Assembly (NCBI RefSeq): GCF_000023325.1
Contig: NC_012785.1
Coordinates: 1,798,001 to 1,862,000 of the forward strand
Length of the DNA: 64,000 nucleotides
Origin: Kosmotoga olearia TBF 19.5.1
GTDB lineage: Bacteria > Thermotogota > Thermotogae > Petrotogales > Kosmotogaceae
Direction: 5' to 3'
The notes under the pieces were generated by a model, which saw only the letters and a program-made list of their open reading frames with translations, was not told the DNA's origin and did not search any database. The position numbers and the translations under genes were made by a program. Below are positions 1 to 64,000 of this stretch, piece after piece. Positions within the stretch are counted from its first letter, which is position 1, and each line of letters starts with the position of its first letter.

Positions 1-1
1 T

Positions 2-3000
2 CACTCGAAGTATGTGTGGAAAGTTGTTGCCCATGATGTCAGACCTGATTCACTTACCGGCGAAAGTCAGACATGGAGTTTCACTACCCTGAACAATCCA
101 CCTGATTTGCTGGATGCTGAGTTTGACATCAAAGAGAATGAAACTCTTGAGATTGACTTCAGGGATTACACCACAGAAATTGATGGCGATCCTCTTGCGT
201 ACGAGTTGCTTTCAGGCAACGGTACTCTCACGCCTGAAGGTCTCTATAGCTGGACACCTTCCTTTGAAGCATCCGGGACTCATTTCATAAAGGTTAGTGT
301 TACTGATGGAATCGATGGTGCCGTTAAGGTTTACAGAATAACCGTGTACGATGTCAATAGAATGCCAACCGTTGAACTGGTTGCTCCTGAAAACGGGGCC
401 GTTTTCGACGCTGCAGAACAGCCTGAAGTGAAACTTACATGGAATGCTTCTGATCCCGACGGTGATAAACTGCTCTTCAACCTTTACATAACTGATCTGA
501 TAACTGGCGAGACCCTGTCTTTCGACGCTCTTGAGCACTTAGAGAAGAGCTTTGCTCTCAAACCACACACAAATTACCAGTGGAAGGTTAAAGTCTGGGA
601 TGACAGACCGGATTCATTGAGCAGCGAAACCGATGTGTGGAGCTTTGGAACAATCAACCACAAACCTGAGATAGCAATCCCGGACGTGAGTATAAACGAA
701 GGAGCCACTCTGACAGTAAATCTACTTGATTACGCTAGCGATGTTGACGGTGACGTTCTCGGCTTTGAAGTTGTCGAAGGCCCCGGTGAAATCATTGATG
801 GTAGTTATGTTTACACACCAGACTACGATACAGCTGGCGAGCATTTAGTTAAGGTTAGCGTAACTGACAGTATAGATGAAGTTGCTACTGAGTTCACAAT
901 CACTGTCGTGAACGTTCCTCAGAAACCCATCTTGATTGAACCGGAAAACGGAACAATAAATGTGACACCGTTTGTAACGCTCAAATGGACACATTCCGAA
1001 TACGACTACGAAGGAATTCTGTACGATGTTTACTTCGGTGAAACGGCTGATAGCCTGGAAAAGATTGCTGAAAACACGGCGGATACTGAATTAAAACTTC
1101 CAAGGTTAGAATACGGTAAAACCTACTACTGGAAAGTTGTAGCGAAAGATAATGGATTTGAAGCCGAAAGTGATGTATGGTCATTTACGCCAACTATCTT
1201 TATCGACGTTCTCTGGAAACATCTGCAGGACGGATTGATTTATTCATCTGCTGCCTGTCTTGAAAATAGCCCAATTTACAACATTGTGGATGGAAAACTC
1301 TATGCTTACAATCCAGAAAACGGCGAGGTAGTCTGGAAATTTGAAACTGGTGCTCAAGTAGAACAATCAACGCCATCTATTGACGATTATGGCACCATTT
1401 ACTTTGGTACCACAAATGGTGTTCTCTACGCCGTAAATCCAGATGGTACGGAAAAATGGTCAGTCAAGCTCAACGGTAAGATAAACGCCAGCCCTGCTAT
1501 ATCTGGTGATAGGACCATTTACATTGGTACAGCTAGTGGATACTTCTACGCTGTTTCTCCTGCGGGAACTATCCTGTGGGAACTCAAAATAGGTTCGAAG
1601 ATTGTTTCCAGCCCGGCTGTTGGAAATGATGGAACGGTTTACTTTGGTGCTGCAGATAAGAAGCTTTATGCTGTCGATTATGCTGGAAACATTGAATGGA
1701 GCTTCGAAACCGGTGATTGGGTCGAATCAAGTCCTGCGATTGCCGAAAATGGAGACATTATTTTCGGTTCCGATGATGGAATCCTCTACAGAGTTGATAG
1801 AAATGGAAATCTCGTGTGGACATTTGAAACAGCCAATCCAATAAGAGGCGGAGCAGTTATAGGACCTGATGGAACGGTTTACGTAGGATCTTATGACTGG
1901 AAGCTCTATGCTATCAATCCTGATGGTACCGAACGCTGGAGCTTCGAGACCAATGGACCCGTTCACTCCGTTCCGACGTTGACAAAAGATGGAAACATTA
2001 TCTTTGGTTCCATGGATGGAGGCCTTTACTCTCTGAAATCCGATGGAAGCATTAAATGGAGGCTTATAACAGATGGCTGGATCTGGGCAAGCCCGCTGGT
2101 AACTGATGATGGAACAGTGTACATTGGATCCCACGATAGATATATGTACGCACTTAGCGATGATAATGGTGGCATCGCTAACGGCCAGTGGCCAACATTT
2201 GCACTCAATAGTGCCAGAACTGGAAATCTCCAGCCTGTAGTAATACCTCGTGAAGTTCTTGACATTTTGAGCGATTCCCTCTATATAGTGAAACTTAAAG
2301 AGTTTGCTGACTTCAACGTTGAAACACTAGTAAACAATGGAGCTGTAAAAACCGAAAGTGGTTATGTAGTTTGGGAAAGCGCAGTGAAAGAAAAGCTAGA
2401 AGCTCTGACTGATATTGATGGAAATATTCCAATTGTCGATCTCGGAGAAGCAAGTATAAAGTATGTTGTTGATGAAAACGGTAATCTCTATGCCGGACCA
2501 GTCGCCGATACAGCCAAACAACTGGCTCTGCTCGCAATTCCAGCAAACCTCAACTACAAGGACTTTGAAGGGAATTACTTGAGTACTGAAGTGGTTTCCG
2601 AGCCGAAAGACGCCGCTCTTGAAACCTCTATTAAGACAACGCTGCTTATGGCTTTGATCAGCGAGGAATACAAAGAGCTTCTTGCAAATGGGGTTGTAAC
2701 GGGTGGTCCGGAAAATTACTACGAATTCTACAATGAGCCTGTAATCTTCTATAACGCCACGGGTACCGACATCACGATAACCAGGGCATGGCTCATCCAC
2801 ATATGGAAACATGAAAAGGTCAGTGAGGAATACCTGAAGTACGCCGATGAGTGGAACAAGAAATGGTCACCAATCGTTCCAGATGCCAGTACAGGTATCG
2901 AATTTAGTAAGACACTAAAACTGACCTTTGAAGGTGTAGAAACAGATTCCGTTTTTGTCGAAACCTACAATGAAAACTTTGCTTCTCCTAAGATCCTGCT

Positions 3001-3250
3001 CAAGGAGAACGAAACGATTCTCGAAATCTCCGGTATCGGGAACACGAAGAGCACGGTCCTGCTTGACGATGAGTTCCCAACCACGGTCGAGATGAAGTCG
3101 ATCAGTAACTGGCTCGTGACGAGGCATGTAATATCCATTGCAACACTTGGTGGAATTGTCGAGGCTTCTGCCAGTGAAATACCGGCTGACGGTTACGATC
3201 AGAATCCACAACCTGAACAGGTGGTGTTCACACCGGGTACCAACAGATAA
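2..3250 (+). CDS. Large surface protein, Ig-like modules plus PQQ-type propeller (5' end outside window)
   Basis: The reading frame is open to the left edge and its first residues (HSKYVWKVV) match internal repeats of the same protein, so the true start lies upstream; only the last ~1082 residues are seen. Residues ~1-390 (counted from the GTG at 14) are alternating Ig/cadherin-like and Fn3-like modules with recurring 'VDGDVLGFEV'-type and 'YYWKVVAKD'-type strands. Residues ~395-740 hold eight repeats of about 40 residues of the form DGTVYxG..LYAV.PDGT..W, the signature of a PQQ/YncE-type beta-propeller. The final ~330 residues resemble nothing I recognise. The family is usually secreted or attached to the outer sheath and may bind polymers or other proteins; no catalytic residues are evident. 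A terminator follows immediately. Confidence 0.85.
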   Translation, partial: HSKYVWKVVAHDVRPDSLTGESQTWSFTTLNNPPDLLDAEFDIKENETLEIDFRDYTTEIDGDPLAYELLSGNGTLTPEGLYSWTPSFEASGTHFIKVSVTDGIDGAVKVYRITVYDVNRMPTVELVAPENGAVFDAAEQPEVKLTWNASDPDGDKLLFNLYITDLITGETLSFDALEHLEKSFALKPHTNYQWKVKVWDDRPDSLSSETDVWSFGTINHKPEIAIPDVSINEGATLTVNLLDYASDVDGDVLGFEVVEGPGEIIDGSYVYTPDYDTAGEHLVKVSVTDSIDEVATEFTITVVNVPQKPILIEPENGTINVTPFVTLKWTHSEYDYEGILYDVYFGETADSLEKIAENTADTELKLPRLEYGKTYYWKVVAKDNGFEAESDVWSFTPTIFIDVLWKHLQDGLIYSSAACLENSPIYNIVDGKLYAYNPENGEVVWKFETGAQVEQSTPSIDDYGTIYFGTTNGVLYAVNPDGTEKWSVKLNGKINASPAISGDRTIYIGTASGYFYAVSPAGTILWELKIGSKIVSSPAVGNDGTVYFGAADKKLYAVDYAGNIEWSFETGDWVESSPAIAENGDIIFGSDDGILYRVDRNGNLVWTFETANPIRGGAVIGPDGTVYVGSYDWKLYAINPDGTERWSFETNGPVHSVPTLTKDGNIIFGSMDGGLYSLKSDGSIKWRLITDGWIWASPLVTDDGTVYIGSHDRYMYALSDDNGGIANGQWPTFALNSARTGNLQPVVIPREVLDILSDSLYIVKLKEFADFNVETLVNNGAVKTESGYVVWESAVKEKLEALTDIDGNIPIVDLGEASIKYVVDENGNLYAGPVADTAKQLALLAIPANLNYKDFEGNYLSTEVVSEPKDAALETSIKTTLLMALISEEYKELLANGVVTGGPENYYEFYNEPVIFYNATGTDITITRAWLIHIWKHEKVSEEYLKYADEWNKKWSPIVPDASTGIEFSKTLKLTFEGVETDSVFVETYNENFASPKILLKENETILEISGIGNTKSTVLLDDEFPTTVEMKSISNWLVTRHVISIATLGGIVEASASEIPADGYDQNPQPEQVVFTPGTNR

Positions 3251-3274
3251 GTTAAGTAAGTGCGATTGAGTTTC

Positions 3275-3305
3275 CCCGGGGCTATTTAAGCTCCGGGCTT
3301 TTTTT
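3275..3305 (+). terminator. Intrinsic terminator after the surface protein gene
   Basis: An 8-bp GC-rich stem (3275-3282 with 3290-3297, one G-T pair) with a short AT loop is followed by seven T residues. Confidence 0.85.
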
Positions 3306-3334
3306 GAGTATGGTGCGGAAAAATCATGTATAAT
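3304..3334 (+). promoter_or_regulatory. Candidate promoter for the MATE gene
   Basis: TTGAGT at 3304-3309 and a perfect TATAAT at 3329-3334 are separated by 19 bp, longer than ideal. The -35 overlaps the preceding terminator's T-tract. Confidence 0.45.
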
Positions 3335-3370
3335 TGCTTCTGATTGCTAACTTTTTGGGGGTAAGTATCA

Positions 3371-4708
3371 GTGCAGAGAGTTTATATATTGAATGAGCAG
3401 ATGACACCGGCATTGTTTAAACTTGCGTGGCCTACCATCCTTTCTATGCTGTTCCAGACGCTGTACAACGTCATAGATGCTTTCTGGCTGGGAAAGTTGG
3501 GAAAGATAGCCATTTCAGCTCCAACGATAGCGTGGCCTGCCATATTTCTTTTGATTTCTCTTGGGAGTGGTCTCGGGGTTGCCGGACTTGCGATGGTATC
3601 CCAGTATGTTGGGGCGGGGGATTTCAAGAAAGCGTCAAAAGCTGCAGGACAGATCATATTGATAAGTACAATATTTGCGACAGTTATTGGGATTATTGGT
3701 GGAATATTCAGTGGTGGTATTTTGAAGCTCATGAGGATTCCACCGGAGATGTTTGACAGCACCAGGATCTATATGCAAACCATATTCTTTGGTGCCCCAT
3801 TAACCTTTGGAACTTTTGCTATTGCGTCCCTGTTTTCCGGTTGGGGTGATACAGTTACCCCAATGATATTAACGGGTCTGTCGGTTCTTTTCAACGCCGT
3901 GCTAGACCCTCTGATGATTTTCGGTATCGGTTTTCCTCGGTTTGAAGTATTTGGAGCTGCACTGGCAACAGTTATATCCCGTGGAGTGGTTGTCATTTTC
4001 GCGCTGTACATACTTTTTAGTGGTAGACGGGGAATAAAACTGACGTTTCACGATATGGTGCCAGATGTTTATATGATCAAGAAAATATTTTCAATTGGGT
4101 TTCCATCATCGTTGGGGCAATCAGTTACCGCTTTTGCCTTTTTAATAATAATGGCAATAATATCCAGATTTGGGCCTGTTGCCACTGCTGCAGTGGGTGT
4201 TGGTAATAGGGTTACTTCTATTGCGACAATGTTTTCTTTCGGCCTTGCACAGGCAACATCAGCTATGGTTGGTCAGTACCTCGGGGCAGAAAGAAATGAC
4301 GATGCTTACAGGGTTGTATGGAAATCTGCGGGAATAAATATGGTTATTGTGGGTGCTATGTGTACTGGAACTTTTTTCTTTGGCAAAGAAGTAACCGCGT
4401 TCTTTATAAATGAACCGGATGTACTGGTTGAGGGATTCCGGTATTTTCGGATCGTGTCTCTTTCAATTCCATTTTATGCCACTTTCAATATATTCGATGC
4501 TGCTTTGAGGGGTTCCGGTTATACGGTCGCTTCTATGATTTTGAATATCGTCAGGCTTTGGGGTATACGCCTACCTCTAATATACTTATTTGGGTTGTCA
4601 ATGGGAACTCTTGGAATCTGGTATGCAATGCTGATCAGTAACATTTCTATCGCAATTGCAGCTGCTTTTGTTATAAGTTCTAAAAAATGGCTTAAAAAGG
4701 TGATATAG
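3371..4708 (+). CDS. MATE family multidrug/toxin efflux transporter
   Basis: This 445-residue protein is almost entirely hydrophobic, with about twelve predicted membrane segments in two similar halves, and matches the MATE exporters (NorM/DinF/MepA type) that expel cationic compounds using a Na+ or H+ gradient. Typical MATE stretches are visible near the N-terminus (FQTLYNVIDAFWLGKLG) and in the second half (GVGNRVTSIATMFSFG and MVGQYLGAERNDDAYR). Length equals the family norm. The start is a GTG preceded by a G-rich stretch (TGGGGG). It stands alone between two terminators, so it is probably monocistronic. The substrate cannot be told from sequence. Confidence 0.93.
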   Translation: MQRVYILNEQMTPALFKLAWPTILSMLFQTLYNVIDAFWLGKLGKIAISAPTIAWPAIFLLISLGSGLGVAGLAMVSQYVGAGDFKKASKAAGQIILISTIFATVIGIIGGIFSGGILKLMRIPPEMFDSTRIYMQTIFFGAPLTFGTFAIASLFSGWGDTVTPMILTGLSVLFNAVLDPLMIFGIGFPRFEVFGAALATVISRGVVVIFALYILFSGRRGIKLTFHDMVPDVYMIKKIFSIGFPSSLGQSVTAFAFLIIMAIISRFGPVATAAVGVGNRVTSIATMFSFGLAQATSAMVGQYLGAERNDDAYRVVWKSAGINMVIVGAMCTGTFFFGKEVTAFFINEPDVLVEGFRYFRIVSLSIPFYATFNIFDAALRGSGYTVASMILNIVRLWGIRLPLIYLFGLSMGTLGIWYAMLISNISIAIAAAFVISSKKWLKKVI

Positions 4709-4754
4709 AGAACAAAAGCCGTGGATACGCCACAGCTTTTGTTCTGTTTTTTTT
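4709..4754 (+). terminator. Intrinsic terminator after MATE gene
   Basis: A long hairpin starts just after the stop codon: AGAACAAAAGC pairs with GCTTTTGTTCT, and after one mismatch GTGG pairs with CCAC. A run of eight T residues follows. Confidence 0.9.
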
Positions 4755-4763
4755 GAGGGTGAA

Positions 4764-5864
4764 TTAGACAGTGATCAGAGAAAGAGTCTCTTCGTAATCA
4801 TCAAGCCAGTATGCTTCAGGATTTCTTTTCAGTATCAGGAATTTGTTGTAGTTTTCGGGTTTAGCCGCCCTATGGTATTTCATATAAATATGTTCGTCAT
4901 CAAGACCAACAACTTCAATTTTTCCTGTCATATGGGACATTGCAAAACGTGCTCTTTTAGCTAATCCTGAAACCATTGCGGTCGCTTTTCTGAAGATCTC
5001 GTACCCTTCTTCGATCGGAACAGAGTAAGCTTTGTTACCTTTTGTCGGTCGGCATTGGAAAACATAATAAGGTGGAACCCCTATAAAGGAAAGTTTTCTG
5101 AACAGTTCAGCGAGTGTTTCTGGACTATCATTAATTCCGCGGATCAACGGAGTCTGGTTTGCCAGTTCTGTGCCTGCTTCTTTAAGGAGATTGATTGCTT
5201 CGATGGCAACATCCGTTATCTCTCTTGGGTGGTTGAATTGAGTCATTATGTAAATACGTTTTTTGGGAGTACTGTATTTTTTGAGTAGTTCTATGAGCTT
5301 TGGATCGTCGATAATCCTATAAGGGTTGAAAGCGACCATCTTTGTTCCAATTCTAATAATCTGAACGTGATCAATTTTTCGCAACCTGCTTATTATGTTT
5401 TCCAATTTACTTGTTGAAAGCATCAACGGATCTCCACCAGAGAGCAAAACATTCGTAATCTCTTTGTGTTTTTTTATGTATTCCAATCCGGGTTCAACAT
5501 CAATCATGATTTCCCGATTTCCAGCAAGAAAAACCCTCTTTCTAAAACAGAAACGGCAAATGCCGCCGCAAACACGTGAAACGAGCATCAGAGCAGTATC
5601 TTTGTATTTATGTTCCAGCCCGGGTGCAACCGTATACTTGTGCTCGTTGGAAGCGTCGAGTTCTCCCCATTCGATGAGTTCATCCATCGATGGAATGATT
5701 ATCCTTTTGATGGGATCGTTGGGATCGTCCCATTTGATTAAATTCAAGTAGTATTCGTTAGTCCTGAATACAAATTTTTCCGTAACCTTTTTTAGCTTTT
5801 CTTTTTCAGTTTTATCGAGTTGAGAAATCTGGTCAATTCTGGTGAGATATTTTGGATTACCCAC
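4764..5864 (-). CDS. KamA-family radical SAM aminomutase (lysine 2,3-aminomutase-like)
   Basis: The protein carries the radical-SAM cluster motif CGGICRFC (CxxxCxxC) near residue 105, a GGDP motif after it, and a C-terminal SHMTGKIEVVGL stretch that holds the PLP-binding lysine in the lysine 2,3-aminomutase family. These enzymes use SAM, a 4Fe-4S cluster and PLP to move an amino group from the alpha to the beta carbon. The frame is open further upstream, but I place the start at the GTG at 5864 because GGAGGTG lies 8 nt before it; this gives 366 residues. The acetyltransferase AblB, which would point to N-acetyl-beta-lysine (osmolyte) synthesis, is not next door. Glutamate aminomutase activity is the main alternative. 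Confidence 0.87.
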   Translation of the reverse strand: MGNPKYLTRIDQISQLDKTEKEKLKKVTEKFVFRTNEYYLNLIKWDDPNDPIKRIIIPSMDELIEWGELDASNEHKYTVAPGLEHKYKDTALMLVSRVCGGICRFCFRKRVFLAGNREIMIDVEPGLEYIKKHKEITNVLLSGGDPLMLSTSKLENIISRLRKIDHVQIIRIGTKMVAFNPYRIIDDPKLIELLKKYSTPKKRIYIMTQFNHPREITDVAIEAINLLKEAGTELANQTPLIRGINDSPETLAELFRKLSFIGVPPYYVFQCRPTKGNKAYSVPIEEGYEIFRKATAMVSGLAKRARFAMSHMTGKIEVVGLDDEHIYMKYHRAAKPENYNKFLILKRNPEAYWLDDYEETLSLITV

Positions 5865-6008
5865 GATAACAGCACCTCCCTGAATTTTTGAAAGTACAAA
5901 AAACTTACCCGGCATGTAAACGAGCCAGAATTGGATGAACGGTTTTTGAGCGTATTACGAAAGTAAAACCATTGACATTTATGAAAGGGGTTTAAGAAGC
6001 TCTCCTCT

Positions 6009-6017
6009 ATTATACCA
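6009..6017 (-). promoter_or_regulatory. Extended -10 promoter upstream of the aminomutase gene
   Basis: On the minus strand TGGTATAAT is an extended -10 element. No good -35 is seen. It would give a leader of about 140 nt before the GTG start. Confidence 0.45.
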
Positions 6018-6106
6018 TATTGGAATCATCTCTTGTTCTCAATTAATGCTGGTCACAAGGATTTCAATTTTTGTAAAAGGCTTTAGAAACAGAAAAGTTA
6101 CCGTAA

Positions 6107-6167
6107 TGCCTCAAAAATAAATCTACTTGAAATAGATTGGATGCCTCAAAATAGAATCTACTTGAAA
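6107..6167. repeat. Left IS end: two direct copies of a 26-bp transposase-binding-type repeat
   Basis: Copies lie at 6107-6132 and 6142-6167. The transposase stop codon (6158-6160) lies inside the inner copy. Confidence 0.85.
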
Positions 6168-7357
6168 TTGAGAGGGACATAGTTGAGGATCCCTCCTTTC
6201 GATTTGTCAATCTGGATGCTCAGTAATTGCTCTTGCAAATGTGTTATTATACTCTTGAGTTTGTAAATGTCTAGGGCTTCGTGTTGTCTGCGAAGCCTGT
6301 CTTTTTTATCTTGGTCAACCCAGGGAGATCGCATGATCCTTTCGTATGGTGTAGTAGGACGGTCGTATTTCTTGCTTACCTTGTTTCCTTTTCTAATTTT
6401 CTCAACGATTTTCTGATTTGGCTGAAAATGATTATTGTACAGATTCAGCGACGCGTACAACTCCTTCAGTATTTGGAATTCTTCCTCTGTATCGTATCTG
6501 TAATATCCAACGGCTCTTCTTACAACAGACCAGTTCTTTTGTTCGACATGACAATTATCATTCTTGTTGTAACTCCGGGTTCTGGTGAATAGAAGCCCTT
6601 CATCTTCACAATAACGGTATAGGTGTCTGTTAATGAATTCTGATCCGTTATCTGAGTGAATACCTAATAAAGTGAAAGGAAGCGTTTTCCTCAACTGAAT
6701 TATAGCTTTTAATGTCCAGATTTGCGCTTTGTTTCTTATTGGTGCCACTACACTCCAACCACTTGCTACATCTACCATGTTGAGGCTGTAGCAAAAATCA
6801 CCACTTACACTCCCGCCATCATGCCCAACGAGATCAATCTCAACAAAGCCTGGTCTTGTATCGTCCCACTCGTAATGTGTTTTTATTCGTATGTGCTTTT
6901 TCAGAAGAGTTCCGGGTTTTGTATGAGATCGTCCTTTGAGTTCCATCTTTTTCCTCTCGCTGGTTAACAATCTATCGATAGTGGAAGCACTTATATTAAG
7001 AAGCTTCCTCTTTGTTTCTTCAGTCAATGTTAGATGCCCATTACGAACAAGATTATCTATTACTTCGTCCATCACTGCTTCGAGCCTTTTACCACACGGA
7101 AAATCCATTATCTCCCATATCTTCACGAGTTTCACGAAGACTTTACGATCATATTTTTTCTTTCGGCCTTTTTTCTTGCTGGGTGAGGTTGTCTTTCGCT
7201 TTTTCAAGGCTCCTCGTAGTAAAAACGATGCGTAACTACGATTATACTTGGTAACTCGGGTGAATTCATCTAGAATCTCGGATTTTTCTTTTTTGCGAGC
7301 TTTTCTGTACCTTTTTGAATAATCTTCCACCACATTTTTCATATCTAACCTCTTCAT
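6158..7357 (-). CDS. DDE/integrase-core transposase
   Basis: The 399-residue protein has a basic N-terminus with a helix-turn-helix-like region (residues ~1-60), a lysine/arginine-rich linker and an rve integrase core. Candidate catalytic residues are D in FVEIDLVGHDGG (~residue 173), D in IHSDNGSEF (~236) and E in HVEQKN (~273), all present, so the enzyme looks active. This domain style (VGHDGG, TRxRSYNKND, VEQKN) belongs to the integrase-like transposases of the IS481/ISNCY-IS1202 type. The frame is intact. A second ATG at 7342 has AGAGGT in front of it and is an alternative start. The 3' end runs into the inner left repeat of the element. Confidence 0.9.
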   Translation of the reverse strand: MKRLDMKNVVEDYSKRYRKARKKEKSEILDEFTRVTKYNRSYASFLLRGALKKRKTTSPSKKKGRKKKYDRKVFVKLVKIWEIMDFPCGKRLEAVMDEVIDNLVRNGHLTLTEETKRKLLNISASTIDRLLTSERKKMELKGRSHTKPGTLLKKHIRIKTHYEWDDTRPGFVEIDLVGHDGGSVSGDFCYSLNMVDVASGWSVVAPIRNKAQIWTLKAIIQLRKTLPFTLLGIHSDNGSEFINRHLYRYCEDEGLLFTRTRSYNKNDNCHVEQKNWSVVRRAVGYYRYDTEEEFQILKELYASLNLYNNHFQPNQKIVEKIRKGNKVSKKYDRPTTPYERIMRSPWVDQDKKDRLRRQHEALDIYKLKSIITHLQEQLLSIQIDKSKGGILNYVPLNFK

Positions 7358-7402
7358 CTTCTCGCCTACCTTCTTTGGTATTCGAGAAGATTATCCCTCT
7401 TT

Positions 7403-7462
7403 TTCGAGTAGATTTATTTTTGACGCAACGTTCCCTTTTCGAGTAGATTTTTTTTGAAGCAA
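7403..7462. repeat. Right IS end: two inverted-orientation copies of the 25-26 bp repeat
   Basis: Copies lie at 7403-7428 and 7438-7462, reverse complement of the left-end copies and with the same 35-bp period. Confidence 0.85.
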
Positions 7463-7472
7463 TTCGGTTACT

Positions 7473-7502
7473 TGACCTGATAGGGATTCTTCTGGTAATA
7501 TA
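7473..7502 (+). promoter_or_regulatory. Sigma-70-type promoter abutting the IS right end
   Basis: TTGACC (7473-7478) and TAATAT (7497-7502) are 18 bp apart. The -35 begins at the base after the proposed IS tip. It would transcribe the structured leader and the amino-acid transporter. Confidence 0.55.
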
Positions 7503-7587
7503 CAACAAAACTTTTTCATAATCGCAGGGGAGAGAATTTATGGTCAAAGAGATGCCTGTTTGTTTGAAAAAAGAAAATTCAAAGAAG

Positions 7588-7688
7588 CATGTCAAACGGT
7601 GTTGCCCGGGTTTTTCCGTCGGCAGCACAGTTTGAACGTGCTGTAGATAAAGGAGGAACGCCGGGCGAGAAATCGCCCGGCTTTTTTT
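7588..7688 (+). promoter_or_regulatory. Structured 5' leader of the amino-acid ABC transporter (candidate riboswitch/attenuator or short RNA)
   Basis: The 7509-7706 stretch has no convincing ORF but strong RNA structure. Hairpin A pairs 7588-7597 with 7630-7640, and GTGTTGCC (7599-7606) with GGCAGCAC (7621-7628). An alternative hairpin B pairs CAGCAC (7623-7628) with GTGCTG (7638-7643), so A and B exclude each other. GCCCGG (7604-7609) can also pair with CCGGGC (7661-7666), the left arm of the terminator that follows, giving an antiterminator option. An unused ribosome-binding-like AAAGGAGGAAC sits before the terminator. It fits no riboswitch class that I can recognise by eye. Confidence 0.6.
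7660..7688 (+). terminator. Intrinsic terminator in the transporter leader
   Basis: A perfect 9-bp GC-rich stem (7660-7668 with 7673-7681), a GAAA tetraloop and seven T residues lie only ~20 nt before the first transporter gene. The position suggests premature termination control. Confidence 0.88.
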
Positions 7689-7709
7689 ATATCAGAGGAG
7701 GTGTTTGTG

Positions 7710-8486
7710 GTGAGGAGAACAACTTTCTTGGTAGTCGTTGTAAGTATTCTTTTGGTGAGCTTGACGTTCGGAAGCTTGATCGATGAAATCAAAGAACGAG
7801 GTGTGTTGAGAGTAGGTCAGGACGCCGGGTATATGCCCTTGTATGGAACCGACATGTACGGTAACCGTATAGGACTTGAAGTTGACGTTCTCAAGATTAT
7901 GGCAACACTTCTTGGTGTTAGACTCGAATTCGTGGTTGTGAACTGGGATGGCATTATTCCTGCGTTGCTGTCTGAAAAATTCGACATCATCTGGTCCGGG
8001 ATGACAATAACAGATGAGCGGGCTAAAAAAGTTGATTTCAGCGAGCCTTACCTTAAGATTGGTCAGGTTCTTGTCTACAACAACAGGAAAATTAGTTCAG
8101 TTCCTTCTCTGGAAGAGCTGAATAATCCCTCTGTAAGAATTGCAGTGCAGCTAGGAACTACAGGAGATGAAGCGGCAAGGAGGTTGTTCCCCAGAGCAAA
8201 AATTTTAACCTTTGACTCCATGGATGAAGCAGCTTTTCAGGTTGCTTCGGGTAGGGCTGACTTCACGGTCGTGGATTCTATATACGCACAGTACGTGGCG
8301 AAAAAATACGATCGTCTGAGTGTAGCTGATGGATTCTTGACCAGTGAAGAACTTGGGGTTGCGATTAGAAAAAATGATCCTGAAACATTAAATTGGATCA
8401 ACAATTTTATCGAAGGACTTAAATCATCAGGATTCATGGAACTCCTGGAAGAAAAGTGGTTTGTTGAATATGAACCAGAATTGTAA
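7710..8486 (+). CDS. Polar amino-acid ABC transporter, substrate-binding protein
   Basis: The product has an N-terminal signal sequence (basic RRTTF then a long hydrophobic run) followed by a family 3 extracellular solute-binding domain. Hallmarks are GVLRVGQDAGYMPL, FDIIWSGMTITDERAKKVDFSEPY and AVQLGTTGD. It would capture a polar amino acid outside the membrane for the permease and ATPase encoded next. AGGAGG at 7696-7701 suits the GTG codons at 7707 or 7710; I chose 7710 (8-nt spacing), giving 258 residues. The gene follows a leader with an intrinsic terminator, so expression is probably attenuated. The bound amino acid is not determinable here. Confidence 0.9.
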   Translation: MRRTTFLVVVVSILLVSLTFGSLIDEIKERGVLRVGQDAGYMPLYGTDMYGNRIGLEVDVLKIMATLLGVRLEFVVVNWDGIIPALLSEKFDIIWSGMTITDERAKKVDFSEPYLKIGQVLVYNNRKISSVPSLEELNNPSVRIAVQLGTTGDEAARRLFPRAKILTFDSMDEAAFQVASGRADFTVVDSIYAQYVAKKYDRLSVADGFLTSEELGVAIRKNDPETLNWINNFIEGLKSSGFMELLEEKWFVEYEPEL

Positions 8487-8501
8487 GTATGAGGTGAAAA
8501 G

Positions 8502-9236
8502 ATGCTGAAGTTCATGTCCAGAGTGCTTTTAGTGATCACGGTAACTTTGATATTCTTTTCTATTTACGCCTCCCTTTCGAAGGTGTATCCCTTTAATTGG
8601 TCGGTGATACTGAAGTATCGCCGACTCTTTTTTGATGGATTGATGACAACACTCCGGTTGAGTGTTACAGCGCTTGGGTTGTCACTCTTGGTGGGTTTTA
8701 TAATAGCACTTTTTAGAACTTCCAGGATTTTAGTTCTGGAAGAGCTCGGTATGATTTATGTTTGGTTTTTCCGAAATATGCCTCTTCTTGTAATCATTCT
8801 CCTGATCTACTACGGAATTGGTTCTGTGGTAGCAATAAACCGTTTTTGGGCGGGAGTGATTTCCCTAGCACTTTTTGAAGGTGCTTATGTAGGTGAAATA
8901 TTCCGTGCAGGAATAGAAGCCGTCCCTCGTGGCGAAATTGAAGCTGGTGAAGCATTGGGAATGTATAAATATCAGATCATGGGATCGATTATTTTTCCAA
9001 GGGCTTTAAGGATTTCCATTCCACCTCTTGTCGGACAGATGGTGAGTCTTGTAAAGGATAGTTCTCTCGTCTCAGTAATTGCACTTGGTGATTTGACTAT
9101 GAGAGCAAGGCAGGTAGGTACTCAAACACTTGCAAGCCTTGAAGCGTATCTAGTGCTGGCAGGATTTTACTTAGCCATAACCTCCCTTCTTTCCTTGGTC
9201 GGGAGGTATTTAGAAAGGAGGTTGGCTATACCATGA
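8502..9236 (+). CDS. Amino-acid ABC transporter permease (GlnP/HisM type)
   Basis: The 244-residue integral membrane protein has about five to six hydrophobic helices. It carries the permease EAA loop (EAGEALGMYKYQIMGSIIFPRALR), where it contacts the ATPase, and the family start GLMTTLRLSV. It has the usual length for the HisM/GlnP family. GAGGTG precedes the ATG by a normal distance. It lies 15 bp after the binding protein gene and overlaps the ATPase gene by 4 bp (ATGA), so the three are one operon. A single permease implies a homodimer. Confidence 0.93.
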   Translation: MLKFMSRVLLVITVTLIFFSIYASLSKVYPFNWSVILKYRRLFFDGLMTTLRLSVTALGLSLLVGFIIALFRTSRILVLEELGMIYVWFFRNMPLLVIILLIYYGIGSVVAINRFWAGVISLALFEGAYVGEIFRAGIEAVPRGEIEAGEALGMYKYQIMGSIIFPRALRISIPPLVGQMVSLVKDSSLVSVIALGDLTMRARQVGTQTLASLEAYLVLAGFYLAITSLLSLVGRYLERRLAIP

Positions 9237-9973
9237 ATTCTCTTGTTTTAAGTGTCAAGAATATCTCACAGTTCTTTGGTTCTTTTCAGGTATTAAAAAA
9301 TGTATCAATCGATATACATCAAGGTGATGTTGTAGCTATACTCGGTAAATCAGGAGCAGGTAAAACAACGTTACTTCGGACTATGAATTTGCTTATTGAA
9401 CCGGAGTCCGGAGATATATTTTTCCGTGGGCAAAAAGTAAGTAGAAAGAAAAAGGTTATTCGTTATGTTCGGTCACGAATAGGTTTTGTTTTTCAGAATT
9501 TCAACCTGATAAGCCATCTAACTGCTCTTGATAATGTTGCTCTGGGTCTGGTGAAGGTCAAGGGAATGAAATGGTCTGAAGCCAGAGAGATCGCCGCCAG
9601 GAAGCTCTCCGATGTGCACCTTTCGGATAAACTGGGAAGTTATCCATCACAGCTGTCAGGCGGTCAGAAACAAAGAGTGGGAATTGCCCGGGCCCTCGCC
9701 ATGGAACCTGATCTGATTCTTTTCGACGAACCTACTTCCGCTCTCGACCCTTCTCTTGTAGGAGAGGTAATGGGCGTGATAAAGGAACTTTCTACAAGAG
9801 GGATCACCATGGTTGTTGTTACTCATGAAATAGCCTTTGCTAAAGGTATAGCCAACCGCATTGTCTTTATGGAAGATGGTCAGATTGTTATCGATACTTC
9901 CCCCAAAGAGTTCTTTGATTCCTCTTCAGAAAAGATTCGCGAGTTTCTCGATGGGATTCTGTGCGGTGTGTGA
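9233..9973 (+). CDS. Amino-acid ABC transporter ATP-binding protein (GlnQ type)
   Basis: The 246-residue ATPase has every ABC motif: Walker A GKSGAGKTT (~residue 38), Q-loop FVFQNFNLISH, signature LSGGQKQR (~140), Walker B LILFDEPTSALD and switch histidine in VVVTHE. It powers import through the permease encoded just upstream. The sequence is closest in style to the polar amino-acid ATPases (GlnQ/HisP). No terminator is apparent in the ~80 bp before SatD. Confidence 0.95.
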   Translation: MNSLVLSVKNISQFFGSFQVLKNVSIDIHQGDVVAILGKSGAGKTTLLRTMNLLIEPESGDIFFRGQKVSRKKKVIRYVRSRIGFVFQNFNLISHLTALDNVALGLVKVKGMKWSEAREIAARKLSDVHLSDKLGSYPSQLSGGQKQRVGIARALAMEPDLILFDEPTSALDPSLVGEVMGVIKELSTRGITMVVVTHEIAFAKGIANRIVFMEDGQIVIDTSPKEFFDSSSEKIREFLDGILCGV

Positions 9974-10055
9974 TAGCGGGATAAATCAGACAATATGATA
10001 GAATCATTTGTGTATTGGCAGAAGATTTTGAAAATCCCTTTTTGAGGAAGTGATT

Positions 10056-10685
10056 ATGGGTCTTTACATTGTTATCACTGCGGATATTGTGGAATCAAGG
10101 AAACAGAAAAAATATATGAAAGAGCTTTCCGGGAAGCTAAAAAAATTAAAGGTGTCATCGGCAATAATGCCGTTTACAGTTTCAAGGGGAGATGAGTTGC
10201 AGGCGGTCCTGGGGTCTTTTGATGAACTGCCTGCTGTCGTCCGCCGATTGAGGTATATCGTCAGGCCTCTTGAATTGCGGATCGGGGTTGGAATTGGTGA
10301 AATAGATACAACGGGTTTAAACAGGGCGCGTTCTTCGTGGGAACTTAGTGGTGAAGCTTTTTTCAACGCAAGGGCTGCCCTTGAAGAAGCCAAGAGCTTG
10401 AAGATCAGTCGAACTTTTGTTAAGAGTGGTATAGAAACCCTGGATACATCGCTGAACACGATATTTTTGCTTCTTGATACAATTGTGGATGACTGGACCG
10501 AAAAGCAATGGGAAGCTGTCCATATATACGAACAGCAGGGGACGTATGAAAAAGCCGCTTCACTTCTGGGAGTATCCATTCAGAACGTTCAGCAACGCTG
10601 CAAAAGCGCAAAATGGAAAGTTGTGCGTAAAGTTGAACAGAATATAGCTTTCCTTCTCAGCGTTTTTCTAGATAACCGGCGATGA
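10056..10685 (+). CDS. SatD family protein
   Basis: The N-terminus (YIVITADIVESRK) and FTVSRGDELQAVL stretch match the SatD family, named for a Streptococcus mutans acid-tolerance gene. The C-terminal third (YEKAASLLGVSIQNVQQRCKS) looks like a helix-turn-helix of the sigma-70 region 4 type. The biochemical role is unknown; the fold recalls class III nucleotide cyclase-like domains, which is only a guess. GAGGA at 10044-10048 fits the ATG at 10056 (7-nt spacing) rather than the GTG at 10050, giving 209 residues. The next gene, a DUF3307 membrane protein, is its frequent neighbour. Confidence 0.8.
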   Translation: MGLYIVITADIVESRKQKKYMKELSGKLKKLKVSSAIMPFTVSRGDELQAVLGSFDELPAVVRRLRYIVRPLELRIGVGIGEIDTTGLNRARSSWELSGEAFFNARAALEEAKSLKISRTFVKSGIETLDTSLNTIFLLLDTIVDDWTEKQWEAVHIYEQQGTYEKAASLLGVSIQNVQQRCKSAKWKVVRKVEQNIAFLLSVFLDNRR

Positions 10686-10782
10686 TTTCAATGGTTTGGG
10701 GTTGAAAAACATAAATTCAATTAAAAATAGTTGAAATCGTACGTATCAACCCGGGCAGGTAGAAGATCGGAGGTTCGATGGT

Positions 10783-11565
10783 TTGATACCGTTATTGCTA
10801 TCGATTCTGGGTCATGTTATGGCTGACTTCATCTTTCAATCCGATAACATTGCGGATGAAAAGCGCAGAATGTGCGTAAAAGCGCTCTTTGTTCATTGGC
10901 TTGCTGTATTCGTAACGCTTTTCATATTGTTGCTGGCGTATGATTTCAAAGTGGTTTTCTGGTATGCCCTCTGGTTATCGATTATACATATAACCCTTGA
11001 TCTTTTTAAGGCGCTTTTTGAAAAGGTAGGATCTCCTGCCAGGGAGCTTTTTTTGTTTTTCATAGATCAGATTATGCATCTGGTTGTAATCGTGTTTTTT
11101 CTCCCTATATTTACCTTCGAGCTTAACGAAACTTTTAGTAAAACTATGAGCTCAATTTCAAAATATGCCGGTATTGAGCTATCGCAGCTGCCTGTTGAAA
11201 AGATTCTTTTGGTAGCTATAATCTACATATATGTTCTTTTTGGCGGCGCGGTTTTAATGAGGAAGCTTATCAATTTTATATACAGGAAAGAAGATGGCTC
11301 TCTTGAAAGGATCGCGGGGTCATCATCTGTTTTGAAGAACGTAAAAACCGGGAAGGTTATAGGGATATTTGAAAGGGCCATTGTTTTGACTTTTTATATA
11401 ACAGGGAATGTGGCTTCGATTGCTTTCGTTATTGCTGCGAAATCCCTTGCCAGATTCAAGAACTTCGCTGAGAAAGATTTTGCTGAATATTATCTGATAG
11501 GTACGCTTGCCAGCGTTTTGATTGCCATGATCGGCGGTATCATCCTGAAATGTCTGGGAATTTGA
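10783..11565 (+). CDS. DUF3307 integral membrane protein
   Basis: The 260-residue protein has about six hydrophobic segments and the DUF3307 N-terminal pattern LSILGHVMADFIFQSDNIA, with a conserved histidine and DFxxQxD. Its function is unknown. CGGAGG lies 9 nt before the TTG start; a nearby ATG is out of frame and quickly stopped. It sits 97 bp after the SatD gene and probably works with it, perhaps as a membrane partner of a cytosolic regulator. The link to acid or envelope stress is inferred from the SatD family only. Confidence 0.75.
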   Translation: MIPLLLSILGHVMADFIFQSDNIADEKRRMCVKALFVHWLAVFVTLFILLLAYDFKVVFWYALWLSIIHITLDLFKALFEKVGSPARELFLFFIDQIMHLVVIVFFLPIFTFELNETFSKTMSSISKYAGIELSQLPVEKILLVAIIYIYVLFGGAVLMRKLINFIYRKEDGSLERIAGSSSVLKNVKTGKVIGIFERAIVLTFYITGNVASIAFVIAAKSLARFKNFAEKDFAEYYLIGTLASVLIAMIGGIILKCLGI

Positions 11566-11619
11566 AAATCTGCTGAAGCTTGCCGGAGACCGAGGTGAAT
11601 CTTCTGTAAAAGTACTCTT

Positions 11620-11647
11620 TTGATTTTTATTCTACTTAACGTATAAT
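11620..11647 (+). promoter_or_regulatory. Promoter for the aldo/keto reductase gene
   Basis: TTGATT (11620-11625) and TATAAT (11642-11647) are 16 bp apart, ~40 bp before the start codon. Confidence 0.65.
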
Positions 11648-11684
11648 AATATATGAGAGGCAAATACCAAAAGGAGGAGAAAGC

Positions 11685-12647
11685 ATGGAATATAGAAAGG
11701 TTGGAAAATGGGGAATTAGAATCAGTGAACTTTCTCTTGGTTCTTGGTTGACCTTTGGAAACCAGCTTGACATTCGTGGAGCTAAAGAGTGCGTAAGGGA
11801 AGCTTTTAAAAATGGAATTAACTTCTTTGACACGGCTGAGGTGTATGCCAATGGCATGGCAGAATCAATGCTTGGAGAAGTTTTGAAAGAGTTCAGAAGA
11901 GAGGACATAGTGGTTTCGACGAAGATTTTTTGGGGTGGGGAAGGACCGAATAAGAAAGGGTTGTCCCGCAAACACCTGCTGGAAGGAACCTGGGGATCTT
12001 TGAAACGACTTCAGCTGGATTATGTAGATATTTTATATTGCCATAGACCAGATCCAGAAACCCCTATCGAAGAAACCGTTCTCGCAATGGATTATCTTGT
12101 AAGAAACGGCCTTACTCTTTACTGGGGAACGTCCGAATGGAGTTACGAAGAGCTTGAAGCAGCTCATAAGGTCTGTAAAGAGCTCAACTGCATTCCTCCG
12201 ATTGTAGAGCAGCCGCAGTATAATATGCTCGTTAGGGAAAAGGTTGAGAAAGAATACGCGCCTATTTACGAGAAATACGGCATTGGTTTGACAACGTGGA
12301 GTCCCCTTGCATCGGGGGTATTAACCGGAAAATATAACAATGGTATCCCCGAAGGGAGTAGATTGGCGAGGTTTTCCTGGTTGAGAAAGAGTCTTGAAGA
12401 GAAGGGACTACTCAGTGATGAGACACTTTCAAAGGTTCGAAAACTGGAAAAGATTGCAAAGTCACTTGATGCTAAATTGTCTCAACTGGCTTTAGCCTGG
12501 TGTTTAAAGAATCCTCATGTCAGCAGTGTAATACTGGGAGTCAGCAGTGTGAACCAGTTGCATGAGAATATGGCAGCTCTTGAGGTGAAAAGCAAATTAA
12601 CCGATGATGTGATGAATGAGATAGAGAATATTCTTTCAGGCAAATAA
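11685..12647 (+). CDS. Aldo/keto reductase, KCNAB-like
   Basis: This 320-residue NADPH-dependent oxidoreductase is a TIM barrel. The catalytic tetrad is visible: Asp in FFDTAEVYANG (~residue 46), Tyr in the same segment, Lys in VVSTKIFW (~76) and His in YCHRPDP (~117). The order and C-terminal nucleotide-binding stretch (SSVILGVSSVNQLHENM) match the potassium-channel beta-subunit/YghZ subfamily. These enzymes reduce aldehydes and ketones, often for detoxification; the substrate is unknown. AAGGAGGAG precedes the ATG. It has its own promoter and terminator. Confidence 0.92.
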   Translation: MEYRKVGKWGIRISELSLGSWLTFGNQLDIRGAKECVREAFKNGINFFDTAEVYANGMAESMLGEVLKEFRREDIVVSTKIFWGGEGPNKKGLSRKHLLEGTWGSLKRLQLDYVDILYCHRPDPETPIEETVLAMDYLVRNGLTLYWGTSEWSYEELEAAHKVCKELNCIPPIVEQPQYNMLVREKVEKEYAPIYEKYGIGLTTWSPLASGVLTGKYNNGIPEGSRLARFSWLRKSLEEKGLLSDETLSKVRKLEKIAKSLDAKLSQLALAWCLKNPHVSSVILGVSSVNQLHENMAALEVKSKLTDDVMNEIENILSGK

Positions 12648-12649
12648 CG

Positions 12650-12680
12650 AAAAAGGGGGCTAAACCAGCCCCCTTTTTAG
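12650..12680 (+). terminator. Intrinsic terminator after aldo/keto reductase gene
   Basis: AAAAAGGGGGCT pairs with AGCCCCCTTTTT around a 4-nt loop; A-rich and T-rich flanks would allow it to work in either direction. Confidence 0.88.
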
Positions 12681-12698
12681 GTCGGTGGTGTTGAGAAC

Positions 12699-13541
12699 AT
12701 GAAAGAAGAAATCATGGAATTCATCGAGAAGACGGTTTATGAGTATGAATTTCAAGGAGCTGTTGTTGGTATTAGCGGCGGGATAGATTCAGCCGTTGTC
12801 GGTAAACTCTGTGTTGAAGCCCTTGGGCGCGATAGGGTTTATGGCCTGATTTTGCCAGAAAGAGATTCATCACCGGAGACAGTGAGCGATGCAACACTTG
12901 TTTGTAAATATCTTGGAATAGATTATGCGATCAAACCCATCACGAAGTTACTCAGGGTTATGGGTGTTTATAAACTTGAGCCCGCTGCAATGTTCATCCC
13001 CAGAAAGCTTCAGGAAAATTATGTGAGGAAGAAAATGAGAGAGCTTTCGTATTCCGACAACCCTTTTATTGATGATCTTGAAAGTAAAGGTAATGCAGAA
13101 TTTTTGAAAGGGCTGGCTTATTACAGAGTCAAGCATCGTGCGAGAATGTGTATGTTATACCTTGAAGCTGAGAGGCGAAACTACGTCGTTGTTGGCACTA
13201 CCAACAAAACAGAAGAAGCCACCGGATTTTACGTTAAGTGGGGAGATGACGCGGTGGATGTAGAGCCGATAATGCATCTCTACAAAACACAGGTCTATCA
13301 ACTGGCCGAACTTCTGGGTGTTCCTGAAAGAATTCGGAGAAAAGCACCTTCGCCGGATTTGGTTCCCGGCATTACAGATGAATTTATGTTTGGTATGAGC
13401 TATGAGGAACTGGACAGAATTCTCATGAAACTGGAAAAGGGGAAAACCCTTAAAGGTGAATCGAATGAAAATGTTGAAAAGGTGAGAAAAATCCTTGAGG
13501 CTGCTAAAAAAAGGAAACTCCGACAAATTAGCCTTCGGTAG
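12699..13541 (+). CDS. nadE: NAD+ synthase, ammonia-dependent
   Basis: NadE makes NAD+ from nicotinic acid adenine dinucleotide, ATP and ammonia. The ATP-pyrophosphatase loop GISGGIDSA lies at ~residues 24-32. The NaAD-binding part reads ATGFYVKWGDDAVDVEPIMHLYKTQV and RRKAPSPDL. The 280-residue length means there is no glutaminase domain, so it should use ammonia directly. It starts just downstream of the reductase terminator and ends close to the convergent minus-strand pair. Confidence 0.95.
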   Translation: MKEEIMEFIEKTVYEYEFQGAVVGISGGIDSAVVGKLCVEALGRDRVYGLILPERDSSPETVSDATLVCKYLGIDYAIKPITKLLRVMGVYKLEPAAMFIPRKLQENYVRKKMRELSYSDNPFIDDLESKGNAEFLKGLAYYRVKHRARMCMLYLEAERRNYVVVGTTNKTEEATGFYVKWGDDAVDVEPIMHLYKTQVYQLAELLGVPERIRRKAPSPDLVPGITDEFMFGMSYEELDRILMKLEKGKTLKGESNENVEKVRKILEAAKKRKLRQISLR

Positions 13542-13557
13542 ATCTGCGTCGTATGGT

Positions 13558-13881
13558 TTACAACGATAAATAGAAGATCAGGATAGGTCGAAAACTCAGA
13601 AAAGAGCAATAATAGTGCCCAAAATATGTTCCCGTAAAATCAGCGATTAGATCCCCGAACTCAGCGCAGCCTCTTCCTGAAATGAAGTCGTAAGCTTCTT
13701 TTCCTACCCCGAGCAGTGTTGTAAAAAGAAAACCGCCTACTTCTCCAAAAAAATACCTGGATATGCCGTAGGCGGTGAAACTTACCGAAAAATGCAAATA
13801 CTTATCGTACCCTTCAATGGAAAACGCAGCAGTCGCTATAACAAGCAATAATACCAGGAAAATAAATCCTTTGAATTTCAC
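13558..13881 (-). CDS. Small exported protein, YfiM/DUF2279-like
   Basis: A 107-residue protein starting with GTG has an N-terminal signal peptide (KFKGFIFLVLLLVIATAAFS). Its body reads DKYLHFSVSFTAYG and LGVGKEAYDFISGRGCAEFGDLIAD, the pattern of the YfiM-like (DUF2279) envelope proteins: an early Asp-Lys-Hxxhh segment and a glycine-rich GKExxD segment. Function is unknown. It lies 5 bp downstream of the exported protein gene at 13887-14414 and is surely cotranscribed. Confidence 0.7.
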   Translation of the reverse strand: MKFKGFIFLVLLLVIATAAFSIEGYDKYLHFSVSFTAYGISRYFFGEVGGFLFTTLLGVGKEAYDFISGRGCAEFGDLIADFTGTYFGHYYCSFLSFRPILIFYLSL

Positions 13882-13886
13882 AATAC

Positions 13887-14414
13887 CTAGAATGTCCAGA
13901 TGACCTGCAGACCACTGGTAAAATACTCAGGCAATCCCTGTCCAATATACAGGTTTGCTGGATAGTCTTTAACCCACATGAATCTGAAGAATCCCGATAG
14001 GTAGAGATCGTTCATTACAGGAGCTATGATTTGCATTCCAACACCAGGAGCTACATGCAAATCTCCAACGCCAGGGATATCGGGCTCTCCGTCAACCGTG
14101 TCAACTAGAATTCCAAGAACACCGAGAGCATTGATGGCAATACCTCCGGGAATTTCGGTAATCGTATAGTACAGATCAACGCTTCCGAATGCTGCTTTGT
14201 TATTTAGTGCACGCATTGCAATTTCGCCGTTGAGAATAAAACCGTAATTCTCAGCAAGCGGTATCTGAATGCTCAAACTGCCCCCGGGTAGAGATACTTT
14301 TCCTGTTTCGAGCTTGGTGGCATGAAGTACAAGACCACCACCCACCAGGATATTAGCGAAAGAAAAACTGGCAATGATAAGGGAAAGTAAAACCAATAAA
14401 AGGCCTTTCTTCAT
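13887..14414 (-). CDS. Exported protein, probable outer-membrane beta-barrel
   Basis: A 175-residue protein with a clear signal peptide (KKGLLLVLLSLIIASFSFA) and a body of alternating hydrophobic/polar strands, glycine-rich, ending in an aromatic residue (QVIWTF). This profile suits a small outer-membrane barrel. I do not recognise the family. AGGAGGTG precedes the ATG and a good promoter lies just upstream. It leads a two-gene operon with the YfiM-like gene. Confidence 0.65.
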   Translation of the reverse strand: MKKGLLLVLLSLIIASFSFANILVGGGLVLHATKLETGKVSLPGGSLSIQIPLAENYGFILNGEIAMRALNNKAAFGSVDLYYTITEIPGGIAINALGVLGILVDTVDGEPDIPGVGDLHVAPGVGMQIIAPVMNDLYLSGFFRFMWVKDYPANLYIGQGLPEYFTSGLQVIWTF

Positions 14415-14451
14415 GTTCCTTCACCTCCTATTCTGAACTTCTTACAGGGAA

Positions 14452-14482
14452 ATTATATCACAAGAGCTATGATATCTAACAA
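14452..14482 (-). promoter_or_regulatory. Promoter of the exported-protein pair
   Basis: On the minus strand an extended -10 (TGATATAAT) lies 19 bp from TTGTTA, about 40 bp before the start codon. Confidence 0.55.
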
Positions 14483-14791
14483 GGGGGTGAACAGATAGCC
14501 TATACTGAGTAATGGAGTGTTAACTTCAACCTATTGTCATTCTAACAATATGCTCCTTGTGCATTCATCGCTATTTTATCGAGTTTTAGGTGTTTGCAAT
14601 CTTCAATGCGGGTTTTTGATTTCTAATTCCTTTTGCTAATAACTTTACCAATCGACTCTGTCGTTTGTATTAAGTGTTAGTTCCCTAAAAATATTCTTTA
14701 TAGCTTGGTAGAATAGAAAGAAAAGGATTATCATATATTTCAGTGTAAGAAGCAGGTTCTGAATTGGTATGAAAAGTGAGGTGTTGTGGCT
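14483..14791. other. Intergenic stretch before crcB
   Basis: About 300 AT-rich bases separate two divergent genes. The only element I can support is a weak extended -10 on the plus strand, TGGTAGAAT (14706-14714). I looked for a fluoride riboswitch ahead of crcB and saw no match to its conserved core. Confidence 0.5.
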
Positions 14792-15166
14792 ATGTCGAAG
14801 TTTATTTTGATAGGTGCGGGTGGAGCAGCGGGAGCGATAAGCAGATATCTTCTTTCTAAAGTGGTTAACTCCCTTGCACCGATTGGATTGATACCGTGGG
14901 GAACAGTACTGGTGAATGTTATTGGCTCTTTTTTGCTTGCTTTTCTCATGATTTCATCTGCACAAAGGGTTAGTATAGATCCCCGATATATTTATCTTGT
15001 CGGAACCGGTTTTCTGGGGGCTTTTACGACTTTTTCGACCTTTTCATATGAGTTCATCACTCTCATATCAAAGTCTTCCTTTAGAGGGGCGTTGTATTTT
15101 CTACTTACAATTTCACTCAGTGTAATGGCTGCATACTTCGGGTTCATTTTGGGGAGGGGTAGATGA
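14792..15166 (+). CDS. crcB: Fluoride exporter CrcB/Fluc
   Basis: A 124-residue membrane protein with four hydrophobic helices and the Fluc signatures GGAAGAISRYLLS, PWGTVLVNVIGSFLLAF and GFLGAFTTFSTFSYE. The asparagine and the FTTFS phenylalanine motif line the fluoride pores. Fluc is a dual-topology dimer that releases cytosolic fluoride. GAGGTG lies 7 nt before the ATG at 14792, better placed than for the upstream GTG. It overlaps the DUF190 gene by 4 bp. Confidence 0.94.
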   Translation: MSKFILIGAGGAAGAISRYLLSKVVNSLAPIGLIPWGTVLVNVIGSFLLAFLMISSAQRVSIDPRYIYLVGTGFLGAFTTFSTFSYEFITLISKSSFRGALYFLLTISLSVMAAYFGFILGRGR

Positions 15167-15489
15167 TGAAAATGAAGAAGATGAGCGTATATCTTGGCGA
15201 AAAGGATAGGTACCAGCACAAGGAAATGTACGAACACATCCTTGAAATTTGCTACAACAACGGAATAAAAGGGGCAACGGTGATAAAAGGTATTATGGGA
15301 TTCGGTGAAAAAAGACATATACACAGGAACGATTTTTTTACCCTTTCTGAAGATCTTCCAATTGTAGTGGAAGTAATTGATGTGGAAGAGAGGATAAATT
15401 TTCTGGCATCCAGGGTAAGAGAACTACCATTTGATGGGCTAATAGTGATTCAGGATGTAGAGGCATATTATGTAACAGGGAAAAAGTAG
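15163..15489 (+). CDS. DUF190 protein
   Basis: A 108-residue soluble protein of the DUF190 family (YLGEKDRYQHKEMYEHILE, GATVIKGIMGFG, SEDLPIVVEVID), with a ferredoxin-like/PII-like fold. Its start overlaps the crcB stop (ATGA), and DUF190 genes very commonly sit beside crcB, so a regulatory or accessory role in fluoride export is likely, though unproven. Confidence 0.88.
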   Translation: MMKMKKMSVYLGEKDRYQHKEMYEHILEICYNNGIKGATVIKGIMGFGEKRHIHRNDFFTLSEDLPIVVEVIDVEERINFLASRVRELPFDGLIVIQDVEAYYVTGKK

Positions 15490-15556
15490 GGAATTTGTTG
15501 CTTCCAATCATGATAGTATTGTATGTAGGTTATTTATAACGGAAGGATGTGGTTTT

Positions 15557-17407
15557 GTGAAGAAATTCCTGATTATTTTGGTTGTATTTGTTTTAGGGGT
15601 ATTGGGTTTTACCAACAGCATTATTGCCGAACTTACTGTTGATGGAACAATTACAGGGGTTCATGCTTTCCAGGTTGGATACGATGAGTACGAAAGTGCT
15701 CTTCAAGGGGCTCTGGCGAATTACGAAAGCCAGGGACAGAGTATCGACAAGTATTTTGGAAAAGAATCGCTGCCAAGCGAGATACAGCTGGGATATAGTG
15801 TCCTGAAGGTTTTGCTTGATAGAAAGGTTATGGCCTTTTTTGCTATGGAGCAGGATGTATTTCCAGATGAGGCTCAGGTTCAACAGATCACAGATGAGCT
15901 TGTTTCAAGATACATCTCGGATGAGACAACCAGAGCACAGCTTGAGATGTATTACGGTTCTATAGAAAACTTTAGAAAGGTCGTTGAGGATATTGTGTTT
16001 GTGAGAACCCTTAGCCAGAATGTCTTCAATGCAATCGTTCCGGATTATGATGCGAGTGCAACGGAATATTTTGAAAAAAATAAGACTGACATTAAGAATG
16101 AATACGAAAGTGTTAACGCAGCTCATATACTTGTTTCAACTGAAGCAAGCGCGATGGAGCTGAAAGAAAAGATACTTTTAGGGGAGCTTTCTTTTGAAGA
16201 AGCAGCCAAAAGGTATTCTCTGGACCAATACTCAGCCCAGCAGGGAGGAAATATTGGAGAGTTGAAACATGGTACCGTGATTTTAGAATTTGAAGAGGCA
16301 GCCTTCGCTGCCACTCCCGGTGAGATTGTAGGGCCGGTGAAAACCGATTACGGTTATCATCTTATAAAAGTGAACAGCAAGACCACTTTTGACTCATATG
16401 AAGATCTGAAGAATAGCAAGGCTTATGAGGACATAATGAGTCGGTTTGAGAATGAGGCCTTTCTTGGCTGGATAACAAAGTATAGACAGGATAAAAAGAT
16501 ACACTATATCATTTACGAAGAAGATCTGAAAACCTTTGGCGAACTGGCGAATCTGACCGATCCTGGGAAGTTCTATAACCGCATCGTTAATTCACTGTTC
16601 GATGAAAACAACGAATTGAAAGCAGGGGTTCCCGGGATTATCGCCGCGTTTTATATACAAATGGCGGACGATGAGCTCAAACAATATGAATCTCGTGAAG
16701 AAGCTTTCAAAACGATAATAGGAATTTGTGAGAGATTGCCGGAAGAGGAAAAGGGTGTTGAGCATTTTTCCGAATTAAAGGATAAAGCTGCGGAAAACGA
16801 AAACGTTAAACAGCTCCTGGATTACGCTGAAATCCTTGGAGTCGATTCGATTGAAAATGTGCACCTCAGGTTAGAGGAAATCAGGAATTACATGCGGGAA
16901 ATCATGAATAAGGCTAAAAAAGTGGCATGGTATCTTTACGACAAAGCTCCTGATTCAGAAAAACTTCTAGAATATCTTTATCGTTTCGATTCCGATAATC
17001 CTAAAGCCGTTTATCTGTACACGGAGAATTTTTACAAAAATCAGGTTCAGCCTGTTCTGGCGGATTCTGATATATTTTCGAGCTACATAAATGCATACAA
17101 ACAATACCTTGGTGAAAATGCTACGGAGACGCTTCTCGGTTACCTGATTAAGGGATTGGAAGGAAGGCTTGTTGAAAAAATCGTGGAAGACGAAAGTGTA
17201 TCTGAAGATCTGAGGAAATCCGCGCTTGAGTTACTCGTTGACGCCTATGAAAATGCATGCAATCTTCCACTGGATAATAGGTTGAAACTTCAGTATCTGG
17301 GAACCGAGAGAGATTATCTCCTGAAGCTTTCGGAATTAACTCCTGAGGCCACAGATGTTAAACAGTTGTTGGATGCTGTGGATGAGAGATTGAAGGAGCT
17401 TCGGTAG
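15557..17407 (+). CDS. SurA-like parvulin-type peptidyl-prolyl isomerase, exported
   Basis: A 616-residue protein that begins with a signal peptide (KKFLIILVVFVLGVLGFTNS), has a SurA-N-like helical region (~residues 40-175) and a parvulin domain (~185-275: AAHILVSTEASAMELKEK, GGNIGELKHG, GPVKTDYGYHLIKV). The remaining ~330 residues are helical and look TPR-like, unusually long for the family. It should fold exported proteins in the periplasm. Start is GTG with GGAAGGA upstream; a strong terminator follows. Confidence 0.88.
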   Translation: MKKFLIILVVFVLGVLGFTNSIIAELTVDGTITGVHAFQVGYDEYESALQGALANYESQGQSIDKYFGKESLPSEIQLGYSVLKVLLDRKVMAFFAMEQDVFPDEAQVQQITDELVSRYISDETTRAQLEMYYGSIENFRKVVEDIVFVRTLSQNVFNAIVPDYDASATEYFEKNKTDIKNEYESVNAAHILVSTEASAMELKEKILLGELSFEEAAKRYSLDQYSAQQGGNIGELKHGTVILEFEEAAFAATPGEIVGPVKTDYGYHLIKVNSKTTFDSYEDLKNSKAYEDIMSRFENEAFLGWITKYRQDKKIHYIIYEEDLKTFGELANLTDPGKFYNRIVNSLFDENNELKAGVPGIIAAFYIQMADDELKQYESREEAFKTIIGICERLPEEEKGVEHFSELKDKAAENENVKQLLDYAEILGVDSIENVHLRLEEIRNYMREIMNKAKKVAWYLYDKAPDSEKLLEYLYRFDSDNPKAVYLYTENFYKNQVQPVLADSDIFSSYINAYKQYLGENATETLLGYLIKGLEGRLVEKIVEDESVSEDLRKSALELLVDAYENACNLPLDNRLKLQYLGTERDYLLKLSELTPEATDVKQLLDAVDERLKELR

Positions 17408-17421
17408 TTTTTCCGCCAAAG

Positions 17422-17450
17422 AAAAAGCGCCCCAGATGGGGCGCTTTTTT
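17422..17450 (+). terminator. Bidirectional intrinsic terminator between convergent genes
   Basis: AAAAAGCGCCCC pairs with GGGGCGCTTTTTT around an AGAT loop. It can serve both the isomerase gene and the minus-strand lipoprotein gene ending at 17460. Confidence 0.9.
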
Positions 17451-17459
17451 AGCTTAAAT

Positions 17460-18422
17460 TCAATTTGAATATATCGGAAGTTCCTTAAAGAGGTTGAGAA
17501 CATCGGTTGTGATGTCAAAGGCTTCCGTAAATCTATCAATGAATGGGCTGCTTATTCTCGTGAAGAAGTTCAAGGGGGCGGTTGTGGTATTTATCTCAGG
17601 TTGCATAGTTGTGCTATCAAGAGGAACAGCAACCTGACCTGATAACGTTACCCAGGAATCTACTAAGTTGTAGGATAAACCGCTTCCTGCTGTGATGTTA
17701 CTATCTATAAAGCCTTCACCACTTACATAGGTTTTGTAAGGATCCTGACCAGCAGGTATTTCCCAGCTACCGATATTTTGGAATACACCGTATGTGGTTG
17801 CAGCGGCGGGAATGAATTGTTCAATATTTGTTGAACCTATTAGTTTGTAATCGACGCTTACGTTAAATACCGCAAAGAGTTTTTCCTCACCGGTGAAGGG
17901 TTCGGTTGTGGTGACATAAAGCTCCGGGGTTGCAGCGGCGGTAACTTGGAGGTTGGTAAATGTAGCCTCGTAACATGTGACGGTTGCACTTGTTGCGCTA
18001 TCAACGGTAAAGTTTCCAAGATAACCCAGATATCTTGCCATGCCAGTCTCCGAACCGACTTCATAACTCGGAGTTTCGGTAGGATCATAAAAAAGAACAT
18101 AAAGATCGTAAGGAATACCTTTCAAAAGGTAAATGCTTCCAATCTCAAATGTAGACTGAGTGGAATCATAAGTTGCCGTAATGGTATTCACAATATCTTG
18201 ACTTCCCGCAATGGTCACAATGGTTTTTACTGTATATGATTTGCTGGATGGATCCGCATCGCCCGGAAGTATGCTGGGTGTAAACGGGCTTGGTAACTTT
18301 GCAACAACCCTGACCCCGCTCTTGTCACCATGTAGTTTATCGGAATTCAAATCCCATTCTGTAGGTCCACAGGCTGCTAAAATGAGTAATACTGTGACTA
18401 GCATGAGAAAAAGTTTTTTCAT
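17460..18422 (-). CDS. Putative lipoprotein of unknown function
   Basis: A 320-residue protein starts with a lipoprotein signal (KKLFLMLVTVLLILAACG), with the lipobox LAAC and the acylated Cys at ~residue 18. The rest is threonine- and serine-rich, beta-strand-like, with no motif I know. GGAGGTGG precedes the ATG. It is the last gene of the long minus-strand run and follows the barrel-like exported protein gene, so the two may share an envelope role. Confidence 0.7.
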   Translation of the reverse strand: MKKLFLMLVTVLLILAACGPTEWDLNSDKLHGDKSGVRVVAKLPSPFTPSILPGDADPSSKSYTVKTIVTIAGSQDIVNTITATYDSTQSTFEIGSIYLLKGIPYDLYVLFYDPTETPSYEVGSETGMARYLGYLGNFTVDSATSATVTCYEATFTNLQVTAAATPELYVTTTEPFTGEEKLFAVFNVSVDYKLIGSTNIEQFIPAAATTYGVFQNIGSWEIPAGQDPYKTYVSGEGFIDSNITAGSGLSYNLVDSWVTLSGQVAVPLDSTTMQPEINTTTAPLNFFTRISSPFIDRFTEAFDITTDVLNLFKELPIYSN

Positions 18423-18478
18423 ATAAGACCACCTCCACCATGAATTTCAATCAGAAGATATAATCAATTTTACCATTT

Positions 18479-19333
18479 TTACCATCTACCAAAAAATGTT
18501 GCTCCCCACATGAACTCGATATCGATGTTCTGATCGGTGATAGTGTTGTTGAGATTTGCGCCAACACCAAGAGAGAGACCCATATTTCCTGCGGTAAGTT
18601 GGAATCCTCCGCCAACGACGACGTCACTGTTTGTCCAGTTCAGATCGACGTTGTAGCTCACGCCTCCCCTCAGCGCCAGAGCGTCGAACAACTTCAGATC
18701 GAGGGAGATACCAGCGTACCTGACGTTCATTCCAGCTCTGGTACCGAACTCTATTCCTAGCCTGAAGGGAAGGGTTACTATTCTGAATCCTACGAACAAG
18801 TCGAGTTTTTCAGCTGTGCTGTTAGAAAGGCTTGTCCAGATCAAGGCGTTGTTGAAAGCGGCGACGTATTGCACAAAATCACCTGTAGCTCCGGTTATTC
18901 CAGCACTTGCCATGAGCCAGTAGGTATCCAGACCGGGAGTGGTTATATCTTCAACATCGAGCTTCAATTTTACTCCATAATTGGTTGTTGGTGATAAAGG
19001 TCCGGAAACGGTATAACTTATCGAACGATAATCATTGACAAGGCCAGCGTCCATGACCCACTCGAGGATTCCGGCCATTCCACCCTCAGAGGGATCGAAA
19101 AAGAGAATATGGAGTTCGCGTTCAACGGTTTCAGAGCCGGCTCGACGGTATTCGAGCACTTGTGTGGACACTGCGGAGTTTAATATCCCATAAAGGTCTG
19201 AAGGGCTTCCGTAATTTGCCCAGTAACCCGTTGCCAGAATTGAATTTCCGCCAGTCTGAACAAGGAACGGGTCAAAGGAAAAACCTGTAACCGATAATAG
19301 ACCCAGAAGAATTATGAGATAATATTTTTTCAT
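18479..19333 (-). CDS. Exported protein, probable outer-membrane beta-barrel
   Basis: A 284-residue protein with signal peptide (KKYYLIILLGLLSVTGFS) and a glycine-rich, alternating-strand body (ALRGGVSYNVDLNW, MGLSLGVGANLNNT) that ends in aromatic residues (FFGRW), typical of outer-membrane barrels. Family not recognised. Its ribosome binding site (GAGGGGTGA) overlaps the tgt stop codon, so translation is coupled to tgt. Confidence 0.65.
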   Translation of the reverse strand: MKKYYLIILLGLLSVTGFSFDPFLVQTGGNSILATGYWANYGSPSDLYGILNSAVSTQVLEYRRAGSETVERELHILFFDPSEGGMAGILEWVMDAGLVNDYRSISYTVSGPLSPTTNYGVKLKLDVEDITTPGLDTYWLMASAGITGATGDFVQYVAAFNNALIWTSLSNSTAEKLDLFVGFRIVTLPFRLGIEFGTRAGMNVRYAGISLDLKLFDALALRGGVSYNVDLNWTNSDVVVGGGFQLTAGNMGLSLGVGANLNNTITDQNIDIEFMWGATFFGRW

Positions 19334-19337
19334 TCAA

Positions 19338-20471
19338 TCACCCCTCGGATACATTTACCCCGGTATCGTTCTTGATTAACTGTTTTCGGGTACACAACTC
19401 TTTGAACTCTAAGAATCTTTCTTCGCGAATGGCATTTCTGAGTCGGTCGGTGAAATCCAGCAAAAAATGCACATTATGGTAACTCAGCATCATTTTTCCA
19501 AGGAGCTCATCACGTGAAAACAGGTGATATATGTAACCTTTTGAGTAGCTTCTGCAAACCTTACAGTTGCACTCAGGATCGATGGGTTCTTTGGAAAACT
19601 TGTGCCTGGCAGCTTTGAGATTGATTTTTCCGGACCATGTTAATGCTGTTCCATGCCTTCCCATTCGCGTTGGAAGGACGCAGTCGAACATATCGATGCC
19701 GTTCTCGACAGCCATGATTATCATATCTGGCGTACCAATTCCCATGAGATATCTTGGCTTATCCTCCGGAAGGAGTTTTGTTGTAAACTCGAGAATATCC
19801 CTGGTCACCTCAAAGGGTTCACCAACACTCAAACCACCTACGGCGAATCCATCGAAATCCATGGCTGTAATTTCCCTGGCGCTCTTTTCGCGCAGGTCTT
19901 TGTAAAAAGCACCCTGAACGATTCCAAAGAGCGCCTGAGAACGGTCATGATACGCTAAGCACTTTTCTGCCCATCTGGTTGTCCTTTCCACCGATTCTTG
20001 TGCGTAGGTTCTGTCTAACTCAGGCGCGACACATTCGTCGAATGCCATCGCTATATCCGATCCGAGCGTCATCTGTATTTCCATGGATAATTCCGGTGTC
20101 ATCATGATCTTGGAGCCATCGATGGGCGATTTAAACAGAACACCTTCGTCCAGAACTTTTTTATCTTTAAGGCTGAAAACCTGAAATCCTCCACTGTCGG
20201 TGAGTATAGAATTATTCCAGTTCATGAAACTGTGCAGACCGCCAAAGCTTCTTATTACCTCGAGACCAGGCTTTAAATAAAGGTGGAAAGCATTGCCAAG
20301 AATGATTCTTGCCCCAAGCTCCTTTAATTGCTCCTGCCAGAGTCCTTTGACGGTAGCGTTGGTACCCACAGGCATAAACACAGGTGTTTCGAAAACACCG
20401 TGTTTTGTTTCTAGCTTTCCAGTTCTCGCGGATGTTACCGGGTCTTTTTTTGTGACGGTGAATTTAACCAT
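19338..20471 (-). CDS. tgt: tRNA-guanine transglycosylase
   Basis: Tgt swaps guanine-34 for preQ1 in tRNAs with GUN anticodons, a queuosine step. The 377-residue protein has the nucleophile region [11 protein letters not shown] (~residue 91), the second catalytic aspartate in [14 protein letters not shown] (~265) and the zinc site [18 protein letters not shown] (~305-322: three Cys and one His). Length is normal. It overlaps the cyclodeaminase gene upstream by 8 bp. Confidence 0.96.
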
Positions 20472-21093
20472 TTCTCTTTTTTATCACCTCGAGTATCCTC
20501 CGGTAGGAGGCTTCGATTTGCTTTTCGAGATGGTCCATTTCTTCTTTGATCCAGTTACAGTACCGTGGATCTTTCAGTGACTTCATGTTGATCATTACGT
20601 TGGCCTTTGCGACATAATAAACTGCGTACAACAAATGTGCAGCACTTTCAGCGTCGGAAATAGCGTTGAGATTGCCCCATTTTGCCAGTCTTTCCACGTT
20701 CACTATGACATTTTTACAACGTCTGGCAAGATCGAAGGGCACTTCGATGGCAGTTTTTAAAGCTTGTTGGATCTTCACTGTTCTGACGGCTTTTTCTTCT
20801 TCAGAATTTTTAGGAAGCCTGTAAGCTGCCATTACCTGATCGAAGGCTTGAACGTCCTTATTTACGAGATCACAAAGGTAGCTCATCTCGTTGCCGAAGA
20901 TTTCGAGACATGCTTCCATCTGACTCTCAACGTCTTCGTATCCTTTCTTGCCGATGGTAAGGTTCGAAACCATAGCACCAAGTGCAGCGGCCAAAGCAGC
21001 CGCAACAGCTCCAACAGCGCCTCCACCTGGAGTCGGTGATTTCTCGGCAACTCGCTTTATGAAGTCCTTAACGCTTAACGAGCAAAGATCCAT
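20464..21093 (-). CDS. Formimidoyltetrahydrofolate cyclodeaminase family protein
   Basis: The 209-residue all-helical protein matches the cyclodeaminase half of FTCD (FchA-like): it starts with [20 protein letters not shown], the folate-binding glycine motif, followed by [16 protein letters not shown]. The reaction releases ammonia from 5-formimidoyl-THF to give 5,10-methenyl-THF. The formiminotransferase partner is a separate gene at 51062-51973. It sits between deoC and tgt in one operon, with an 8-bp overlap to tgt. Confidence 0.87.
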
Positions 21094-21112
21094 CCAAATC
21101 CCCCCTGTTGTA

Positions 21113-21850
21113 TTATTTTTTGCCTATTATTTTCATTCCAGAACTCGTTCCAATTCTGTCGGCGCCCGCAATCAACATCCTTATCATATCTTCCCTGGTT
21201 CGCACACCGCCTGAAGCTTTTACCTTCACATTATCTCCCACGACGAATTTCATCAGGGAGACATCTTCTGCTGTTGCGCCGCCTGAACTGAAGCCTGTGG
21301 ATGTTTTGACGAAAGCGGCTCCAGCTTCTTTTGCTATAACGCACGCAGCGATCTTCTCTGCCTCTGTGAGCAACGCCGTTTCAATTATAACCTTTACGAC
21401 CTTGTCTTTTGCGGCTTTTACCACCTTTGCGATATCTTCGAAAACCAGGTCGTAAAGGCCCGCTTTGAGGTAACCGATATTTATAACCATGTCAAATTCA
21501 TCGGCACCGTGATTCAGGCTCCACTCCGTTTCATAGACCTTTACATCGGTCGGAACAGCGCCAAGAGGGAATCCGATGACAACAGCACGCGCCACATCAG
21601 TGCCTTCAAGAAGCTTGGTGACTAACGGAAGATGACAACTGTTGACACAAACACTGAAGAAGTTGTTCTCTCTGGCTTCCATACAAAGGGTTTTAATCAT
21701 TTCGGGGGTAGCATCAGGTTTCAACAGGGTATGATCGATATAACGAGCCAAATTAAGCTCTCCAGAGAGCTTGCGATTGATCGGTTCATAGCTTTGGTTC
21801 ACCCTTTCTATGACCTCTTTAATTGTTTTTTCAAGCATGAATTTATCCAT
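21113..21850 (-). CDS. deoC: Deoxyribose-phosphate aldolase
   Basis: DeoC cleaves 2-deoxyribose 5-phosphate to acetaldehyde and glyceraldehyde 3-phosphate. The class I barrel shows YIDHTLLKPDAT near the start, the Schiff-base lysine in AFVKTSTGFSSGGAT, and KASGGVRT near the C-terminus. The frame opens at a GTG (21859), but GAGGTG fits the ATG at 21850 (6-nt spacing), giving 245 residues; the N-terminus is slightly long for the family. It follows the HD-domain gene closely. Confidence 0.95.
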   Translation of the reverse strand: MDKFMLEKTIKEVIERVNQSYEPINRKLSGELNLARYIDHTLLKPDATPEMIKTLCMEARENNFFSVCVNSCHLPLVTKLLEGTDVARAVVIGFPLGAVPTDVKVYETEWSLNHGADEFDMVINIGYLKAGLYDLVFEDIAKVVKAAKDKVVKVIIETALLTEAEKIAACVIAKEAGAAFVKTSTGFSSGGATAEDVSLMKFVVGDNVKVKASGGVRTREDMIRMLIAGADRIGTSSGMKIIGKK

Positions 21851-21860
21851 TTTTTTCACC

Positions 21861-22409
21861 TCACAAACCCAATTCTTTTGAAATTCCCTGCATCGCTTTG
21901 AGCGATATTTCTAAAAATTCATCGAGAGATAGTCCAAGATCTTTACAGCTTCGCATCTGTTCCCTGCTTGCACCCTTTGCAAAGGATTTTTCCTTGAACC
22001 TGTTTTTTAAGAACTGAACGTCTAAGTCGGAAAGCGTGCTTCCTCGACGAATAAGAACGGCTGCAACGATAAATCCCGTTACGGGGTCAGCAGCATAGAT
22101 TGATTTTTCCAATAAGGTTTTCCTTTCTTTTTTACCACAGTGGGCAAGTATCGCATCTTTTACTTCCTGAGGAACATCGTAGGCTTCGAGCATTTCAACG
22201 GTTTTTAACCCATGCTTTTCTGGATTGTTTTTTGTTTCTTCATAGTCCAGATCATGAAGAAGCCCTGCGAGTCCCCAGAGTTCTTCATCTTTACCGAAAT
22301 GTTTAGCCAATGCTTTCATCACCGCTTCCGTAGCCAGCATATGCTTGATAAGATTCACGTGTTTGATCTCTTTCTTTACAAGCTCCATCGCGAATTCTCT
22401 GGAAATCAT
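21861..22409 (-). CDS. HD domain phosphohydrolase
   Basis: A ~182-residue metal-dependent HD hydrolase: HMLATEAVMKALAKHFG then GLAGLLHDLDYEET (HD pair) and AILAHCG carry the metal ligands. Such single-domain HD proteins act on nucleotides or related phosphates; the substrate is unknown. CGGAGGTG lies 5 nt before the ATG at 22409, better than the ATG at 22427. Its first ~107 bp lie inside the 3' end of radC in another frame, an unusually long overlap. Confidence 0.82.
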   Translation of the reverse strand: MISREFAMELVKKEIKHVNLIKHMLATEAVMKALAKHFGKDEELWGLAGLLHDLDYEETKNNPEKHGLKTVEMLEAYDVPQEVKDAILAHCGKKERKTLLEKSIYAADPVTGFIVAAVLIRRGSTLSDLDVQFLKNRFKEKSFAKGASREQMRSCKDLGLSLDEFLEISLKAMQGISKELGL

Positions 22410-23091
22410 CTCGCACCTCCGAGACATTTGTTTCTTTTTTTGAGGCGAAACTGTAATACCTTCCCTTTCCTATTATAACGTGATCTAAAAGCTTAATGCC
22501 AAGTGTTTCTCCAGCTTCTTTTAATCTTTTTGTGATGGCTTCATCTTCTTTGCTTGGGTTTGGGTCACCCGATGGATGATTGTGAACGAGAATGATTGCA
22601 GCGGCTGATTTTGATATAGCCGGCTTGAATACTTCCCTTGGATGCAGGAGGGAGCTGTCGAGGGTGCCGATAGTTATGGTGTTCATTCCTGAAAACATGA
22701 GTTTATTGTTTAAAGATATAACCCTTACCATTTCCTGGGTGAGTGTGGTCATGTCGTGGCATAGGTAATACACACTCTCTGGATCCGCTATCTTTGTTTT
22801 TGAGGTTTCGGTAAGTTCTTTGAAAACCCTATGGCCGATTTCGAGAGCGGCTTTTAAGGTTACGGCCTTTGCCTCTCCTATTCCCTTAAATTTTGCAAGT
22901 TCTTCATAACTCGCGCTCAGCAATCCGGAGAGTGAGCCGTACTTTTTCAACAATTCGGAACTTAATGCCATAACATCCATGCCTTTTGTTCCGGTTCTCA
23001 AAAGAATGGCAATCAACTCGGTCTCGCTCAAGTTGGGCGCACCAACAGCGAGTAAACGTTCTCGAGGCATATGATTATTTGACGATTTCAA
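22303..23091 (-). CDS. radC: RadC/JAB-domain protein with extended C-terminus
   Basis: The protein has an N-terminal helix-hairpin-helix region (LLSASYEELAKFKGIGEAKA) and a C-terminal JAMM metalloprotease-like domain (ILVHNHPSGDPNPSKED). RadC was named for DNA repair, but that role is disputed. The family normally ends soon after YYSFA at about residue 220-230; here the frame runs on for ~43 residues over the start of the HD gene. A run of seven A residues occurs exactly where the normal family end would be. It overlaps maf by 4 bp. Confidence 0.9.
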   Translation of the reverse strand: MKSSNNHMPRERLLAVGAPNLSETELIAILLRTGTKGMDVMALSSELLKKYGSLSGLLSASYEELAKFKGIGEAKAVTLKAALEIGHRVFKELTETSKTKIADPESVYYLCHDMTTLTQEMVRVISLNNKLMFSGMNTITIGTLDSSLLHPREVFKPAISKSAAAIILVHNHPSGDPNPSKEDEAITKRLKEAGETLGIKLLDHVIIGKGRYYSFASKKETNVSEVRDDFQRIRDGACKERDQTRESYQAYAGYGSGDESIG

Positions 23092-23663
23092 TCGTAGTAC
23101 CCCCTATTCCTCAGGATCTCCCATATGCGGCCAATGGGTAACCCCATCACATTGTAGAAATCACCTCTTATTTCTTTGACGAACAACGCACCGTAGTCCT
23201 GTATACCGTAAGCGCCTGCCTTGTCCAGGGGGATTCCGGTGGCGACGTAGTAATCTATGGCGTCATCAGGGAGATCCCTGAACGTTACAAAGGTTTTTTC
23301 AACAAAAGTTATTTCTTCATTATCAGGAAAAAGCAATGCTACCCCAGTGTACACAATGTGGGTTTTGCCTGAAAGCCTTTTCAAGAAAGCTTTCGCCTCG
23401 GTTCTGTTAATTGGCTTTCCGAGTATCTCGTTGTCGAGGACCACTACAGTGTCCGCTCCAATTGTAACAGAGTCGGGGTAGATGTCAGAAATGCTTTTGC
23501 ACTTCTTTACAGCTAGCCTCATCAGTTCGTTTTCCAGGTCACAGGCGTCGATGGTTTCATCAACATCTTTGGGGCTGACGCAGACAAAATGCACCCCAAG
23601 ATATTTCATCAATTCTCTCCGACGTGGTGATGTGGATGCGAGAACTACTTTCTTTGACTTCAT
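23088..23663 (-). CDS. maf: Maf nucleotide pyrophosphatase
   Basis: Maf proteins hydrolyse dTTP/UTP or modified nucleotides, preventing their misuse. The 191-residue protein has the family start VLASTSPRRRELM, the catalytic segment IGADTVVVLDNEILGKP and GAYGIQDYGALFV. Length is normal. It overlaps both radC downstream and the Gx transporter gene upstream by 4 bp, as expected for one operon. Confidence 0.95.
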   Translation of the reverse strand: MKSKKVVLASTSPRRRELMKYLGVHFVCVSPKDVDETIDACDLENELMRLAVKKCKSISDIYPDSVTIGADTVVVLDNEILGKPINRTEAKAFLKRLSGKTHIVYTGVALLFPDNEEITFVEKTFVTFRDLPDDAIDYYVATGIPLDKAGAYGIQDYGALFVKEIRGDFYNVMGLPIGRIWEILRNRGYYD

Positions 23664-24160
23664 AACAAATCACCGATCCTTTTCAATACTGTATACGCCA
23701 ATATAGCGTTTGCTATTGCTGAAATAGTTCCGATGATAACAAAATACGGATAAAGGTACATAATGGCAATGCTTTTAACAATGAACCATGCGGCAATCGC
23801 CAGCTGAACGGAATTGTTTATAATAGCTCCTGTCATGCTGATCCCAATCAGTCCGAACTTGCCTGACTTACCCATCAGCCACATGAAAAAAGTTCCTATT
23901 TCGATTCCCAGGAACCCCATGAAGAATCCCGGGGTTGCCAGTTTTCCCATCAAAGTGTTACCGATGACACTTTTTAAGGCAGCCAGAAACAGGAGCTCTT
24001 TCAACGTTCCACCGGGTATGGCGAGCAGGATTATCACGTTTGAGAACCCCCAACGGCCGCCCGGGATTGGCAATAAAAAAGGTATAAAGCTTTCAACAAC
24101 GTATATAGCGGATCCCAGGGCTATTAAAAGTGAGAAAGAAGCAATTTTTCTTGCATTCAT
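23660..24160 (-). CDS. Gx transporter family membrane protein
   Basis: The 166-residue protein has five hydrophobic helices and the pattern of the Gx transporter / heptaprenyl-diphosphate-synthase component I-like family (IPFLLPIPGGRWGFSNVIILLAIPGG). The family resembles energy-coupling-factor S components, so transport of a small molecule is plausible but unproven. It is locked by 4-bp overlaps between the NusG-II gene and maf, next to apbE; this trio recurs in many anaerobes near flavin-based redox systems. Confidence 0.8.
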   Translation of the reverse strand: MNARKIASFSLLIALGSAIYVVESFIPFLLPIPGGRWGFSNVIILLAIPGGTLKELLFLAALKSVIGNTLMGKLATPGFFMGFLGIEIGTFFMWLMGKSGKFGLIGISMTGAIINNSVQLAIAAWFIVKSIAIMYLYPYFVIIGTISAIANAILAYTVLKRIGDLL

Positions 24161-24528
24161 CTTGTTATCGCATCCATTTCTGTGTCGCCCTTTTTACCGT
24201 TAGAAGGAATAATGATGGTAATTTTGTTTGGGAGACAGACGATGGGAATATCAGGATGCGAAATCCAGCCGCTTTTAACGCACAGTTTCTCGGGACAATC
24301 TGATTCAATCACTCGCACCGATCCTTCACTAACTTCTACGACCATGTGGTCAAGGACATTGTAGGTTGCCTCTTTTGTGAGATCTAAAGTCCTGTAAAGC
24401 ATTCCATCGTGGTAAATCTCAGCAATATTTTGAGCCAGGCCAGGAGATTTTCCTGAAAAAGCGAATATGGTAACCACGAGAAAAATTATCACCAGCAAAT
24501 CTAAAGGCCTAAATAGCCTGTATTTCAT
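24157..24528 (-). CDS. NusG domain II-containing membrane-anchored protein
   Basis: A 123-residue protein with one N-terminal membrane segment (LLVIIFLVVTIFAFSG) and an extracytoplasmic NusG-II-like beta domain (VRVIESDCPEKLCVKSGWI, IVCLPNKITIII). The conserved Cys pair in DCPEKLC is typical. Function unknown; it overlaps apbE (4 bp) and the Gx gene (4 bp). Confidence 0.85.
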   Translation of the reverse strand: MKYRLFRPLDLLVIIFLVVTIFAFSGKSPGLAQNIAEIYHDGMLYRTLDLTKEATYNVLDHMVVEVSEGSVRVIESDCPEKLCVKSGWISHPDIPIVCLPNKITIIIPSNGKKGDTEMDAITR

Positions 24529-25574
24529 TTTTTCTGATACACCTCAAATCCCGGTGATTTGTACGTACTCAGATCTTCCATAACAAGCATGACAAGAGCG
24601 CCATATCTGGGGAAAAAGGTTATCCCGGGTGAGGTTCCTATAACAAAAGCCGCCGTGGCAAAGGCATCAGCTTCCAGAGCGCTTTTGCTTATTACCGTTG
24701 CGCTTATCACACCGGATCTAGCGGGTCTTCCCGTGGTAGGATTGAAGATATGATGATATCTGATTCCGTCTTCAATGAAATATCGTTCGTAATCGCCCGA
24801 TGTGGCAATTGCTCCATCATACATATAAACATACTCAATCACGTCGTCAGCCCTATCGCTTCTGGGATTCCTGATTCCAATTACCCACGGCCTTTTTCCG
24901 TATTTTGGTCCGATTATGCCTATATCACCGCCGGCATCGATGAACCCGGTGGCGGTTTCATCCATAGACTTAATTCTGGCAATAGCAAGATCAACTGCGT
25001 ACCCTTTTGCTATACCCGAAAGGTCGAGTTCCGCTCCGTTGAGGATCCATACCTTGCTTGAGGATACATCGACAACGATGTTTTTGTATCCTACACGCTC
25101 GAGAGTTTTCTCGATTTCTTTTTCGGAAGGGACTCGCTTTTTGCTTGACGAACTATCGAATCCCCAGAGTTTGGTTATCGGGTAAATCGTGGGATCAAAA
25201 GCTCCACCGGTTTTTTCGGCTATATTGATTACTGCGCTGAGTAAAAAGGCAGTCTCTTCATCCACTTCCATTCCATTCTCACCGGCTTCCGCCATACTCT
25301 TCACTATTCCTCTATCTGATCCAAACTTTTTATCGATTCGGGTTATTTCTCTGAAAGCTGCATCGGCAAGAATCACGGGGGAAATCTTCTCCGATGCCAC
25401 CTTTATGGTGACATAAGTGCCCAGTAGATATTCAGTTCTCGTGTAGTATTCCTCAGGTCGGTTCTTCAGGTAAACAAAAATAAGGGTCGCAATAGCAGCG
25501 ACCATGAGTATTGAATAAAGGATCGTTCTTCCTATCAAAGAATCACGGGAATCTCTTTTCCGCAATTGGAGCAC
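24525..25574 (-). CDS. apbE: FAD:protein FMN transferase
   Basis: ApbE attaches FMN covalently to threonines of Nqr/Rnf subunits and similar redox proteins outside the membrane, using FAD and Mg2+. The 349-residue protein has an N-terminal transmembrane anchor (~residues 15-38) and the motifs YLLGTYVTIKV, LDLSGIAKGYAVD, GFIDAGGDIG and HHIFNPTTGRPA. Its GTG start lies within the 3' end of the radical-SAM gene (40-bp overlap), with GAGGAAAG just upstream. Its flavinylation target is not in the window. Confidence 0.93.
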   Translation of the reverse strand: MLQLRKRDSRDSLIGRTILYSILMVAAIATLIFVYLKNRPEEYYTRTEYLLGTYVTIKVASEKISPVILADAAFREITRIDKKFGSDRGIVKSMAEAGENGMEVDEETAFLLSAVINIAEKTGGAFDPTIYPITKLWGFDSSSSKKRVPSEKEIEKTLERVGYKNIVVDVSSSKVWILNGAELDLSGIAKGYAVDLAIARIKSMDETATGFIDAGGDIGIIGPKYGKRPWVIGIRNPRSDRADDVIEYVYMYDGAIATSGDYERYFIEDGIRYHHIFNPTTGRPARSGVISATVISKSALEADAFATAAFVIGTSPGITFFPRYGALVMLVMEDLSTYKSPGFEVYQKK

Positions 25575-26527
25575 CTACTTTCCTCGGTAAGGTTTGCTAT
25601 TTCAACGTCGAAGCCTCTGCGTTTTATCAGAGATGTACCGCAATCAGGACAATAAGTAGTGTTGAGATCTTCTGATGGAACGTTCCCTATATAAACGTAG
25701 TTAAGATGCTCTTTAGCCACGTTGTGGAGTTCGTTCAATGTTTTAACATCAGTGGGTGGAATTGTGTATTTGTAGTTGGGGAAATATCTGGTTATATGCA
25801 ACGGGATGTCTCTGGAGAGCGAAGCCAACCATTTTGCTTCTTCACGCATTTCGTCCAGGCTGTCGTTTTTTCCCGGGATAATAAGGGTGGTAATCTCCAC
25901 ATGAACACCGGCAGATAACACAAATTCTATGGTGTCAAGTACATGTTTTTTCGAAGCCCCCAGTTCTTTTGCATAGAATTCGTCATTCCAGCCTTTAAGG
26001 TCAATATTCATAGCACTTATAGACTGGACGAGTAATTTCAGAGGTTCCTGCTCGATGTAGCCGTTGGTTATAAGAACGCTATAAATTCCCTCTTTTGCTG
26101 CTGCTCGCGAGGTATCCAGAACGAATTCAAAGGACACAGTGGGTTCATTGTAGGTAAAAGCTAAACCAGGAGTTCCCTCGGATCTGGCTATTTCTATCAA
26201 TTGGTGTGGAATCACCCTTTGAACGATTCTGGGGCGTCCCTTCGATATTTCCCAGTTCTGGCAGAAATCGCAACTTAGATTGCAACCCCATGATCCGACG
26301 GAAAATATCATCGTCCCTGGATAAAAATGGTACAGGGGCTTCTTTTCTATGGGATCAGTTCCGATCGATGTAAGTTCACCGTAGTTCAGAGAATAAAGCA
26401 TACCTTTGACATTCTTTCGTGCTTTGCAGATCCCGGTTTCTCCGGGTCTTATAATACATCTATTGGGGCATAGATGACACTGTAAAACATCCCCTTCCAG
26501 CTCATCGAAATAAATAGCCGGTTTCAT
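25535..26527 (-). CDS. amrS: AmmeMemoRadiSam system radical SAM enzyme
   Basis: The 330-residue protein has an N-terminal Cys cluster (CHLCPNRCIIRPGETGIC), the radical-SAM motif CNLSCDFCQN (~residue 78) and a C-terminal zinc-ribbon-like part with two CxxC pairs (TYCPDCG, SRCSNCG). This is the radical SAM member of the AmmeMemoRadiSam trio, related to pyruvate-formate-lyase activating enzymes; its target is not known. AAGAGGTG precedes the ATG. The AMMECR1 partner is the next gene upstream; the MEMO partner is not here. Confidence 0.93.
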   Translation of the reverse strand: MKPAIYFDELEGDVLQCHLCPNRCIIRPGETGICKARKNVKGMLYSLNYGELTSIGTDPIEKKPLYHFYPGTMIFSVGSWGCNLSCDFCQNWEISKGRPRIVQRVIPHQLIEIARSEGTPGLAFTYNEPTVSFEFVLDTSRAAAKEGIYSVLITNGYIEQEPLKLLVQSISAMNIDLKGWNDEFYAKELGASKKHVLDTIEFVLSAGVHVEITTLIIPGKNDSLDEMREEAKWLASLSRDIPLHITRYFPNYKYTIPPTDVKTLNELHNVAKEHLNYVYIGNVPSEDLNTTYCPDCGTSLIKRRGFDVEIANLTEESRCSNCGKEIPVIL

Positions 26528-26547
26528 GAGATCACCTCTTGTTCAGG

Positions 26548-27081
26548 TTAATAGTAGCGAGTAGCTGAAAACCTGAAGATTTTATAAGGTTCGTTGGGTG
26601 AAATTCCAGCTTTCAACAGGGCAATCCTTAATTGTTCCTGAACAGTGACAATTCCCGGTAAATCTGGCAATAATACGCCTCGCCGCCATCCAGCTTCAAC
26701 AATGACACCGTATTTTTTGGGGTCAAGATCTTCGGGTTTGCACTCCTCGGGTTCGCTGAGTATATCAACGGATATCACCAGATTGTTCAGCTCTTCAGGC
26801 TGAACTGGTGGGAACCGCGGGTCTTTTGTAGCGGCGGCAATGGCATTATCTCTTATCTCTTCGGCGAGGTTTCGCTTTGTTGGTAAAATCGTACCTATAC
26901 AGCCTCGCAAATCCCCATTTGCTTTGTGAAGGGTGACAAAACAAGCTGCTCGCCTTTGGGTGAGTTCTTCAGGCAAATTCCCAGAAATGCCTGGATATTC
27001 ATTCCTGAGTATGTAAGATTCGATTACATGCCAGGCCCATTCAACATATATCGATCTCGCGGTACTCACCCCTTCATCCAA
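26548..27081 (-). CDS. amrA: AmmeMemoRadiSam system protein A (AMMECR1 domain)
   Basis: The 177-residue protein matches the AMMECR1 domain, with ACFVTLHKANGDLRGCIGT, AAATKDPRFPPVQPEEL and KKYGVIVEAGWRRGVLLPDL. It is found with the radical SAM enzyme next door. Role unknown; involvement in a modification pathway is inferred from the company it keeps. Start is uncertain: TTG at 27081 overlaps the phosphofructokinase stop, and GTG at 27069 is also possible. Neither has a strong ribosome binding site. Confidence 0.92.
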   Translation of the reverse strand: MDEGVSTARSIYVEWAWHVIESYILRNEYPGISGNLPEELTQRRAACFVTLHKANGDLRGCIGTILPTKRNLAEEIRDNAIAAATKDPRFPPVQPEELNNLVISVDILSEPEECKPEDLDPKKYGVIVEAGWRRGVLLPDLPGIVTVQEQLRIALLKAGISPNEPYKIFRFSATRYY

Positions 27082-28096
27082 AGAATATCTGCGCGAGTTT
27101 GTAGTATTCGAAGGGAACGAATTTTTTGGTGGCTATCCCATATTCCAGAGGAATTGAAACGATTGCATTTCCACGCAGAGCTACCATTCTACCAAAATCC
27201 TTTTCGAGAACGAGTTTCATTGCATGAACACCGTAACGGGTTCCAAGTATCCTGTCAAAAGCCGTGGGTGTTCCGCCCCTTAACAGATGTCCAAGAACAA
27301 CAGAGCGGGTATCATATCCGGTTTTCTCCTTTATTATTTCAGCAAGGTAATGGGCGATTCCTCCAAGACGTATATGGCCAAAGGCATCGACTTCATTCTT
27401 ATCACCGATGACATTTTCAAGGTCAGTGGGTTTAAATCCTTCCGCAACCGCTATGATCATGTAGCTCTTTTTATCCATCCTTTCATTCACGTACCTGACG
27501 ATCTCTTCAAGAGTCATCGGGTATTCGGGGATTAGTATCAAATGAGCACCAGCTGCAAGTCCTGCTTCTAATGTTATCCAGCCTGCTTCTCTGCCCATGA
27601 GCTCAACGAAGAGAACTCTCCCGTGGGATTTTGCTGTTGAATGAAGTCTGTCTATGGCATCAGCACCAACGTTCACCGCTGTATGATAGCCAAATGTGTA
27701 ATCGGTGTTGGAAACGTCGTTATCTATGGTTTTTGGAACACCTATAACCTTGTAACCCAGAGAGGATAACTTTGCTGCGACAGACAGAGTATCGTCTCCA
27801 CCAATAGCGATGAGGGCATCAAGCCCGAGTTTCTCTATGTTTTCAAGCATTTTATTCTTGTTTTCCTCGCTTTTAAAAGGGTTTGTTCTTGAGGTACCGA
27901 GTATCGTTCCACCTATGATGTGAATCCCTTCGACGTCATCGTCAGTAAGTTTTGTGACCTCGCCAGTAATCAGCCCTTTCCAACCGTGCATTATCCCGAT
28001 AATTTCTATGTCTTTGGGAGCTGATTTAACGATTCCACGAATAACCGCGTTTAGCCCCGGACAGTCTCCACCACCTGTAAGAATTCCGACCTTCAT
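27074..28096 (-). CDS. pfp: Phosphofructokinase, pyrophosphate-type
   Basis: The enzyme phosphorylates fructose 6-phosphate in glycolysis. The nucleotide site reads GGDDTL where ATP enzymes have GGDGS, and PKTIDND follows; the extra Asp is the known marker of pyrophosphate dependence. Other motifs: GGGDCPGLNAVIRG at the start, MGREAGW and GHLLRGGTPTAFDR. The frame is open to 28141, but AGGAGG sits 8 nt before the ATG at 28096 (MKVGILTGGG), giving 340 residues. It leads the long minus-strand operon. PPi donor use is inferred from motif, not shown. Confidence 0.9.
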   Translation of the reverse strand: MKVGILTGGGDCPGLNAVIRGIVKSAPKDIEIIGIMHGWKGLITGEVTKLTDDDVEGIHIIGGTILGTSRTNPFKSEENKNKMLENIEKLGLDALIAIGGDDTLSVAAKLSSLGYKVIGVPKTIDNDVSNTDYTFGYHTAVNVGADAIDRLHSTAKSHGRVLFVELMGREAGWITLEAGLAAGAHLILIPEYPMTLEEIVRYVNERMDKKSYMIIAVAEGFKPTDLENVIGDKNEVDAFGHIRLGGIAHYLAEIIKEKTGYDTRSVVLGHLLRGGTPTAFDRILGTRYGVHAMKLVLEKDFGRMVALRGNAIVSIPLEYGIATKKFVPFEYYKLAQIFFG

Positions 28097-28147
28097 TTTC
28101 ATTACCTCCTGCGCTCTAGAAGTGAGATTCAAAAAGAACATTTCGTG

Positions 28148-28157
28148 TATAATTATA
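28148..28157. promoter_or_regulatory. Overlapping divergent -10 boxes (pfp and RNase R genes)
   Basis: The palindrome TATAATTATA supplies TATAAT on both strands (28148-28153 plus, 28157-28152 minus), ~50 bp from each start codon. -35 boxes are poor on both sides. Confidence 0.5.
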
Positions 28158-28197
28158 CCATGAACATCTATCTCTCTCCGAGAGGAGGAACGCTTGT

Positions 28198-30396
28198 ATG
28201 AAGATCAGTAAAAAGAAAATTTTAGAGTTGTTAACTTCCGGGAAATACGTGCCGTCGACCTTTAAAGCTATCGCTAAGATTCTTGAGGTTAAAGATAAAG
28301 ATGATAAAAAGAATCTAAGAAAGCTTTTGAAGGAATTAATAGAGGAAGGAAGGATAATCAGGGATTCTCGTGGAAGGTATGTGATTCCTGGCGAAAATAT
28401 GGTGATTGGAGATATACAGTTTACCAGAAGAAGATTCGGGGCTTTTGTTTCCAGAGACGATGGGGAAGAGGTATACATTGCCTCAGACGATACGGGGTTC
28501 GCCCTCGATGGTGATCGTGTGCTGGTGGAAATAACAGGAACGTATAGAGATCTTCCGAAGGGTTGTGTTGTAAAGGTTTTGAAAAGAGGTCGAACCAGGA
28601 TAGTCGGAACCTTTGTAACCAGAGGATTGTTCGCTTTCGTGATACCTGATGATCCGAGGATAAAATACGATTTCTATGTTCCACCGGAAGGGTTCAACGG
28701 TGCCAAACCGGATGAGAAGGTGCTTTTGAAGATAACCCGGTACCCTTCGCCCGGGAGAAATCCGGAAGGTGTTGTCGACAAGGTACTGGGTAACGCCATG
28801 GATCCAGCCGTTGATCTACCAACGGTTATTTTCAAGCACAATCTCCCTGAACCCGGATATTTTCCGGAAGAGGTTTTAAAAGAGGCGGTTAAGGTAGCGA
28901 AGCCTCCTACCAAAAAAGAGATATCGAAAAGGAAGGACTACAGAAAAGATAGAATTTTTACGATTGATGGTGAGGATGCAAAGGATTATGATGACGCGAT
29001 AAGCATAAAAAAATTGAAGAACGGGAATTATCTTCTCGGGGTGCACATCGCAGATGTTTCTCATTATGTTAGGGAAGGAAGTGCGCTTGATAGAGAAGCT
29101 TACGAAAGGGGTACCTCGGTTTATCTTCTTGATACGGTTATTCCCATGTTGCCTTTTGAGCTCTCGAATGGCATTTGTTCTCTGGTAGAAGGTGAGGACA
29201 GGCTTACCCTTTCTCTGGAGATGGAGATCGATCCCGGAGGGAAAGTGGTAGATTTCAAAGTTCATGAAGGGGTTATACGCTCCGTAAGACGACTTACATA
29301 CACCGAAGTAAACAGATTTCTTAATGGAGATAATGATCCGGATCTCCTGAAACATCTCGAACCCGTAAAAAAAGAATTGCTTGTGGCGAGAGAGCTGGCG
29401 AGGATATTGAGGGATTGGCGTAAGAAACGCGGTTCGGTGATGGACATATCTTCGCGAGAGGTGAAAATACTGTTTGATGAAAAAGGGCGCGTCGTGGATA
29501 TTCTTCCTCAGGAACGTGGAGAATCCGAAATAATGATTGAAGAGTTTATGATTAAAGCAAATGAAACCATCGCCGAGATCTTCAACACTCAGGATATTCC
29601 CTTTGTTTACAGGATTCACGAGAAACCCGATCCGGAGTCTATTATTCAACTAAAACATTATCTTGAGGCTATTGGAATGAAGCTGAGAATACCCAAGAAT
29701 ATTCATCCAAAAGTACTTCAAGAAATCCTTGAAAAAACGAAAGATCATCCTCTTCACAGTTCGATTGAGCGAATACTCGTTCGCTCTATGAAACGTGCGG
29801 TTTATTCCGAGAGAAATATAGGACATTTTGGCCTTGCGTCCCAGGCTTATACACACTTTACATCGCCGATAAGGCGTTACCCTGATCTGATAGTTCACAG
29901 GTTGCTAAAAAAAATAATTGAAAAGGGACATTTCAGCCCCGAGGAAATAGACCGTTATGAGAAAGAACTGCCAAGAATTGCTCAGCACTGTTCAAAGAGG
30001 GAACGGATCGCCAACGAAGCCGAATGGGATCTCCTCGACATGAAGAAAGTTGAATACATTAGCTATCATATCGGTGAAATCTTTGATTCTGTGATAACAG
30101 GAGTAACGAAGTTCGGTTTGTTTGTGGAAATACCTGAAAAAATGCTTTCCGGTCTAGTGCATGTTTCAACCCTTGATGATTACTATGAGTACAACGAAAC
30201 ACAGAATATTCTCGTGGGAAAGCACAAAAAACGGGTTTTCAGGATAGGAGATGGAGTGAAAGTAAGAGCGGTTCACGCTGATAAAACAACCATGGAGGTT
30301 GATTTCGTTATTGTTGAAAAGGAAAACAATAAAAATAACAAAAGGAATAATTCTAAAAACAAAGCAAAGAAAAGGAAGAAAAAACGGCGTTCTTAG
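28198..30396 (+). CDS. rnr: Ribonuclease R (RNB family 3'-5' exoribonuclease)
   Basis: The 732-residue enzyme degrades structured RNA 3' to 5'. It has an N-terminal winged-helix region (~1-65), cold-shock domains (~70-220), the RNB catalytic domain with DGEDAKDYDDAISI (~residue 259, four acidic ligands) and a C-terminal S1 domain (EIFDSVITGVTKFGLFVEIPEK) ending in a Lys/Asn-rich tail. Domain order matches RNase R. GAGAGGAGGAAC precedes the ATG. Confidence 0.96.
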   Translation: MKISKKKILELLTSGKYVPSTFKAIAKILEVKDKDDKKNLRKLLKELIEEGRIIRDSRGRYVIPGENMVIGDIQFTRRRFGAFVSRDDGEEVYIASDDTGFALDGDRVLVEITGTYRDLPKGCVVKVLKRGRTRIVGTFVTRGLFAFVIPDDPRIKYDFYVPPEGFNGAKPDEKVLLKITRYPSPGRNPEGVVDKVLGNAMDPAVDLPTVIFKHNLPEPGYFPEEVLKEAVKVAKPPTKKEISKRKDYRKDRIFTIDGEDAKDYDDAISIKKLKNGNYLLGVHIADVSHYVREGSALDREAYERGTSVYLLDTVIPMLPFELSNGICSLVEGEDRLTLSLEMEIDPGGKVVDFKVHEGVIRSVRRLTYTEVNRFLNGDNDPDLLKHLEPVKKELLVARELARILRDWRKKRGSVMDISSREVKILFDEKGRVVDILPQERGESEIMIEEFMIKANETIAEIFNTQDIPFVYRIHEKPDPESIIQLKHYLEAIGMKLRIPKNIHPKVLQEILEKTKDHPLHSSIERILVRSMKRAVYSERNIGHFGLASQAYTHFTSPIRRYPDLIVHRLLKKIIEKGHFSPEEIDRYEKELPRIAQHCSKRERIANEAEWDLLDMKKVEYISYHIGEIFDSVITGVTKFGLFVEIPEKMLSGLVHVSTLDDYYEYNETQNILVGKHKKRVFRIGDGVKVRAVHADKTTMEVDFVIVEKENNKNNKRNNSKNKAKKRKKKRRS

Positions 30397-30478
30397 TTCG
30401 GAGTAAAAAAACTGATTTTTTGCAGAGTATTACGTCCTAATTCGGTTAAATCAATTGTTGACCTTGTCTTTTTAATCA

Positions 30479-30506
30479 TTGAGATACGTTTTCTGTATGG
30501 TATAGT
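30479..30506 (+). promoter_or_regulatory. Promoter for the TPR/prepilin peptidase pair
   Basis: TTGAGA (30479-30484) and TATAGT (30501-30506) with a 16-bp spacer, ~30 bp before the start. Confidence 0.5.
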
Positions 30507-30538
30507 TTATTTGAGGAAATGAATGGAGGCGATGTGAT

Positions 30539-31606
30539 ATGGAAGTAATCAGAATTACCCATAAAGGAAAGAGTTTTGACATAGATGAATTGACTCCTTT
30601 CGCAATAGCGATATTGGATCTCGTTTACGATGGTGATCTAAAGGTTGCAAAGGAAGATTTGAAAGGGACAACCCTTGAGGCTCGTTTGAAGGTTATAGAG
30701 GAATTGAGTGAGGAATTTCCCGTTCTTGAGCCCACGGTTTATGCTCCCATCGAATATCAGGAATTCAAGCTGTATCTAGAAGAGGCGAAACTGGATCTTT
30801 CAACTTTTAAGAACGGGACCTTTAGTGGATTTCGCGACAAGGTAATGGCACTTGCGGATAAAAGCGAATATGGCGAGGCACAGGCTTTTCTGCAAATGCT
30901 ATACGATGCAGGACTCGATCAGGCAGCTATGGCTGAGATGAAAGGAACGCTTTACATCGAAGAAGGAAAGATTGATGAGGGAATAAAATGGCTAGAAGAA
31001 GCAATAGAGAAGAATCCCGCCCTTGTTTCTGCCTATTCTGCCCTTGGCCAGGCTTACTTCAATATGGGGAAGTATGAAGAAGCAGCTCAATACTGGGAGA
31101 AGGAGCTGATTCTTGTTCCTGGCAGAGTGGTTACCTATTTTATGCTTGCGGACGCATATTCGCTTTCAGGCCAGAATGATAAGGCAATAAATGTTTTAAA
31201 GACGCTTATTAGCAACGATCCAAACAATCTGCTGGCAAGGTATCAATTGATAGAACTTTACAGAGAAATCGGCGAGGAAGAAGAGGCGAAGAAACTCAAA
31301 ATGGAGATATTGAATGCGATACCTACCCATACAAATGATATAGAGATTTGGGCCCGGGTGCAGTTTGAGCACGGTAATTATGATAGAGTAAAAGAGATTA
31401 TTGAAAAGTTTGTTGAGACGTCTCCTGACATGCAGCATCTCAAACTCCTGCTGGTTATTCCCTATGCGAAAACCGGAGACACACAAAAGGCTTGCAGATT
31501 GTTGAAAGAATTCAAAAACAACGAGATGTGGTACTATTACGGTAAGAAGGAGCTTTTTGATGAATTCCTGACAAACGATGAGAGAAAGGCTTGTGGAATC
31601 CTTTGA
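30539..31606 (+). CDS. TPR repeat protein
   Basis: This 355-residue, acidic, cytosolic-looking protein has no signal peptide. From ~residue 115 on it is a chain of tetratricopeptide repeats (e.g. NPALVSAYSALGQAYFNMGK, YEEAAQYWEKELILVPG, VVTYFMLADAYSLSGQND). The first ~100 residues are not recognised. Such solenoids bind other proteins. GGAGG precedes the ATG. Its stop codon overlaps the prepilin peptidase start by one base (TGATG), so the two are translationally coupled; a link to type IV pilus/secretion assembly is suggested by that alone. Confidence 0.8.
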   Translation: MEVIRITHKGKSFDIDELTPFAIAILDLVYDGDLKVAKEDLKGTTLEARLKVIEELSEEFPVLEPTVYAPIEYQEFKLYLEEAKLDLSTFKNGTFSGFRDKVMALADKSEYGEAQAFLQMLYDAGLDQAAMAEMKGTLYIEEGKIDEGIKWLEEAIEKNPALVSAYSALGQAYFNMGKYEEAAQYWEKELILVPGRVVTYFMLADAYSLSGQNDKAINVLKTLISNDPNNLLARYQLIELYREIGEEEEAKKLKMEILNAIPTHTNDIEIWARVQFEHGNYDRVKEIIEKFVETSPDMQHLKLLLVIPYAKTGDTQKACRLLKEFKNNEMWYYYGKKELFDEFLTNDERKACGIL

Positions 31607-32361
31607 TGGCTGTAGTTTCCTTCATCTTTGGTCTGGTTTTTGGAAGCTTTTTTAATGTGGTAATTTATCGATTGCCGAGGAAAGAATACACCATAAATAG
31701 ACCTGCACGGAGTTTTTGTCCTTCGTGCGGCCATGAGCTGGTGTGGAAGGACAATATACCATTATTGAGTTATATTGTTCTTAGAGGAAGGTGCAGGTAT
31801 TGCGGAACCAGAATACCGATAAGATATCCAGTAGTAGAAGCTATTACAGCGGTTTCTTTTACAATCAACGCGCTTATATTTCCTGTTCCGCAGGCGCTGG
31901 CCCTTGATCTGGTTGCGGCGGGATTGATTATTTCGAGCTTTATCGATCTGGAACATTACTTGATACCCGATACGGGAATAATCCTTATCGGGATTGGTGC
32001 GGTTCTCTTTTCCTATTATCAGGGGAGATTTCCAGAAATTTTGATTCATGCTGCCCTTGTGACTGGGGCAATGGTCGCGTTTTTCTTGATTGCCAACGCC
32101 GTGAAGAAAGATTCCTTTGGTTTTGGTGATGTTGAACTTATAGGTGCACTTTCCCTGGCAAGTGGTTTACTTGGGTCCTTATATACGGTTCTTTTTTCTT
32201 CGATAGCTGCTCTTCTGACGTATCTGGTGATTATTGGGGTGAAAGGTGAAAAATTTGAAGGAACGAAGCAGATTCCTTTTGGCCCGTTTATAGCTATCGG
32301 TGGGTATACCGCTATTCTTCTTCTTGATGAACTCAGGCTTCTTTATGGATTGGTGGGGTAG
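31606..32361 (+). CDS. pilD: Prepilin peptidase, type IV leader
   Basis: The membrane enzyme cleaves type IV prepilin leaders and methylates the new N-terminus. The ~251-residue protein has about eight hydrophobic segments, an N-terminal GSFFNVVIYRLP motif, two CxxC pairs in the cytosolic loop (SFCPSCGHEL, GRCRYCGTR), and the catalytic aspartates in SFIDLEHYLIPD and GFGDVELIGA. I place the start at the ATG at 31606, which overlaps the TPR stop (TGATG). No other pilus genes are nearby. Confidence 0.94.
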   Translation: MAVVSFIFGLVFGSFFNVVIYRLPRKEYTINRPARSFCPSCGHELVWKDNIPLLSYIVLRGRCRYCGTRIPIRYPVVEAITAVSFTINALIFPVPQALALDLVAAGLIISSFIDLEHYLIPDTGIILIGIGAVLFSYYQGRFPEILIHAALVTGAMVAFFLIANAVKKDSFGFGDVELIGALSLASGLLGSLYTVLFSSIAALLTYLVIIGVKGEKFEGTKQIPFGPFIAIGGYTAILLLDELRLLYGLVG

Positions 32362-32378
32362 AATTCCCCGATTTTTCT

Positions 32379-34049
32379 TTAAGTGTCGATTTTAGTGGTT
32401 AGATTTTCAAGGAAGTTTTCTACTACCTTTCTCCGGGATCTTTTGTCAAAGCAATACATTGCGATAACCATTGACTGGGCCTTGAGACCGAGCCTTTTTG
32501 CCAATTCAGAATAGCTCTGATTTTCCAGTCTTATACCCCACTTCCGGTTGTATCTGATATAATTCCTGATAAATTCATCTACGAGTTCTCTTGTGGTTTC
32601 GTCTGTGGAAAAATAACTGTTGAGGAATTTTTTTGTCTTTTTTGGTGGAAAATGATTAATGAATAACATCGCCAAGGCTTTTCTTGCTTTCTCGTAATCT
32701 GAAAGGGTATTGCAAGCGTAAAGGAAGTACGACCAGATGAATTTTGAGTCCAACTCCTTTTCCAGATTTTCTGGATCATCCAGTAGTGTAAACAATCTAT
32801 CTATGGAACCTTTTCTTGTTAAATTCCGAAATAAATCTCTTCTTCCAGCAAAGCAACTGTAAGCGGTAAACACTTCTTTTTTTCTTTCTAATGGGTTTAA
32901 GTTATAGAGTTTTGAAAGATAGATTCTGCTTTGTTCGTCTATTCTTATTTTCACCCATTCGCTAACTATCGGCCCGGGAGCTGACATGGGATCAACATGA
33001 AGATTCAGCCCGGCAATAATCTTTCTAAGAGTTTCTCCTTTTATTGTTCTCGTTTTTCCGTGAATTATCCTTGAAATATTTTTCCGATCGATCCCGGTCA
33101 ATCTGGAAACTTTTGAGATATTTCTAATGTATTTATCCAGATATTCCCTTAATTCATGTGATACTTCGTATTTTGAATTACCGGTGGAAGAGAACAGAGA
33201 ATAAATCTTTCGGGCCTTTTCAATTACCAGTTTCGATCTTTCTTTTTCCCATTCCGGCAGTCGTGTTATAAGACCAACAATTGTTCGGGACAGCGGAACA
33301 AGACATCTTTTTCTTGTTTTGCTAAGCAGAGTAAAAAGGGTGTGTAGGACGTAAAAATTCCACGGTCTATCCGTAAAGTATCCAGCAAGATAGGCGGCTT
33401 TTTCTGCAACTTTAAGTCCAAGTACAGGGTGTTCTTCCCTGGAATACCATGCAATGGCATTAAGAGCGAGAATCATTCCAGCGGGATGTTTGGATTTCTC
33501 AGCCATTTTGAAACTCTCAATAAATTTCTTGATACCTTCGCGAGTTTTTCCTTTCTTCACAAGTTCTCTTCCCACATTGAGCAGAGTAAAACTCAAAGCA
33601 TTTTCTTCCATATTGTTGAGCTTTAATTTTCCAAGACAACTAGTATAAGGTCCTTCAACTTTTGAACAGTATAAAAGCAAAGCATTTATCGTCAGCGTGT
33701 AACGTATCTCAGGGGTGATTTTATGGAGGTTTTTCCGTAACGATATATAGATCGGTCTTCCTTCCTTGTATCTTCCTGATTTTAGAAGAAGGGACAATTT
33801 TCGAGTCAGTAAGGCGTATCGCAAGGAAGGAACCAAACATTTTTTTAATGCTTTGTTGATCATCGCCAATGCTTCTTCGTATTTTCTCTCTCCTTCAAGT
33901 TTCAAGGCAACAAAAAAACTTCTCCATACCCTGTCCTCATCGTTGGACGGGGTGGAAAGTTCCTTTTCAACCACGTAGGTGAAAAATGGCCTGCCGAATC
34001 CGCCAAAGGAAAAAAGAATTTTTGTAACCGTCAAAAATCTTCGATTCAT
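32379..34049 (-). CDS. Large regulator-like protein: TPR-like helices around a central helix-turn-helix
   Basis: I know no family name for this ~556-residue protein. The N-terminal ~280 residues are helical and TPR-like (YEEALAMINKALKK, KGKTREGIKKFIESFKMAEK). At ~residues 310-360 there is an XRE-type helix-turn-helix (ISKVSRLTGIDRKNISRIIH, then GETLRKIIAGLNL). A third, helical part follows, and the end (QSYSELAKRLGLKAQS) could be another HTH. GGAG lies ~11 nt before the ATG at 34049; an upstream ATG has no such site. It is divergent from the small-peptide/sensor operon. Architecture recalls peptide-sensing RRNPP regulators, but those have the HTH at the N-terminus. Confidence 0.65.
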   Translation of the reverse strand: MNRRFLTVTKILFSFGGFGRPFFTYVVEKELSTPSNDEDRVWRSFFVALKLEGERKYEEALAMINKALKKCLVPSLRYALLTRKLSLLLKSGRYKEGRPIYISLRKNLHKITPEIRYTLTINALLLYCSKVEGPYTSCLGKLKLNNMEENALSFTLLNVGRELVKKGKTREGIKKFIESFKMAEKSKHPAGMILALNAIAWYSREEHPVLGLKVAEKAAYLAGYFTDRPWNFYVLHTLFTLLSKTRKRCLVPLSRTIVGLITRLPEWEKERSKLVIEKARKIYSLFSSTGNSKYEVSHELREYLDKYIRNISKVSRLTGIDRKNISRIIHGKTRTIKGETLRKIIAGLNLHVDPMSAPGPIVSEWVKIRIDEQSRIYLSKLYNLNPLERKKEVFTAYSCFAGRRDLFRNLTRKGSIDRLFTLLDDPENLEKELDSKFIWSYFLYACNTLSDYEKARKALAMLFINHFPPKKTKKFLNSYFSTDETTRELVDEFIRNYIRYNRKWGIRLENQSYSELAKRLGLKAQSMVIAMYCFDKRSRRKVVENFLENLTTKIDT

Positions 34050-34228
34050 GAATTTTGCTCCTGAACTAAATCTTGACAACAGTGAGGTGTTATCTATCAC
34101 ATTATAATATTTTCCTATTTTCAAAGAAAAGTATATCAATGTCTCTCGCTAAAAACGAACAATACAGAAACCCTGAATCTTGAATATCAGAATAACCATT
34201 GTACCCTCTGTTTGAGGAGGGGATGGTT
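34050..34228. promoter_or_regulatory. Divergent promoter region of the regulator and the peptide/sensor operon
   Basis: ATTATAAT at 34101-34108 provides a TATAAT on each strand; TTGACA (34074-34079) lies upstream on the plus strand but at 23-bp spacing, so pairing is doubtful. A second plus-strand option is TTGAAT at 34180-34185 with a weak -10. No operator is obvious. Confidence 0.35.
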
Positions 34229-34453
34229 ATGGTGAAGAAAGGGTTGATTTCGGAACTCGTAATAGTTTTGGTAGTGTTTCTCTGGTTTCTAATGGGTTCA
34301 ACAACCGGTGTGAATATTTCTGTCAGTGATTACGACCCGCCTGATGGAGAGGTTGTGGATGGAGTTATTTTCACAACGCCGTGTATCGTGGATTACGATC
34401 CACCCGATGGGGAAGTTGTGGATGGAGTTTCAGAATTCAGGTTTGAATTGTGA
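34229..34453 (+). CDS. Small exported protein with a duplicated 13-residue peptide
   Basis: A 74-residue ORF with a basic N-terminus (MVKKGL) and a long hydrophobic core (ISELVIVLVVFLWFLMG), a signal peptide or anchor. The mature part holds DYDPPDGEVVDGV twice, separated by 8 residues (IFTTPCIV). The two 39-bp copies differ at five bases, all third codon positions and all silent, so the peptide has been kept by selection. GAGGAGGGG precedes; the ATG at 34229 has 8-nt spacing. It could be a peptide-signal precursor, a structural peptide, or the remnant of an Ig-like surface protein (PPDGEVV resembles Ig-module starts). Confidence 0.65.
   Translation: MVKKGLISELVIVLVVFLWFLMGSTTGVNISVSDYDPPDGEVVDGVIFTTPCIVDYDPPDGEVVDGVSEFRFEL
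34328..34429 (+). repeat. Two 39-bp direct copies encoding the same 13-residue peptide
   Basis: Copies at 34328-34366 and 34391-34429, 63 bp apart start to start; 34 of 39 bases agree and all five differences are synonymous. Confidence 0.9.
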
Positions 34454-34466
34454 AGGGAGAGATTTC

Positions 34467-34577
34467 ATGGCACCAAAAGCAAAGGATAGTAGTAACAGTA
34501 CGTCACTTGTTAAAGAACTTGAAGAAGAAACGGAATCAATTGTTGAAGAGGTTTACGATGAACAAGTAGTGTTTTAG
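34467..34577 (+). CDS. 36-residue acidic small protein
   Basis: ATG at 34467 has AGGGAG 8 nt upstream and an in-frame TAG at 34575. The product is soluble and acidic, with a Ser/Thr-rich start (KDSSNSTSLV) then a helical stretch (KELEEETESIVEEVYDEQVV). No family is recognised. It starts 13 bp after the repeat-peptide gene and 64 bp before the sensor gene, so it is likely in the same transcript. Being so short, it may be a non-coding stretch, but the good ribosome binding site argues for translation. Confidence 0.5.
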   Translation: MAPKAKDSSNSTSLVKELEEETESIVEEVYDEQVVF

Positions 34578-34641
34578 TTGAAGTAAAGCGCCCAAAAAGT
34601 GCCTGTTTTTTTGGTAGATTACATATACAGGATGTGATTGC

Positions 34642-35502
34642 ATGAATTTTTTTAGCCTGCTGTTGTTCTCAAGCTTTTTCAGTTTAGTTGCTTTGGGAGC
34701 AGTAACTGAGAGAGTTTTGGTGGTTGGTGTTGAGAATCCACCGTATTCTTTTTATGATAAATCAGGAGAACCCCAAGGAATTAGCGTAGATATGTGGAAG
34801 CTTTGGTCTGAAAAAATGGGGATAGAAGTTGAATACATAATTATGGATGATGAGCAAGCAGAACGTATGGTGAAATTAGGGACAGCTGATATCACAGATG
34901 GTCTTCTTCGTTCTGAGGAAAATGAAAAGTACTTCGACTTTTCACAACCCTATTTGAAGGAAACGGTTAACATCTACTATCATAAAATGTTATCAGGGAT
35001 AGGTTCTCCAAGGGATCTTTCTGGTTTTACAGTAGCTGTTGTTAGAAGTGAGCCTTTTTCAAATGATTTGCCCAAAGAAAACATAAATATCCAATATTAT
35101 GATTCCTGCGAAGAGGTAATAAAAGCCGTTGTGGAAGGAAAGGTGAAGATATTCATAATGAACGATATTTCAGCAAGTTATTATTTGATAAAGTACGGTA
35201 TAGAAGATGAATTCAAGAAGACCTCACCTTCCTTTTTGCAAAATTTGTATGCTGCCGTAAAAAAGGGAAAAAAAGAGCTACTCGAAACGGTTAATAAAGG
35301 CTTGAAGCAGATAACACTTGGTGAGAGAAGGGAAATAATAGAAAAGTGGAACGGTGTAGTACCATTCAATAGAGAATTGAAAAAGTATTACTGGTTAGCG
35401 GGAATTTTGGCACTTGTCTTTTTTCATATGGTAGTCTTGAAAATGATATACAGTTATTTTGAAAAAAACTCTTTAGAATTCAGAATGCTCTGGAGAAGAT
35501 GA
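34642..35502 (+). CDS. Membrane-anchored periplasmic binding domain sensor (5' half of a split HD-GYP receptor)
   Basis: A 286-residue protein: signal peptide (~1-19), one family 3 solute-binding domain (VLVVGVENPPYSFYDKSGEP, ADITDGLLRSEENEKYFDFS) and a transmembrane helix near the end (YYWLAGILALVFFHMVVLKM, ~252-271). Only ~15 residues follow the helix in this frame. At 35463-35469 lies A_AAA_AAC in phase with the codons; a -1 shift there continues with LFRIQNALEKMKTELK into the HD-GYP protein, giving one ~675-residue receptor. Without a shift it stops at 35502, overlapping the next start (ATGA). Binding domain ligand is unknown, but amino acids or peptides are typical of this fold. Confidence 0.85.
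   Translation: MNFFSLLLFSSFFSLVALGAVTERVLVVGVENPPYSFYDKSGEPQGISVDMWKLWSEKMGIEVEYIIMDDEQAERMVKLGTADITDGLLRSEENEKYFDFSQPYLKETVNIYYHKMLSGIGSPRDLSGFTVAVVRSEPFSNDLPKENINIQYYDSCEEVIKAVVEGKVKIFIMNDISASYYLIKYGIEDEFKKTSPSFLQNLYAAVKKGKKELLETVNKGLKQITLGERREIIEKWNGVVPFNRELKKYYWLAGILALVFFHMVVLKMIYSYFEKNSLEFRMLWRR
35463..35469 (+). other. Candidate -1 ribosomal frameshift / slippage site A_AAA_AAC
   Basis: The heptamer sits exactly in X_XXY_YYZ phase (codons AAA 35464-35466, AAC 35467-35469). The -1 frame is open from 35469 through the HD-GYP ATG at 35499, and its ten linking codons give a coiled-coil-like sequence; the same frame upstream is closed by TGA at 35460-35462. The run of seven A could also slip in transcription, or be a simple mutation or read error. 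Confidence 0.55.
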
Positions 35503-36668
35503 AAACAGAATTGAAGTTGAAAAACAGAGATATAGATTTTTTGTACGACCATTCCACGGAGATGACAACCAGATTATCGCACGTACTCTCGCTGTCATCA
35601 CGATTAACCGATGCGGCTTTGAAGAATGACGAAGTTTTTTTGAAAGAGTTGCTGGAAATGGCAATGAAGCTTATTCCAACTGCGGATTACGGTAGCATAT
35701 CTGTAATTGAAGACGGTAAATGGAAGTACGTTCATGCAATAGGACACGATATTGAGAAACTCAAAGCCATCGATTTAAAAGAGGAATACTTCGTTGATTT
35801 ATCAGATGGACCAACCATAATCAACGATCTGCTTCATAGAAATTATTCTAAAATGCCTGCAAAAATTGCAAGAGCGATTGAAGAAGCGACGAGAGCTTTT
35901 GAGGAAAGCATGGTCGTTAGGTTGACCGTAAATGGTAAACTCATTGGCGGATTCTCTCTGGAAATTGCAAAAGGAAGCAAAAAAAGGTTTACCGAGGAAG
36001 ATCTACAAATCTTTACCGCTCTTGCTGAACTCGCTAAAGCTTTCCAGACCATAAGACAATATATTATCATGCAGGGGAAATTCCAGAAAGAACTCGTTTT
36101 TTCGGTTGTAAGAATACTCGATTTGCACGATGCCAGTACGAGGGGGCATTCTGAAAGGGTAGCAGAACTTGCAGCGCTAACCGCGGAGATACTTGGGTTA
36201 CCCAGCAAAGATATAAAAGATGCTTATTGGGCTGGATTAGTTCATGACATAGGAAAGCTTTTGATACCGAAAGAAATTTTGGACAAACCCGCAAAACTTA
36301 CGGACGAAGAATTGGCGCTGGTCAAAAAACATCCCTTCTGGGGTTATAAAGTACTTGTCTCCTCTGAAAGGATGGAGAAATTGGCAAAATATGTTCTGTA
36401 TCACCACGAACGATGGGATGGGACAGGGTATCCTCAGGGGTTGAAAGGCGAAGAGATACCGCTGATATCGCGAATATTGGCTGTGGCAGATGCTTATGAT
36501 GCAATGAGAAGCGACAGAGCTTACAGAAAAGGGTTGACAAGGGAAGAAGCTATAAGAGAACTGCAAAAGAATGCCGGGAAACAATTCGACCCGAAATTGG
36601 TGAAAACGTTCGTAGCCATTCTTCTGGAAATTTTGAGTGAATATTCTGAAACAGGTAAGGTACAATAA
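35499..36668 (+). CDS. GAF plus HD-GYP cyclic-di-GMP phosphodiesterase (3' half of the split receptor)
   Basis: The 389-residue protein has a short coiled coil, a GAF-like domain (~residues 45-185: TADYGSISVIEDGKWKYVHA) and a C-terminal HD-GYP domain (~200-375). Metal and catalytic residues are intact: GHSERVA, VHDIGKLLIP, YHHERWDGTGYP and VADAYDAM. HD-GYP enzymes hydrolyse c-di-GMP. The ATG overlaps the sensor stop by 4 bp with only a weak GGAG before it, so translation is either coupled or reached by frameshift from the sensor. Alone, it lacks signal input except through GAF. Confidence 0.92.
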   Translation: MKTELKLKNRDIDFLYDHSTEMTTRLSHVLSLSSRLTDAALKNDEVFLKELLEMAMKLIPTADYGSISVIEDGKWKYVHAIGHDIEKLKAIDLKEEYFVDLSDGPTIINDLLHRNYSKMPAKIARAIEEATRAFEESMVVRLTVNGKLIGGFSLEIAKGSKKRFTEEDLQIFTALAELAKAFQTIRQYIIMQGKFQKELVFSVVRILDLHDASTRGHSERVAELAALTAEILGLPSKDIKDAYWAGLVHDIGKLLIPKEILDKPAKLTDEELALVKKHPFWGYKVLVSSERMEKLAKYVLYHHERWDGTGYPQGLKGEEIPLISRILAVADAYDAMRSDRAYRKGLTREEAIRELQKNAGKQFDPKLVKTFVAILLEILSEYSETGKVQ

Positions 36669-36704
36669 AACATACCACGGGAACAATTCCCGTGGCATGT
36701 TTTT
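36669..36704 (+). terminator. Bidirectional terminator between HD-GYP and enolase genes
   Basis: AACAT-x-CCACGGGAA pairs with TTCCCGTGG-x-ATGTT around a 3-nt loop, followed by a T-run; the reverse strand also ends in T residues, serving the convergent enolase gene. Confidence 0.85.
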
Positions 36705-36722
36705 ACCCTTGATAAATCGAAT

Positions 36723-38009
36723 TTACTTTATGTTGTAGAAAGAATCCAGACCCAGGAACTTGGCGTCTTCTCCCAGCTCTTCCTCGATTCTAAGAAGCTC
36801 GTTGTACTTGGCAATTCTTTCGCTTCTTGAGGCTGAACCTGTCTTTATCATGCCGGTATTTGCCGCTACTGCAAGATGAGCGATGAACGTGTCTTCTGTT
36901 TCACCGGATCTGTGGGAAATAACACAAGTCATTCCGTGTTTCTGAGCGTACTCTATGGTATCCAGAGTCTCGGTAACTGAACCGATCTGGTTGAGCTTTA
37001 TCAGGATAGAGTTGGAAGAGTTATTTTCCACACCCTTCTTAAGTCTTTTCAAGTTGGTAACGTACAGGTCGTCTCCAACGATCTGGACTTTTTTGCCGAC
37101 TCTTTCGTTGAACTTTGTGAAGGCTTCCCAGTCTTCCTCGAAGAATGGGTCTTCAATGCTGATTATCGGATATCTGGAAACGAGGTCTTCATAGTAGTTT
37201 ATAAGATCTTCCGAAGTCATTTCCTTGCCATCGATGTAGTATATGTTTTTCTCTTCATCGTAGAATGAACTTGCTGCACAATCAAGAGCAACAAAAATCT
37301 CTTCTCCCGCTTTGTAGCCAGCGTTCTCAATAGCTTTTATAATGTACTGAATGGCTTCTTCATTGTTGGAGAAATTCGGAGCGAAACCACCTTCGTCACC
37401 AACGGCAGTGACGTGTCCGTCAGCTTTCAGCAATTTTTTCAGGTGTTGGAATGTCTCCACACCTGCTCTCAGAGCGTCTTTGAAGGTTTTGAAGCCTGCC
37501 GGGACAATCATGAATTCCTGGATATCGAGATTATTGTCTGCGTGTTTACCACCATTAATGATGTTCATGAAAGGGACCGGAAGCTGTTTGGCGTTGACTC
37601 CGCCAAGGTATTGATACAATGGAAGGCCGAGGCTTTCTGCTGCTGCTCTAGCTACCGCCATGGATACGCCAAGGATCGCGTTGGCACCGAGTTTTTCCTT
37701 TGATTCCGTACCATCGAGTTCCAGGAGAATCCTGTCGATCTCTGTTTGGGCGAAAGCGTTCATTCCAATGATTTCAGGTGCGATAACCTCGTTCACGTTG
37801 TCTACAGCTTTCAAAACACCTTTACCGAGAAATCTCTTTTTATCTCCATCTCTCAATTCGAGAGCCTCAAACTTTCCAGTAGAGGCTCCTGATGGAACGA
37901 TTGCCCTTCCATAGGCTCCATCGTCCAGCCAGACTTCAACTTCTACTGTTGGTGTTCCGCGTGAATCGAGAACCTCTCTTGCGATTACATCAACTATCTG
38001 GGCGTACAT
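36723..38009 (-). CDS. eno: Enolase
   Basis: Enolase converts 2-phosphoglycerate to phosphoenolpyruvate. The 428-residue protein has the family's N-terminal [17 protein letters not shown], the Mg2+ ligands in ALDCAASSF (Asp ~246), [11 protein letters not shown] (Glu ~288) and VGDDLYVTN (Asp ~315), the catalytic Lys in [10 protein letters not shown] (~340) and [13 protein letters not shown]. Length is normal. It closes the tsf-pyrH-eno run, 17 bp after pyrH. Confidence 0.97.
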
Positions 38010-38026
38010 ATTAACACCTCCTGTAT

Positions 38027-38728
38027 TCAGTCGGGAATTACCAGAGTACCAACTTTCTCGCCAATTATAGCACGCAGCAGATTTCCGCTGGTAAAGAAAT
38101 CGATAACGATGATAGGTATTTTATGTTTTTTGCAAATGGAAAAAGCTTCTATATCCATTATCTTTAAATCCCGTTCAATTGCTTCGGTGAAAGTGATTCT
38201 GTCGATTTTTTTCGTGTCAGGATGTTTCTTTGGATCGAGTTCGTATACACCGTCAACCTTGGTGGCTTTTATTATGATGTCAGTATGAAGTTCAATTGCT
38301 CTGATAGCGGCTGCGGTATCGGTGGTGAAGTAGGGAATTGTCGTTCCTCCACCGAGAATAACGATGTTTCCTTCCCTCAGAAGTTGTTCTGCTCTGCTGT
38401 ATTTGTAAGGCTCGAAAGATGGGAACGAGACAATCGATGAAATTGCCACCGCTTTCAATCCCTTTGAAGAGAGATAATCCTTCAGATAGAGTGTGTTAAT
38501 CAGGGTTCCCAACATCCCGATCTCGTCGGATACGGTGGGAGAAATATGTGTTAGCTCTTTGCCTCGGAAGAGGTTGCCTGCACCTATGACGATTGCAATC
38601 TCGATTCCACGTTCCTTTACGCCGCGAAGTTCGTTAACGAGATATTGTAACCTTTCTTCGCTGAATCCTTTATTGCCCTCGCCACTAAGGGCTTCACCAC
38701 TGAGTTTTAACAATACTCTCCTGTACAT
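38027..38728 (-). CDS. pyrH: UMP kinase
   Basis: PyrH makes UDP from UMP and ATP for pyrimidine synthesis. The 233-residue hexameric amino-acid-kinase-fold enzyme has [42 protein letters not shown] and [20 protein letters not shown] sits 5 nt before the ATG at 38728. That site directly follows the T-tract of a terminator-like hairpin, suggesting attenuation between tsf and pyrH. Confidence 0.96.
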
Positions 38729-38738
38729 AGCACCCTCC

Positions 38739-38769
38739 AAAAAAAGAGGTGAGCAATGCCCACCTCTTT
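38739..38769 (-). terminator. Terminator-like hairpin between tsf and pyrH, abutting the pyrH ribosome binding site
   Basis: On the minus strand AAAGAGGTGGGC pairs with GCTCACCTCTTT (one G-T) around ATT, followed by seven T residues that run into GGAGGG of pyrH. Confidence 0.75.
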
Positions 38770-38780
38770 ATCTTTCATTA

Positions 38781-39383
38781 TTAATCGCTTTCCCCAACTT
38801 CCCATCTAACAAATCTGCTAACCTTTATATTTTCACCAGTTTTGGCGATGGTTTCAACAATCAGGTCTTTGATTGTTTTACCTTTTTCAAACACATATTC
38901 CTGCTCCATGAGACAATTTTCCTGGTAGAAGGATTCGAGTTTGTTTTCAATAATTTTGTCGATTATGTGTTCGGGTTTTCCGGAATTCTTCATTTGTTCA
39001 CGATAGATTTCCTTTTCCTTTTCAATGACATCGGCTGGTACATCTTCTCTTGAAATCCAGCGTGGAGCCATTGATGCGATCTGCAGAGAGATCTTGTGGG
39101 CGAGTTCCTTGAACTCATTGGTTCTCGCAACGAAGTCGGTATTACAGTTGAGCTCGAGCATGACACCGATTCTACTGTTGTGGTGGATGTAAGAGTAGAT
39201 TATTCCTTCACCGGTAGCTCTTCCTGCTACTTTGTCAGCTTTCATAGCACCTTTCTTTCTCAGGTATTCCTTTGCTTTCTCGAAATCACCGTCATTTTCC
39301 ATAAGAGCCTTCTTGCAGTCAAGCATACCGGCTCCGGTCATGGCTCTCAGCTTTTTTACCATGTCAGCGGTAATTTTTGCCAT
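38781..39383 (-). CDS. tsf: Elongation factor Ts
   Basis: EF-Ts recharges EF-Tu with GTP during translation. The 200-residue protein starts with [25 protein letters not shown], the EF-Tu-contact signature, and has the core [15 protein letters not shown]. It is the short form of EF-Ts found in thermophiles. AAGGAGG is 8-9 nt before the ATG at 39383, so the upstream in-frame ATG is not used. The usual neighbour rpsB is not upstream; coaD is. Confidence 0.96.
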
Positions 39384-39455
39384 TCTGTGTCTCCTCCTTT
39401 CTAACATCTCCTTATGGATTATATCTTAACTTGAGAAAATAATATTTCAAAGTCG

Positions 39456-39938
39456 TTAAGTTGAACCTGAAAATTTTCTTTTCAGGGCTTCCTCAACGTA
39501 TGGAGGAACCCATAAAGAAACATCTCCACCGAAACTTGCAGCCTCTCTAACAATAGAAGAAGATAAGAAAGAGTATTTAGGATCCGTCATGAGAAAAACC
39601 GTTTCCAGGTCGGCGTACATGGCCTTATTGATGTGTGCCACCTGAATCTCCATTTCAAAATCGGAGATAGCGCGAAGACCTCTAACTACTATCTTGATAC
39701 CGGCCTTTCTAGCGTAATCTACCAATAACCCTTCGTAAGAATCTGCTCGAGCGTTTTGAATTCCTTCAACCGCTTTTTCAACCATCGACAACCTTTCGGA
39801 AAAAGTAAAAAAGTATCTTTTGTTGATGTTCTTCATTACCAGAACAACAACCTCATCGAAGATCTTTGAAGCGCGTTTTAAGATATCCATATGACCGTAG
39901 GTTATTGGATCAAAGGATCCGGGATAAATTGCTTTCAC
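39456..39938 (-). CDS. coaD: Phosphopantetheine adenylyltransferase
   Basis: CoaD makes dephospho-CoA from 4'-phosphopantetheine and ATP. The 160-residue protein has the nucleotidyltransferase motif [16 protein letters not shown] (HxGH-like TYGH) and the C-terminal [18 protein letters not shown]. Length normal. It overlaps the Rrf2 gene by 4 bp. PanB, an earlier enzyme of the CoA route, lies at 54960. Confidence 0.97.
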
Positions 39939-40414
39939 CTTGACTCCCCCGTTTCTGGTTTCTCTTCGAGTTGCAATTCTATCCGTTTGTTCTTTTTTAG
40001 TTTTTCTCCTATTTCTATTAGATCAGCCAGCGTCATTTTTCCAAGCTCACGCATCATGGAATTATAAAGCCGGAACCAGACATATTTTACAGTACAATTC
40101 GGATCTATATCACATTCTGTATTTTCTCTTACGCAGACGTATGAATTCATTGGTTTATCGAGTTTGAGTATTACATCCCTCAGGTAGATTTCGTTGGCCG
40201 GTTTGGCGAGTACATAACCACCATAGCGTCCCCTTGTTGCTTTAACGAATCCTGCGTCCCTGAGCTCTGCGAAAATCTTTTCCAGAAAATCTCTCGGGAT
40301 CATGTCGCGTTCCGCTATTTTTGCCAGCGATAGTTTTGGATTGCCGCTTTCAGCGGCAAGTGCAAGCTCGTAAAGCGCTCTGAGAGCGTAGCTGCTTTTA
40401 ACGGTGAATCCCAT
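39935..40414 (-). CDS. Rrf2-family transcriptional regulator
   Basis: A 159-residue DNA-binding protein with the Rrf2 winged helix ([37 protein letters not shown]). Three cysteines lie in [14 protein letters not shown] (~residues 95-108), the spacing used for Fe-S binding in IscR/NsrR-like members, so redox or iron-sulphur sensing is likely. It has no isc/suf genes beside it. CGGAGGTG before its ATG overlaps the ftsY stop. Confidence 0.92.
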
Positions 40415-40417
40415 GGA

Positions 40418-41335
40418 TTACACCTCCGCATCCATGGCTTCTTCTGTTGCCAGAAGGGCATCGACGAATTCTTCCGGATCGAAGGGTTTTAAATCATCGA
40501 CACCTTCGCCAACACCGATGTATTTAACGGGTGTTTTAAGCTCTTTTTTTATTGCGAAAACAATACCGCCCTTGGCTGTACCATCGAGTTTCGTTAGAAC
40601 AATACCCGTGATGTTAACTGTTTCAGCGAACTTTTTCGCCTGCACCAGCCCGTTTTGCCCCGTTGTCGCATCTATAACCAGCCAAACATCGTGAGGGGCA
40701 CCTGGTAGGACTCTTCCAATCGTTCTATGAACCTTCTTTAACTCTTCCATGAGGTTATGTCGGGTATGCAACCTTCCGGCGGTATCGATTATGACAATGT
40801 CCTTTCCCTTGCTTTTTGCGTGCATAACGGCATCATAAGCCACGGCAGCTGCGTCTGCTCCCTGGCCCTGTGAAATGAAATCAGCTCCCACTCGTTCGCT
40901 CCAGACCTTTAACTGTTCAACGGCCGCTGCCCTGAAGGTATCTGCCGCCGCCAAAACAACACGTTTTCCCTGTTCTTTGAAAATCCTTGAAAGCTTTCCG
41001 ATTGTGGTTGTTTTTCCCGTACCGTTAACTCCCACGATCAGCAGGACGTATGGTTTGGGTGCTTCCTTTTTTTCTTCTTCTTCTTCTTTCAGGATGTCTA
41101 TGAGAACTTTTTTTAAAGCTGTATTTGGATCTTTCACTTCTTTGACCTTTTCTTTTAAACGCTCTATTACCTCTTCAACGGTTTCAACACCCATGTCTGA
41201 AAGAATTAAAAGTTCTTCGAGTTCCTCAAGGGTTTCCGCATCAAGTTTTTCGAGACTTAGAATGTTCTTGACTTTGCTGAATACGCTATCACGGGTTTTT
41301 TTCAGACCTTCTTTTATCTTAGAAAGGAATCCCAT
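40418..41335 (-). CDS. ftsY: Signal recognition particle receptor FtsY
   Basis: FtsY docks SRP-ribosome complexes at the membrane and is an SRP-type GTPase. The 305-residue protein has a short N domain and the G motifs GVNGTGKTTTIGKL (~residue 106), DTFRAAAVEQL, DTAGRLHTRHNLMEEL and TKLDGTAKGG. There is no long acidic A domain, as in other thermophiles. GGAGGT precedes the ATG. It starts one base after proS ends. Confidence 0.96.
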   Translation of the reverse strand: MGFLSKIKEGLKKTRDSVFSKVKNILSLEKLDAETLEELEELLILSDMGVETVEEVIERLKEKVKEVKDPNTALKKVLIDILKEEEEEKKEAPKPYVLLIVGVNGTGKTTTIGKLSRIFKEQGKRVVLAAADTFRAAAVEQLKVWSERVGADFISQGQGADAAAVAYDAVMHAKSKGKDIVIIDTAGRLHTRHNLMEELKKVHRTIGRVLPGAPHDVWLVIDATTGQNGLVQAKKFAETVNITGIVLTKLDGTAKGGIVFAIKKELKTPVKYIGVGEGVDDLKPFDPEEFVDALLATEEAMDAEV

Positions 41336-41336
41336 G

Positions 41337-43082
41337 TTAATCTACCTCCGCCACCTTTGCAGGATCGTATTTTTTCAGCAGTTTTTCCACGGTTTCAAGG
41401 ACTGAATCATAACCTTCGGAGATAGAGACTTCCACGAGTTGTTTTTCGGTCCGGAGTTTCAGTTCTATGAGCCCTTTTGTGAGTTTTTTACCCACGGTGA
41501 TCCTCAAAGGTATTCCTATGAGGTCTGCATCTTTGAACTTAACACCAGGGGAAGCCTGCCGGTCGTCCAGGAGAACCTCGTATTTCTCCTTCAGAAGTTC
41601 GTACAATTCCTCTCCAACCTTAGAAATCTGTTCCTGAGATGGATTCACCATGGTAATGATGATATGGAAGGGTGCAATGGAAAGGGGCCATATCATACCG
41701 TGCTCGTCATGCATCTGTTCAACAACAGCACTCATGGTTCTTGAAATTCCCCAACCATAACATCCCATTATATAAGGATGATTTTCGCCATTTTCATCTG
41801 TGAAATATCCGTTCATCTTTTCGGAGTATTTGGTCCCGAGCTTGAAGATATGCCCTAGCTCTATACCTTTGGTCATCTTCATTGGTTTTCCGCACTTTGG
41901 ACAGGGATCGCCTTCAACGGCTAGTTTGAGATCGAACCATTCATCAACAGAAAAATCTCTACCTAAACAGACGCCCTTATAGTGATAGCCTTCCTTCATT
42001 CCACCAACAACGAAATTTCTCAATGGTTTTACTGTGAAATCGGCTACGATTTTGACCTTGTCGTTCATACCCACAGGCCCTATGAATCCTATCGGGACGC
42101 CGAAGTTTTCAAGAACTTCTTCCAGAGTTGCCATTGTCAGGGTCTGGTCCTTCAAATGTGCCTTAAGCTTGGATTCGTTCAGTTCCTGATCGCCTCTTAT
42201 AAGAGCCATTACGAACCCTTCTTTGCCCCTGTACAGCAGGGACTTTACAATCTGCTCCGGTGTTACTTTCAGGAAATCCGCAACTTCCTGTACGGTTCTG
42301 ACGCCGGGTGTTTCAACCAGTTCAAGTGCCTTTTCTTCCTGAACATCAGGATCTTCGTCGCTGAGCATCATGTATTCAGCCTTTTCGTCACTTGCCGCAT
42401 AGCCACAATCACAGTAAAGCAACGTTGACTCGCCTGTGTCTGCTAGGGCGTTGAATTCATGTGATTCATCTCCGCCTATTGCGCCAGTATCCGCTTCAAC
42501 GACGAGATATTTAAGACCTATTCTTTCCATGATTCTGCCATATGCTTTATAGAAATCTTTATAGGCTTTATCTAAAGACTCCCAGTCTGTGTGAAAACTG
42601 TATGCATCTTTCATGAGAAATTCTCGTGCCCTTATCAAACCAAAGCGTGGCCTTATTTCATCCCTATATTTGTTGGCTATTTGAAATAGAGAAAGAGGAA
42701 ACTGTCTATAAGATCTTAATTCATTCCTTACTATGCTTGTCAGTAACTCTTCATGTGTTGGACCGAGAGTAAAATCACGTTCATGACGATCCTTGAATTT
42801 CATCATTTCTGGACCATAATCGTCCCATCTTCCGGATTCGAACCACAGCTCCGCAGGCTGAATGATGGGCATGAGAATCTCCTGGCAACCGATAGCTGCC
42901 ATTTCTTCACGGACGATTTGCTCCACTTTTTTTAATACCCTGAGTCCGAGCGGCAGATATGTATAGACTCCAGCTGCATTTTTCCTTACAAATCCTCCCC
43001 GGATTAAAAGTTTGATACTTACAAGATCGGCATCGGAAGGTGCTTCTTTTAGTGTAGGGGCATACAACTGTGAAAAACGCAT
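41337..43082 (-). CDS. proS: Prolyl-tRNA synthetase (bacterial type with editing domain)
   Basis: The class II enzyme charges tRNA-Pro. The ~581-residue protein has motif 1 (~residues 30-80), motif 2 with [27 protein letters not shown] stretch at ~135-160, a long inserted editing domain (~225-400), motif 3 [11 protein letters not shown] and the C-terminal anticodon-binding domain. AAAGGAG before the ATG at 43082 fixes the start; the open frame upstream includes the promoter and is not translated. It leads the proS-ftsY-rrf2-coaD run. Confidence 0.96.
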
Positions 43083-43128
43083 ATATTCGATTCTCCTTTC
43101 GTTACCAAAATAGACTATTTCGGTTGTG

Positions 43129-43137
43129 ATTATAACA
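43129..43137 (-). promoter_or_regulatory. Extended -10 promoter for proS
   Basis: TGTTATAAT on the minus strand, ~45 bp before the proS ATG; no clear -35. Confidence 0.55.
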
Positions 43138-43161
43138 TGTCCAGACATAGTTTTCCTGATT

Positions 43162-43170
43162 TGTTATAAT
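43162..43170 (+). promoter_or_regulatory. Extended -10 promoter for the purine nucleoside phosphorylase gene
   Basis: TGTTATAAT on the plus strand, ~45 bp before the ATG, mirroring the proS promoter. Confidence 0.55.
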
Positions 43171-43213
43171 CTAATTGAAGTTAACAAGTTGAATTAGTGA
43201 GGAGGGAAACAGA

Positions 43214-44074
43214 ATGTCTATTTTTGATCTCAAAAAAGAAATTCAGGAATATGTTCAAAAGGTAAAAAATTCAGCTCATTATCTCGAAGAGAGATTTCCT
43301 GAGAATCCAAAGATAGGTATTATCCTTGGGTCCGGTTTGGGTGATATATCCAAAAGTCTCGAAGATCCCATTGCAGTGCCTTATTCTGAGATACCTGACT
43401 TTCCAGAATCAACAGCTCCCGGGCATAAAGGAGAACTGATTTTTGGTAAAATCAGTGATCAACCGGTTATCCTTATGAACGGAAGGTTCCATTATTATGA
43501 GGGTTATGATATGCGTACCGTGACTTTTCCGATACGTGTCATGCAGGAACTTGGCGTCCAGATTTTAGTGGTTACCAATGCTGCTGGTGGACTCGATCCC
43601 GATTTTGAAGTAGGTCATCCGATGATAATAAGGGATCATATAAACTTCATGGGGAATAACCCGCTGATTGGCCCCAATATTGAAAAATGGGGGCCAAGAT
43701 TCCCGGATATGAGTGAACCCTATGACAGAAAACTCAGCGAATTAGCCGTTCTTAGTGCTAAGGAGCTTGGTATCGGAGTATATCAGGGTGTTTACGTTGG
43801 TGTTTCCGGGCCGAGTTTCGAAACCCCGGCAGAGCTCAGGATGTTGAGACGCTTTGGAGCTGATGCTGTTGGAATGTCCACAGTTCCGGAGGTTATAGTA
43901 GCTAAACACGCGGGAATGCGTGTCCTGGGGATTTCTGCCATCACAGATAGAGCCGTTCCTGACGATTTGAAACCTCTTACAGCGGAAGAGGTTATAGAGG
44001 TTGCGAACAGAACGGGGAAACAGATTGCAGCAATTATCCTCAAAGTTATGCAGAAGATAAAAGAATCGAAGTGA
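43214..44074 (+). CDS. Purine nucleoside phosphorylase (PNP class II, trimeric)
   Basis: The enzyme splits purine (deoxy)nucleosides with phosphate in salvage. The 286-residue protein has the phosphate site GIILGSGLGD (~residue 37), GRFHYYEGYDM, VVTNAAGGLDPDFEVG and VGVSGPSFETPAELRMLRRFGADAVGMST, all hallmarks of the mammalian-type trimeric PNP/PunA family. GAGGAGGG precedes the ATG. It stands alone with its own promoter and terminator; DeoC at 21113 could use the deoxyribose phosphate after mutase action. Confidence 0.95.
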   Translation: MSIFDLKKEIQEYVQKVKNSAHYLEERFPENPKIGIILGSGLGDISKSLEDPIAVPYSEIPDFPESTAPGHKGELIFGKISDQPVILMNGRFHYYEGYDMRTVTFPIRVMQELGVQILVVTNAAGGLDPDFEVGHPMIIRDHINFMGNNPLIGPNIEKWGPRFPDMSEPYDRKLSELAVLSAKELGIGVYQGVYVGVSGPSFETPAELRMLRRFGADAVGMSTVPEVIVAKHAGMRVLGISAITDRAVPDDLKPLTAEEVIEVANRTGKQIAAIILKVMQKIKESK

Positions 44075-44084
44075 TTTCGAAGAT

Positions 44085-44119
44085 AAAAAACGGGGAGACA
44101 GTTTGTCTCCCCATTTTTT
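44085..44119 (+). terminator. Bidirectional terminator after the phosphorylase gene
   Basis: GGGGAGACA pairs with TGTCTCCCC around GTT, with A6 before and T6 after, so it can end both the phosphorylase transcript and the minus-strand tRNA transcript. Confidence 0.9.
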
Positions 44120-44122
44120 ATT

Positions 44123-44197
44123 TGGTGGGTGCGGCAGGGATTGAACCTACGACCTCTTCCTCGTCAAGGAAGCGCTCTCCCACTGAGCTACGCACCC
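44123..44197 (-). tRNA. tRNA-Val (anticodon GAC)
   Basis: On the minus strand the acceptor arm GGGTGCG/CGCACCC, D-loop AGTGGGAG, anticodon stem CTTCC/GGAAG with loop TTGACGA, and T-loop GTTCAATCC form a complete cloverleaf. Position 34-36 is GAC. The discriminator is A and the CCA tail is encoded (44125-44123). It lies ~60 bp after cysS and just before a terminator, so it is probably the last unit of that long operon. Confidence 0.95.
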
Positions 44198-44259
44198 TCC
44201 AACGATGTAAATTCTAACATCGACAATTGAAGTTGTCAAGCGTCAGCAACGCCAGAACT

Positions 44260-45636
44260 TTAGAAAGTGTACTTCGTTCCTTCCGGTGTATCCATGAGTT
44301 TTATTCCAAGTTCGTTGAGCCTATCTCGGATCTGATCAGCTTTCTCGTAGTTTTTATCCTTCTTGAATTCTGCGCGTATCTCTATCAGTAGTTTTACGAG
44401 ACCATCGATGTTTGCACTTACCTCTTCGTCCTTTTCGAGTATTCCCAGAACGGGGCCGAATTCATTTCGGATAAGATGATAGATTTCCAGTTTTCTGTTT
44501 CTGTTTTTTGTCTCACCCATTTTATTGATCAGATCGAACATCAAGGCAACGGCTTTTGGGGTGTTAAAGTCGTCATCCAGTGCTTCGATAAAACGTTCTA
44601 TTTGTTCCTTCACGAAAGGCGTCTTTTTTGAAAACAGTGGTTTGTCACCTTCGGATTTTTCGAAATCCCGGAGTATAGCGTTTACCCTTTTCACCGCTCT
44701 CAGGTTTTCAGCGAGCATCTCTTCAGAGTAGTCTATCGGCGAACGGTAGTGCTTGGAGAAGATAAACAATCTGATTGCGTCCTTTCCATATTTTTTGACG
44801 GCATCTTTTATCGTGATGAAATTTCCGAGAGATTTTGACATCTTGGAGCCCGCGAGTCTCATCATGCCGTTATGCATCCAGTACCTGGCGAAGGTCTTGC
44901 CATGTCGCGCTTCTGATTGAGCTTTTTCATTCTCATGGTGCGGGAATATCAGATCAGCTCCACCAGCATGGATGTCAAAGGTCTCGCCGAGGATGCATGT
45001 TGACATCACCGAGCACTCTATATGCCAGCCGGGCCTTCCGGGTCCCCAGGGGCTGTTCCAAAAAGGTTCCCCTTCTTTTGCGGCTTTCCACAATGCGAAA
45101 TCTTCCGGGGATTTCTTCTTTTCACCCGGCTCGATTCTCGCACCTGCTATCATATCTTCGAGTTTCCTGTGAGATAGTTCTCCATAATTTTTGAATTCCG
45201 AGACATTAAAGTACACGTCGCCGTCTACAACGTAGGCAAAACCCTTATCGATCAGATCCTGTATGAATTCTATAATTTCATCTACGAAATGAGTCGTTCT
45301 CGGGTGGAAGTTTGCCGGCCTTATCCCCAGAGCCAGAGAATCCTTCCAGTACTGAACGATGTAACGCTCAGCGATTTCCAGCGCATCCACACCTTCCTCA
45401 TTCGCTTTGATGATTATTTTGTCATCAATATCGGTGAAGTTTTGAGCAAGAATTACCCGGTATCCCCGGTACTCGAGATATCTCCTGAAGGCATCGAAGG
45501 TTATGGCGGGGCGGCTGTTCCCGAGATGCACAAAATTGTACACCGTGGGTCCGCAAACGTAGATCCTGACCTCTCCGGGGGTTATCGGGATGAATTCTTC
45601 CTTTTTTCCTGTGAGAGTGTTTGTTATCCTCAGCAC
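44260..45636 (-). CDS. cysS: Cysteinyl-tRNA synthetase
   Basis: Class I synthetase for tRNA-Cys, 458 residues. It has the zinc ligand and HIGH-like motif in [16 protein letters not shown], the zinc-site segment [10 protein letters not shown] with [10 protein letters not shown], and KMSKSLGNF (KMSKS, ~residue 265). It overlaps gltX by 7 bp and precedes tRNA-Val. Confidence 0.97.
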
Positions 45637-47081
45637 AGATTACCCACCGCCCTATCTATTCTGTCTATCACTTTATTTCTTCCAAGCAGGTAGAGAATTT
45701 CAACGAGTTCAGGCCCTTCGTCCATACCTGTGAGAACCTTCCTGAAGGTGTGATAGAAAAGCTTCCTGTCTGGCTTAATCTCTTTTATCACATTTCTAAT
45801 AACATCTACTACTATTTTATGGTCCCAACTGTCGAGCTCGTCGAGGCGTTCTTTGATTTTTTTAAGGGCAAGTGCGACTTGTTTTTCCTCCTCGGTTTTA
45901 ATCGAGAGCTTCATGGTTTCAGGTCCTTTGAAGTAAACGGCTAGTTTTTCGGGAATTTCTTCAAGGGTTTCGACGCCTTTGCGTACAGAGTCCACGGCTT
46001 TTCTAAGCCATTTTATGTTCGCTCTTGCTTGTTCTTCCGTCATATACCCTTTCTTGACGATATATGGGATAGCCAGCTCAGTGACTCTTTCTATACTTGT
46101 CTGGCGTATGTAAACCCCGTTCATCCAGCGTGCCTTGGTAACGTCAAACACCGCAGGACTTGAATTCAAGCGTTCAAGTGAGAACTTTTCAATCATTTCG
46201 TTTTCGTCCATGATCTCTTTACCGTCCGGATGAGACCATCCAAGGAGAACAAGAAAGTTTACGAAAGCTTCAGGCAAGAACCCCTTTTCTCTGAATTCCT
46301 CGATGGAGGTATGTCCATGGCGTTTGCTCAGTTTTTTGCCATCAGGCCCGAGAATGGTCGAAACGTGCGCGAAAGCAGGCGCTTCAACCTCAAAGGCTTC
46401 GTATATGGCGAGTTGCCTCAAGGTGTTTGAAAGATGGTCGTCGCCACGAATAACGTGTGTAATTTTCATCGTCATGTCGTCTACAACCACGGCGAAGTTA
46501 TACGTTGGAAGGCCGTTTGACCTCAGTATAACGAAGTCACCTATCGACCCTTCTTTAAAAGCAACTTTCCCTTTTACGATGTCTATGAACACGAACTCCC
46601 TTCGTGGCATCTTGAAGAAGATCGCCGGTTGGAGGCCGCGCTCTTCCAGCTCTTTTCTCCTTTCAGGTGTATCAAATTGTTTAAACAATTCTTCAGAATA
46701 GTGAGGCGGCTTGCCTTGTGCAAGCAGTTCATCATGTATTTTTTCAATTTCTTCAGGGTAAGCGTATACTGGATAGGCCTTCCCTTCTTTGATAAGTCTG
46801 TCACAGTGTTCACGATAGATCTTCGTTCGCTCGCTCTGCCTGTAAGGGCCATAAGGGCCACCAACATCTGGACCTTCGTCCCAGGAAATTCCGAGCCAGA
46901 GGAGAGATTCCATCAGTTTCTCTTCAGATTCTTTTGTTGATCTTTCGATATCGGTGTCCTCTATCCTCAAAACGAATGTTCCACCGGTATGCCTTGCAAA
47001 GAGATAATTGAATAACGCCGTTCTTGCACCACCCACGTGCAAATATCCTGTGGGACTTGGCGCGAATCTTACTCTGATCAT
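45630..47081 (-). CDS. gltX: Glutamyl-tRNA synthetase
   Basis: Class I synthetase, 483 residues: [21 protein letters not shown] (HIGH region split here as GYLHVGGA) at the N-terminus, the LRIEDTD strand, [11 protein letters not shown], and [11 protein letters not shown] (KMSKS equivalent, ~residue 250), then the helical anticodon-binding end. Thermotogota often carry two GltX copies, one charging tRNA-Gln; which one this is cannot be told here. Confidence 0.95.
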
Positions 47082-47087
47082 TGTATA

Positions 47088-47624
47088 TCACCACCTATTT
47101 CTAATTCTATCAGCAAAGAGAATTCCGGCAATGGTTTTACCATCCCTTATCTTTCCTTCTAAAATGAGCTGAAGAACTTCTTCAAAAGGCATTTCGATGG
47201 CATCGATTATCTCGTCTTCATCCGGATTGGGTGCGGAGTTACGCTCTACTTCCGCCAGATAAAGATATATCCTTTCATCAGAGAACCCCGGGGAGGTGTA
47301 TAACTGAGTCATAAGCGTTATTTTTTTTGGTGAGCAACCTGTTTCTTCCATTAATTCTCTTTTAGCGCATTCTAGGGGATCCTCACCCATTTCGAGTTTT
47401 CCAGCCGGAATTTCCAGCAGATCATCTTCAACGGGAAATCTGTACTGTTTAACCATCAATACCCTGTCTTCTAAAAGGGCTACAACAGCAACGGCACCCG
47501 GGTGTCTTACCACTTCGCGGAAGCTTTTTGAACCATTCTCTAACTCTACCTCGTGTTTTTCGAGTTTTACCACTTTTCCTTCGAAATATGTTTTAAAACC
47601 CAGAGATTTTTCCATAGATATCAC
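47088..47624 (-). CDS. Nudix hydrolase, ADP-ribose pyrophosphatase type
   Basis: The 178-residue protein carries a full Nudix box (GKLEMGEDPLECAKRELMEE, then TGC; ~residues 75-97), with the upstream AVVALLEDRVLMVKQYRFPV strand typical of ADP-ribose pyrophosphatases (NudF). It would split ADP-ribose into AMP and ribose 5-phosphate. The GTG start overlaps the cdd stop by 4 bp; an ATG three codons on is the alternative. Confidence 0.92.
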   Translation of the reverse strand: MISMEKSLGFKTYFEGKVVKLEKHEVELENGSKSFREVVRHPGAVAVVALLEDRVLMVKQYRFPVEDDLLEIPAGKLEMGEDPLECAKRELMEETGCSPKKITLMTQLYTSPGFSDERIYLYLAEVERNSAPNPDEDEIIDAIEMPFEEVLQLILEGKIRDGKTIAGILFADRIRNRW

Positions 47625-48019
47625 TCATCCTCATTCAGTTTGAATTGTAAAGGTAGCAATTCTGAAACAGATGTTCTGATGATTTTCTCTTTTCCCACAA
47701 GAATTACATCGAAATCTCCGAACTCTGCCATAACCTGTCTGCAAGCCCCGCAGGGTGGCGTGGGGTCATCCTGTGAACCTATTATCGCGATGGCTTTGAA
47801 TTTCCGTTTCCCGGAAGAAACAGCCGAGAAGATCGCGGAACGTTCAGCGCAGATCGTCAGGCCGAAAGAAGAATTCTCGATGTTTGTTCCGAGAAATATC
47901 TCGCCATCTTCTGTCAGCAGTGCTGCTCCAACGGCAAAGTTGGAATAAGGAGAATAGGACCTTTCTTTAGCCTTTGTTGCCATTTCTATCAGTTTTTTCT
48001 CCAGGTCTTTCTGCAACAT
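47621..48019 (-). CDS. cdd: Cytidine deaminase
   Basis: The 132-residue homotetrameric-type enzyme turns cytidine into uridine. The zinc site is intact: TICAERSAIFSA (Cys and catalytic Glu, ~residue 53-57) and PPCGACRQVM (~86-91, two Cys). GGGGGAAG precedes the ATG. The first 53 bp overlap the end of the CNNM gene in another frame. Confidence 0.95.
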   Translation of the reverse strand: MLQKDLEKKLIEMATKAKERSYSPYSNFAVGAALLTEDGEIFLGTNIENSSFGLTICAERSAIFSAVSSGKRKFKAIAIIGSQDDPTPPCGACRQVMAEFGDFDVILVGKEKIIRTSVSELLPLQFKLNEDE

Positions 48020-49346
48020 TTTTCTTCCCCCGATCTACTATTAGTCTGATTTTTTCGATCTTCTTTTTTCCTGCGGCAAGGATTTCAAAAATGAAATCTC
48101 CGACCACAATACGTTCGCCAATTTCCGGGAACCTTTCAAGGATCTCAAGCAGGTATCCCCCGATGGTCTCATATTCTGTTTCCGGGAACTTTACGTCGAG
48201 TTCCCTTTCAAGGTCGTTGATGGGTGTCATGGCATCAACTATATAAACATTATCACCCACCTTTTTGATGGTAATTTCTTCGGCTTCGATATCGTATTCA
48301 TCCAGGATTTCACCGGTGAGTTCTTCAAGAATGTCTTCCATTGTAACCAATCCAGCGGTTCCGCCGTATTCATCAACGACAATCGCAAGGTGTATTTTCT
48401 GTTCCTTAAATTCTTTCATAAGGTCGTCAACTTTCTTTGTCTCAGGGACGAAATATGGTTGTCGCATCATCTCTTTTACCGGAGTTTTTTCAAGGGTTTC
48501 TTTCTCGTCATTGGTATCGATGATGTACCTGAAAAGGTCTTTGGCATAACAAACGCCCACGATCCTGTCAATGTTTTCCCTATAAACAGGTATCCTCGAG
48601 TAGCCCTCATCCTCGACAACTTTCATTAGATCCATAAGAGATTCATTCTCTTCCATGCATACCATTTCAACCCTTGGTGTCATGATTTCCCTTACCGAAA
48701 TATCCTTAAGCTCCAGCGAACGTTTCATCATCTGTCTTTCCTGATCTTGAAGGACACCTTCTTTGTGTCCAACATCAACAGCGGATATGATCTCATCTTC
48801 AGTGATAAAAGGCGTCTCTCGCATTGATTTTCCCCCGATTATGACTATGAAGAAATTCGATAGACTCACAAGAAGCCATATCACAGGTTTGAGTACGATC
48901 GTAATAAAGGAAATGAGACCTATAACACTATTAAATACTTTTTCTGTATTCTCCCTTGCGTATATCTTCGGTGTAATTTCTCCAAAAACGAGTATCAGGA
49001 AGGTCATTATACCTGTGACGACTGCAGCAGCAACACCCTCCGACGTTTCTGGTAACAACTTAAGAGCTAACAGTGTGGCCTCAGCTGAAGCAAGGATATT
49101 CACGAGATTGTTCATAACAAGGATTGCTGTCAGCATCTTGTTTGGTTGTTCGATGTACTTGTTTATCATTTCTTTTCTTGAGTCATCTTTTTCGTCTTCT
49201 GCGTACTTCCGCAATTTCAACTTGCTGACGGACATGAGGGCAGTCTCAGAACCGGAAAACACCCCAGAAAGAAACAGCAGGAAAATCAAAAAAATGAGAT
49301 TAATGATAATAGATAAAGGATCACCACTACTGGCAGGTTCTTCCAC
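47967..49346 (-). CDS. CNNM/CorC-type transporter-associated membrane protein (DUF21-CBS-CorC_HlyC)
   Basis: The ~459-residue protein has a DUF21 membrane domain with four helices (SGVFSGSETALMSVSKLKLRK at its start), two CBS domains (REIMTPRVEMVCM, TPVKEMMRQPYFVP) and a CorC/HlyC C-terminal domain (GGTAGLVTMEDILEELTGEI, GGYLLEILERFPE). The family is linked to Mg2+/Co2+ efflux; older labels say haemolysin. GGAGGTGG is 7 nt before the GTG at 49346, so I prefer this over the TTG at 49385. Confidence 0.93.
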   Translation of the reverse strand: MEEPASSGDPLSIIINLIFLIFLLFLSGVFSGSETALMSVSKLKLRKYAEDEKDDSRKEMINKYIEQPNKMLTAILVMNNLVNILASAEATLLALKLLPETSEGVAAAVVTGIMTFLILVFGEITPKIYARENTEKVFNSVIGLISFITIVLKPVIWLLVSLSNFFIVIIGGKSMRETPFITEDEIISAVDVGHKEGVLQDQERQMMKRSLELKDISVREIMTPRVEMVCMEENESLMDLMKVVEDEGYSRIPVYRENIDRIVGVCYAKDLFRYIIDTNDEKETLEKTPVKEMMRQPYFVPETKKVDDLMKEFKEQKIHLAIVVDEYGGTAGLVTMEDILEELTGEILDEYDIEAEEITIKKVGDNVYIVDAMTPINDLERELDVKFPETEYETIGGYLLEILERFPEIGERIVVGDFIFEILAAGKKKIEKIRLIVDRGKKNVAERPGEKTDRNGNKG

Positions 49347-49381
49347 TCTTGTTCCACCTCCAAAAAAATATCGGTTGTTTT

Positions 49382-49849
49382 TCAATAATGATAAATCATT
49401 CCACGGTTTATAGTTTCAGCTCTGTACAGCTGTTCAAGTAAGACAAGAAGGGCCATTTCGTGGGTGAAGGTCATTCGTGACAGCGATAATTTCTTCCAGT
49501 TTTGTGAAAGCACGTTATCACTGAACCCCAGAGGCCCTCCGATTATGAATATGAGCTTCCTCGTACCACTATTTTGCCACTTTTTTATAAAAGTTGCAAA
49601 TTCCATAGAGCTCAGTTCTTCACCGCGCTCGTGAAGCACAACAACGTTCTTTTCATTTTGCAACGCTTTGAGGTAGCGTTCGCCTTCTTTTTTCTTTATT
49701 TGATCCCTGTTGGCCGATGTGCTGCCGGCTAGAGGGAAAGACGTTATTTTAATTTTATGATATGGTCTAATCCATTTTAGATATTGTTCCACACCTTCTA
49801 AAATGAATTTGGTTTTCACTTTACCCGTTAGATAGATTTCAAGATTCAT
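49382..49849 (-). CDS. rlmH: 23S rRNA (pseudouridine1915-N3)-methyltransferase RlmH
   Basis: SPOUT methyltransferase of 155 residues, normal for RlmH, that methylates pseudouridine 1915 in helix 69. Knot motifs are FIIGGPLGFSDNV and LSLSRMTFTHEMALLVLLEQLYRA at the C-terminus, ending IYHY as usual. It overlaps hutI by 11 bp and has no strong ribosome site of its own, so translation is probably coupled. Confidence 0.96.
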   Translation of the reverse strand: MNLEIYLTGKVKTKFILEGVEQYLKWIRPYHKIKITSFPLAGSTSANRDQIKKKEGERYLKALQNEKNVVVLHERGEELSSMEFATFIKKWQNSGTRKLIFIIGGPLGFSDNVLSQNWKKLSLSRMTFTHEMALLVLLEQLYRAETINRGMIYHY

Positions 49850-51065
49850 GGAAAACCACTCTGCCTGATTTTATTACAGAAACAACAGTAATTCGTGAAA
49901 ACATGTAAGGGATTTCAGTATAGGAATTTAGTCCCAATAAAACAATGTCAGCATCGTACCCTTCTTCTATCTTTCCTTTCCTGTTAGAAAGGTTCAGAAT
50001 ATGAGCGGCGTTTATGGTGTAAGCAGTGACAGCTTCTTCGATTTCCAAGCCACACCGGGTAACAGCCAGGTGCATGATCAAATAAGGATCGTATATATTG
50101 CACGAACCAGGGTTAAAATCAGAAGCCAGAGCAACAGCACTTCCCAGATCTATCATCTTTCTACCTCTGGCGAAACGTTCTTTCAGAAAGAAAGATGTTC
50201 CCGGAAGGATAACAGCTGTTGTTGCACTTTTAGAGATAGCCTCGAGGGTTTCGTCATCAGCGGATATGAGATGGTCTGCGGATACCGCTCCGAGTTCAAC
50301 GGCGAGCTTACCAGCCCCGGAGGGTGCCAATTCATCGGCGTGCAATCTCAAGCGGAAACCCATGGCTTTAGCTCTTTCAAGGAATTCCCTCGATTCCTCG
50401 ACTTCGAAAACTCCTTTTTCACAGAAAATATCTACCGTGTCAGTATATTCTCTCACATCCTTGAGCATGTTGGAAAGGTAATTTAGATACTCCTTCTTGT
50501 CTTCGAATTCTTCTGGTAAAGCATGTGCCCCAAGAAAGGTCGGGATAACGTCAACAAGTTGAACTTTGTTTAATAATTTCAATGCTTTCAATTGCTTTAT
50601 TTCAGCTGTTTTTTCTAGCCCGTAACCGCTTTTCCCCTCAACGGTGGTAACTCCCAGCTTTAGCATCTCATTCAGTGCATATGCTCCTCTTAAAACAAGT
50701 TCTTTGAGTGAGGCCTTTCTTACTGCCTTAACAGTGGATAATATGCCACCTCCCGCCTGCATGATCTCCATGTAGCTTTTTCCGTGAAGCCGCATTATGA
50801 ACTCATGAGCCCGGTTACCGGTAAATGGAATGTGGGTGTGGGGATCCACAAGTCCCGGAAGGGCGATTGCGCCATTAGCGTTTATTGTTCGCAGAGCCGG
50901 GGGGATTTCAGAACCAATATAAACGATTTTTCCATCTTTTATAGCTATATTCTTATTCTTTCGAATTGAGAGCTGCGACATATTTTTGCCGCAGACAGGT
51001 GGTTTGCCTTTTGGAGAAACTATTTCTGAAAGGTTTGTTATTGTGAGGTCAACCCTCACACTCAT
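49839..51065 (-). CDS. hutI: Imidazolonepropionase
   Basis: Third enzyme of histidine degradation: opens imidazolone-5-propionate to N-formimino-L-glutamate. The 408-residue amidohydrolase has the metal ligands LPGLVDPHTHIPF (~residue 72), LHADELA (~248) and ALASDFNPGS (~325), and GVTTVEGKSGYGL. The ATG at 51065 overlaps the formiminotransferase stop (ATGA); a GTG two codons on has better spacing from AGGAGG. HutH and HutU are not adjacent. Confidence 0.95.
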   Translation of the reverse strand: MSVRVDLTITNLSEIVSPKGKPPVCGKNMSQLSIRKNKNIAIKDGKIVYIGSEIPPALRTINANGAIALPGLVDPHTHIPFTGNRAHEFIMRLHGKSYMEIMQAGGGILSTVKAVRKASLKELVLRGAYALNEMLKLGVTTVEGKSGYGLEKTAEIKQLKALKLLNKVQLVDVIPTFLGAHALPEEFEDKKEYLNYLSNMLKDVREYTDTVDIFCEKGVFEVEESREFLERAKAMGFRLRLHADELAPSGAGKLAVELGAVSADHLISADDETLEAISKSATTAVILPGTSFFLKERFARGRKMIDLGSAVALASDFNPGSCNIYDPYLIMHLAVTRCGLEIEEAVTAYTINAAHILNLSNRKGKIEEGYDADIVLLGLNSYTEIPYMFSRITVVSVIKSGRVVFHES

Positions 51066-51973
51066 TCCTCCTCTACTATCTTCTGAAGAATCTTGTTTTC
51101 CAGTACGGTACTGGAATCAAATTTTTCCAGTCTGAGATAGAAATCAGCAACGGAACTCAGAGCATTCAGCGGGATGAGTCCCACAATTTCTGAACCAACG
51201 ATGGGAACACCGTATCTTTCAGCTTCCAGTTTTATAACTTCAAAAACGCGGTGAATTGGTGTCTTTTTGAAGTTCGTAAGGTTCATGGACACTTGAACGA
51301 TCTTTCTTTCCTCGAGTTTGAATCCCAGGGCTTTGACGTATCTGAACCCACCGCTTATATGTCTGACGGCCTTTGCTATTTTCTTCGCGACCTCGATATT
51401 GTCTGTTCCAAGATTTACGTTAAAAGCTATCAAGAACTCTCTACAACCGACAGCAACAACACCCGCGGAAGGGTGAACTTTGTCAGGACCAAAATCTGGT
51501 TTCCACTCTTTCATTTTTATTTTTTCAGAAAAGCCCTCGAATTCGCCCTTTCTTATGTTAGAAAGGTTTTCACGGGTGGGTGAGGTTGCGGATTGTTCGT
51601 ATAGATAAACAGGTATATTGAGTTCATTGCCGATTCTCTCGCCGAGGATCCTGGATAAGCTAATACATTCATCTTTCGTGACATTCATTATGGGAACAAG
51701 CGGTATGACATCAGTTGCTCCCATTCTTGGGTGTTCGCCTGTGTGCTTTCTCAGGTCAATGAGCTCAGCTGCCTTTTTTGTCATCTTGAAAAGTGCTTCG
51801 AGCAATGGTTCAGGTTCTCCCACCAGTGTCACCACTGAACGATTGTGGTCAGGGTCGCTTGAATAATCGAGTATCCATACCCTTCTGATCTTACGGGCTT
51901 CGTTCACTATCCCTTCAATAACCTCTTTTCTTCTTCCTTCGCTGAAGTTAGGAACAGATTCTACGAGTTTCAT
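51062..51973 (-). CDS. Glutamate formiminotransferase
   Basis: This ~303-residue protein equals the formiminotransferase half of FTCD: VESVPNFSEGRR at the start, HNRSVVTLVGEP, HTGEHPRMGATDVIPLVP and a C-terminal domain. It moves the formimino group from formiminoglutamate to tetrahydrofolate, the step after HutI, with which it overlaps. The cyclodeaminase half is a separate gene at 20464-21093. GGGAGGT is 6 nt before the ATG at 51973; the frame upstream is not used. Confidence 0.95.
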   Translation of the reverse strand: MKLVESVPNFSEGRRKEVIEGIVNEARKIRRVWILDYSSDPDHNRSVVTLVGEPEPLLEALFKMTKKAAELIDLRKHTGEHPRMGATDVIPLVPIMNVTKDECISLSRILGERIGNELNIPVYLYEQSATSPTRENLSNIRKGEFEGFSEKIKMKEWKPDFGPDKVHPSAGVVAVGCREFLIAFNVNLGTDNIEVAKKIAKAVRHISGGFRYVKALGFKLEERKIVQVSMNLTNFKKTPIHRVFEVIKLEAERYGVPIVGSEIVGLIPLNALSSVADFYLRLEKFDSSTVLENKILQKIVEEE

Positions 51974-52025
51974 TTCGCTACCTCCCCTCTTTATTCTTTT
52001 CAATTATAGCGCAAGTGGAGGAAAA

Positions 52026-53087
52026 CTATGTCTTTGCAGTTTTTTCAGAAGCTCCGTATATCATGCCGAGCTGTGCTGAGAAGAAAAGGGCAGAACTGCC
52101 ACCGTAGCTGATGAAGGGCAGGGGGATACCGGTGACCGGGAAAAGCCCGAGATTCATTCCGATGTTTTCGATAATGTGGAAGAGAATAATGGTTAAAAAG
52201 CCTGTAGATACGAGAGCCATGAATTCAGAATGGGTGTTTTTTGCTGTCTTCCATATTCTCCATATCAGAACGGTATAGAGTGCTATAAGCAAAACGGAAC
52301 CCAAAAAACCAAATTGTTCCCCGACGGCTGAGAAAATGAAGTCTGTATGATTTTCAGGAACGAACCCGTACCTGCTCATATCACCCTGTAAGAACCCTTT
52401 TCCGGAGAATCCGCCGGAACCTATTGCCCTCATTGCCTGGATTGTATTGTAAGCGGCCTCCCTTGAATAAGCTGCTGGATTGAGAAAACTCAGTATTCGC
52501 TTCAACTGGTATTCTTTCAAGCCAAAGAATAGCACGAAGGGAGAAACCGCTATTATGATGATGAAAGAAGCGATCAGGAGCCTGTCAAATTTAGCACTAA
52601 CAAAAGTAATAACGAACCACAACGCGAAAAGCATGAGGGCTGTACCAAAGTCCGGTTCGATAAAAACAAGAAAGGAAGCCGCAATGGTTGTAAAAAATCC
52701 GATTATTCCGATTTTCAGAGTCTGGTCCTTTGTATAAAGCCAGGCGAGAAACATAACGATAGATAATTTTGCGAGTTCTGAAGGTTGAAAGCTCGCGATT
52801 CCAAGATCCAGCCAGCGGTTTGCACCTGCGACGGGTGGTGTCAATAAAACAACGACGAGTAACCCAAAAGAAAGCAACAAAAGATAAACGGCGTTGTCTT
52901 CCCAGAATTTTCTTTTTATTCTGCTGAATAGGAAGAACACGCCGACGGATAGTATATCCCAGGAAAGTTGTCTGTAAAAGAGATAGGAGAATCTCCTCCC
53001 CCATGTTACGCTGTATAGAATGGTCAGCCCGAAAACTAAAATAATTATGTAGGACAGAAAGAGAATCACATCATGTTCTTTTTTCAT
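52026..53087 (-). CDS. rodA: Rod shape-determining SEDS protein (RodA/FtsW family)
   Basis: The 353-residue polytopic protein (about ten helices) is a SEDS glycan polymerase for peptidoglycan. Typical segments are GANRWLDLGIASFQPSELAKL (the catalytic-loop region), EPDFGTALM, VPENHTDFIFSAVGEQFGF and TGIPLPFISYGGSS. It is closer in style to RodA than FtsW. It overlaps ttuA by 17 bp; mreBCD and pbp genes are not here. Confidence 0.94.
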   Translation of the reverse strand: MKKEHDVILFLSYIIILVFGLTILYSVTWGRRFSYLFYRQLSWDILSVGVFFLFSRIKRKFWEDNAVYLLLLSFGLLVVVLLTPPVAGANRWLDLGIASFQPSELAKLSIVMFLAWLYTKDQTLKIGIIGFFTTIAASFLVFIEPDFGTALMLFALWFVITFVSAKFDRLLIASFIIIIAVSPFVLFFGLKEYQLKRILSFLNPAAYSREAAYNTIQAMRAIGSGGFSGKGFLQGDMSRYGFVPENHTDFIFSAVGEQFGFLGSVLLIALYTVLIWRIWKTAKNTHSEFMALVSTGFLTIILFHIIENIGMNLGLFPVTGIPLPFISYGGSSALFFSAQLGMIYGASEKTAKT

Positions 53088-53994
53088 TTAGCTTTTGCTC
53101 CAGGCGTTCAGTGAGTTTACAGAATGAACACACTTCTTGTGTTGTTGGATAACCGCACCTTGAACATTCGTTTAGTTTGACAGAATCTTCTTCGGCATTA
53201 TCGAATATCCCTTTGTTTTTATAATAATCCATGAGGAACCGTTGTTTTGCGCCAGGTTGCGATAACTCGAGATCGTTCAGCAGTCTCTTGTATACGATAG
53301 AAGAAGCTCCCCTTGCGGAAGGACACTCCTCGAAGATGTATTCTATTCCTTTCATAATGGCAAAGGTGGCAACCTCCTTCTCCGTGACAAGAATCAATGG
53401 CTTTACCTTTGGAGTGAGTTTTTCATGAGTTTTTGGAAGTACAGGATATTGCTTTCCCAAATAACCGGTTTGCCAGTGAAGCAGGTTTCCGAGCAGTGTG
53501 GCTGCCTCGTCATCCAGATTATGCCCTGTGGCGATTACTTTATAATCGCCTTCGTGGGAGAATTTATTCATGATATAGCGTTTAACAAGACCGCAGACAG
53601 AGCAGGTTTTGCGACGCATCTTCCATGCCGCTTCAGGTGTGGAAAGTCCATGGAGGTATTTCCTGACATCTTCAATATGCAAGGTGAGGTTCCTTGATTT
53701 CGCGAAGCTTTTTGCTTTTTCTTTGGACGTTTCGGAATAACTTCCGATACCGAGATCTATATAGAGTCCCTCGGTTTGATATTCAAGTCTGTAAAGAACG
53801 TCCCAGAGAACAAGGCTGTCCTTGCCACCGGATACGGCGACAAGAATTTTAGAGGATTTATCGAACATCTTGAACATGTGTATAGCCTTTTTCACTCTTG
53901 AGAGAAAGAACTCTTCATAATGTTTCGCACATAGAGCTATATTATGTTGTTTGAGATGTATAATTGCCTGAGCTCCGCATTTCTTACATTTCAT
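53071..53994 (-). CDS. ttuA: tRNA 2-thiolation protein TtuA (TtcA/TIGR00269 family)
   Basis: TtuA puts sulphur on ribothymidine 54, which stabilises tRNA in thermophiles. The ~307-residue protein has an N-terminal zinc CxxC pair (MKCKKCGAQ) with a further Cys/His, a PP-loop VAVSGGKDSLVL (~residue 53), Fe-S cysteines in KTCSVCG and EECPSARG, and a C-terminal zinc pair (ECSRCGYP, CSFCK). All five sites match T. maritima-type TtuA. Start is either ATG at 53994 or GTG at 54003. Sulphur carrier TtuB is not seen nearby. Confidence 0.9.
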   Translation of the reverse strand: MKCKKCGAQAIIHLKQHNIALCAKHYEEFFLSRVKKAIHMFKMFDKSSKILVAVSGGKDSLVLWDVLYRLEYQTEGLYIDLGIGSYSETSKEKAKSFAKSRNLTLHIEDVRKYLHGLSTPEAAWKMRRKTCSVCGLVKRYIMNKFSHEGDYKVIATGHNLDDEAATLLGNLLHWQTGYLGKQYPVLPKTHEKLTPKVKPLILVTEKEVATFAIMKGIEYIFEECPSARGASSIVYKRLLNDLELSQPGAKQRFLMDYYKNKGIFDNAEEDSVKLNECSRCGYPTTQEVCSFCKLTERLEQKLNEKRT

Positions 53995-54061
53995 ACCGTT
54001 CACAACCTTTCTGGAAGATGTTCCAGGGTTCTAAAGGGTAGTTTACCTTCTTCCCACGTTG

Positions 54062-54067
54062 TATAAT
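54062..54067 (+). promoter_or_regulatory. -10 box upstream of the DUF2520/panB operon
   Basis: A perfect TATAAT at 54062-54067 without a well-spaced -35 (TTTACC is only 14 bp upstream). The open frame of the next gene starts over this box, arguing for a downstream start codon. Confidence 0.5.
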
Positions 54068-54145
54068 TCTATCATCAGAAGGGTTATTATATTTTTTTCT
54101 CCGGTAAAGTCTTTTGTGAAAGGTCTGAATGTGAGGCGAGGTTTT

Positions 54146-54982
54146 GTGAGCGAAGAGATATCCTTTGTTGGTGCAGGTCGTTCCGGGTCAATGTTTGCTA
54201 TTTTTTTCAAAGGACTTGGTTATCCCGTAAAATTCATTATCGATTGCATTCCTGAAAAAGCGGTTGAACTATCAAAAAGAGTACCGGGAGCCATTGCAGG
54301 TGGAATGGAATTATTGAAAGAGCTTTCCGGTGCAGTATTCATCTCTGTAAATGATGACGCTATTCGGGACGTTTTCCTCAGAATATGGGAGCAAAATACA
54401 TCACCCGAATATTTCTTTCATTTCAGCGGTGCACACAGTAGCGCTCTTTTTGAGGAAGCCGCAAAGGCTGGAAAGGGTGTTGGGAGCCTGCATCCTAATA
54501 TATCGATTTCTGATCCTGAAAAAGCCTTGAGACGTATTAGAAATGTGGACTGTATCATAGAAGGAAATGAAAAAGGCTTGAGATTTTTAACAAATTTTTT
54601 GCACAAAGCGAGTCTTTCAGTGTCAATTATTGGGAAGAAAGACAAGGTTCTTTACCATACGGCCGCGGTCTTTTCAGCCAATTTCACGCAGGTGCTGTTT
54701 GAAATCTCGAGGCGACTGTATGTTGAAGCGGGACTGCCTGATGAAACAGCGCGTAGAATAGTATCAAACTATGCGTCCGTAATTCTTGAAAGGATCAAAA
54801 GCGAGGATCTGATAGGTACTCTAACTGGCCCTGCGATCAGGAATGATGTAGAAACTATAAAAAAAGAAACTGAGGAATTGAAAAAACTATCACAGGATCT
54901 TTCGGAACTTTACGAACTTTTGAGCAAAACGATAATCAGTTTCAAGGGGAGGGGAAACCTTGAACATAAGGCAGATAATTAA
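54146..54982 (+). CDS. Rossmann-fold DUF2520 protein
   Basis: The ~278-residue protein starts with an NAD(P)-binding strand (ISFVGAGRSGSMFAIFF) and ends in a DUF2520 helical domain (YHTAAVFSANFTQVLFEI), resembling short-chain hydroxyacid or ketopantoate-type dehydrogenases. It is directly followed by panB with a 23-bp overlap. I infer a possible ketopantoate-reductase-like role, but the family is not characterised. I chose GTG 54146 (GAGG before it); the frame is open up to 54059 but that part overlies the promoter. Confidence 0.72.
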   Translation: MSEEISFVGAGRSGSMFAIFFKGLGYPVKFIIDCIPEKAVELSKRVPGAIAGGMELLKELSGAVFISVNDDAIRDVFLRIWEQNTSPEYFFHFSGAHSSALFEEAAKAGKGVGSLHPNISISDPEKALRRIRNVDCIIEGNEKGLRFLTNFLHKASLSVSIIGKKDKVLYHTAAVFSANFTQVLFEISRRLYVEAGLPDETARRIVSNYASVILERIKSEDLIGTLTGPAIRNDVETIKKETEELKKLSQDLSELYELLSKTIISFKGRGNLEHKADN

Positions 54983-55763
54983 TTCAAAGGGCAAGCGAAA
55001 GCTTTCCATGGTGACAGCTTACAGTTACTTTCAGGCTAAGATGGCAGAAGAAGCCGGTATAGATATGATTCTTGTTGGAGATTCTTATGGTAATACTATA
55101 CTCGGTTATGAAAATACCTTACCGGTGACAATGGAGGAGATGCTTATCGCCGTTTCGGCCGTGAGAAGGGGTGCGCCGAACACCTTTGTTATAGCGGATA
55201 TGCCCTTTTTGTCTTACCAGGTTTCTGAAGAAAAGGCGATAGAAAACGCCGGGCGTTTTATTAAGGTTGGTGCAAACGCTGTGAAGCTTGAAGGCGGCGC
55301 CGAGGTTGCGGGGCTTGTGAAGAAACTGGTGGATTTTGGCATACCAGTGATGGGGCACCTTGGGTTGACACCCCAGCATGTTAACGTAATAGGCGGATAT
55401 CGTGTGCAGGGAAAGACCGATAAAAGTGTTAAACGATTATTGGAAGGCGTCAAGCTATTGGAAGAAGCGGGAGTGTTTGCCATTGTTCTCGAGCTGGTTG
55501 TTGAGGGAATAGCAAAAAAGCTTACGGAAGAGACCAGCGTTCCTACGATAGGTATTGGTGCTGGTAGGTATTGTGACGGGCAGGTGCTTGTATGGCATGA
55601 TCTGCTGGGAATCAATACGGAATTCTCGCCGAGATTCGTCAAGAGATACGCCAATCTGAGAAAGGACATCGTTGATGCCCTGAAGAAGTACAATGAAGAG
55701 GTGAAGAACGGGGAATTCCCGGGACCGGAAAATGTTTTTGAGAGTGGTGGTTTTGATGAATAA
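54960..55763 (+). CDS. panB: 3-methyl-2-oxobutanoate hydroxymethyltransferase
   Basis: PanB makes ketopantoate from 2-oxoisovalerate and methylene-THF, the first pantothenate step. The 267-residue barrel has the metal and substrate residues in LVGDSYGNTILGYENT (~residue 38), ADMPFLSYQ, VKLEGG, GHLGLTPQ and IGIGAGRYCDGQVLV. Start is TTG with GGGGAGGGG before it. The gene overlaps both neighbours. CoaD of the same CoA route is at 39456. Confidence 0.96.
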   Translation: MNIRQIINSKGKRKLSMVTAYSYFQAKMAEEAGIDMILVGDSYGNTILGYENTLPVTMEEMLIAVSAVRRGAPNTFVIADMPFLSYQVSEEKAIENAGRFIKVGANAVKLEGGAEVAGLVKKLVDFGIPVMGHLGLTPQHVNVIGGYRVQGKTDKSVKRLLEGVKLLEEAGVFAIVLELVVEGIAKKLTEETSVPTIGIGAGRYCDGQVLVWHDLLGINTEFSPRFVKRYANLRKDIVDALKKYNEEVKNGEFPGPENVFESGGFDE

Positions 55764-56562
55764 CTGGGTGAACGTTGTTATAAAGATTGGATTGAGTCTG
55801 GCTGTTTTAGGCATATCCTTTTATATCTCAAAAACGATTTTTAAGATTGTCTCCGCAGTTTCGGAAAAGAGAGGGACTCCATTAAAGGCACCCAATACTG
55901 TTCGATTGATACTCAATATAGTTTTCTTTCTCATAGCCGCGATGATAATCCTTTCTCTCATCTTTGAAGATCTCGTACCAATAATTACGGGAATAGGTGT
56001 TAGCGGGATCATTGTTGGGTTTGCCCTTCAGCAACCGCTGGAAAACCTTGCTTCGGGGCTCTTCCTTCTGGTTGGCCGTACGATAAAGGAAGGCGACGTT
56101 GTAAAAGTCGGGGATGATGTTGGCATAGTTGAGCAGGTCAATATAAACCACACCCACATCAGAACATTCGATGGAAAGAAGGTTCTGATACCAAATAAGA
56201 TCGTCTGGACCAATCCAATCGTTCATTACTGGCCCGGAAATATTCGGCGTATGGAGATGACTGTGGCTCTTCCTTACGAGACGGATATAGGTCTTGCGTT
56301 GAAACTCCTGCAGGAGGTCCTCGATGAGGAGGAAATGATAGTGCAAACGGGTGTTTCTAACTTTGTCGTTTTCGATGGATTCAAGTCTTCCAGTATTGAT
56401 TTCAGGCTTTATTTCTGGTTTGAAAGGAAAAACTACTTTGATGTTCAAAATGCTGTTGCAGAAAGAATTTATAGCAAGTTGAAAGAAAAAGGAATATCCA
56501 TCCCCTTCCCCCAACTCGATGTGCATGTGAAGGAATTTCCGGAAATGACCCCAAGGGGTTGA
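55756..56562 (+). CDS. mscS: MscS-family mechanosensitive channel
   Basis: The ~269-residue protein has N-terminal membrane helices, then the pore-lining TM3 and beta domain (GVSGIIVGFALQQPLENLASG, LVGRTIKEGDVVKVGDDVG, LIPNKIVWTNPIVHYW) of small-conductance mechanosensitive channels, which release solutes under osmotic shock. ATG at 55756 overlaps the panB end by 8 bp. Length and domains are normal for a small MscS. Confidence 0.94.
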   Translation: MNNWVNVVIKIGLSLAVLGISFYISKTIFKIVSAVSEKRGTPLKAPNTVRLILNIVFFLIAAMIILSLIFEDLVPIITGIGVSGIIVGFALQQPLENLASGLFLLVGRTIKEGDVVKVGDDVGIVEQVNINHTHIRTFDGKKVLIPNKIVWTNPIVHYWPGNIRRMEMTVALPYETDIGLALKLLQEVLDEEEMIVQTGVSNFVVFDGFKSSSIDFRLYFWFERKNYFDVQNAVAERIYSKLKEKGISIPFPQLDVHVKEFPEMTPRG

Positions 56563-56566
56563 TGAA

Positions 56567-57292
56567 ATGAAAGTAGGAGAGAAACTGATATCTTTTTCAG
56601 TACTTGAATCCACCAACAAATATGCCATTTCGAACATAGATAAGCTGCCGTCCGGAAGTGTTGTTTGGGCTCTGGAACAAACGGGTGGATACGGGAGATT
56701 CAAGAGACGATGGATTTCCCCAAAAGGGGGACTGTGGTTCTCGGTAGTGTTCAAACCACGCTTGTTAAGGGATCCAAATCTCTACACCAAAGTCATCTCA
56801 GTTGCCGTTGTCGAGACCCTTCAGAGAATCGGCTGCCCGGCAAAAATAAAGTGGCCAAATGATATTGTTGTTTCCGACAGAAAGCTGGCAGGAAGTTTAA
56901 CAGAAGTGATTTTCAAAGGCACCAGAATTGCCGGTATCGTTGCGGGGATCGGTCTAAACGTGAACAATGATCTGCCCGAAGAATTGAAAGAAACGGGTAT
57001 TTCCTTGAAAGATGTTATAGGAAAGGAAATGGATGTATCTTTGTTGCTGGCTATTTTGTTGAAAAAAATTGATGCTTTGAGGAGCCGATATGTAATGAAA
57101 AAAAAGAGCGGCTATCTAACGAGAAGATGGAAGAAATATCTGGCATATCGCGAAGGTGACGTAGTTGCTGTTAGTCTCAATTCCGGAATGAAGATAAAGG
57201 GAACGATATTGAAAATAGCCTCAGACTATATGACAATTATGGACGAGCGTGGAGACGTTCATAAAATAAGGTCAGGAGAATTCATCTCCTGA
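56567..57292 (+). CDS. birA: Biotin-[acetyl-CoA carboxylase] ligase
   Basis: BirA attaches biotin to carboxylase/decarboxylase carrier domains. The 241-residue protein has STNKYAI, the biotin-adenylate loop QTGGYGRFKRRWISPKGGL (~residue 43), IKWPNDIVVSDRKLAGSL and the C-terminal SH3-like domain (YREGDVVAVSLNSGMKIKG). There is no N-terminal HTH, so it is not the repressor type. It begins 4 bp after mscS and ends 11 bp over the S4 gene on the other strand. Confidence 0.95.
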   Translation: MKVGEKLISFSVLESTNKYAISNIDKLPSGSVVWALEQTGGYGRFKRRWISPKGGLWFSVVFKPRLLRDPNLYTKVISVAVVETLQRIGCPAKIKWPNDIVVSDRKLAGSLTEVIFKGTRIAGIVAGIGLNVNNDLPEELKETGISLKDVIGKEMDVSLLLAILLKKIDALRSRYVMKKKSGYLTRRWKKYLAYREGDVVAVSLNSGMKIKGTILKIASDYMTIMDERGDVHKIRSGEFIS

Positions 57293-57506
57293 CCTCTTCG
57301 ATGATTTCTGCACTGAAATCCTCGGTAACTTTCAACGATATAACTCTATTTGAAAAAATAACTTTTAGCTCGTCTCCGGGCTTCAGGGCTACTCCGGGTT
57401 TGGTTGTGTGGCCGTTTTTAAGAACGTAGCCTTTTTCAACCGCTTGCTTGGCAAGGGTTCTTCTTTTTATGATTCTGTTCTTTTTAAGAAAAAGATCTAC
57501 CCTCAT
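57282..57506 (-). CDS. S4-domain RNA-binding protein (RqcP/HslR-like)
   Basis: A 74-residue protein that is one S4 RNA-binding domain: RVDLFLKKNRIIKRRTLAKQ, AVEKGYVLKNGHTTKPG and LKPGDELKVIF. This is the size and pattern of RqcP/YabO and Hsp15, which act on stalled 50S subunits. GAGGTGG is 5 nt before the ATG at 57506. It converges with birA (11-bp overlap). Confidence 0.9.
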   Translation of the reverse strand: MRVDLFLKKNRIIKRRTLAKQAVEKGYVLKNGHTTKPGVALKPGDELKVIFSNRVISLKVTEDFSAEIIEEVRR

Positions 57507-57527
57507 AGAGACCACCTCAGTATACGC

Positions 57528-57556
57528 TTGACTATCTTCGGAGAAGATGGTATAAT
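57528..57556 (+). promoter_or_regulatory. Strong sigma-70 promoter with palindromic spacer
   Basis: TTGACT (57528-57533), a 17-bp spacer and TATAAT (57551-57556): close to consensus. The spacer contains the inverted repeat ATCTTC-GGA-GAAGAT (57534-57548), a candidate operator. Confidence 0.75.
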
Positions 57557-57562
57557 TTTTTA

Positions 57563-57617
57563 CGAGATGTTCCTTGCCCCCATCCGCTCTCCGCTCAGCC
57601 TGTTGGGGGCTTTTTTT
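57563..57617 (+). ncRNA. Candidate short RNA (~55 nt) ending in an intrinsic terminator
   Basis: Between two minus-strand genes a strong plus-strand promoter is followed within 20-60 bp by a terminator: GCCCCCA (57576-57582) pairs with TTGGGGGC (57604-57610 over 21-nt loop), then seven T residues (57611-57617). No complete ORF fits in the transcript. The 21-nt loop (CTCTCCGCTCAG core) could pair with targets. Function unknown. Confidence 0.55.
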
Positions 57618-57618
57618 A

Positions 57619-58950
57619 CTACTTAATAACCATTAGTCCTTCAATCCGGGTGTTTACATCTGAATACCATGCCGCTGACATTATTCCACTTTGTATTTCC
57701 GTACCGAAGAGTGCTGAAAGTATATAGCCTGTATCCATAAAGAAGGTTAAAAACCTATCTTTTGCCATAAGTTTCAAAAAACTTTGATACAGAGAACTTT
57801 GTGTGTAAGGCGTTGAATTGTCAAGAGCAGAATAGGCTTCAGACTTATCGAGATTTGAGGTATAAAGCCATCTGTTGTTTTTCCATATGAACACATTTTT
57901 ATCGGTCTTCAGCACGTCCTCATTGATAGTGACATCCACTTCTTTGGCAGATAGCGCGTTTTTAACTTCTTCGAGAGTTCCCATATATCCGATGCGGCTT
58001 ATGGTTTTAACGGGGAGAGTAGGGGCGGTGTTAGCGTTTCCATTTGATTGTTGGGCAGCGAAGAGGTTGTTAAATAGTTCTTCCATGGGGAGATCTATAT
58101 CAACGAGGATTGTGCCGGTTAAATTCCTGGAAATGCTTTTCAGGATATCCTGTGAGATGCCCAATTTTTCGGACATGAGAGAGAAATTCAATTGTGTGGA
58201 TAAAAGTTCTTCAGCTTCCGGAAGGTCATTTGCACGGAACATGAATCCAGCAAGAGGTAGATGTGGTAGCTCTTCCAGATCGTTTATTGACATTCCTGAG
58301 AAGAGCGTCTTGACTTGTTCTTTCGCTTTATCGGATAGAGGTATTGTGTAGCCCTGGCCTAATAGGAGGTTGTCACTGTATCTGAAGGACATTCTTGAAA
58401 GGATGTCGGTGTTGCGCATATATAAATAAGAAATGCCGGGTTCGAGATCACCAGTCAATGCATCAACGGAAATGCCTTTTTTCAAATTGGCATATTCGGT
58501 AACATTACCAATAAACAGATAGTTCGAGTCGACCAGTATTTCAAATTCAAAGGGTAAAAAGAAATCGAGCACCTTTTTTAGAGCGGAAGCAACACTTTTG
58601 GGATTATTTATAGGGCCAAGAATTATTATCATTTTGTATTCATTTTCGGAGGTAGCCCATGAAGCAATTGCCAGGTCACCGGACAACGCTGCATACACCG
58701 ATGAAGGATCAACACCATTGTTGTAAGCAACCAGTTCTATCTGCTGACTTATTGTCTGTTCCAGAGCCAGCTGGTTGAGCAAGCTGTCGCCAAGAGTCAG
58801 CTTTTTGAATTGCGCGTACGAACCTGGTAGGTTTTCTACCACTATTATCATCTGAGAATCTGATGGTAGCATTGGTGCGAGTTCCAAAATGCCAGCAAAA
58901 GAAGCAACGATTACAAGCAGGAACGAAACCAGGAAAATAGTTTTCCTCAC
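57619..58950 (-). CDS. Exported DUF3352-like protein
   Basis: A 443-residue protein starting with GTG and a signal peptide (RKTIFLVSFLLVIVASFAG). The body (MLPSDSQMIIVVENLPGSYAQF, ALSGDLAIASWA, ISRIGYMGTLEEVKNAL) resembles the DUF3352 periplasmic proteins, which have no known activity. No membrane helix follows the signal. Upstream is smpB (86 bp away) and the gene ends at the terminator hairpin of the short RNA on the other strand. Confidence 0.75.
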   Translation of the reverse strand: MRKTIFLVSFLLVIVASFAGILELAPMLPSDSQMIIVVENLPGSYAQFKKLTLGDSLLNQLALEQTISQQIELVAYNNGVDPSSVYAALSGDLAIASWATSENEYKMIIILGPINNPKSVASALKKVLDFFLPFEFEILVDSNYLFIGNVTEYANLKKGISVDALTGDLEPGISYLYMRNTDILSRMSFRYSDNLLLGQGYTIPLSDKAKEQVKTLFSGMSINDLEELPHLPLAGFMFRANDLPEAEELLSTQLNFSLMSEKLGISQDILKSISRNLTGTILVDIDLPMEELFNNLFAAQQSNGNANTAPTLPVKTISRIGYMGTLEEVKNALSAKEVDVTINEDVLKTDKNVFIWKNNRWLYTSNLDKSEAYSALDNSTPYTQSSLYQSFLKLMAKDRFLTFFMDTGYILSALFGTEIQSGIMSAAWYSDVNTRIEGLMVIK

Positions 58951-59036
58951 AAAAACACCCCCAGTCTATTGATCATAACCACTGTTCTCATATTTTCGAC
59001 AGGTTGATACCTAAAATCGTTCGATGGGTGTTGTTT

Positions 59037-59480
59037 TCAATAGTCAACACGCCTTTTAAGACGCCTTTCCAGATCACGCTTCGCTATATCTTCACGTTTG
59101 TCGTAAAGCCGTTTTCCTTTTGCCAGGGCAATCTCCACTTTCGCGATACCTTTGTCGTTGAAGTATATTTTTGTAGGTATCAGTGTCAATCCACGTTCTT
59201 TGACTTTTTGAGCGATTCGAAGCAACTCCCTTTTATGCATAAGAAGTTTCCTTTTCCTTAAAGGATCGTGGTTCCAGTGTGTTCCATGACTATACTGGCT
59301 AATGTTTGCGTTTATTAGAAAGAGCTCTCCGTCCTCAAACTTGCAGAAAGCTTCCGATATGGAAGCTGAACCATTTCTTAAGGATTTAACCTCGGTTCCC
59401 AGTAGCTGTATACCTGCTTCATAGGTCTCGAGAATATGGTACTGAAAGCGTGCTTTTTTGTTTGTAGCGACGATTTTCAT
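59037..59480 (-). CDS. smpB: SsrA-binding protein
   Basis: SmpB carries tmRNA to stalled ribosomes. The 147-residue protein has NKKARFQYHILETYEAGIQL, GTEVKSLRNGSASI, AYCKF-like ISEAFCKFEDGEL and the basic C-tail (KRLYDKREDIAKRDLERRLK). It is 12 bp after uvrB. The tmRNA gene is not in the window. Confidence 0.97.
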   Translation of the reverse strand: MKIVATNKKARFQYHILETYEAGIQLLGTEVKSLRNGSASISEAFCKFEDGELFLINANISQYSHGTHWNHDPLRKRKLLMHKRELLRIAQKVKERGLTLIPTKIYFNDKGIAKVEIALAKGKRLYDKREDIAKRDLERRLKRRVDY

Positions 59481-59492
59481 ATGATCAGCCCC

Positions 59493-61496
59493 TTAAATGT
59501 TGTCTTTCTTTGTTTCTCGCTTGATTCTGAGCATCTCGTCACGTAACATCGCTGCATCCTCATAACGTAGTTCACTTGAGGCCCTCCACATCTCTTCTTC
59601 CAGTAGTGCAAGGTATTCTTCAGCTTCAAGATCCTCTTTCAACGCAAGAATGCCATCAAGGTAGGTGTTTTTGGCGATTTCTATCTTTTCTTCGTTGTCA
59701 GCAAACTCTTCAAAAATATTTTCGTACAGGGGTTTAACGATACTCTCAGGTTTTATGTCATGTTCTATATTATACATGAGTTGTTTCATTCTTCTCCGAT
59801 TAGTCTCTTCGATGGCACGTTTCATGGAATTTGTTATCCTGTCAGCATACAGCAGGACCTTCCCGTTGATATTTCTTGCTGCCCTTCCTATGGTTTGAAT
59901 TAAGGTCGTTTCTGAGCGCAGAAAACCTTCTTTATCCGCATCCATTATAGCAACAAGGGAGACCTCAGGTAGGTCGAGCCCTTCCCTGAGCAGGTTTACG
60001 CCGACAACCACATCAACGCTGCCTTCCCTTAGTTTTTTCAGTACCTCAACCCTTTCAACCGTATCGAGTTCTGAATGCAGGTATTCAGCTCTTATACCGA
60101 GTTCGTTGAGGTAAGCACTGAACATCTCGGCAGCCTTTTTTGTCAGTACCGTAACAAGTGCCCGTTCACCTCTTTCTATTACCTTTTGTACTTCTTCTAT
60201 GAAATCATCTACCTGATTTTGAGTAGGTTTGACAACCACCTCCGGGTCGATCAAACCGGTTGGTCTTATGAGCTGCTCAACAATCTGAGTGGAAACACTC
60301 AGTTCGTAATCTCCCGGAGTGGCTGACACAAAAATTATCTGTCCAACACTTTCTAAGAACTCCTCAAATGTGAGAGGTCTGTTATCAAAAGCTGACGGAA
60401 GGCGGAATCCGTATTCCACAAGGTTCTTCTTTCGAGAATGGTCACCATGATACATAGCTCTGATTTGTGGAACGGTTATATGTGATTCATCCAGGAATAC
60501 GATCATTTCGCTCTTATCAAAATAGTCTAAAATTGTGTAGGGTGGTTCACCGGGTTTTCTTCCATCGAAATACCGCGAATAGTTTTCGATGCCAGAGCAG
60601 TAACCGAGGGTTGTTAGCATTTCAAGATCGTACAGGGTTCTTTGTTTTAAACGCTGTGCTTCAAGATATTTGCCGTTCTTCTCCAGTTCTTTCGCACGTA
60701 ATTCCAGATCTCTTTCGATCTCCTTGACCGCATGCTTTATCTTTTCTTCGGTGGTGACGAATTCTTTGGCAGGGTATATGATAATCCTATCAAACTCCTC
60801 GAGAGTTTTCCTGTTCATTGGATCGAAGGAAATAATTCGCTCGATTTCATCATCGAAGAAATATATTCTTATACCATAGTCTTCATAAGGAGGGAAGATC
60901 TCAACAACATCACCCCGGAGGTGAAAAACACCTCCACTTGAGATGTCTTCAGATCGTGAGTACTGTATACTTGCTAGTTTTAAGGCAAGTTCATTTCTGG
61001 GAATCCTCTGACCTATTTCCAGTGATATGTTCAGCTCCTGGAAATCCCTGGGGTCTCCACTGGCGTAAATAGCGGAGACACTGGCAACAACAACGACATC
61101 TTTGCGTGTCAGCACGGATTTCAGTGCGGAGATTCTCATTCTTGCCAACAAATCATTTATATCTGCATCTTTTTCGATATAAAGGTCTTTGGTAGGAATA
61201 TAGGCTTCTGGCTGATAGTAGTCATAGTAACTGATAAAGAGTTCAACCCTGTTCTCAGGGAAAAAGCTCCTGAACTCCCTGTAAAGCTGAGCTACCAGTG
61301 CCTTATTGGGGGAGATAACCAAAGCCGGTTGCTGAACCCGTTCTATAATACTGGCCATGGTAAAGGTTTTACCTGAACCCGTGACTCCAAGGAGAGTTTG
61401 AAACCTGTCTCCTCGCCTTAAACCTTCCACCAACCTGGTTATCGCCTCGGGTTGATCCCCCCTTGGTTCAAAGGGAGCTTTCAGGTTGAACCTCAT
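59493..61496 (-). CDS. uvrB: Excinuclease ABC subunit B
   Basis: UvrB verifies DNA damage and loads UvrC in nucleotide excision repair. The 667-residue helicase-like protein has Walker [11 protein letters not shown] (~residue 40), the beta-hairpin region [12 protein letters not shown] (~92), DEAD-box-like DESHIT, helicase motif [11 protein letters not shown], and the C-terminal UVR domain ([20 protein letters not shown]). Full length and intact. It lies 4 bp after pth. Confidence 0.98.
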
Positions 61497-61500
61497 AAGT

Positions 61501-62073
61501 CTACTCCACCCCTATAGAGTTGTAGCGGGACATGACTTTCTTAAAATCCGCAGCGAACATCTCTTGAGCGGCTGATATCGCGAGATCAAGAACTTTCCAC
61601 AATACCTTTAATTCGGAATCTGTAAATTCCCCGAGAACATAGGAAACCATGTCAATGTCATCAGGCTTGGGACCGATTCCAATCCTGATTCTGGAAAATT
61701 CCTGGGTTCCAAGAGAAGATATGATTGATTTTACCCCGTTGTGTCCCCCGTCACTTCCGCGTTCCCTGATCCTCAGGCGGCCGAGTGGTATCCAGACATC
61801 ATCATAAATTACGATAAGCCTGTCGTTCTGAGACAATCCAAAATCGCGGATTAGATCCCTTACGGCGATCCCGCTGTTGTTCATATAGGTGAGAGGCTTG
61901 ACAGCGATTGCAGGTGATTGTGACTTTAATTTGAAAGCTTCATAGGTTTCTGCTCTGTAACTACTTCCAATTTGAAATTTCTTCAGTAACTCGTCCACGA
62001 AGAGAAAGCCCACGTTATGCCGTGTGAGAACATAACGTGGGCCAGGATTACCCAGTCCAATAAAGACCAGCAT
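61501..62073 (-). CDS. pth: Peptidyl-tRNA hydrolase
   Basis: Pth frees tRNA from dropped-off peptidyl-tRNA. The 190-residue protein has [18 protein letters not shown] (catalytic His in TRHNVG, ~residue 20), [29 protein letters not shown] and [10 protein letters not shown]. Its ATG follows the rplY stop without a gap. GAAGAGG at the rplY end provides the ribosome site. Confidence 0.97.
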
Positions 62074-62721
62074 TTATTCCTCTTCTTCCTCTTTCTTTCC
62101 CTTTTCAATGACTTCAGGTTCCGCTTCCTCTTCCTTCTCGGCAGCGGTTCCCTCTGCCAGCATAGAGCGTGGTACTTCGATAACAACGACAGGCTCTTCA
62201 GGATCAGCGAGTACCTTCATACCCTCTGGGAGTGGAATGTCTTTGACCCTTAAAACGTCTCCAAGATCAAGGTGCTCTATATTAACCTCAAGAGCTTCTA
62301 CTATAGTACTTGGGAGTGTTTCAACGGGCAAATGGGTGATTATGTGCTCAAGAATACCACCCTTTTCGACACCCTTTGCTTTACCGATGAAATGGATAGG
62401 TATGTGGATTTCCATTTTGTGCCCTTTTGCGGGGATATAGAAATCCATGTGGATGATTGCATCGCTTACTCTGTCACGCTGCACAGCTTTCAGGAATCCG
62501 TGGTATTCTTTTTTTTCACCGTTTTCCTCGATCTCGAAAACGATGGGGGTCGTTTCAACGATGTGGTTGATATGTCTCATAACCTCAACTTTGTCCACAG
62601 AAATCGGGAAAGACTCTACATCAGGTCCGTAGACAACAGCAGGAATCTTACCGTTCTTCAAAAGGTCCTTTGCTTTGACAGAAGTATCACGCTTTTCTGC
62701 AGGTAACCTTACTTCGTGCAT
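62074..62721 (-). CDS. rplY: 50S ribosomal protein L25, Ctc form
   Basis: L25 binds 5S rRNA. The 215-residue protein has the N-terminal L25 domain (LLKNGKIPAVVYGPD) and the C-terminal Ctc extension (GVEKGGILEHIITHLPVETLP, DVLRVKDIPLPEGMKVLADP), ending in an acidic tail. GAGGAGGG precedes the ATG. Order glmU-prs-ctc-pth is classic in Firmicutes and Thermotogota. Confidence 0.96.
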   Translation of the reverse strand: MHEVRLPAEKRDTSVKAKDLLKNGKIPAVVYGPDVESFPISVDKVEVMRHINHIVETTPIVFEIEENGEKKEYHGFLKAVQRDRVSDAIIHMDFYIPAKGHKMEIHIPIHFIGKAKGVEKGGILEHIITHLPVETLPSTIVEALEVNIEHLDLGDVLRVKDIPLPEGMKVLADPEEPVVVIEVPRSMLAEGTAAEKEEEAEPEVIEKGKKEEEEE

Positions 62722-62734
62722 CTGAATCCCTCCT

Positions 62735-63685
62735 CTATCTGAACAAAATACTTACTGAAAGATTCTTTCTTACTCTCATTAACGCTTCACCAAGCAAACC
62801 AGCGATAGAAACCACTTCAAACTTTTCAGGGAGTTCGGGATGGTGAATGGTATCGCTTATAAAAACCTTTTCAATGGGTGAATCTGAGATTAACTGCTTT
62901 GCTTTTCCTGATAAAACGGCGTGTGTAGCACACGCATAAACCTTGTTTGCGCCTTTATTTTTTATCATTTTCGCCGCTTCCACCAACGAGCGACCGGTGT
63001 CTATTATATCATCAAAGATTACAGCTGTCCTGTTTTCCACCTCACCAATTACGTGAACGATTTCTGCGATGTTGTCCTTTGGTCTTCTTTTGTCCAATAT
63101 TGCAAGAGGAACACCAAGCCTTTCAGCGAATTTGCTTGCGCGTTTTACTCCACCGATATCAGGAGAAACCACGACTAAGTTATTTTTGGAGATATCCGTT
63201 TTTTCTTCGAGGTGTCTTTTGAAGATCGGGAACCCCCATAGATTATCCACGGGAATGTCGAAAAAACCCTGTATTTGCTCGGCGTGCAGATCGATGGTCA
63301 TTATTCTTGAAGCCCCGGAAATGGTGAGAAGGTTTGCTACAAGCTTCGCTGTTATAGGATCCCGTCCCCTTGCTTTTCTATCCTGGCGCGCATAACCATA
63401 ATAAGGGATCACAGCTGTAATGCTTTTTGCGGAAGCCCTTCTCAACGCATCCATCATTACGAGGAGTTCCATCAGATTTTCGTTTACCGGAGGGCAGGTT
63501 GGCTGGATAATAAAAATGTCGTGACCTCTAACCGTTTCATCTACCCTTATGTTAATTTCCCCGTCAGCAAATCTCTCAACTTCACATTTTCCGAGGTCTA
63601 TTCCTATATATTTCGCAATTTTCTCCGCAAGCTGCCGGTTTGAGGAACCGGAAAAAACCTTCATTTCATTTGGCTGAAAAGGCAT
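62735..63685 (-). CDS. prs: Ribose-phosphate pyrophosphokinase
   Basis: Prs makes PRPP from ribose 5-phosphate and ATP for nucleotide, His and Trp synthesis. The 316-residue class I enzyme has VFSGSSNRQLAEKIA, FIIQPTCPPVNENLMELL, YYGYARQDRKARGRDPI and the PRPP site AVIFDDIIDTGRSLVEAA. Length normal. It begins 2 bp after glmU and is followed by rplY at 13 bp. Confidence 0.97.
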   Translation of the reverse strand: MPFQPNEMKVFSGSSNRQLAEKIAKYIGIDLGKCEVERFADGEINIRVDETVRGHDIFIIQPTCPPVNENLMELLVMMDALRRASAKSITAVIPYYGYARQDRKARGRDPITAKLVANLLTISGASRIMTIDLHAEQIQGFFDIPVDNLWGFPIFKRHLEEKTDISKNNLVVVSPDIGGVKRASKFAERLGVPLAILDKRRPKDNIAEIVHVIGEVENRTAVIFDDIIDTGRSLVEAAKMIKNKGANKVYACATHAVLSGKAKQLISDSPIEKVFISDTIHHPELPEKFEVVSIAGLLGEALMRVRKNLSVSILFR

Positions 63686-63687
63686 AA

Positions 63688-64000
<313 letters not shown>

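Follow-up and report, generated by a model that had tools for sequence, protein, structure and literature searches.

Within the 64,000-bp stretch of the Kosmotoga olearia TBF 19.5.1 genome analysed here (the window), a 74-aa open reading frame (ORF) of exported type carries the same 13-residue peptide twice, and the locus raises the question of what this peptide does and which neighbouring protein responds to it. An earlier sequence-only reading likened the ORF to precursors releasing several copies of a signal or structural peptide, and suggested testing whether the peptide binds a periplasmic-binding sensor encoded nearby. The explanation favoured here, at a probability of roughly 0.7, is that the ORF encodes a peptide pheromone precursor, whose product is sensed inside the cell by the divergently transcribed TPR/HTH protein, acting as both receptor and transcription factor; no peptide or binding has been shown. 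The features of the locus are collected in Table 1.

Table 1. Features of the twin-peptide locus of K. olearia (window coordinates)
Feature	Position	Strand	Remarks
Putative receptor-regulator, 556 aa	32379..34049	-	TPR-like solenoid ~1-290, HTH ~298-348 (with small strand pair, 293-348), helical C-terminal domain ~359-548
TTGAATATCAGAATA intergenic element	34180..34194	+	Alignment of three intergenic regions; orthologs TTGACAATCAGAATA, TTGACAATCAAAATA
Propeptide gene, 74 aa	34229..34453	+	ATG start at 34229, AGGAGG upstream, stop ends 34453; signal-like N-terminus, two 13-residue units, spacer IFTTPCIV, then SEFRFEL
Peptide unit 1, DYDPPDGEVVDGV	34328..34366	+	Sequence repeat
Peptide unit 2, DYDPPDGEVVDGV	34391..34429	+	5 silent differences from unit 1
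Second tiny ORF, 36 aa, acidic	34467..34577	+	Equal-length ORF at the same place in L060 (4075-4185)
SBP_bac_3 with C-terminal membrane helix, 286 aa	34642..35502	+	Pfam E 6.4e-26
GAF + HD-GYP-type HD protein, 389 aa	35499..36668	+	HD_5 E 1.4e-44; GAF_2 below its cut-off

The twin-peptide gene

The two copies of DYDPPDGEVVDGV lie 63 bp apart, behind a signal-like N-terminus (MVKKGLISELVIVLVVFLWFLMGSTTG). Their 39-bp coding sequences differ at five positions (GAC/GAT, CCG/CCA, CCT/CCC, GGA/GGG, and GAG/GAA), giving five synonymous and no non-synonymous changes, exactly as had been read from the letters alone. Were changes to strike these codons at random, all five would be silent with a probability between 0.0007 and 0.0018, according to the transition bias assumed. 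Sec export is suggested by composition only, a simple hydropathy rule having picked out lysines and a hydrophobic segment.

No other copy of the ORF was found in the 2,302,126-bp genome, a sequence search of 40 related genomes gave no convincing relative (best match E 0.067, 28% identity), and a Pfam scan of the ORF returned a chance match only. Had the ORF been the remnant of a longer Ig-like surface protein, the sequence-only reading would have been refuted. A P-x-DG-x-V-x-G pattern, similar to the opening strand of Ig-like domains in bacteria, speaks for such an origin; but no Ig family was matched in Pfam even at E 10, no long homolog rose above noise in the genome itself or in the 40 relatives, and the orthologs described below are short ORFs with twin units of their own. 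The remnant was rejected and retains practically no weight.

The same locus in related genomes

A search of related genomes for the motif and its neighbours, as the sequence-only reading had recommended, recovered orthologous twin-unit ORFs at the same locus in two further Kosmotogaceae genomes, where the gene in this place encodes a different peptide of the same pattern, again twice. These genomes hold the two closest relatives of the 556-aa receptor, at 41% identity in MAG Thermo_02 (L047/L060) and 38% in a Kosmotogales MAG (L048/L061). In the former, ANDPPDVDNLESV occurs twice in an 83-aa signal-bearing ORF divergent to the receptor gene, and the copies differ by seven synonymous and no non-synonymous changes (chance 2e-5 to 1e-4). 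In the latter, YDPPDIDNLESGR occurs twice in a signal-bearing divergent ORF that breaks off after 75 residues where the contig stops, and the copies differ by one synonymous and no non-synonymous change. Taken over the three orthologs, 13 silent and no non-silent changes were observed between copies, the peptide itself differs between genomes, and the spacers between units differ as well. As judged from these sequences, silent-only copies of a peptide that changes between genomes are a case of conservation inside the precursor and change between lineages. The idea of an old duplication frozen at the amino-acid level is supported by the two orthologs, which share the layout and the silent-only copy differences and have species-specific peptides.

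A two-copy GAY-CCN-CCN-GAY pattern with a gap of 34-60 nt was found in 3 of 103 Thermotogota genomes, once in each and always at this locus, and the reversed control pattern was found 0 times in every genome listed. Among the paired small ORFs, internal repeats of at least four residues after residue 20 occur only in the window ORF and in that of MAG Thermo_02 (L015 = L047/L060), besides the cut-off ORF of the Kosmotogales MAG (L048). A third receptor ortholog (L062, 35-36% identity) has only ~195 bp of upstream sequence, with the propeptide region out of view. The contig start that cuts off the upstream region of this ortholog (L062 1-20) resembles a Nextera transposon-adapter sequence.

Predicted structure of the divergent regulator

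The HTH of the 556-aa protein was recognised in Pfam (HTH_26/HTH_3), and the only TPR indicated by sequence was TPR_14 at E 0.17, below its cut-off. An AlphaFold2 model based on six sequences (mean pLDDT 87.6, pTM 0.85) has helix pairs to residue ~290, and this predicted TPR-HTH fold matches TPR domains with Z up to 16.5. The best PDB matches of the N-half include the Rap protein of phage phi105 with ERPVGT (Z 16.4, rmsd 4.8, 269 residues aligned), and further receptor-peptide matches are Rap-phi3T (Z 15.7), NprR-NprX (15.2), Rap-CSF (15.1), and PlcR-PapR7 (13.5). Because LGN and other eukaryotic TPR domains match the model as well as Rap does, the modelled likeness indicates a peptide-binding type of fold and is no evidence of ancestry.

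Foldseek returned nothing at E 0.001 or better, and no NCBIfam match was obtained for the receptor. A receptor-profile search of solved-structure sequences gave short HTH-region matches and an unrelated haemoglobin-stabilising protein (best E 0.009). The C-terminal domain folded alone (pLDDT 86.2) had one partial match, to a microtubule protein (Z 8.1), and nothing informative was obtained.

Five polar or aromatic residues (R116, H188, N197, W201, and T237) are invariant in all 26 full-length receptors with a paired propeptide, and by inference they line the TPR groove. The K. olearia genome carries seven related receptor genes, the 556-aa gene included. In three Kosmotoga paralogs, identity rises from 29-33% up to residue 325 to 91-93% beyond it, a change that falls near the HTH recognition helix; in another paralog pair it is 67% in the C-half vs 29% in the N-half. 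Paralogs sharing the C-half, with N-halves at ~30% and a sharp break, lie at L045 2462-4114 and 5755-7314 and at L046 5065-6726. Module exchange or gene conversion is a possible cause of the break, as far as the alignments allow a judgement.

Pairing of putative receptor and small ORF across the phylum

The receptor family was found in 59 of 103 Thermotogota genomes and in 32 of 38 genera. A paired ORF was required to be divergent, 25-130 aa long, and within 450 bp of the receptor gene, to have a Shine-Dalgarno match, and to begin with a hydrophobic stretch that bears Lys/Arg. Such an ORF (median 47 aa) was observed beside 70 of 101 receptor-family genes; 31 had none meeting the criteria, and no small signal-bearing ORF was found upstream on the same strand (0/101). 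The controls were the remaining genes of the window and of 18 long loci that encode at least 150 aa; among them, a small signal ORF was divergent in 6/175 cases and on the same strand in 22/175. The comparison of 70/101 with 6/175 gave a Fisher p of ~2e-33, which is overstated since the genes are related and not independent.

The 101 receptor genes are the distinct family genes with at least 400 bp of upstream sequence, and 3/73 and 3/34 with less were left out. Genes with identical first 120-150 bases were counted once, whereby some duplicates (e.g. in T. maritima) were merged. A total of 14/139 receptor-family matches were dropped because they begin late in the profile, and more distant matches were not all included. 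The first-batch total of 53 held a few frame artefacts (L045 second frame, L039, and L102), and the recount with a 25-aa minimum over both batches gave 70/101. This figure still includes a few weak TTG-start ORFs (e.g. L039 and L176), and scores the ORF of the Kosmotogales MAG (L016 = L048 = L061) as a miss, the contig ending inside it.

Most small ORFs of the family are only ~40-50 aa with a long hydrophobic segment, which would suit a small membrane protein or anti-regulator acting whole on the divergent regulator without release of a peptide. Very little credence is given to this reading, which leaves unexplained why, in each of three genomes, two 13-residue units behind the hydrophobic segment have stayed identical although the spacers vary.

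In 26 receptor-propeptide pairs, propeptide similarity followed that of the receptor N-half when the C-half was held constant (partial r 0.54; 0/5000 permutations as high), and did not follow the C-half given the N-half (partial r -0.09; 4599/5000 permutations as high). The covariation is carried by close relatives, with r ~0 in the 279/325 pairs that have less than 45% N-half identity. It would fit a sensor half matched to its own peptide, and is absent among diverged pairs. The interpretation of the ORF as a multi-copy signal-peptide precursor draws support from the orthologs and from the family's regular small exported ORF, with expression, secretion, and binding only inferred.

It was also considered that the small ORF is an exported effector peptide (bacteriocin-like, cell-wall, or structural), present in two copies for dose, while the divergent protein regulates and senses something else. 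Selection on such a peptide would likewise give silent-only divergence, and many family members lie beside radical-SAM/PqqD operons with Cys-rich small ORFs, so that small exported products are common there. This role is nevertheless unlikely: two loci (L053 and L166) carry the divergent signal-bearing ORF besides a separate Cys-rich peptide, the window ORF has one cysteine and no adjoining maturase gene, and propeptide similarity tracks the receptor N-half.

Several further observations concern the surroundings of the receptor genes. In the Kosmotoga 835-kb cluster (L044 3904-5544), a receptor gene (5579) is separated from its likely 42-aa propeptide (3904-4032) by transposase-like genes (4310-5430). 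A T. maritima-like genome has two near-identical copies of a receptor with a 65-aa divergent propeptide (L166 13874-15830 and L179 4443-6357). A 130-aa exported Cys-rich protein recurs near Kosmotogaceae receptor paralogs (L044 2959-3351, L046 4041-4433, and L049 2836-3228), as does a NosD-like repeat protein of 306-310 aa beside them. None of 30 candidate stretches of viral contigs was a relative.

Operon contents and the intergenic region

The neighbours had been named broadly correctly in the sequence-only reading, with a divergent TPR/HTH gene and an SBP_bac_3 gene downstream. The 36-aa ORF after the propeptide may be a second peptide; it and its counterpart in L060 have little sequence similarity. 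The GAF/HD-GYP protein, a putative c-di-GMP phosphodiesterase, is the likely output of the operon, hydrolysis being inferred from family knowledge. The operon of MAG Thermo_02 (L060) consists of the propeptide, the 36-aa ORF, and an HD-GYP protein, with the SBP gene absent, and at another locus (L051) a membrane HD-GYP protein comes after the propeptide.

These contents bear on whether the peptide is the ligand of the SBP_bac_3 sensor of its own operon, with the signal crossing the membrane to the HD-GYP domain. The SBP-membrane and HD-GYP ORFs are contiguous and have relatives that are single ORFs of 671-690 aa (L205-L207), and they are therefore probably one periplasm-exposed functional unit. 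This ligand role is improbable even so, as SBP homologs occur in genomes without a match to the twin-unit pattern, and the operon of MAG Thermo_02 keeps the twin peptide and HD-GYP gene without an SBP gene between them. Because of this last arrangement the TPR/HTH protein, and not the periplasmic-binding sensor, is the likely partner of the peptide.

The SBP_bac_3-membrane and GAF/HD-GYP ORFs overlap in different frames at 35461-35502. Seven consecutive A mark the break, together with the slippery heptamer A-AAA-AAC (35463-35469), and from 35463 onward the downstream frame is free of stops; programmed frameshifting, decay, or sequence error are possible.

Other receptor-family loci contain radical-SAM/SPASM and PqqD genes, ABC transporters, and Cys-rich small ORFs. 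In one genome (G090), the order is regulator, divergent 57-aa signal-bearing ORF, 31-aa Cys peptide, radical SAM protein, and ABC genes; we take this genome to be T. maritima MSB8 and the locus to be the stationary-phase TM1315-TM1319 operon (TM1316 peptide). It is like the window locus in its same-family receptor divergent to a signal ORF, and differs in the single-unit propeptide and RiPP-type output. In the favoured reading, the receptor would control a c-di-GMP (HD-GYP) operon in the window and its family members elsewhere radical-SAM peptide operons, apparently including that of TM1316, with the direction of regulation inferred.

The aligned TTGAATATCAGAATA element between receptor and propeptide genes is possibly a -35 region or an operator. 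It was not reported by the promoter scan, which gave 3 promoter-like sites vs 1.6 expected and no terminator.

Comparison with known peptide-receptor systems

The TPR part of the 556-aa protein has the Rap proteins of phi105 and phi3T among its top-ranking structural matches. Unlike the 556-aa protein, Rap is not known to have a central HTH. Rap systems further differ in belonging to Bacillota and their phages and in having pheromones of 5-10 aa, vs a repeated unit of 13 aa here. The Rap3T-Phr3T and Rap105-Phr105 systems (RRNPPA, Bacillus phages) share with the window a two-copy propeptide and an adjacent TPR receptor gene. Their propeptide is Sec-exported, a property inferred from composition for the window ORF, and selection maintains both pheromone copies in such Phr propeptides (PMC11343458).

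NprR-NprX and PlcR-PapR are like the proposed pair in being DNA-binding TPR receptors of exported peptides, whereas their HTH is N-terminal and that of the 556-aa protein is central. To our knowledge, neither NprR nor PlcR has a C-terminal domain like residues 359-548. TprA of Streptococcus pneumoniae is a PlcR-type protein with the HTH first. TprA-PhrA is unlike the window system in that the window operon encodes an HD-GYP protein and not a RiPP. It is like it in placing a TPR regulator and a small peptide gene over a RiPP cluster, other members of the Thermotogota family adjoining radical-SAM peptide operons; the cluster under TprA-PhrA control is a lantibiotic one, according to the portion of PMC5436883 available.

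As given in the accessible part of PMC10075063, four of five RRNPP criteria were matched: a small propeptide (10-100 aa; here 74 aa), a Sec signal (suggested by composition only), a receptor with TPRs (in the predicted structure), and adjacent genes (receptor and propeptide start codons 179 bp apart, divergent). The receptor length of 250-500 aa was not met at 556 aa, and neither was an N-terminal HTH with TPRs after it (PMC12700828, available in part), the HTH here following the TPR-like part. Because receptor length and HTH-first architecture fail, the system is not filed as RRNPPA; by analogy it would nonetheless work like RRNPPA quorum sensing, with a different receptor architecture and host phylum.

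The available parts of the sources place propeptide-TPR receptor signalling in Bacillota and in the mobile elements of that phylum. Thermotogota are not mentioned in the main texts of PMC10075063, PMC9765709, and PMC12700828. No published account of the receptor/small-ORF pairing was found in the open-licence literature, and a prior description elsewhere is possible. The open-licence literature gave nothing on Thermotogae quorum sensing with peptide and tetratricopeptide, and one phage-plasmid review has a single mention each of Thermotogota and RRNPP.

Proposed mechanism and significance

In the pheromone-and-receptor reading, the N-terminal signal would export the propeptide, as inferred from composition, and proteases would cut the hydrophobic spacers to release two identical peptides with a DPPDGEVVDG core. 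The peptide would accumulate and be taken back up by an oligopeptide permease; cleavage and re-uptake are both inferences, and the three SBP_bac_5 (oligopeptide-binding type) proteins in the genome allow peptide import without showing it. The TPR groove of the 556-aa protein would bind the peptide and alter HTH binding to the intergenic region, an inferred step, and the divergent operon (propeptide, 36-aa ORF, SBP sensor, and HD-GYP) would be switched, in an inferred direction, to carry a density signal into c-di-GMP turnover. This reading further demands that the peptide be brought back through a diderm, toga-bearing envelope. TPR solenoids are generic, and twin units were found in only 3/103 genomes, one of them cut by a contig end.

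The pairing across heat-loving Thermotogota suggests an undescribed peptide-based cell-to-cell signalling system. A broader hypothesis, entertained tentatively and at less than even odds, is that a class of peptide-pheromone receptor (TPR sensor, central HTH, and C-terminal helical domain) evolved independently in Thermotogota, extends through the phylum, and recognises peptides that differ from species to species. A change of specificity would come about when a common C-terminal half acquires a divergent sensor half, the Kosmotoga paralogs with 91-93% identity beginning at the HTH and ~30% ahead of it being the example.

According to the available part of PMC6022435, T. maritima was the one thermophile for which peptide quorum sensing had been found; no receptor for the reported signalling was found in the literature searched. 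If true, a phylum-wide counterpart in diderm thermophiles would provide candidate peptides and receptors for high-temperature peptide quorum sensing, a regulator for TM1316-type peptide operons, and a route by which a peptide signal acts directly on c-di-GMP. Silent-only divergence between the two units of the precursor also singles out their peptide as the first candidate for synthesis.

Follow-up and report, generated by a model that had tools for sequence, protein, structure and literature searches.

The adjacent open reading frames ORF1 and ORF2 of Kosmotoga olearia TBF 19.5.1 probably represent one receptor gene that was split by the loss of a single A from an A-run, a reading to which a probability of roughly 80% can be assigned. 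The loss itself would be either real, as a probably recent mutation of the strain, or else a consensus error. The main support for the one-gene reading comes from the continuity of both halves, which, together with the linker encoded in the -1 frame, match one continuous protein family more closely than expected by chance. The slippery heptamer at the junction and its phase are no more than chance.

Layout of the locus

The window (the whole stretch of 64,000 nucleotides that was analysed) lies in a genome represented by a single contig of 2,302,126 bases. The locus comprises the following features, given in window coordinates.

34642..35502, + strand: ORF1, 286 aa; signal peptide, SBP_bac_3 periplasmic domain, one transmembrane (TM) helix, SLEFRMLWRR, TGA
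35460..35462, + strand: TGA shutting the -1 frame directly upstream of the A7 run
35462..35468, + strand: A7 run; one A fewer than in a single-ORF ancestor would explain the split
35463..35469, + strand: A_AAA_AAC heptamer in -1 slippery phase
35469..35498, + strand: -1 frame linker LFRIQNALEK, preceding the ORF2 ATG; gap-free alignment with the helix that follows the TM segment in homologues
35492..35495, + strand: GGAG, the sole Shine-Dalgarno (SD)-like sequence ahead of the ORF2 ATG, at an aligned spacing of 2
35499..36668, + strand: ORF2, 389 aa from ATG; coiled-coil-like linker, GAF, HD-GYP
36675..36695, + strand: intrinsic terminator-like stem-loop 3' of ORF2, 9 pairs, 6 GC; assigned from a consensus match only

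The zero-frame codons at the run are GAA (35461), AAA (35464) and AAC (35467), which places the heptamer in the X_XXY_YYZ phase. The segment SLEFRMLWRR corresponds to the 10 out-of-frame codons closing ORF1, and the stop codon (TGA, 35500-35502), ten codons past AAC, overlaps the ORF2 start as ATGA. Past the run, the -1 frame reads LFRIQNALEKMKTELK into ORF2. An earlier sequence-only reading of this DNA had described the coordinates, the phase of A_AAA_AAC, the closure of the -1 frame by TGA and the ten codons to the stop, and all of these check out. Upstream of the receptor (34199-34453), the window also contains a small secreted-looking ORF of 84 aa, in which a YDPPDGEVVDGV motif is repeated and which has no Pfam match.

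Domain composition and conserved residues

ORF1 matches SBP_bac_3 (Pfam, E 6e-26) and contains one hydrophobic helix, and ORF2 matches HD_5/HD (Pfam, E 2e-44). GAF_2 in ORF2 reaches 24.2 bits, slightly under the Pfam gathering score of 28.6, but the region aligns with homologues. Fusion via the -1 frame gives a product of 675 aa, in agreement with the single receptor of ~675 residues predicted by the sequence-only reading. The order of the domains (SBP_bac_3, TM helix, linker, GAF, HD-GYP) is that of the SBP_bac_3-GAF-HD-GYP receptor family; the single continuous ORF of the family is broken here at the A7 run (35462-35468). Residues conserved in the family are retained at 5 of 7 positions in one half and at 46 of 50 in the other, inside the range of the intact homologues. 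As judged from sequence, the HD-GYP part of ORF2, with HD, HHExxDGxGYP and the downstream related motifs intact, fits the HD-GYP phosphodiesterase class. A Cas3-HD identity of the HD domain (PADLOC) was dismissed, the similarity being weak.

Within the SBP domain of ORF1 (window ~34900-34925), the position of a family-conserved Arg (E-R after the fourth strand) is occupied by Asn. In amino-acid-binding proteins the Arg of this motif touches the ligand carboxylate, so the ligand or the function of the domain may differ.

Continuity with single-ORF homologues

The fused 675-aa protein was searched against 103 Thermotogota genomes, a full-length homologue being counted from the match table as a match with query start <=30 and end >=655. 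Forty uninterrupted ORFs from 30 Thermotogota genomes, with up to 37% identity, cover nearly the whole fused query, and a separate check of the retrieved loci agrees. A split at this junction was seen in none of the homologues examined (Thermotogota, 32-37% identity for the full-length relatives); as the junction is intact in every one of them, the split constitutes a singleton. In an alignment of 24 sequences the -1 frame crosses the junction uninterrupted by gaps. It resumes after the shift with Leu, at a position where 21 homologues carry a residue and 20 of these have Leu or Ile; the zero frame would place Ser here. Taken together, the 40 single-ORF homologues and the gap-free linker alignment support the view, already put forward in the sequence-only reading, that ORF1 and ORF2 are halves of one receptor gene joined via the -1 frame.

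The linker was also scored with a family profile built without the present sequence. The version with the -1 linker scores 717.7 bits, compared with 713.2 bits when ORF2 is preceded by the zero-frame ending. The 10 residues LFRIQNALEK beat 190 of 200 random linkers, the other 10 being equal or better. The earlier impression of a linker that looks like genuine protein in the shifted frame thus receives only moderate support. A search of genome contigs for closest relatives returned four distant HD-GYP matches only and no sister copy of the A-run. The enolase and prepilin peptidase genes lie far apart in genome G002, which precludes a simple empty-site comparison.

Base rates and simulated A losses

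Base rates were taken from 400 kb of genome stretches plus the window, a sample of 422 ORFs. In-phase A_AAA_AAN occurs 252 times in these 422 genes, including 44 occurrences of A_AAA_AAC, and ORF1 alone contains three in-phase heptamers. Accidental losses were simulated by removing one A from each coding A7+ run in the sampled genes (n = 72). An in-phase A_AAA_AAN remains in 40 of the 72 cases, and in 31 an in-frame start codon lies close to the new stop. Across the simulated losses this stop is reached after a median of 7 codons. Hence an in-phase heptamer, a close stop and a close ATG are default outcomes of accidental A loss. Since more than half of such losses leave an in-phase slippery heptamer, finding one where a gene is split is of little evidential value in an A-rich genome. 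The exact ATGA overlap is rarer (3/72) and counts against a one-base loss, as does the fact that the compared homologues all share <=40% identity with the query.

Alternative explanations

Were ribosomes programmed to shift to the -1 frame at A_AAA_AAC, or RNA polymerase to slip on A7, both products would be intended, an output-less membrane sensor and a full receptor. In favour of this are the phase of the heptamer, the stop ten codons on, an open -1 frame whose sequence is conserved, and the use of A_AAA_AAC, a low-efficiency slippery site in E. coli, by some IS elements (PMC4066793). Even so, such programming is very unlikely. The frame transition is not kept in homologues, all full-length relatives seen being one ORF, and an in-phase heptamer ahead of the zero-frame stop is present but at the base rate of its class. 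A stem-loop near the heptamer, considered in the sequence-only reading, did not emerge: four segments downstream of it were folded at 37 C, a generous temperature for a thermophile, and none was better than shuffles (z -0.53, 0.03, 0.19 and 0.67). Nor did reading of the sequence reveal an SD-like element 6-17 nt upstream of the heptamer. Transcriptional slippage usually involves runs of nine or more A or T, and selection against it is visible at nine-nucleotide runs across a large share of bacterial genomes, depending on the organism (PMC1088944); the A7 run falls below this length. The sequence-only reading had left the choice between programmed slippage and a one-base loss from A8. The evidence favours the loss; programming lacks support, given the unique split, the base-rate heptamer, the lack of significant structure in the folded segments and the inefficient site. 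It is more doubtful still that the A7 run acts as a slippage switch, at which ribosomes or RNA polymerase would slip at a useful rate and thereby tune the coupling of sensor and phosphodiesterase. In such a switch the slippage rate might vary with temperature; the organism grows from 20 to 79 C.

A functional fission into separate, translationally coupled genes, which would encode an SBP protein of the membrane and, as a soluble enzyme, a GAF-HD-GYP phosphodiesterase, appears unlikely as well. It agrees with the undecayed state of both halves, with the frequency of ATGA overlaps in this genome (4-nt overlaps in 44 of 235 same-strand neighbours) and with the occurrence of stand-alone GAF-HD-GYP proteins of ~390 aa in other Thermotogota. 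However, the final codons of ORF1 mismatch the family, and ORF2 has a badly spaced SD: the aligned spacing of GGAG is 2, against a genomic mode of 7-9, and initiation at ORF2 is therefore probably weak. Nor was a homologous separate gene pair found in the other genomes examined, as inspection of 20 loci for SBP genes adjoining stand-alone GAF-HD-GYP genes brought up only one other frame break, an apparent one in genome G042.

Other interrupted receptor genes

The homologous gene of G042 (L106:1535-3594, reverse complement; G042:C64) loses its frame at GGGGAAAAAG, close to where GAF begins; restoring it takes a -1 shift, and the site contains no X_XXY_YYZ heptamer. A related SBP-HD-GYP gene in genome G093 (L129:1450-3328; G093:C9) has its break in an A8 run, and a +1 shift would restore it; its matches in six congeners lie in open frames of 620-626 aa. 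Position, direction and motif are different for each break, a pattern that fits scattered indels or errors.

In the K. olearia genome itself, a second, paralogous SBP_bac_3 receptor gene (L145:2176-6122; G000:C1, ~479.2-483.1 kb), with the organization SBP-PAS-GAF-GGDEF-HD-GYP, is cut by an IS of ~1.07 kb with inverted ends, 11-bp direct repeats and seven near-identical genomic copies. Real loss of a broadly similar receptor has thus occurred in the strain, so that a real mutation of the present gene is plausible too. The transposase of this IS (L145:2825-3791, minus strand) is spread over two ORFs of 126 and 211 aa that overlap and differ in frame; given its several copies, it is a better candidate for recoding in this genome than the receptor.

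A probable one-base loss and its consequences

According to the one-base-loss reading, the locus would be a single receptor gene encoding a periplasmic solute-binding domain, a TM helix, a coiled-coil linker, GAF and an HD-GYP c-di-GMP phosphodiesterase. Judging by its domains, an intact member of the family would function as a one-component receptor, in which a periplasmic ligand signal would pass via the TM helix and the coiled coil to GAF/HD-GYP and alter the breakdown of c-di-GMP inside the cell. Here a single A would be gone from the A-run just past the TM helix, so that translation would halt ten codons later and the sensor would be severed from its output. If the loss is real, ORF1 would be a membrane sensor without output, ribosomes re-initiating at the ATGA overlap might produce some free GAF-HD-GYP, and the full-length protein would arise at most in traces, through adventitious slippage. 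As the genome contains 15 HD_5 loci in all, phosphodiesterase capacity would survive the split.

The break occurs in one genome, at a homopolymer, and the homologues are intact. Singleton frame transitions validated by BLASTp have been treated as likelier to reflect sequencing errors or indels than recoding (PMC3711429). Neither half shows decay, hence any loss would be recent or not real. The absence of decay is compatible with a mutation that happened very recently, with a consensus error or with the gene still functioning, and would also be predicted by a functional split or by productive slippage. Public Illumina RNA-seq reads exist for K. olearia (SRP075860; PMC5674127). Strain DU53 shares >99% ANI with the type strain, and its draft genome comes from Ion Torrent sequencing, a platform that handles homopolymers poorly.

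The sequence feature is real and its explanation probably ordinary, a known kind of receptor gene split by the loss of one base. A mutation or a consensus error would call for a correction of the annotation, the two gene entries being one receptor, and the strain may be without one of its c-di-GMP inputs. Were slippage true, the locus would encode a c-di-GMP receptor controlled by recoding, of which, to our knowledge, there is no description.

Comparison with known systems

The single-ORF SBP_bac_3/TM/GAF/HD-GYP receptors of Thermotogota share with the fused product the domain order, the size class (~660-740 aa), the lack of a gap across the junction and the retained catalytic motifs. The present gene differs from them by the one-base A-run change that splits it, by an identity of 32-37% and by Asn in place of the SBP-motif Arg. 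CdgH of Vibrio cholerae (PMC5431781) likewise combines a periplasmic SBP-type sensor with a c-di-GMP enzyme, but its output is a diguanylate cyclase, its SBP domains are in tandem and its gene is unsplit. Genes with programmed -1 frameshifting, such as dnaX and those of the IS911/IS3 type (PMC4066793, PMC5009743), resemble the locus in the in-phase A_AAA_AAN with a stop soon after; in contrast to them, the split is unconserved here, stimulators were not detected in the segments inspected around the heptamer, and the last base is C instead of the efficient G. A further parallel is provided by frameshifted singleton genes (PMC3711429), which likewise display a BLASTp-supported transition in a homopolymer in one genome only; the only distinctions found for the present split are that its -1 phase is intact and that its two ORFs overlap as ATGA.
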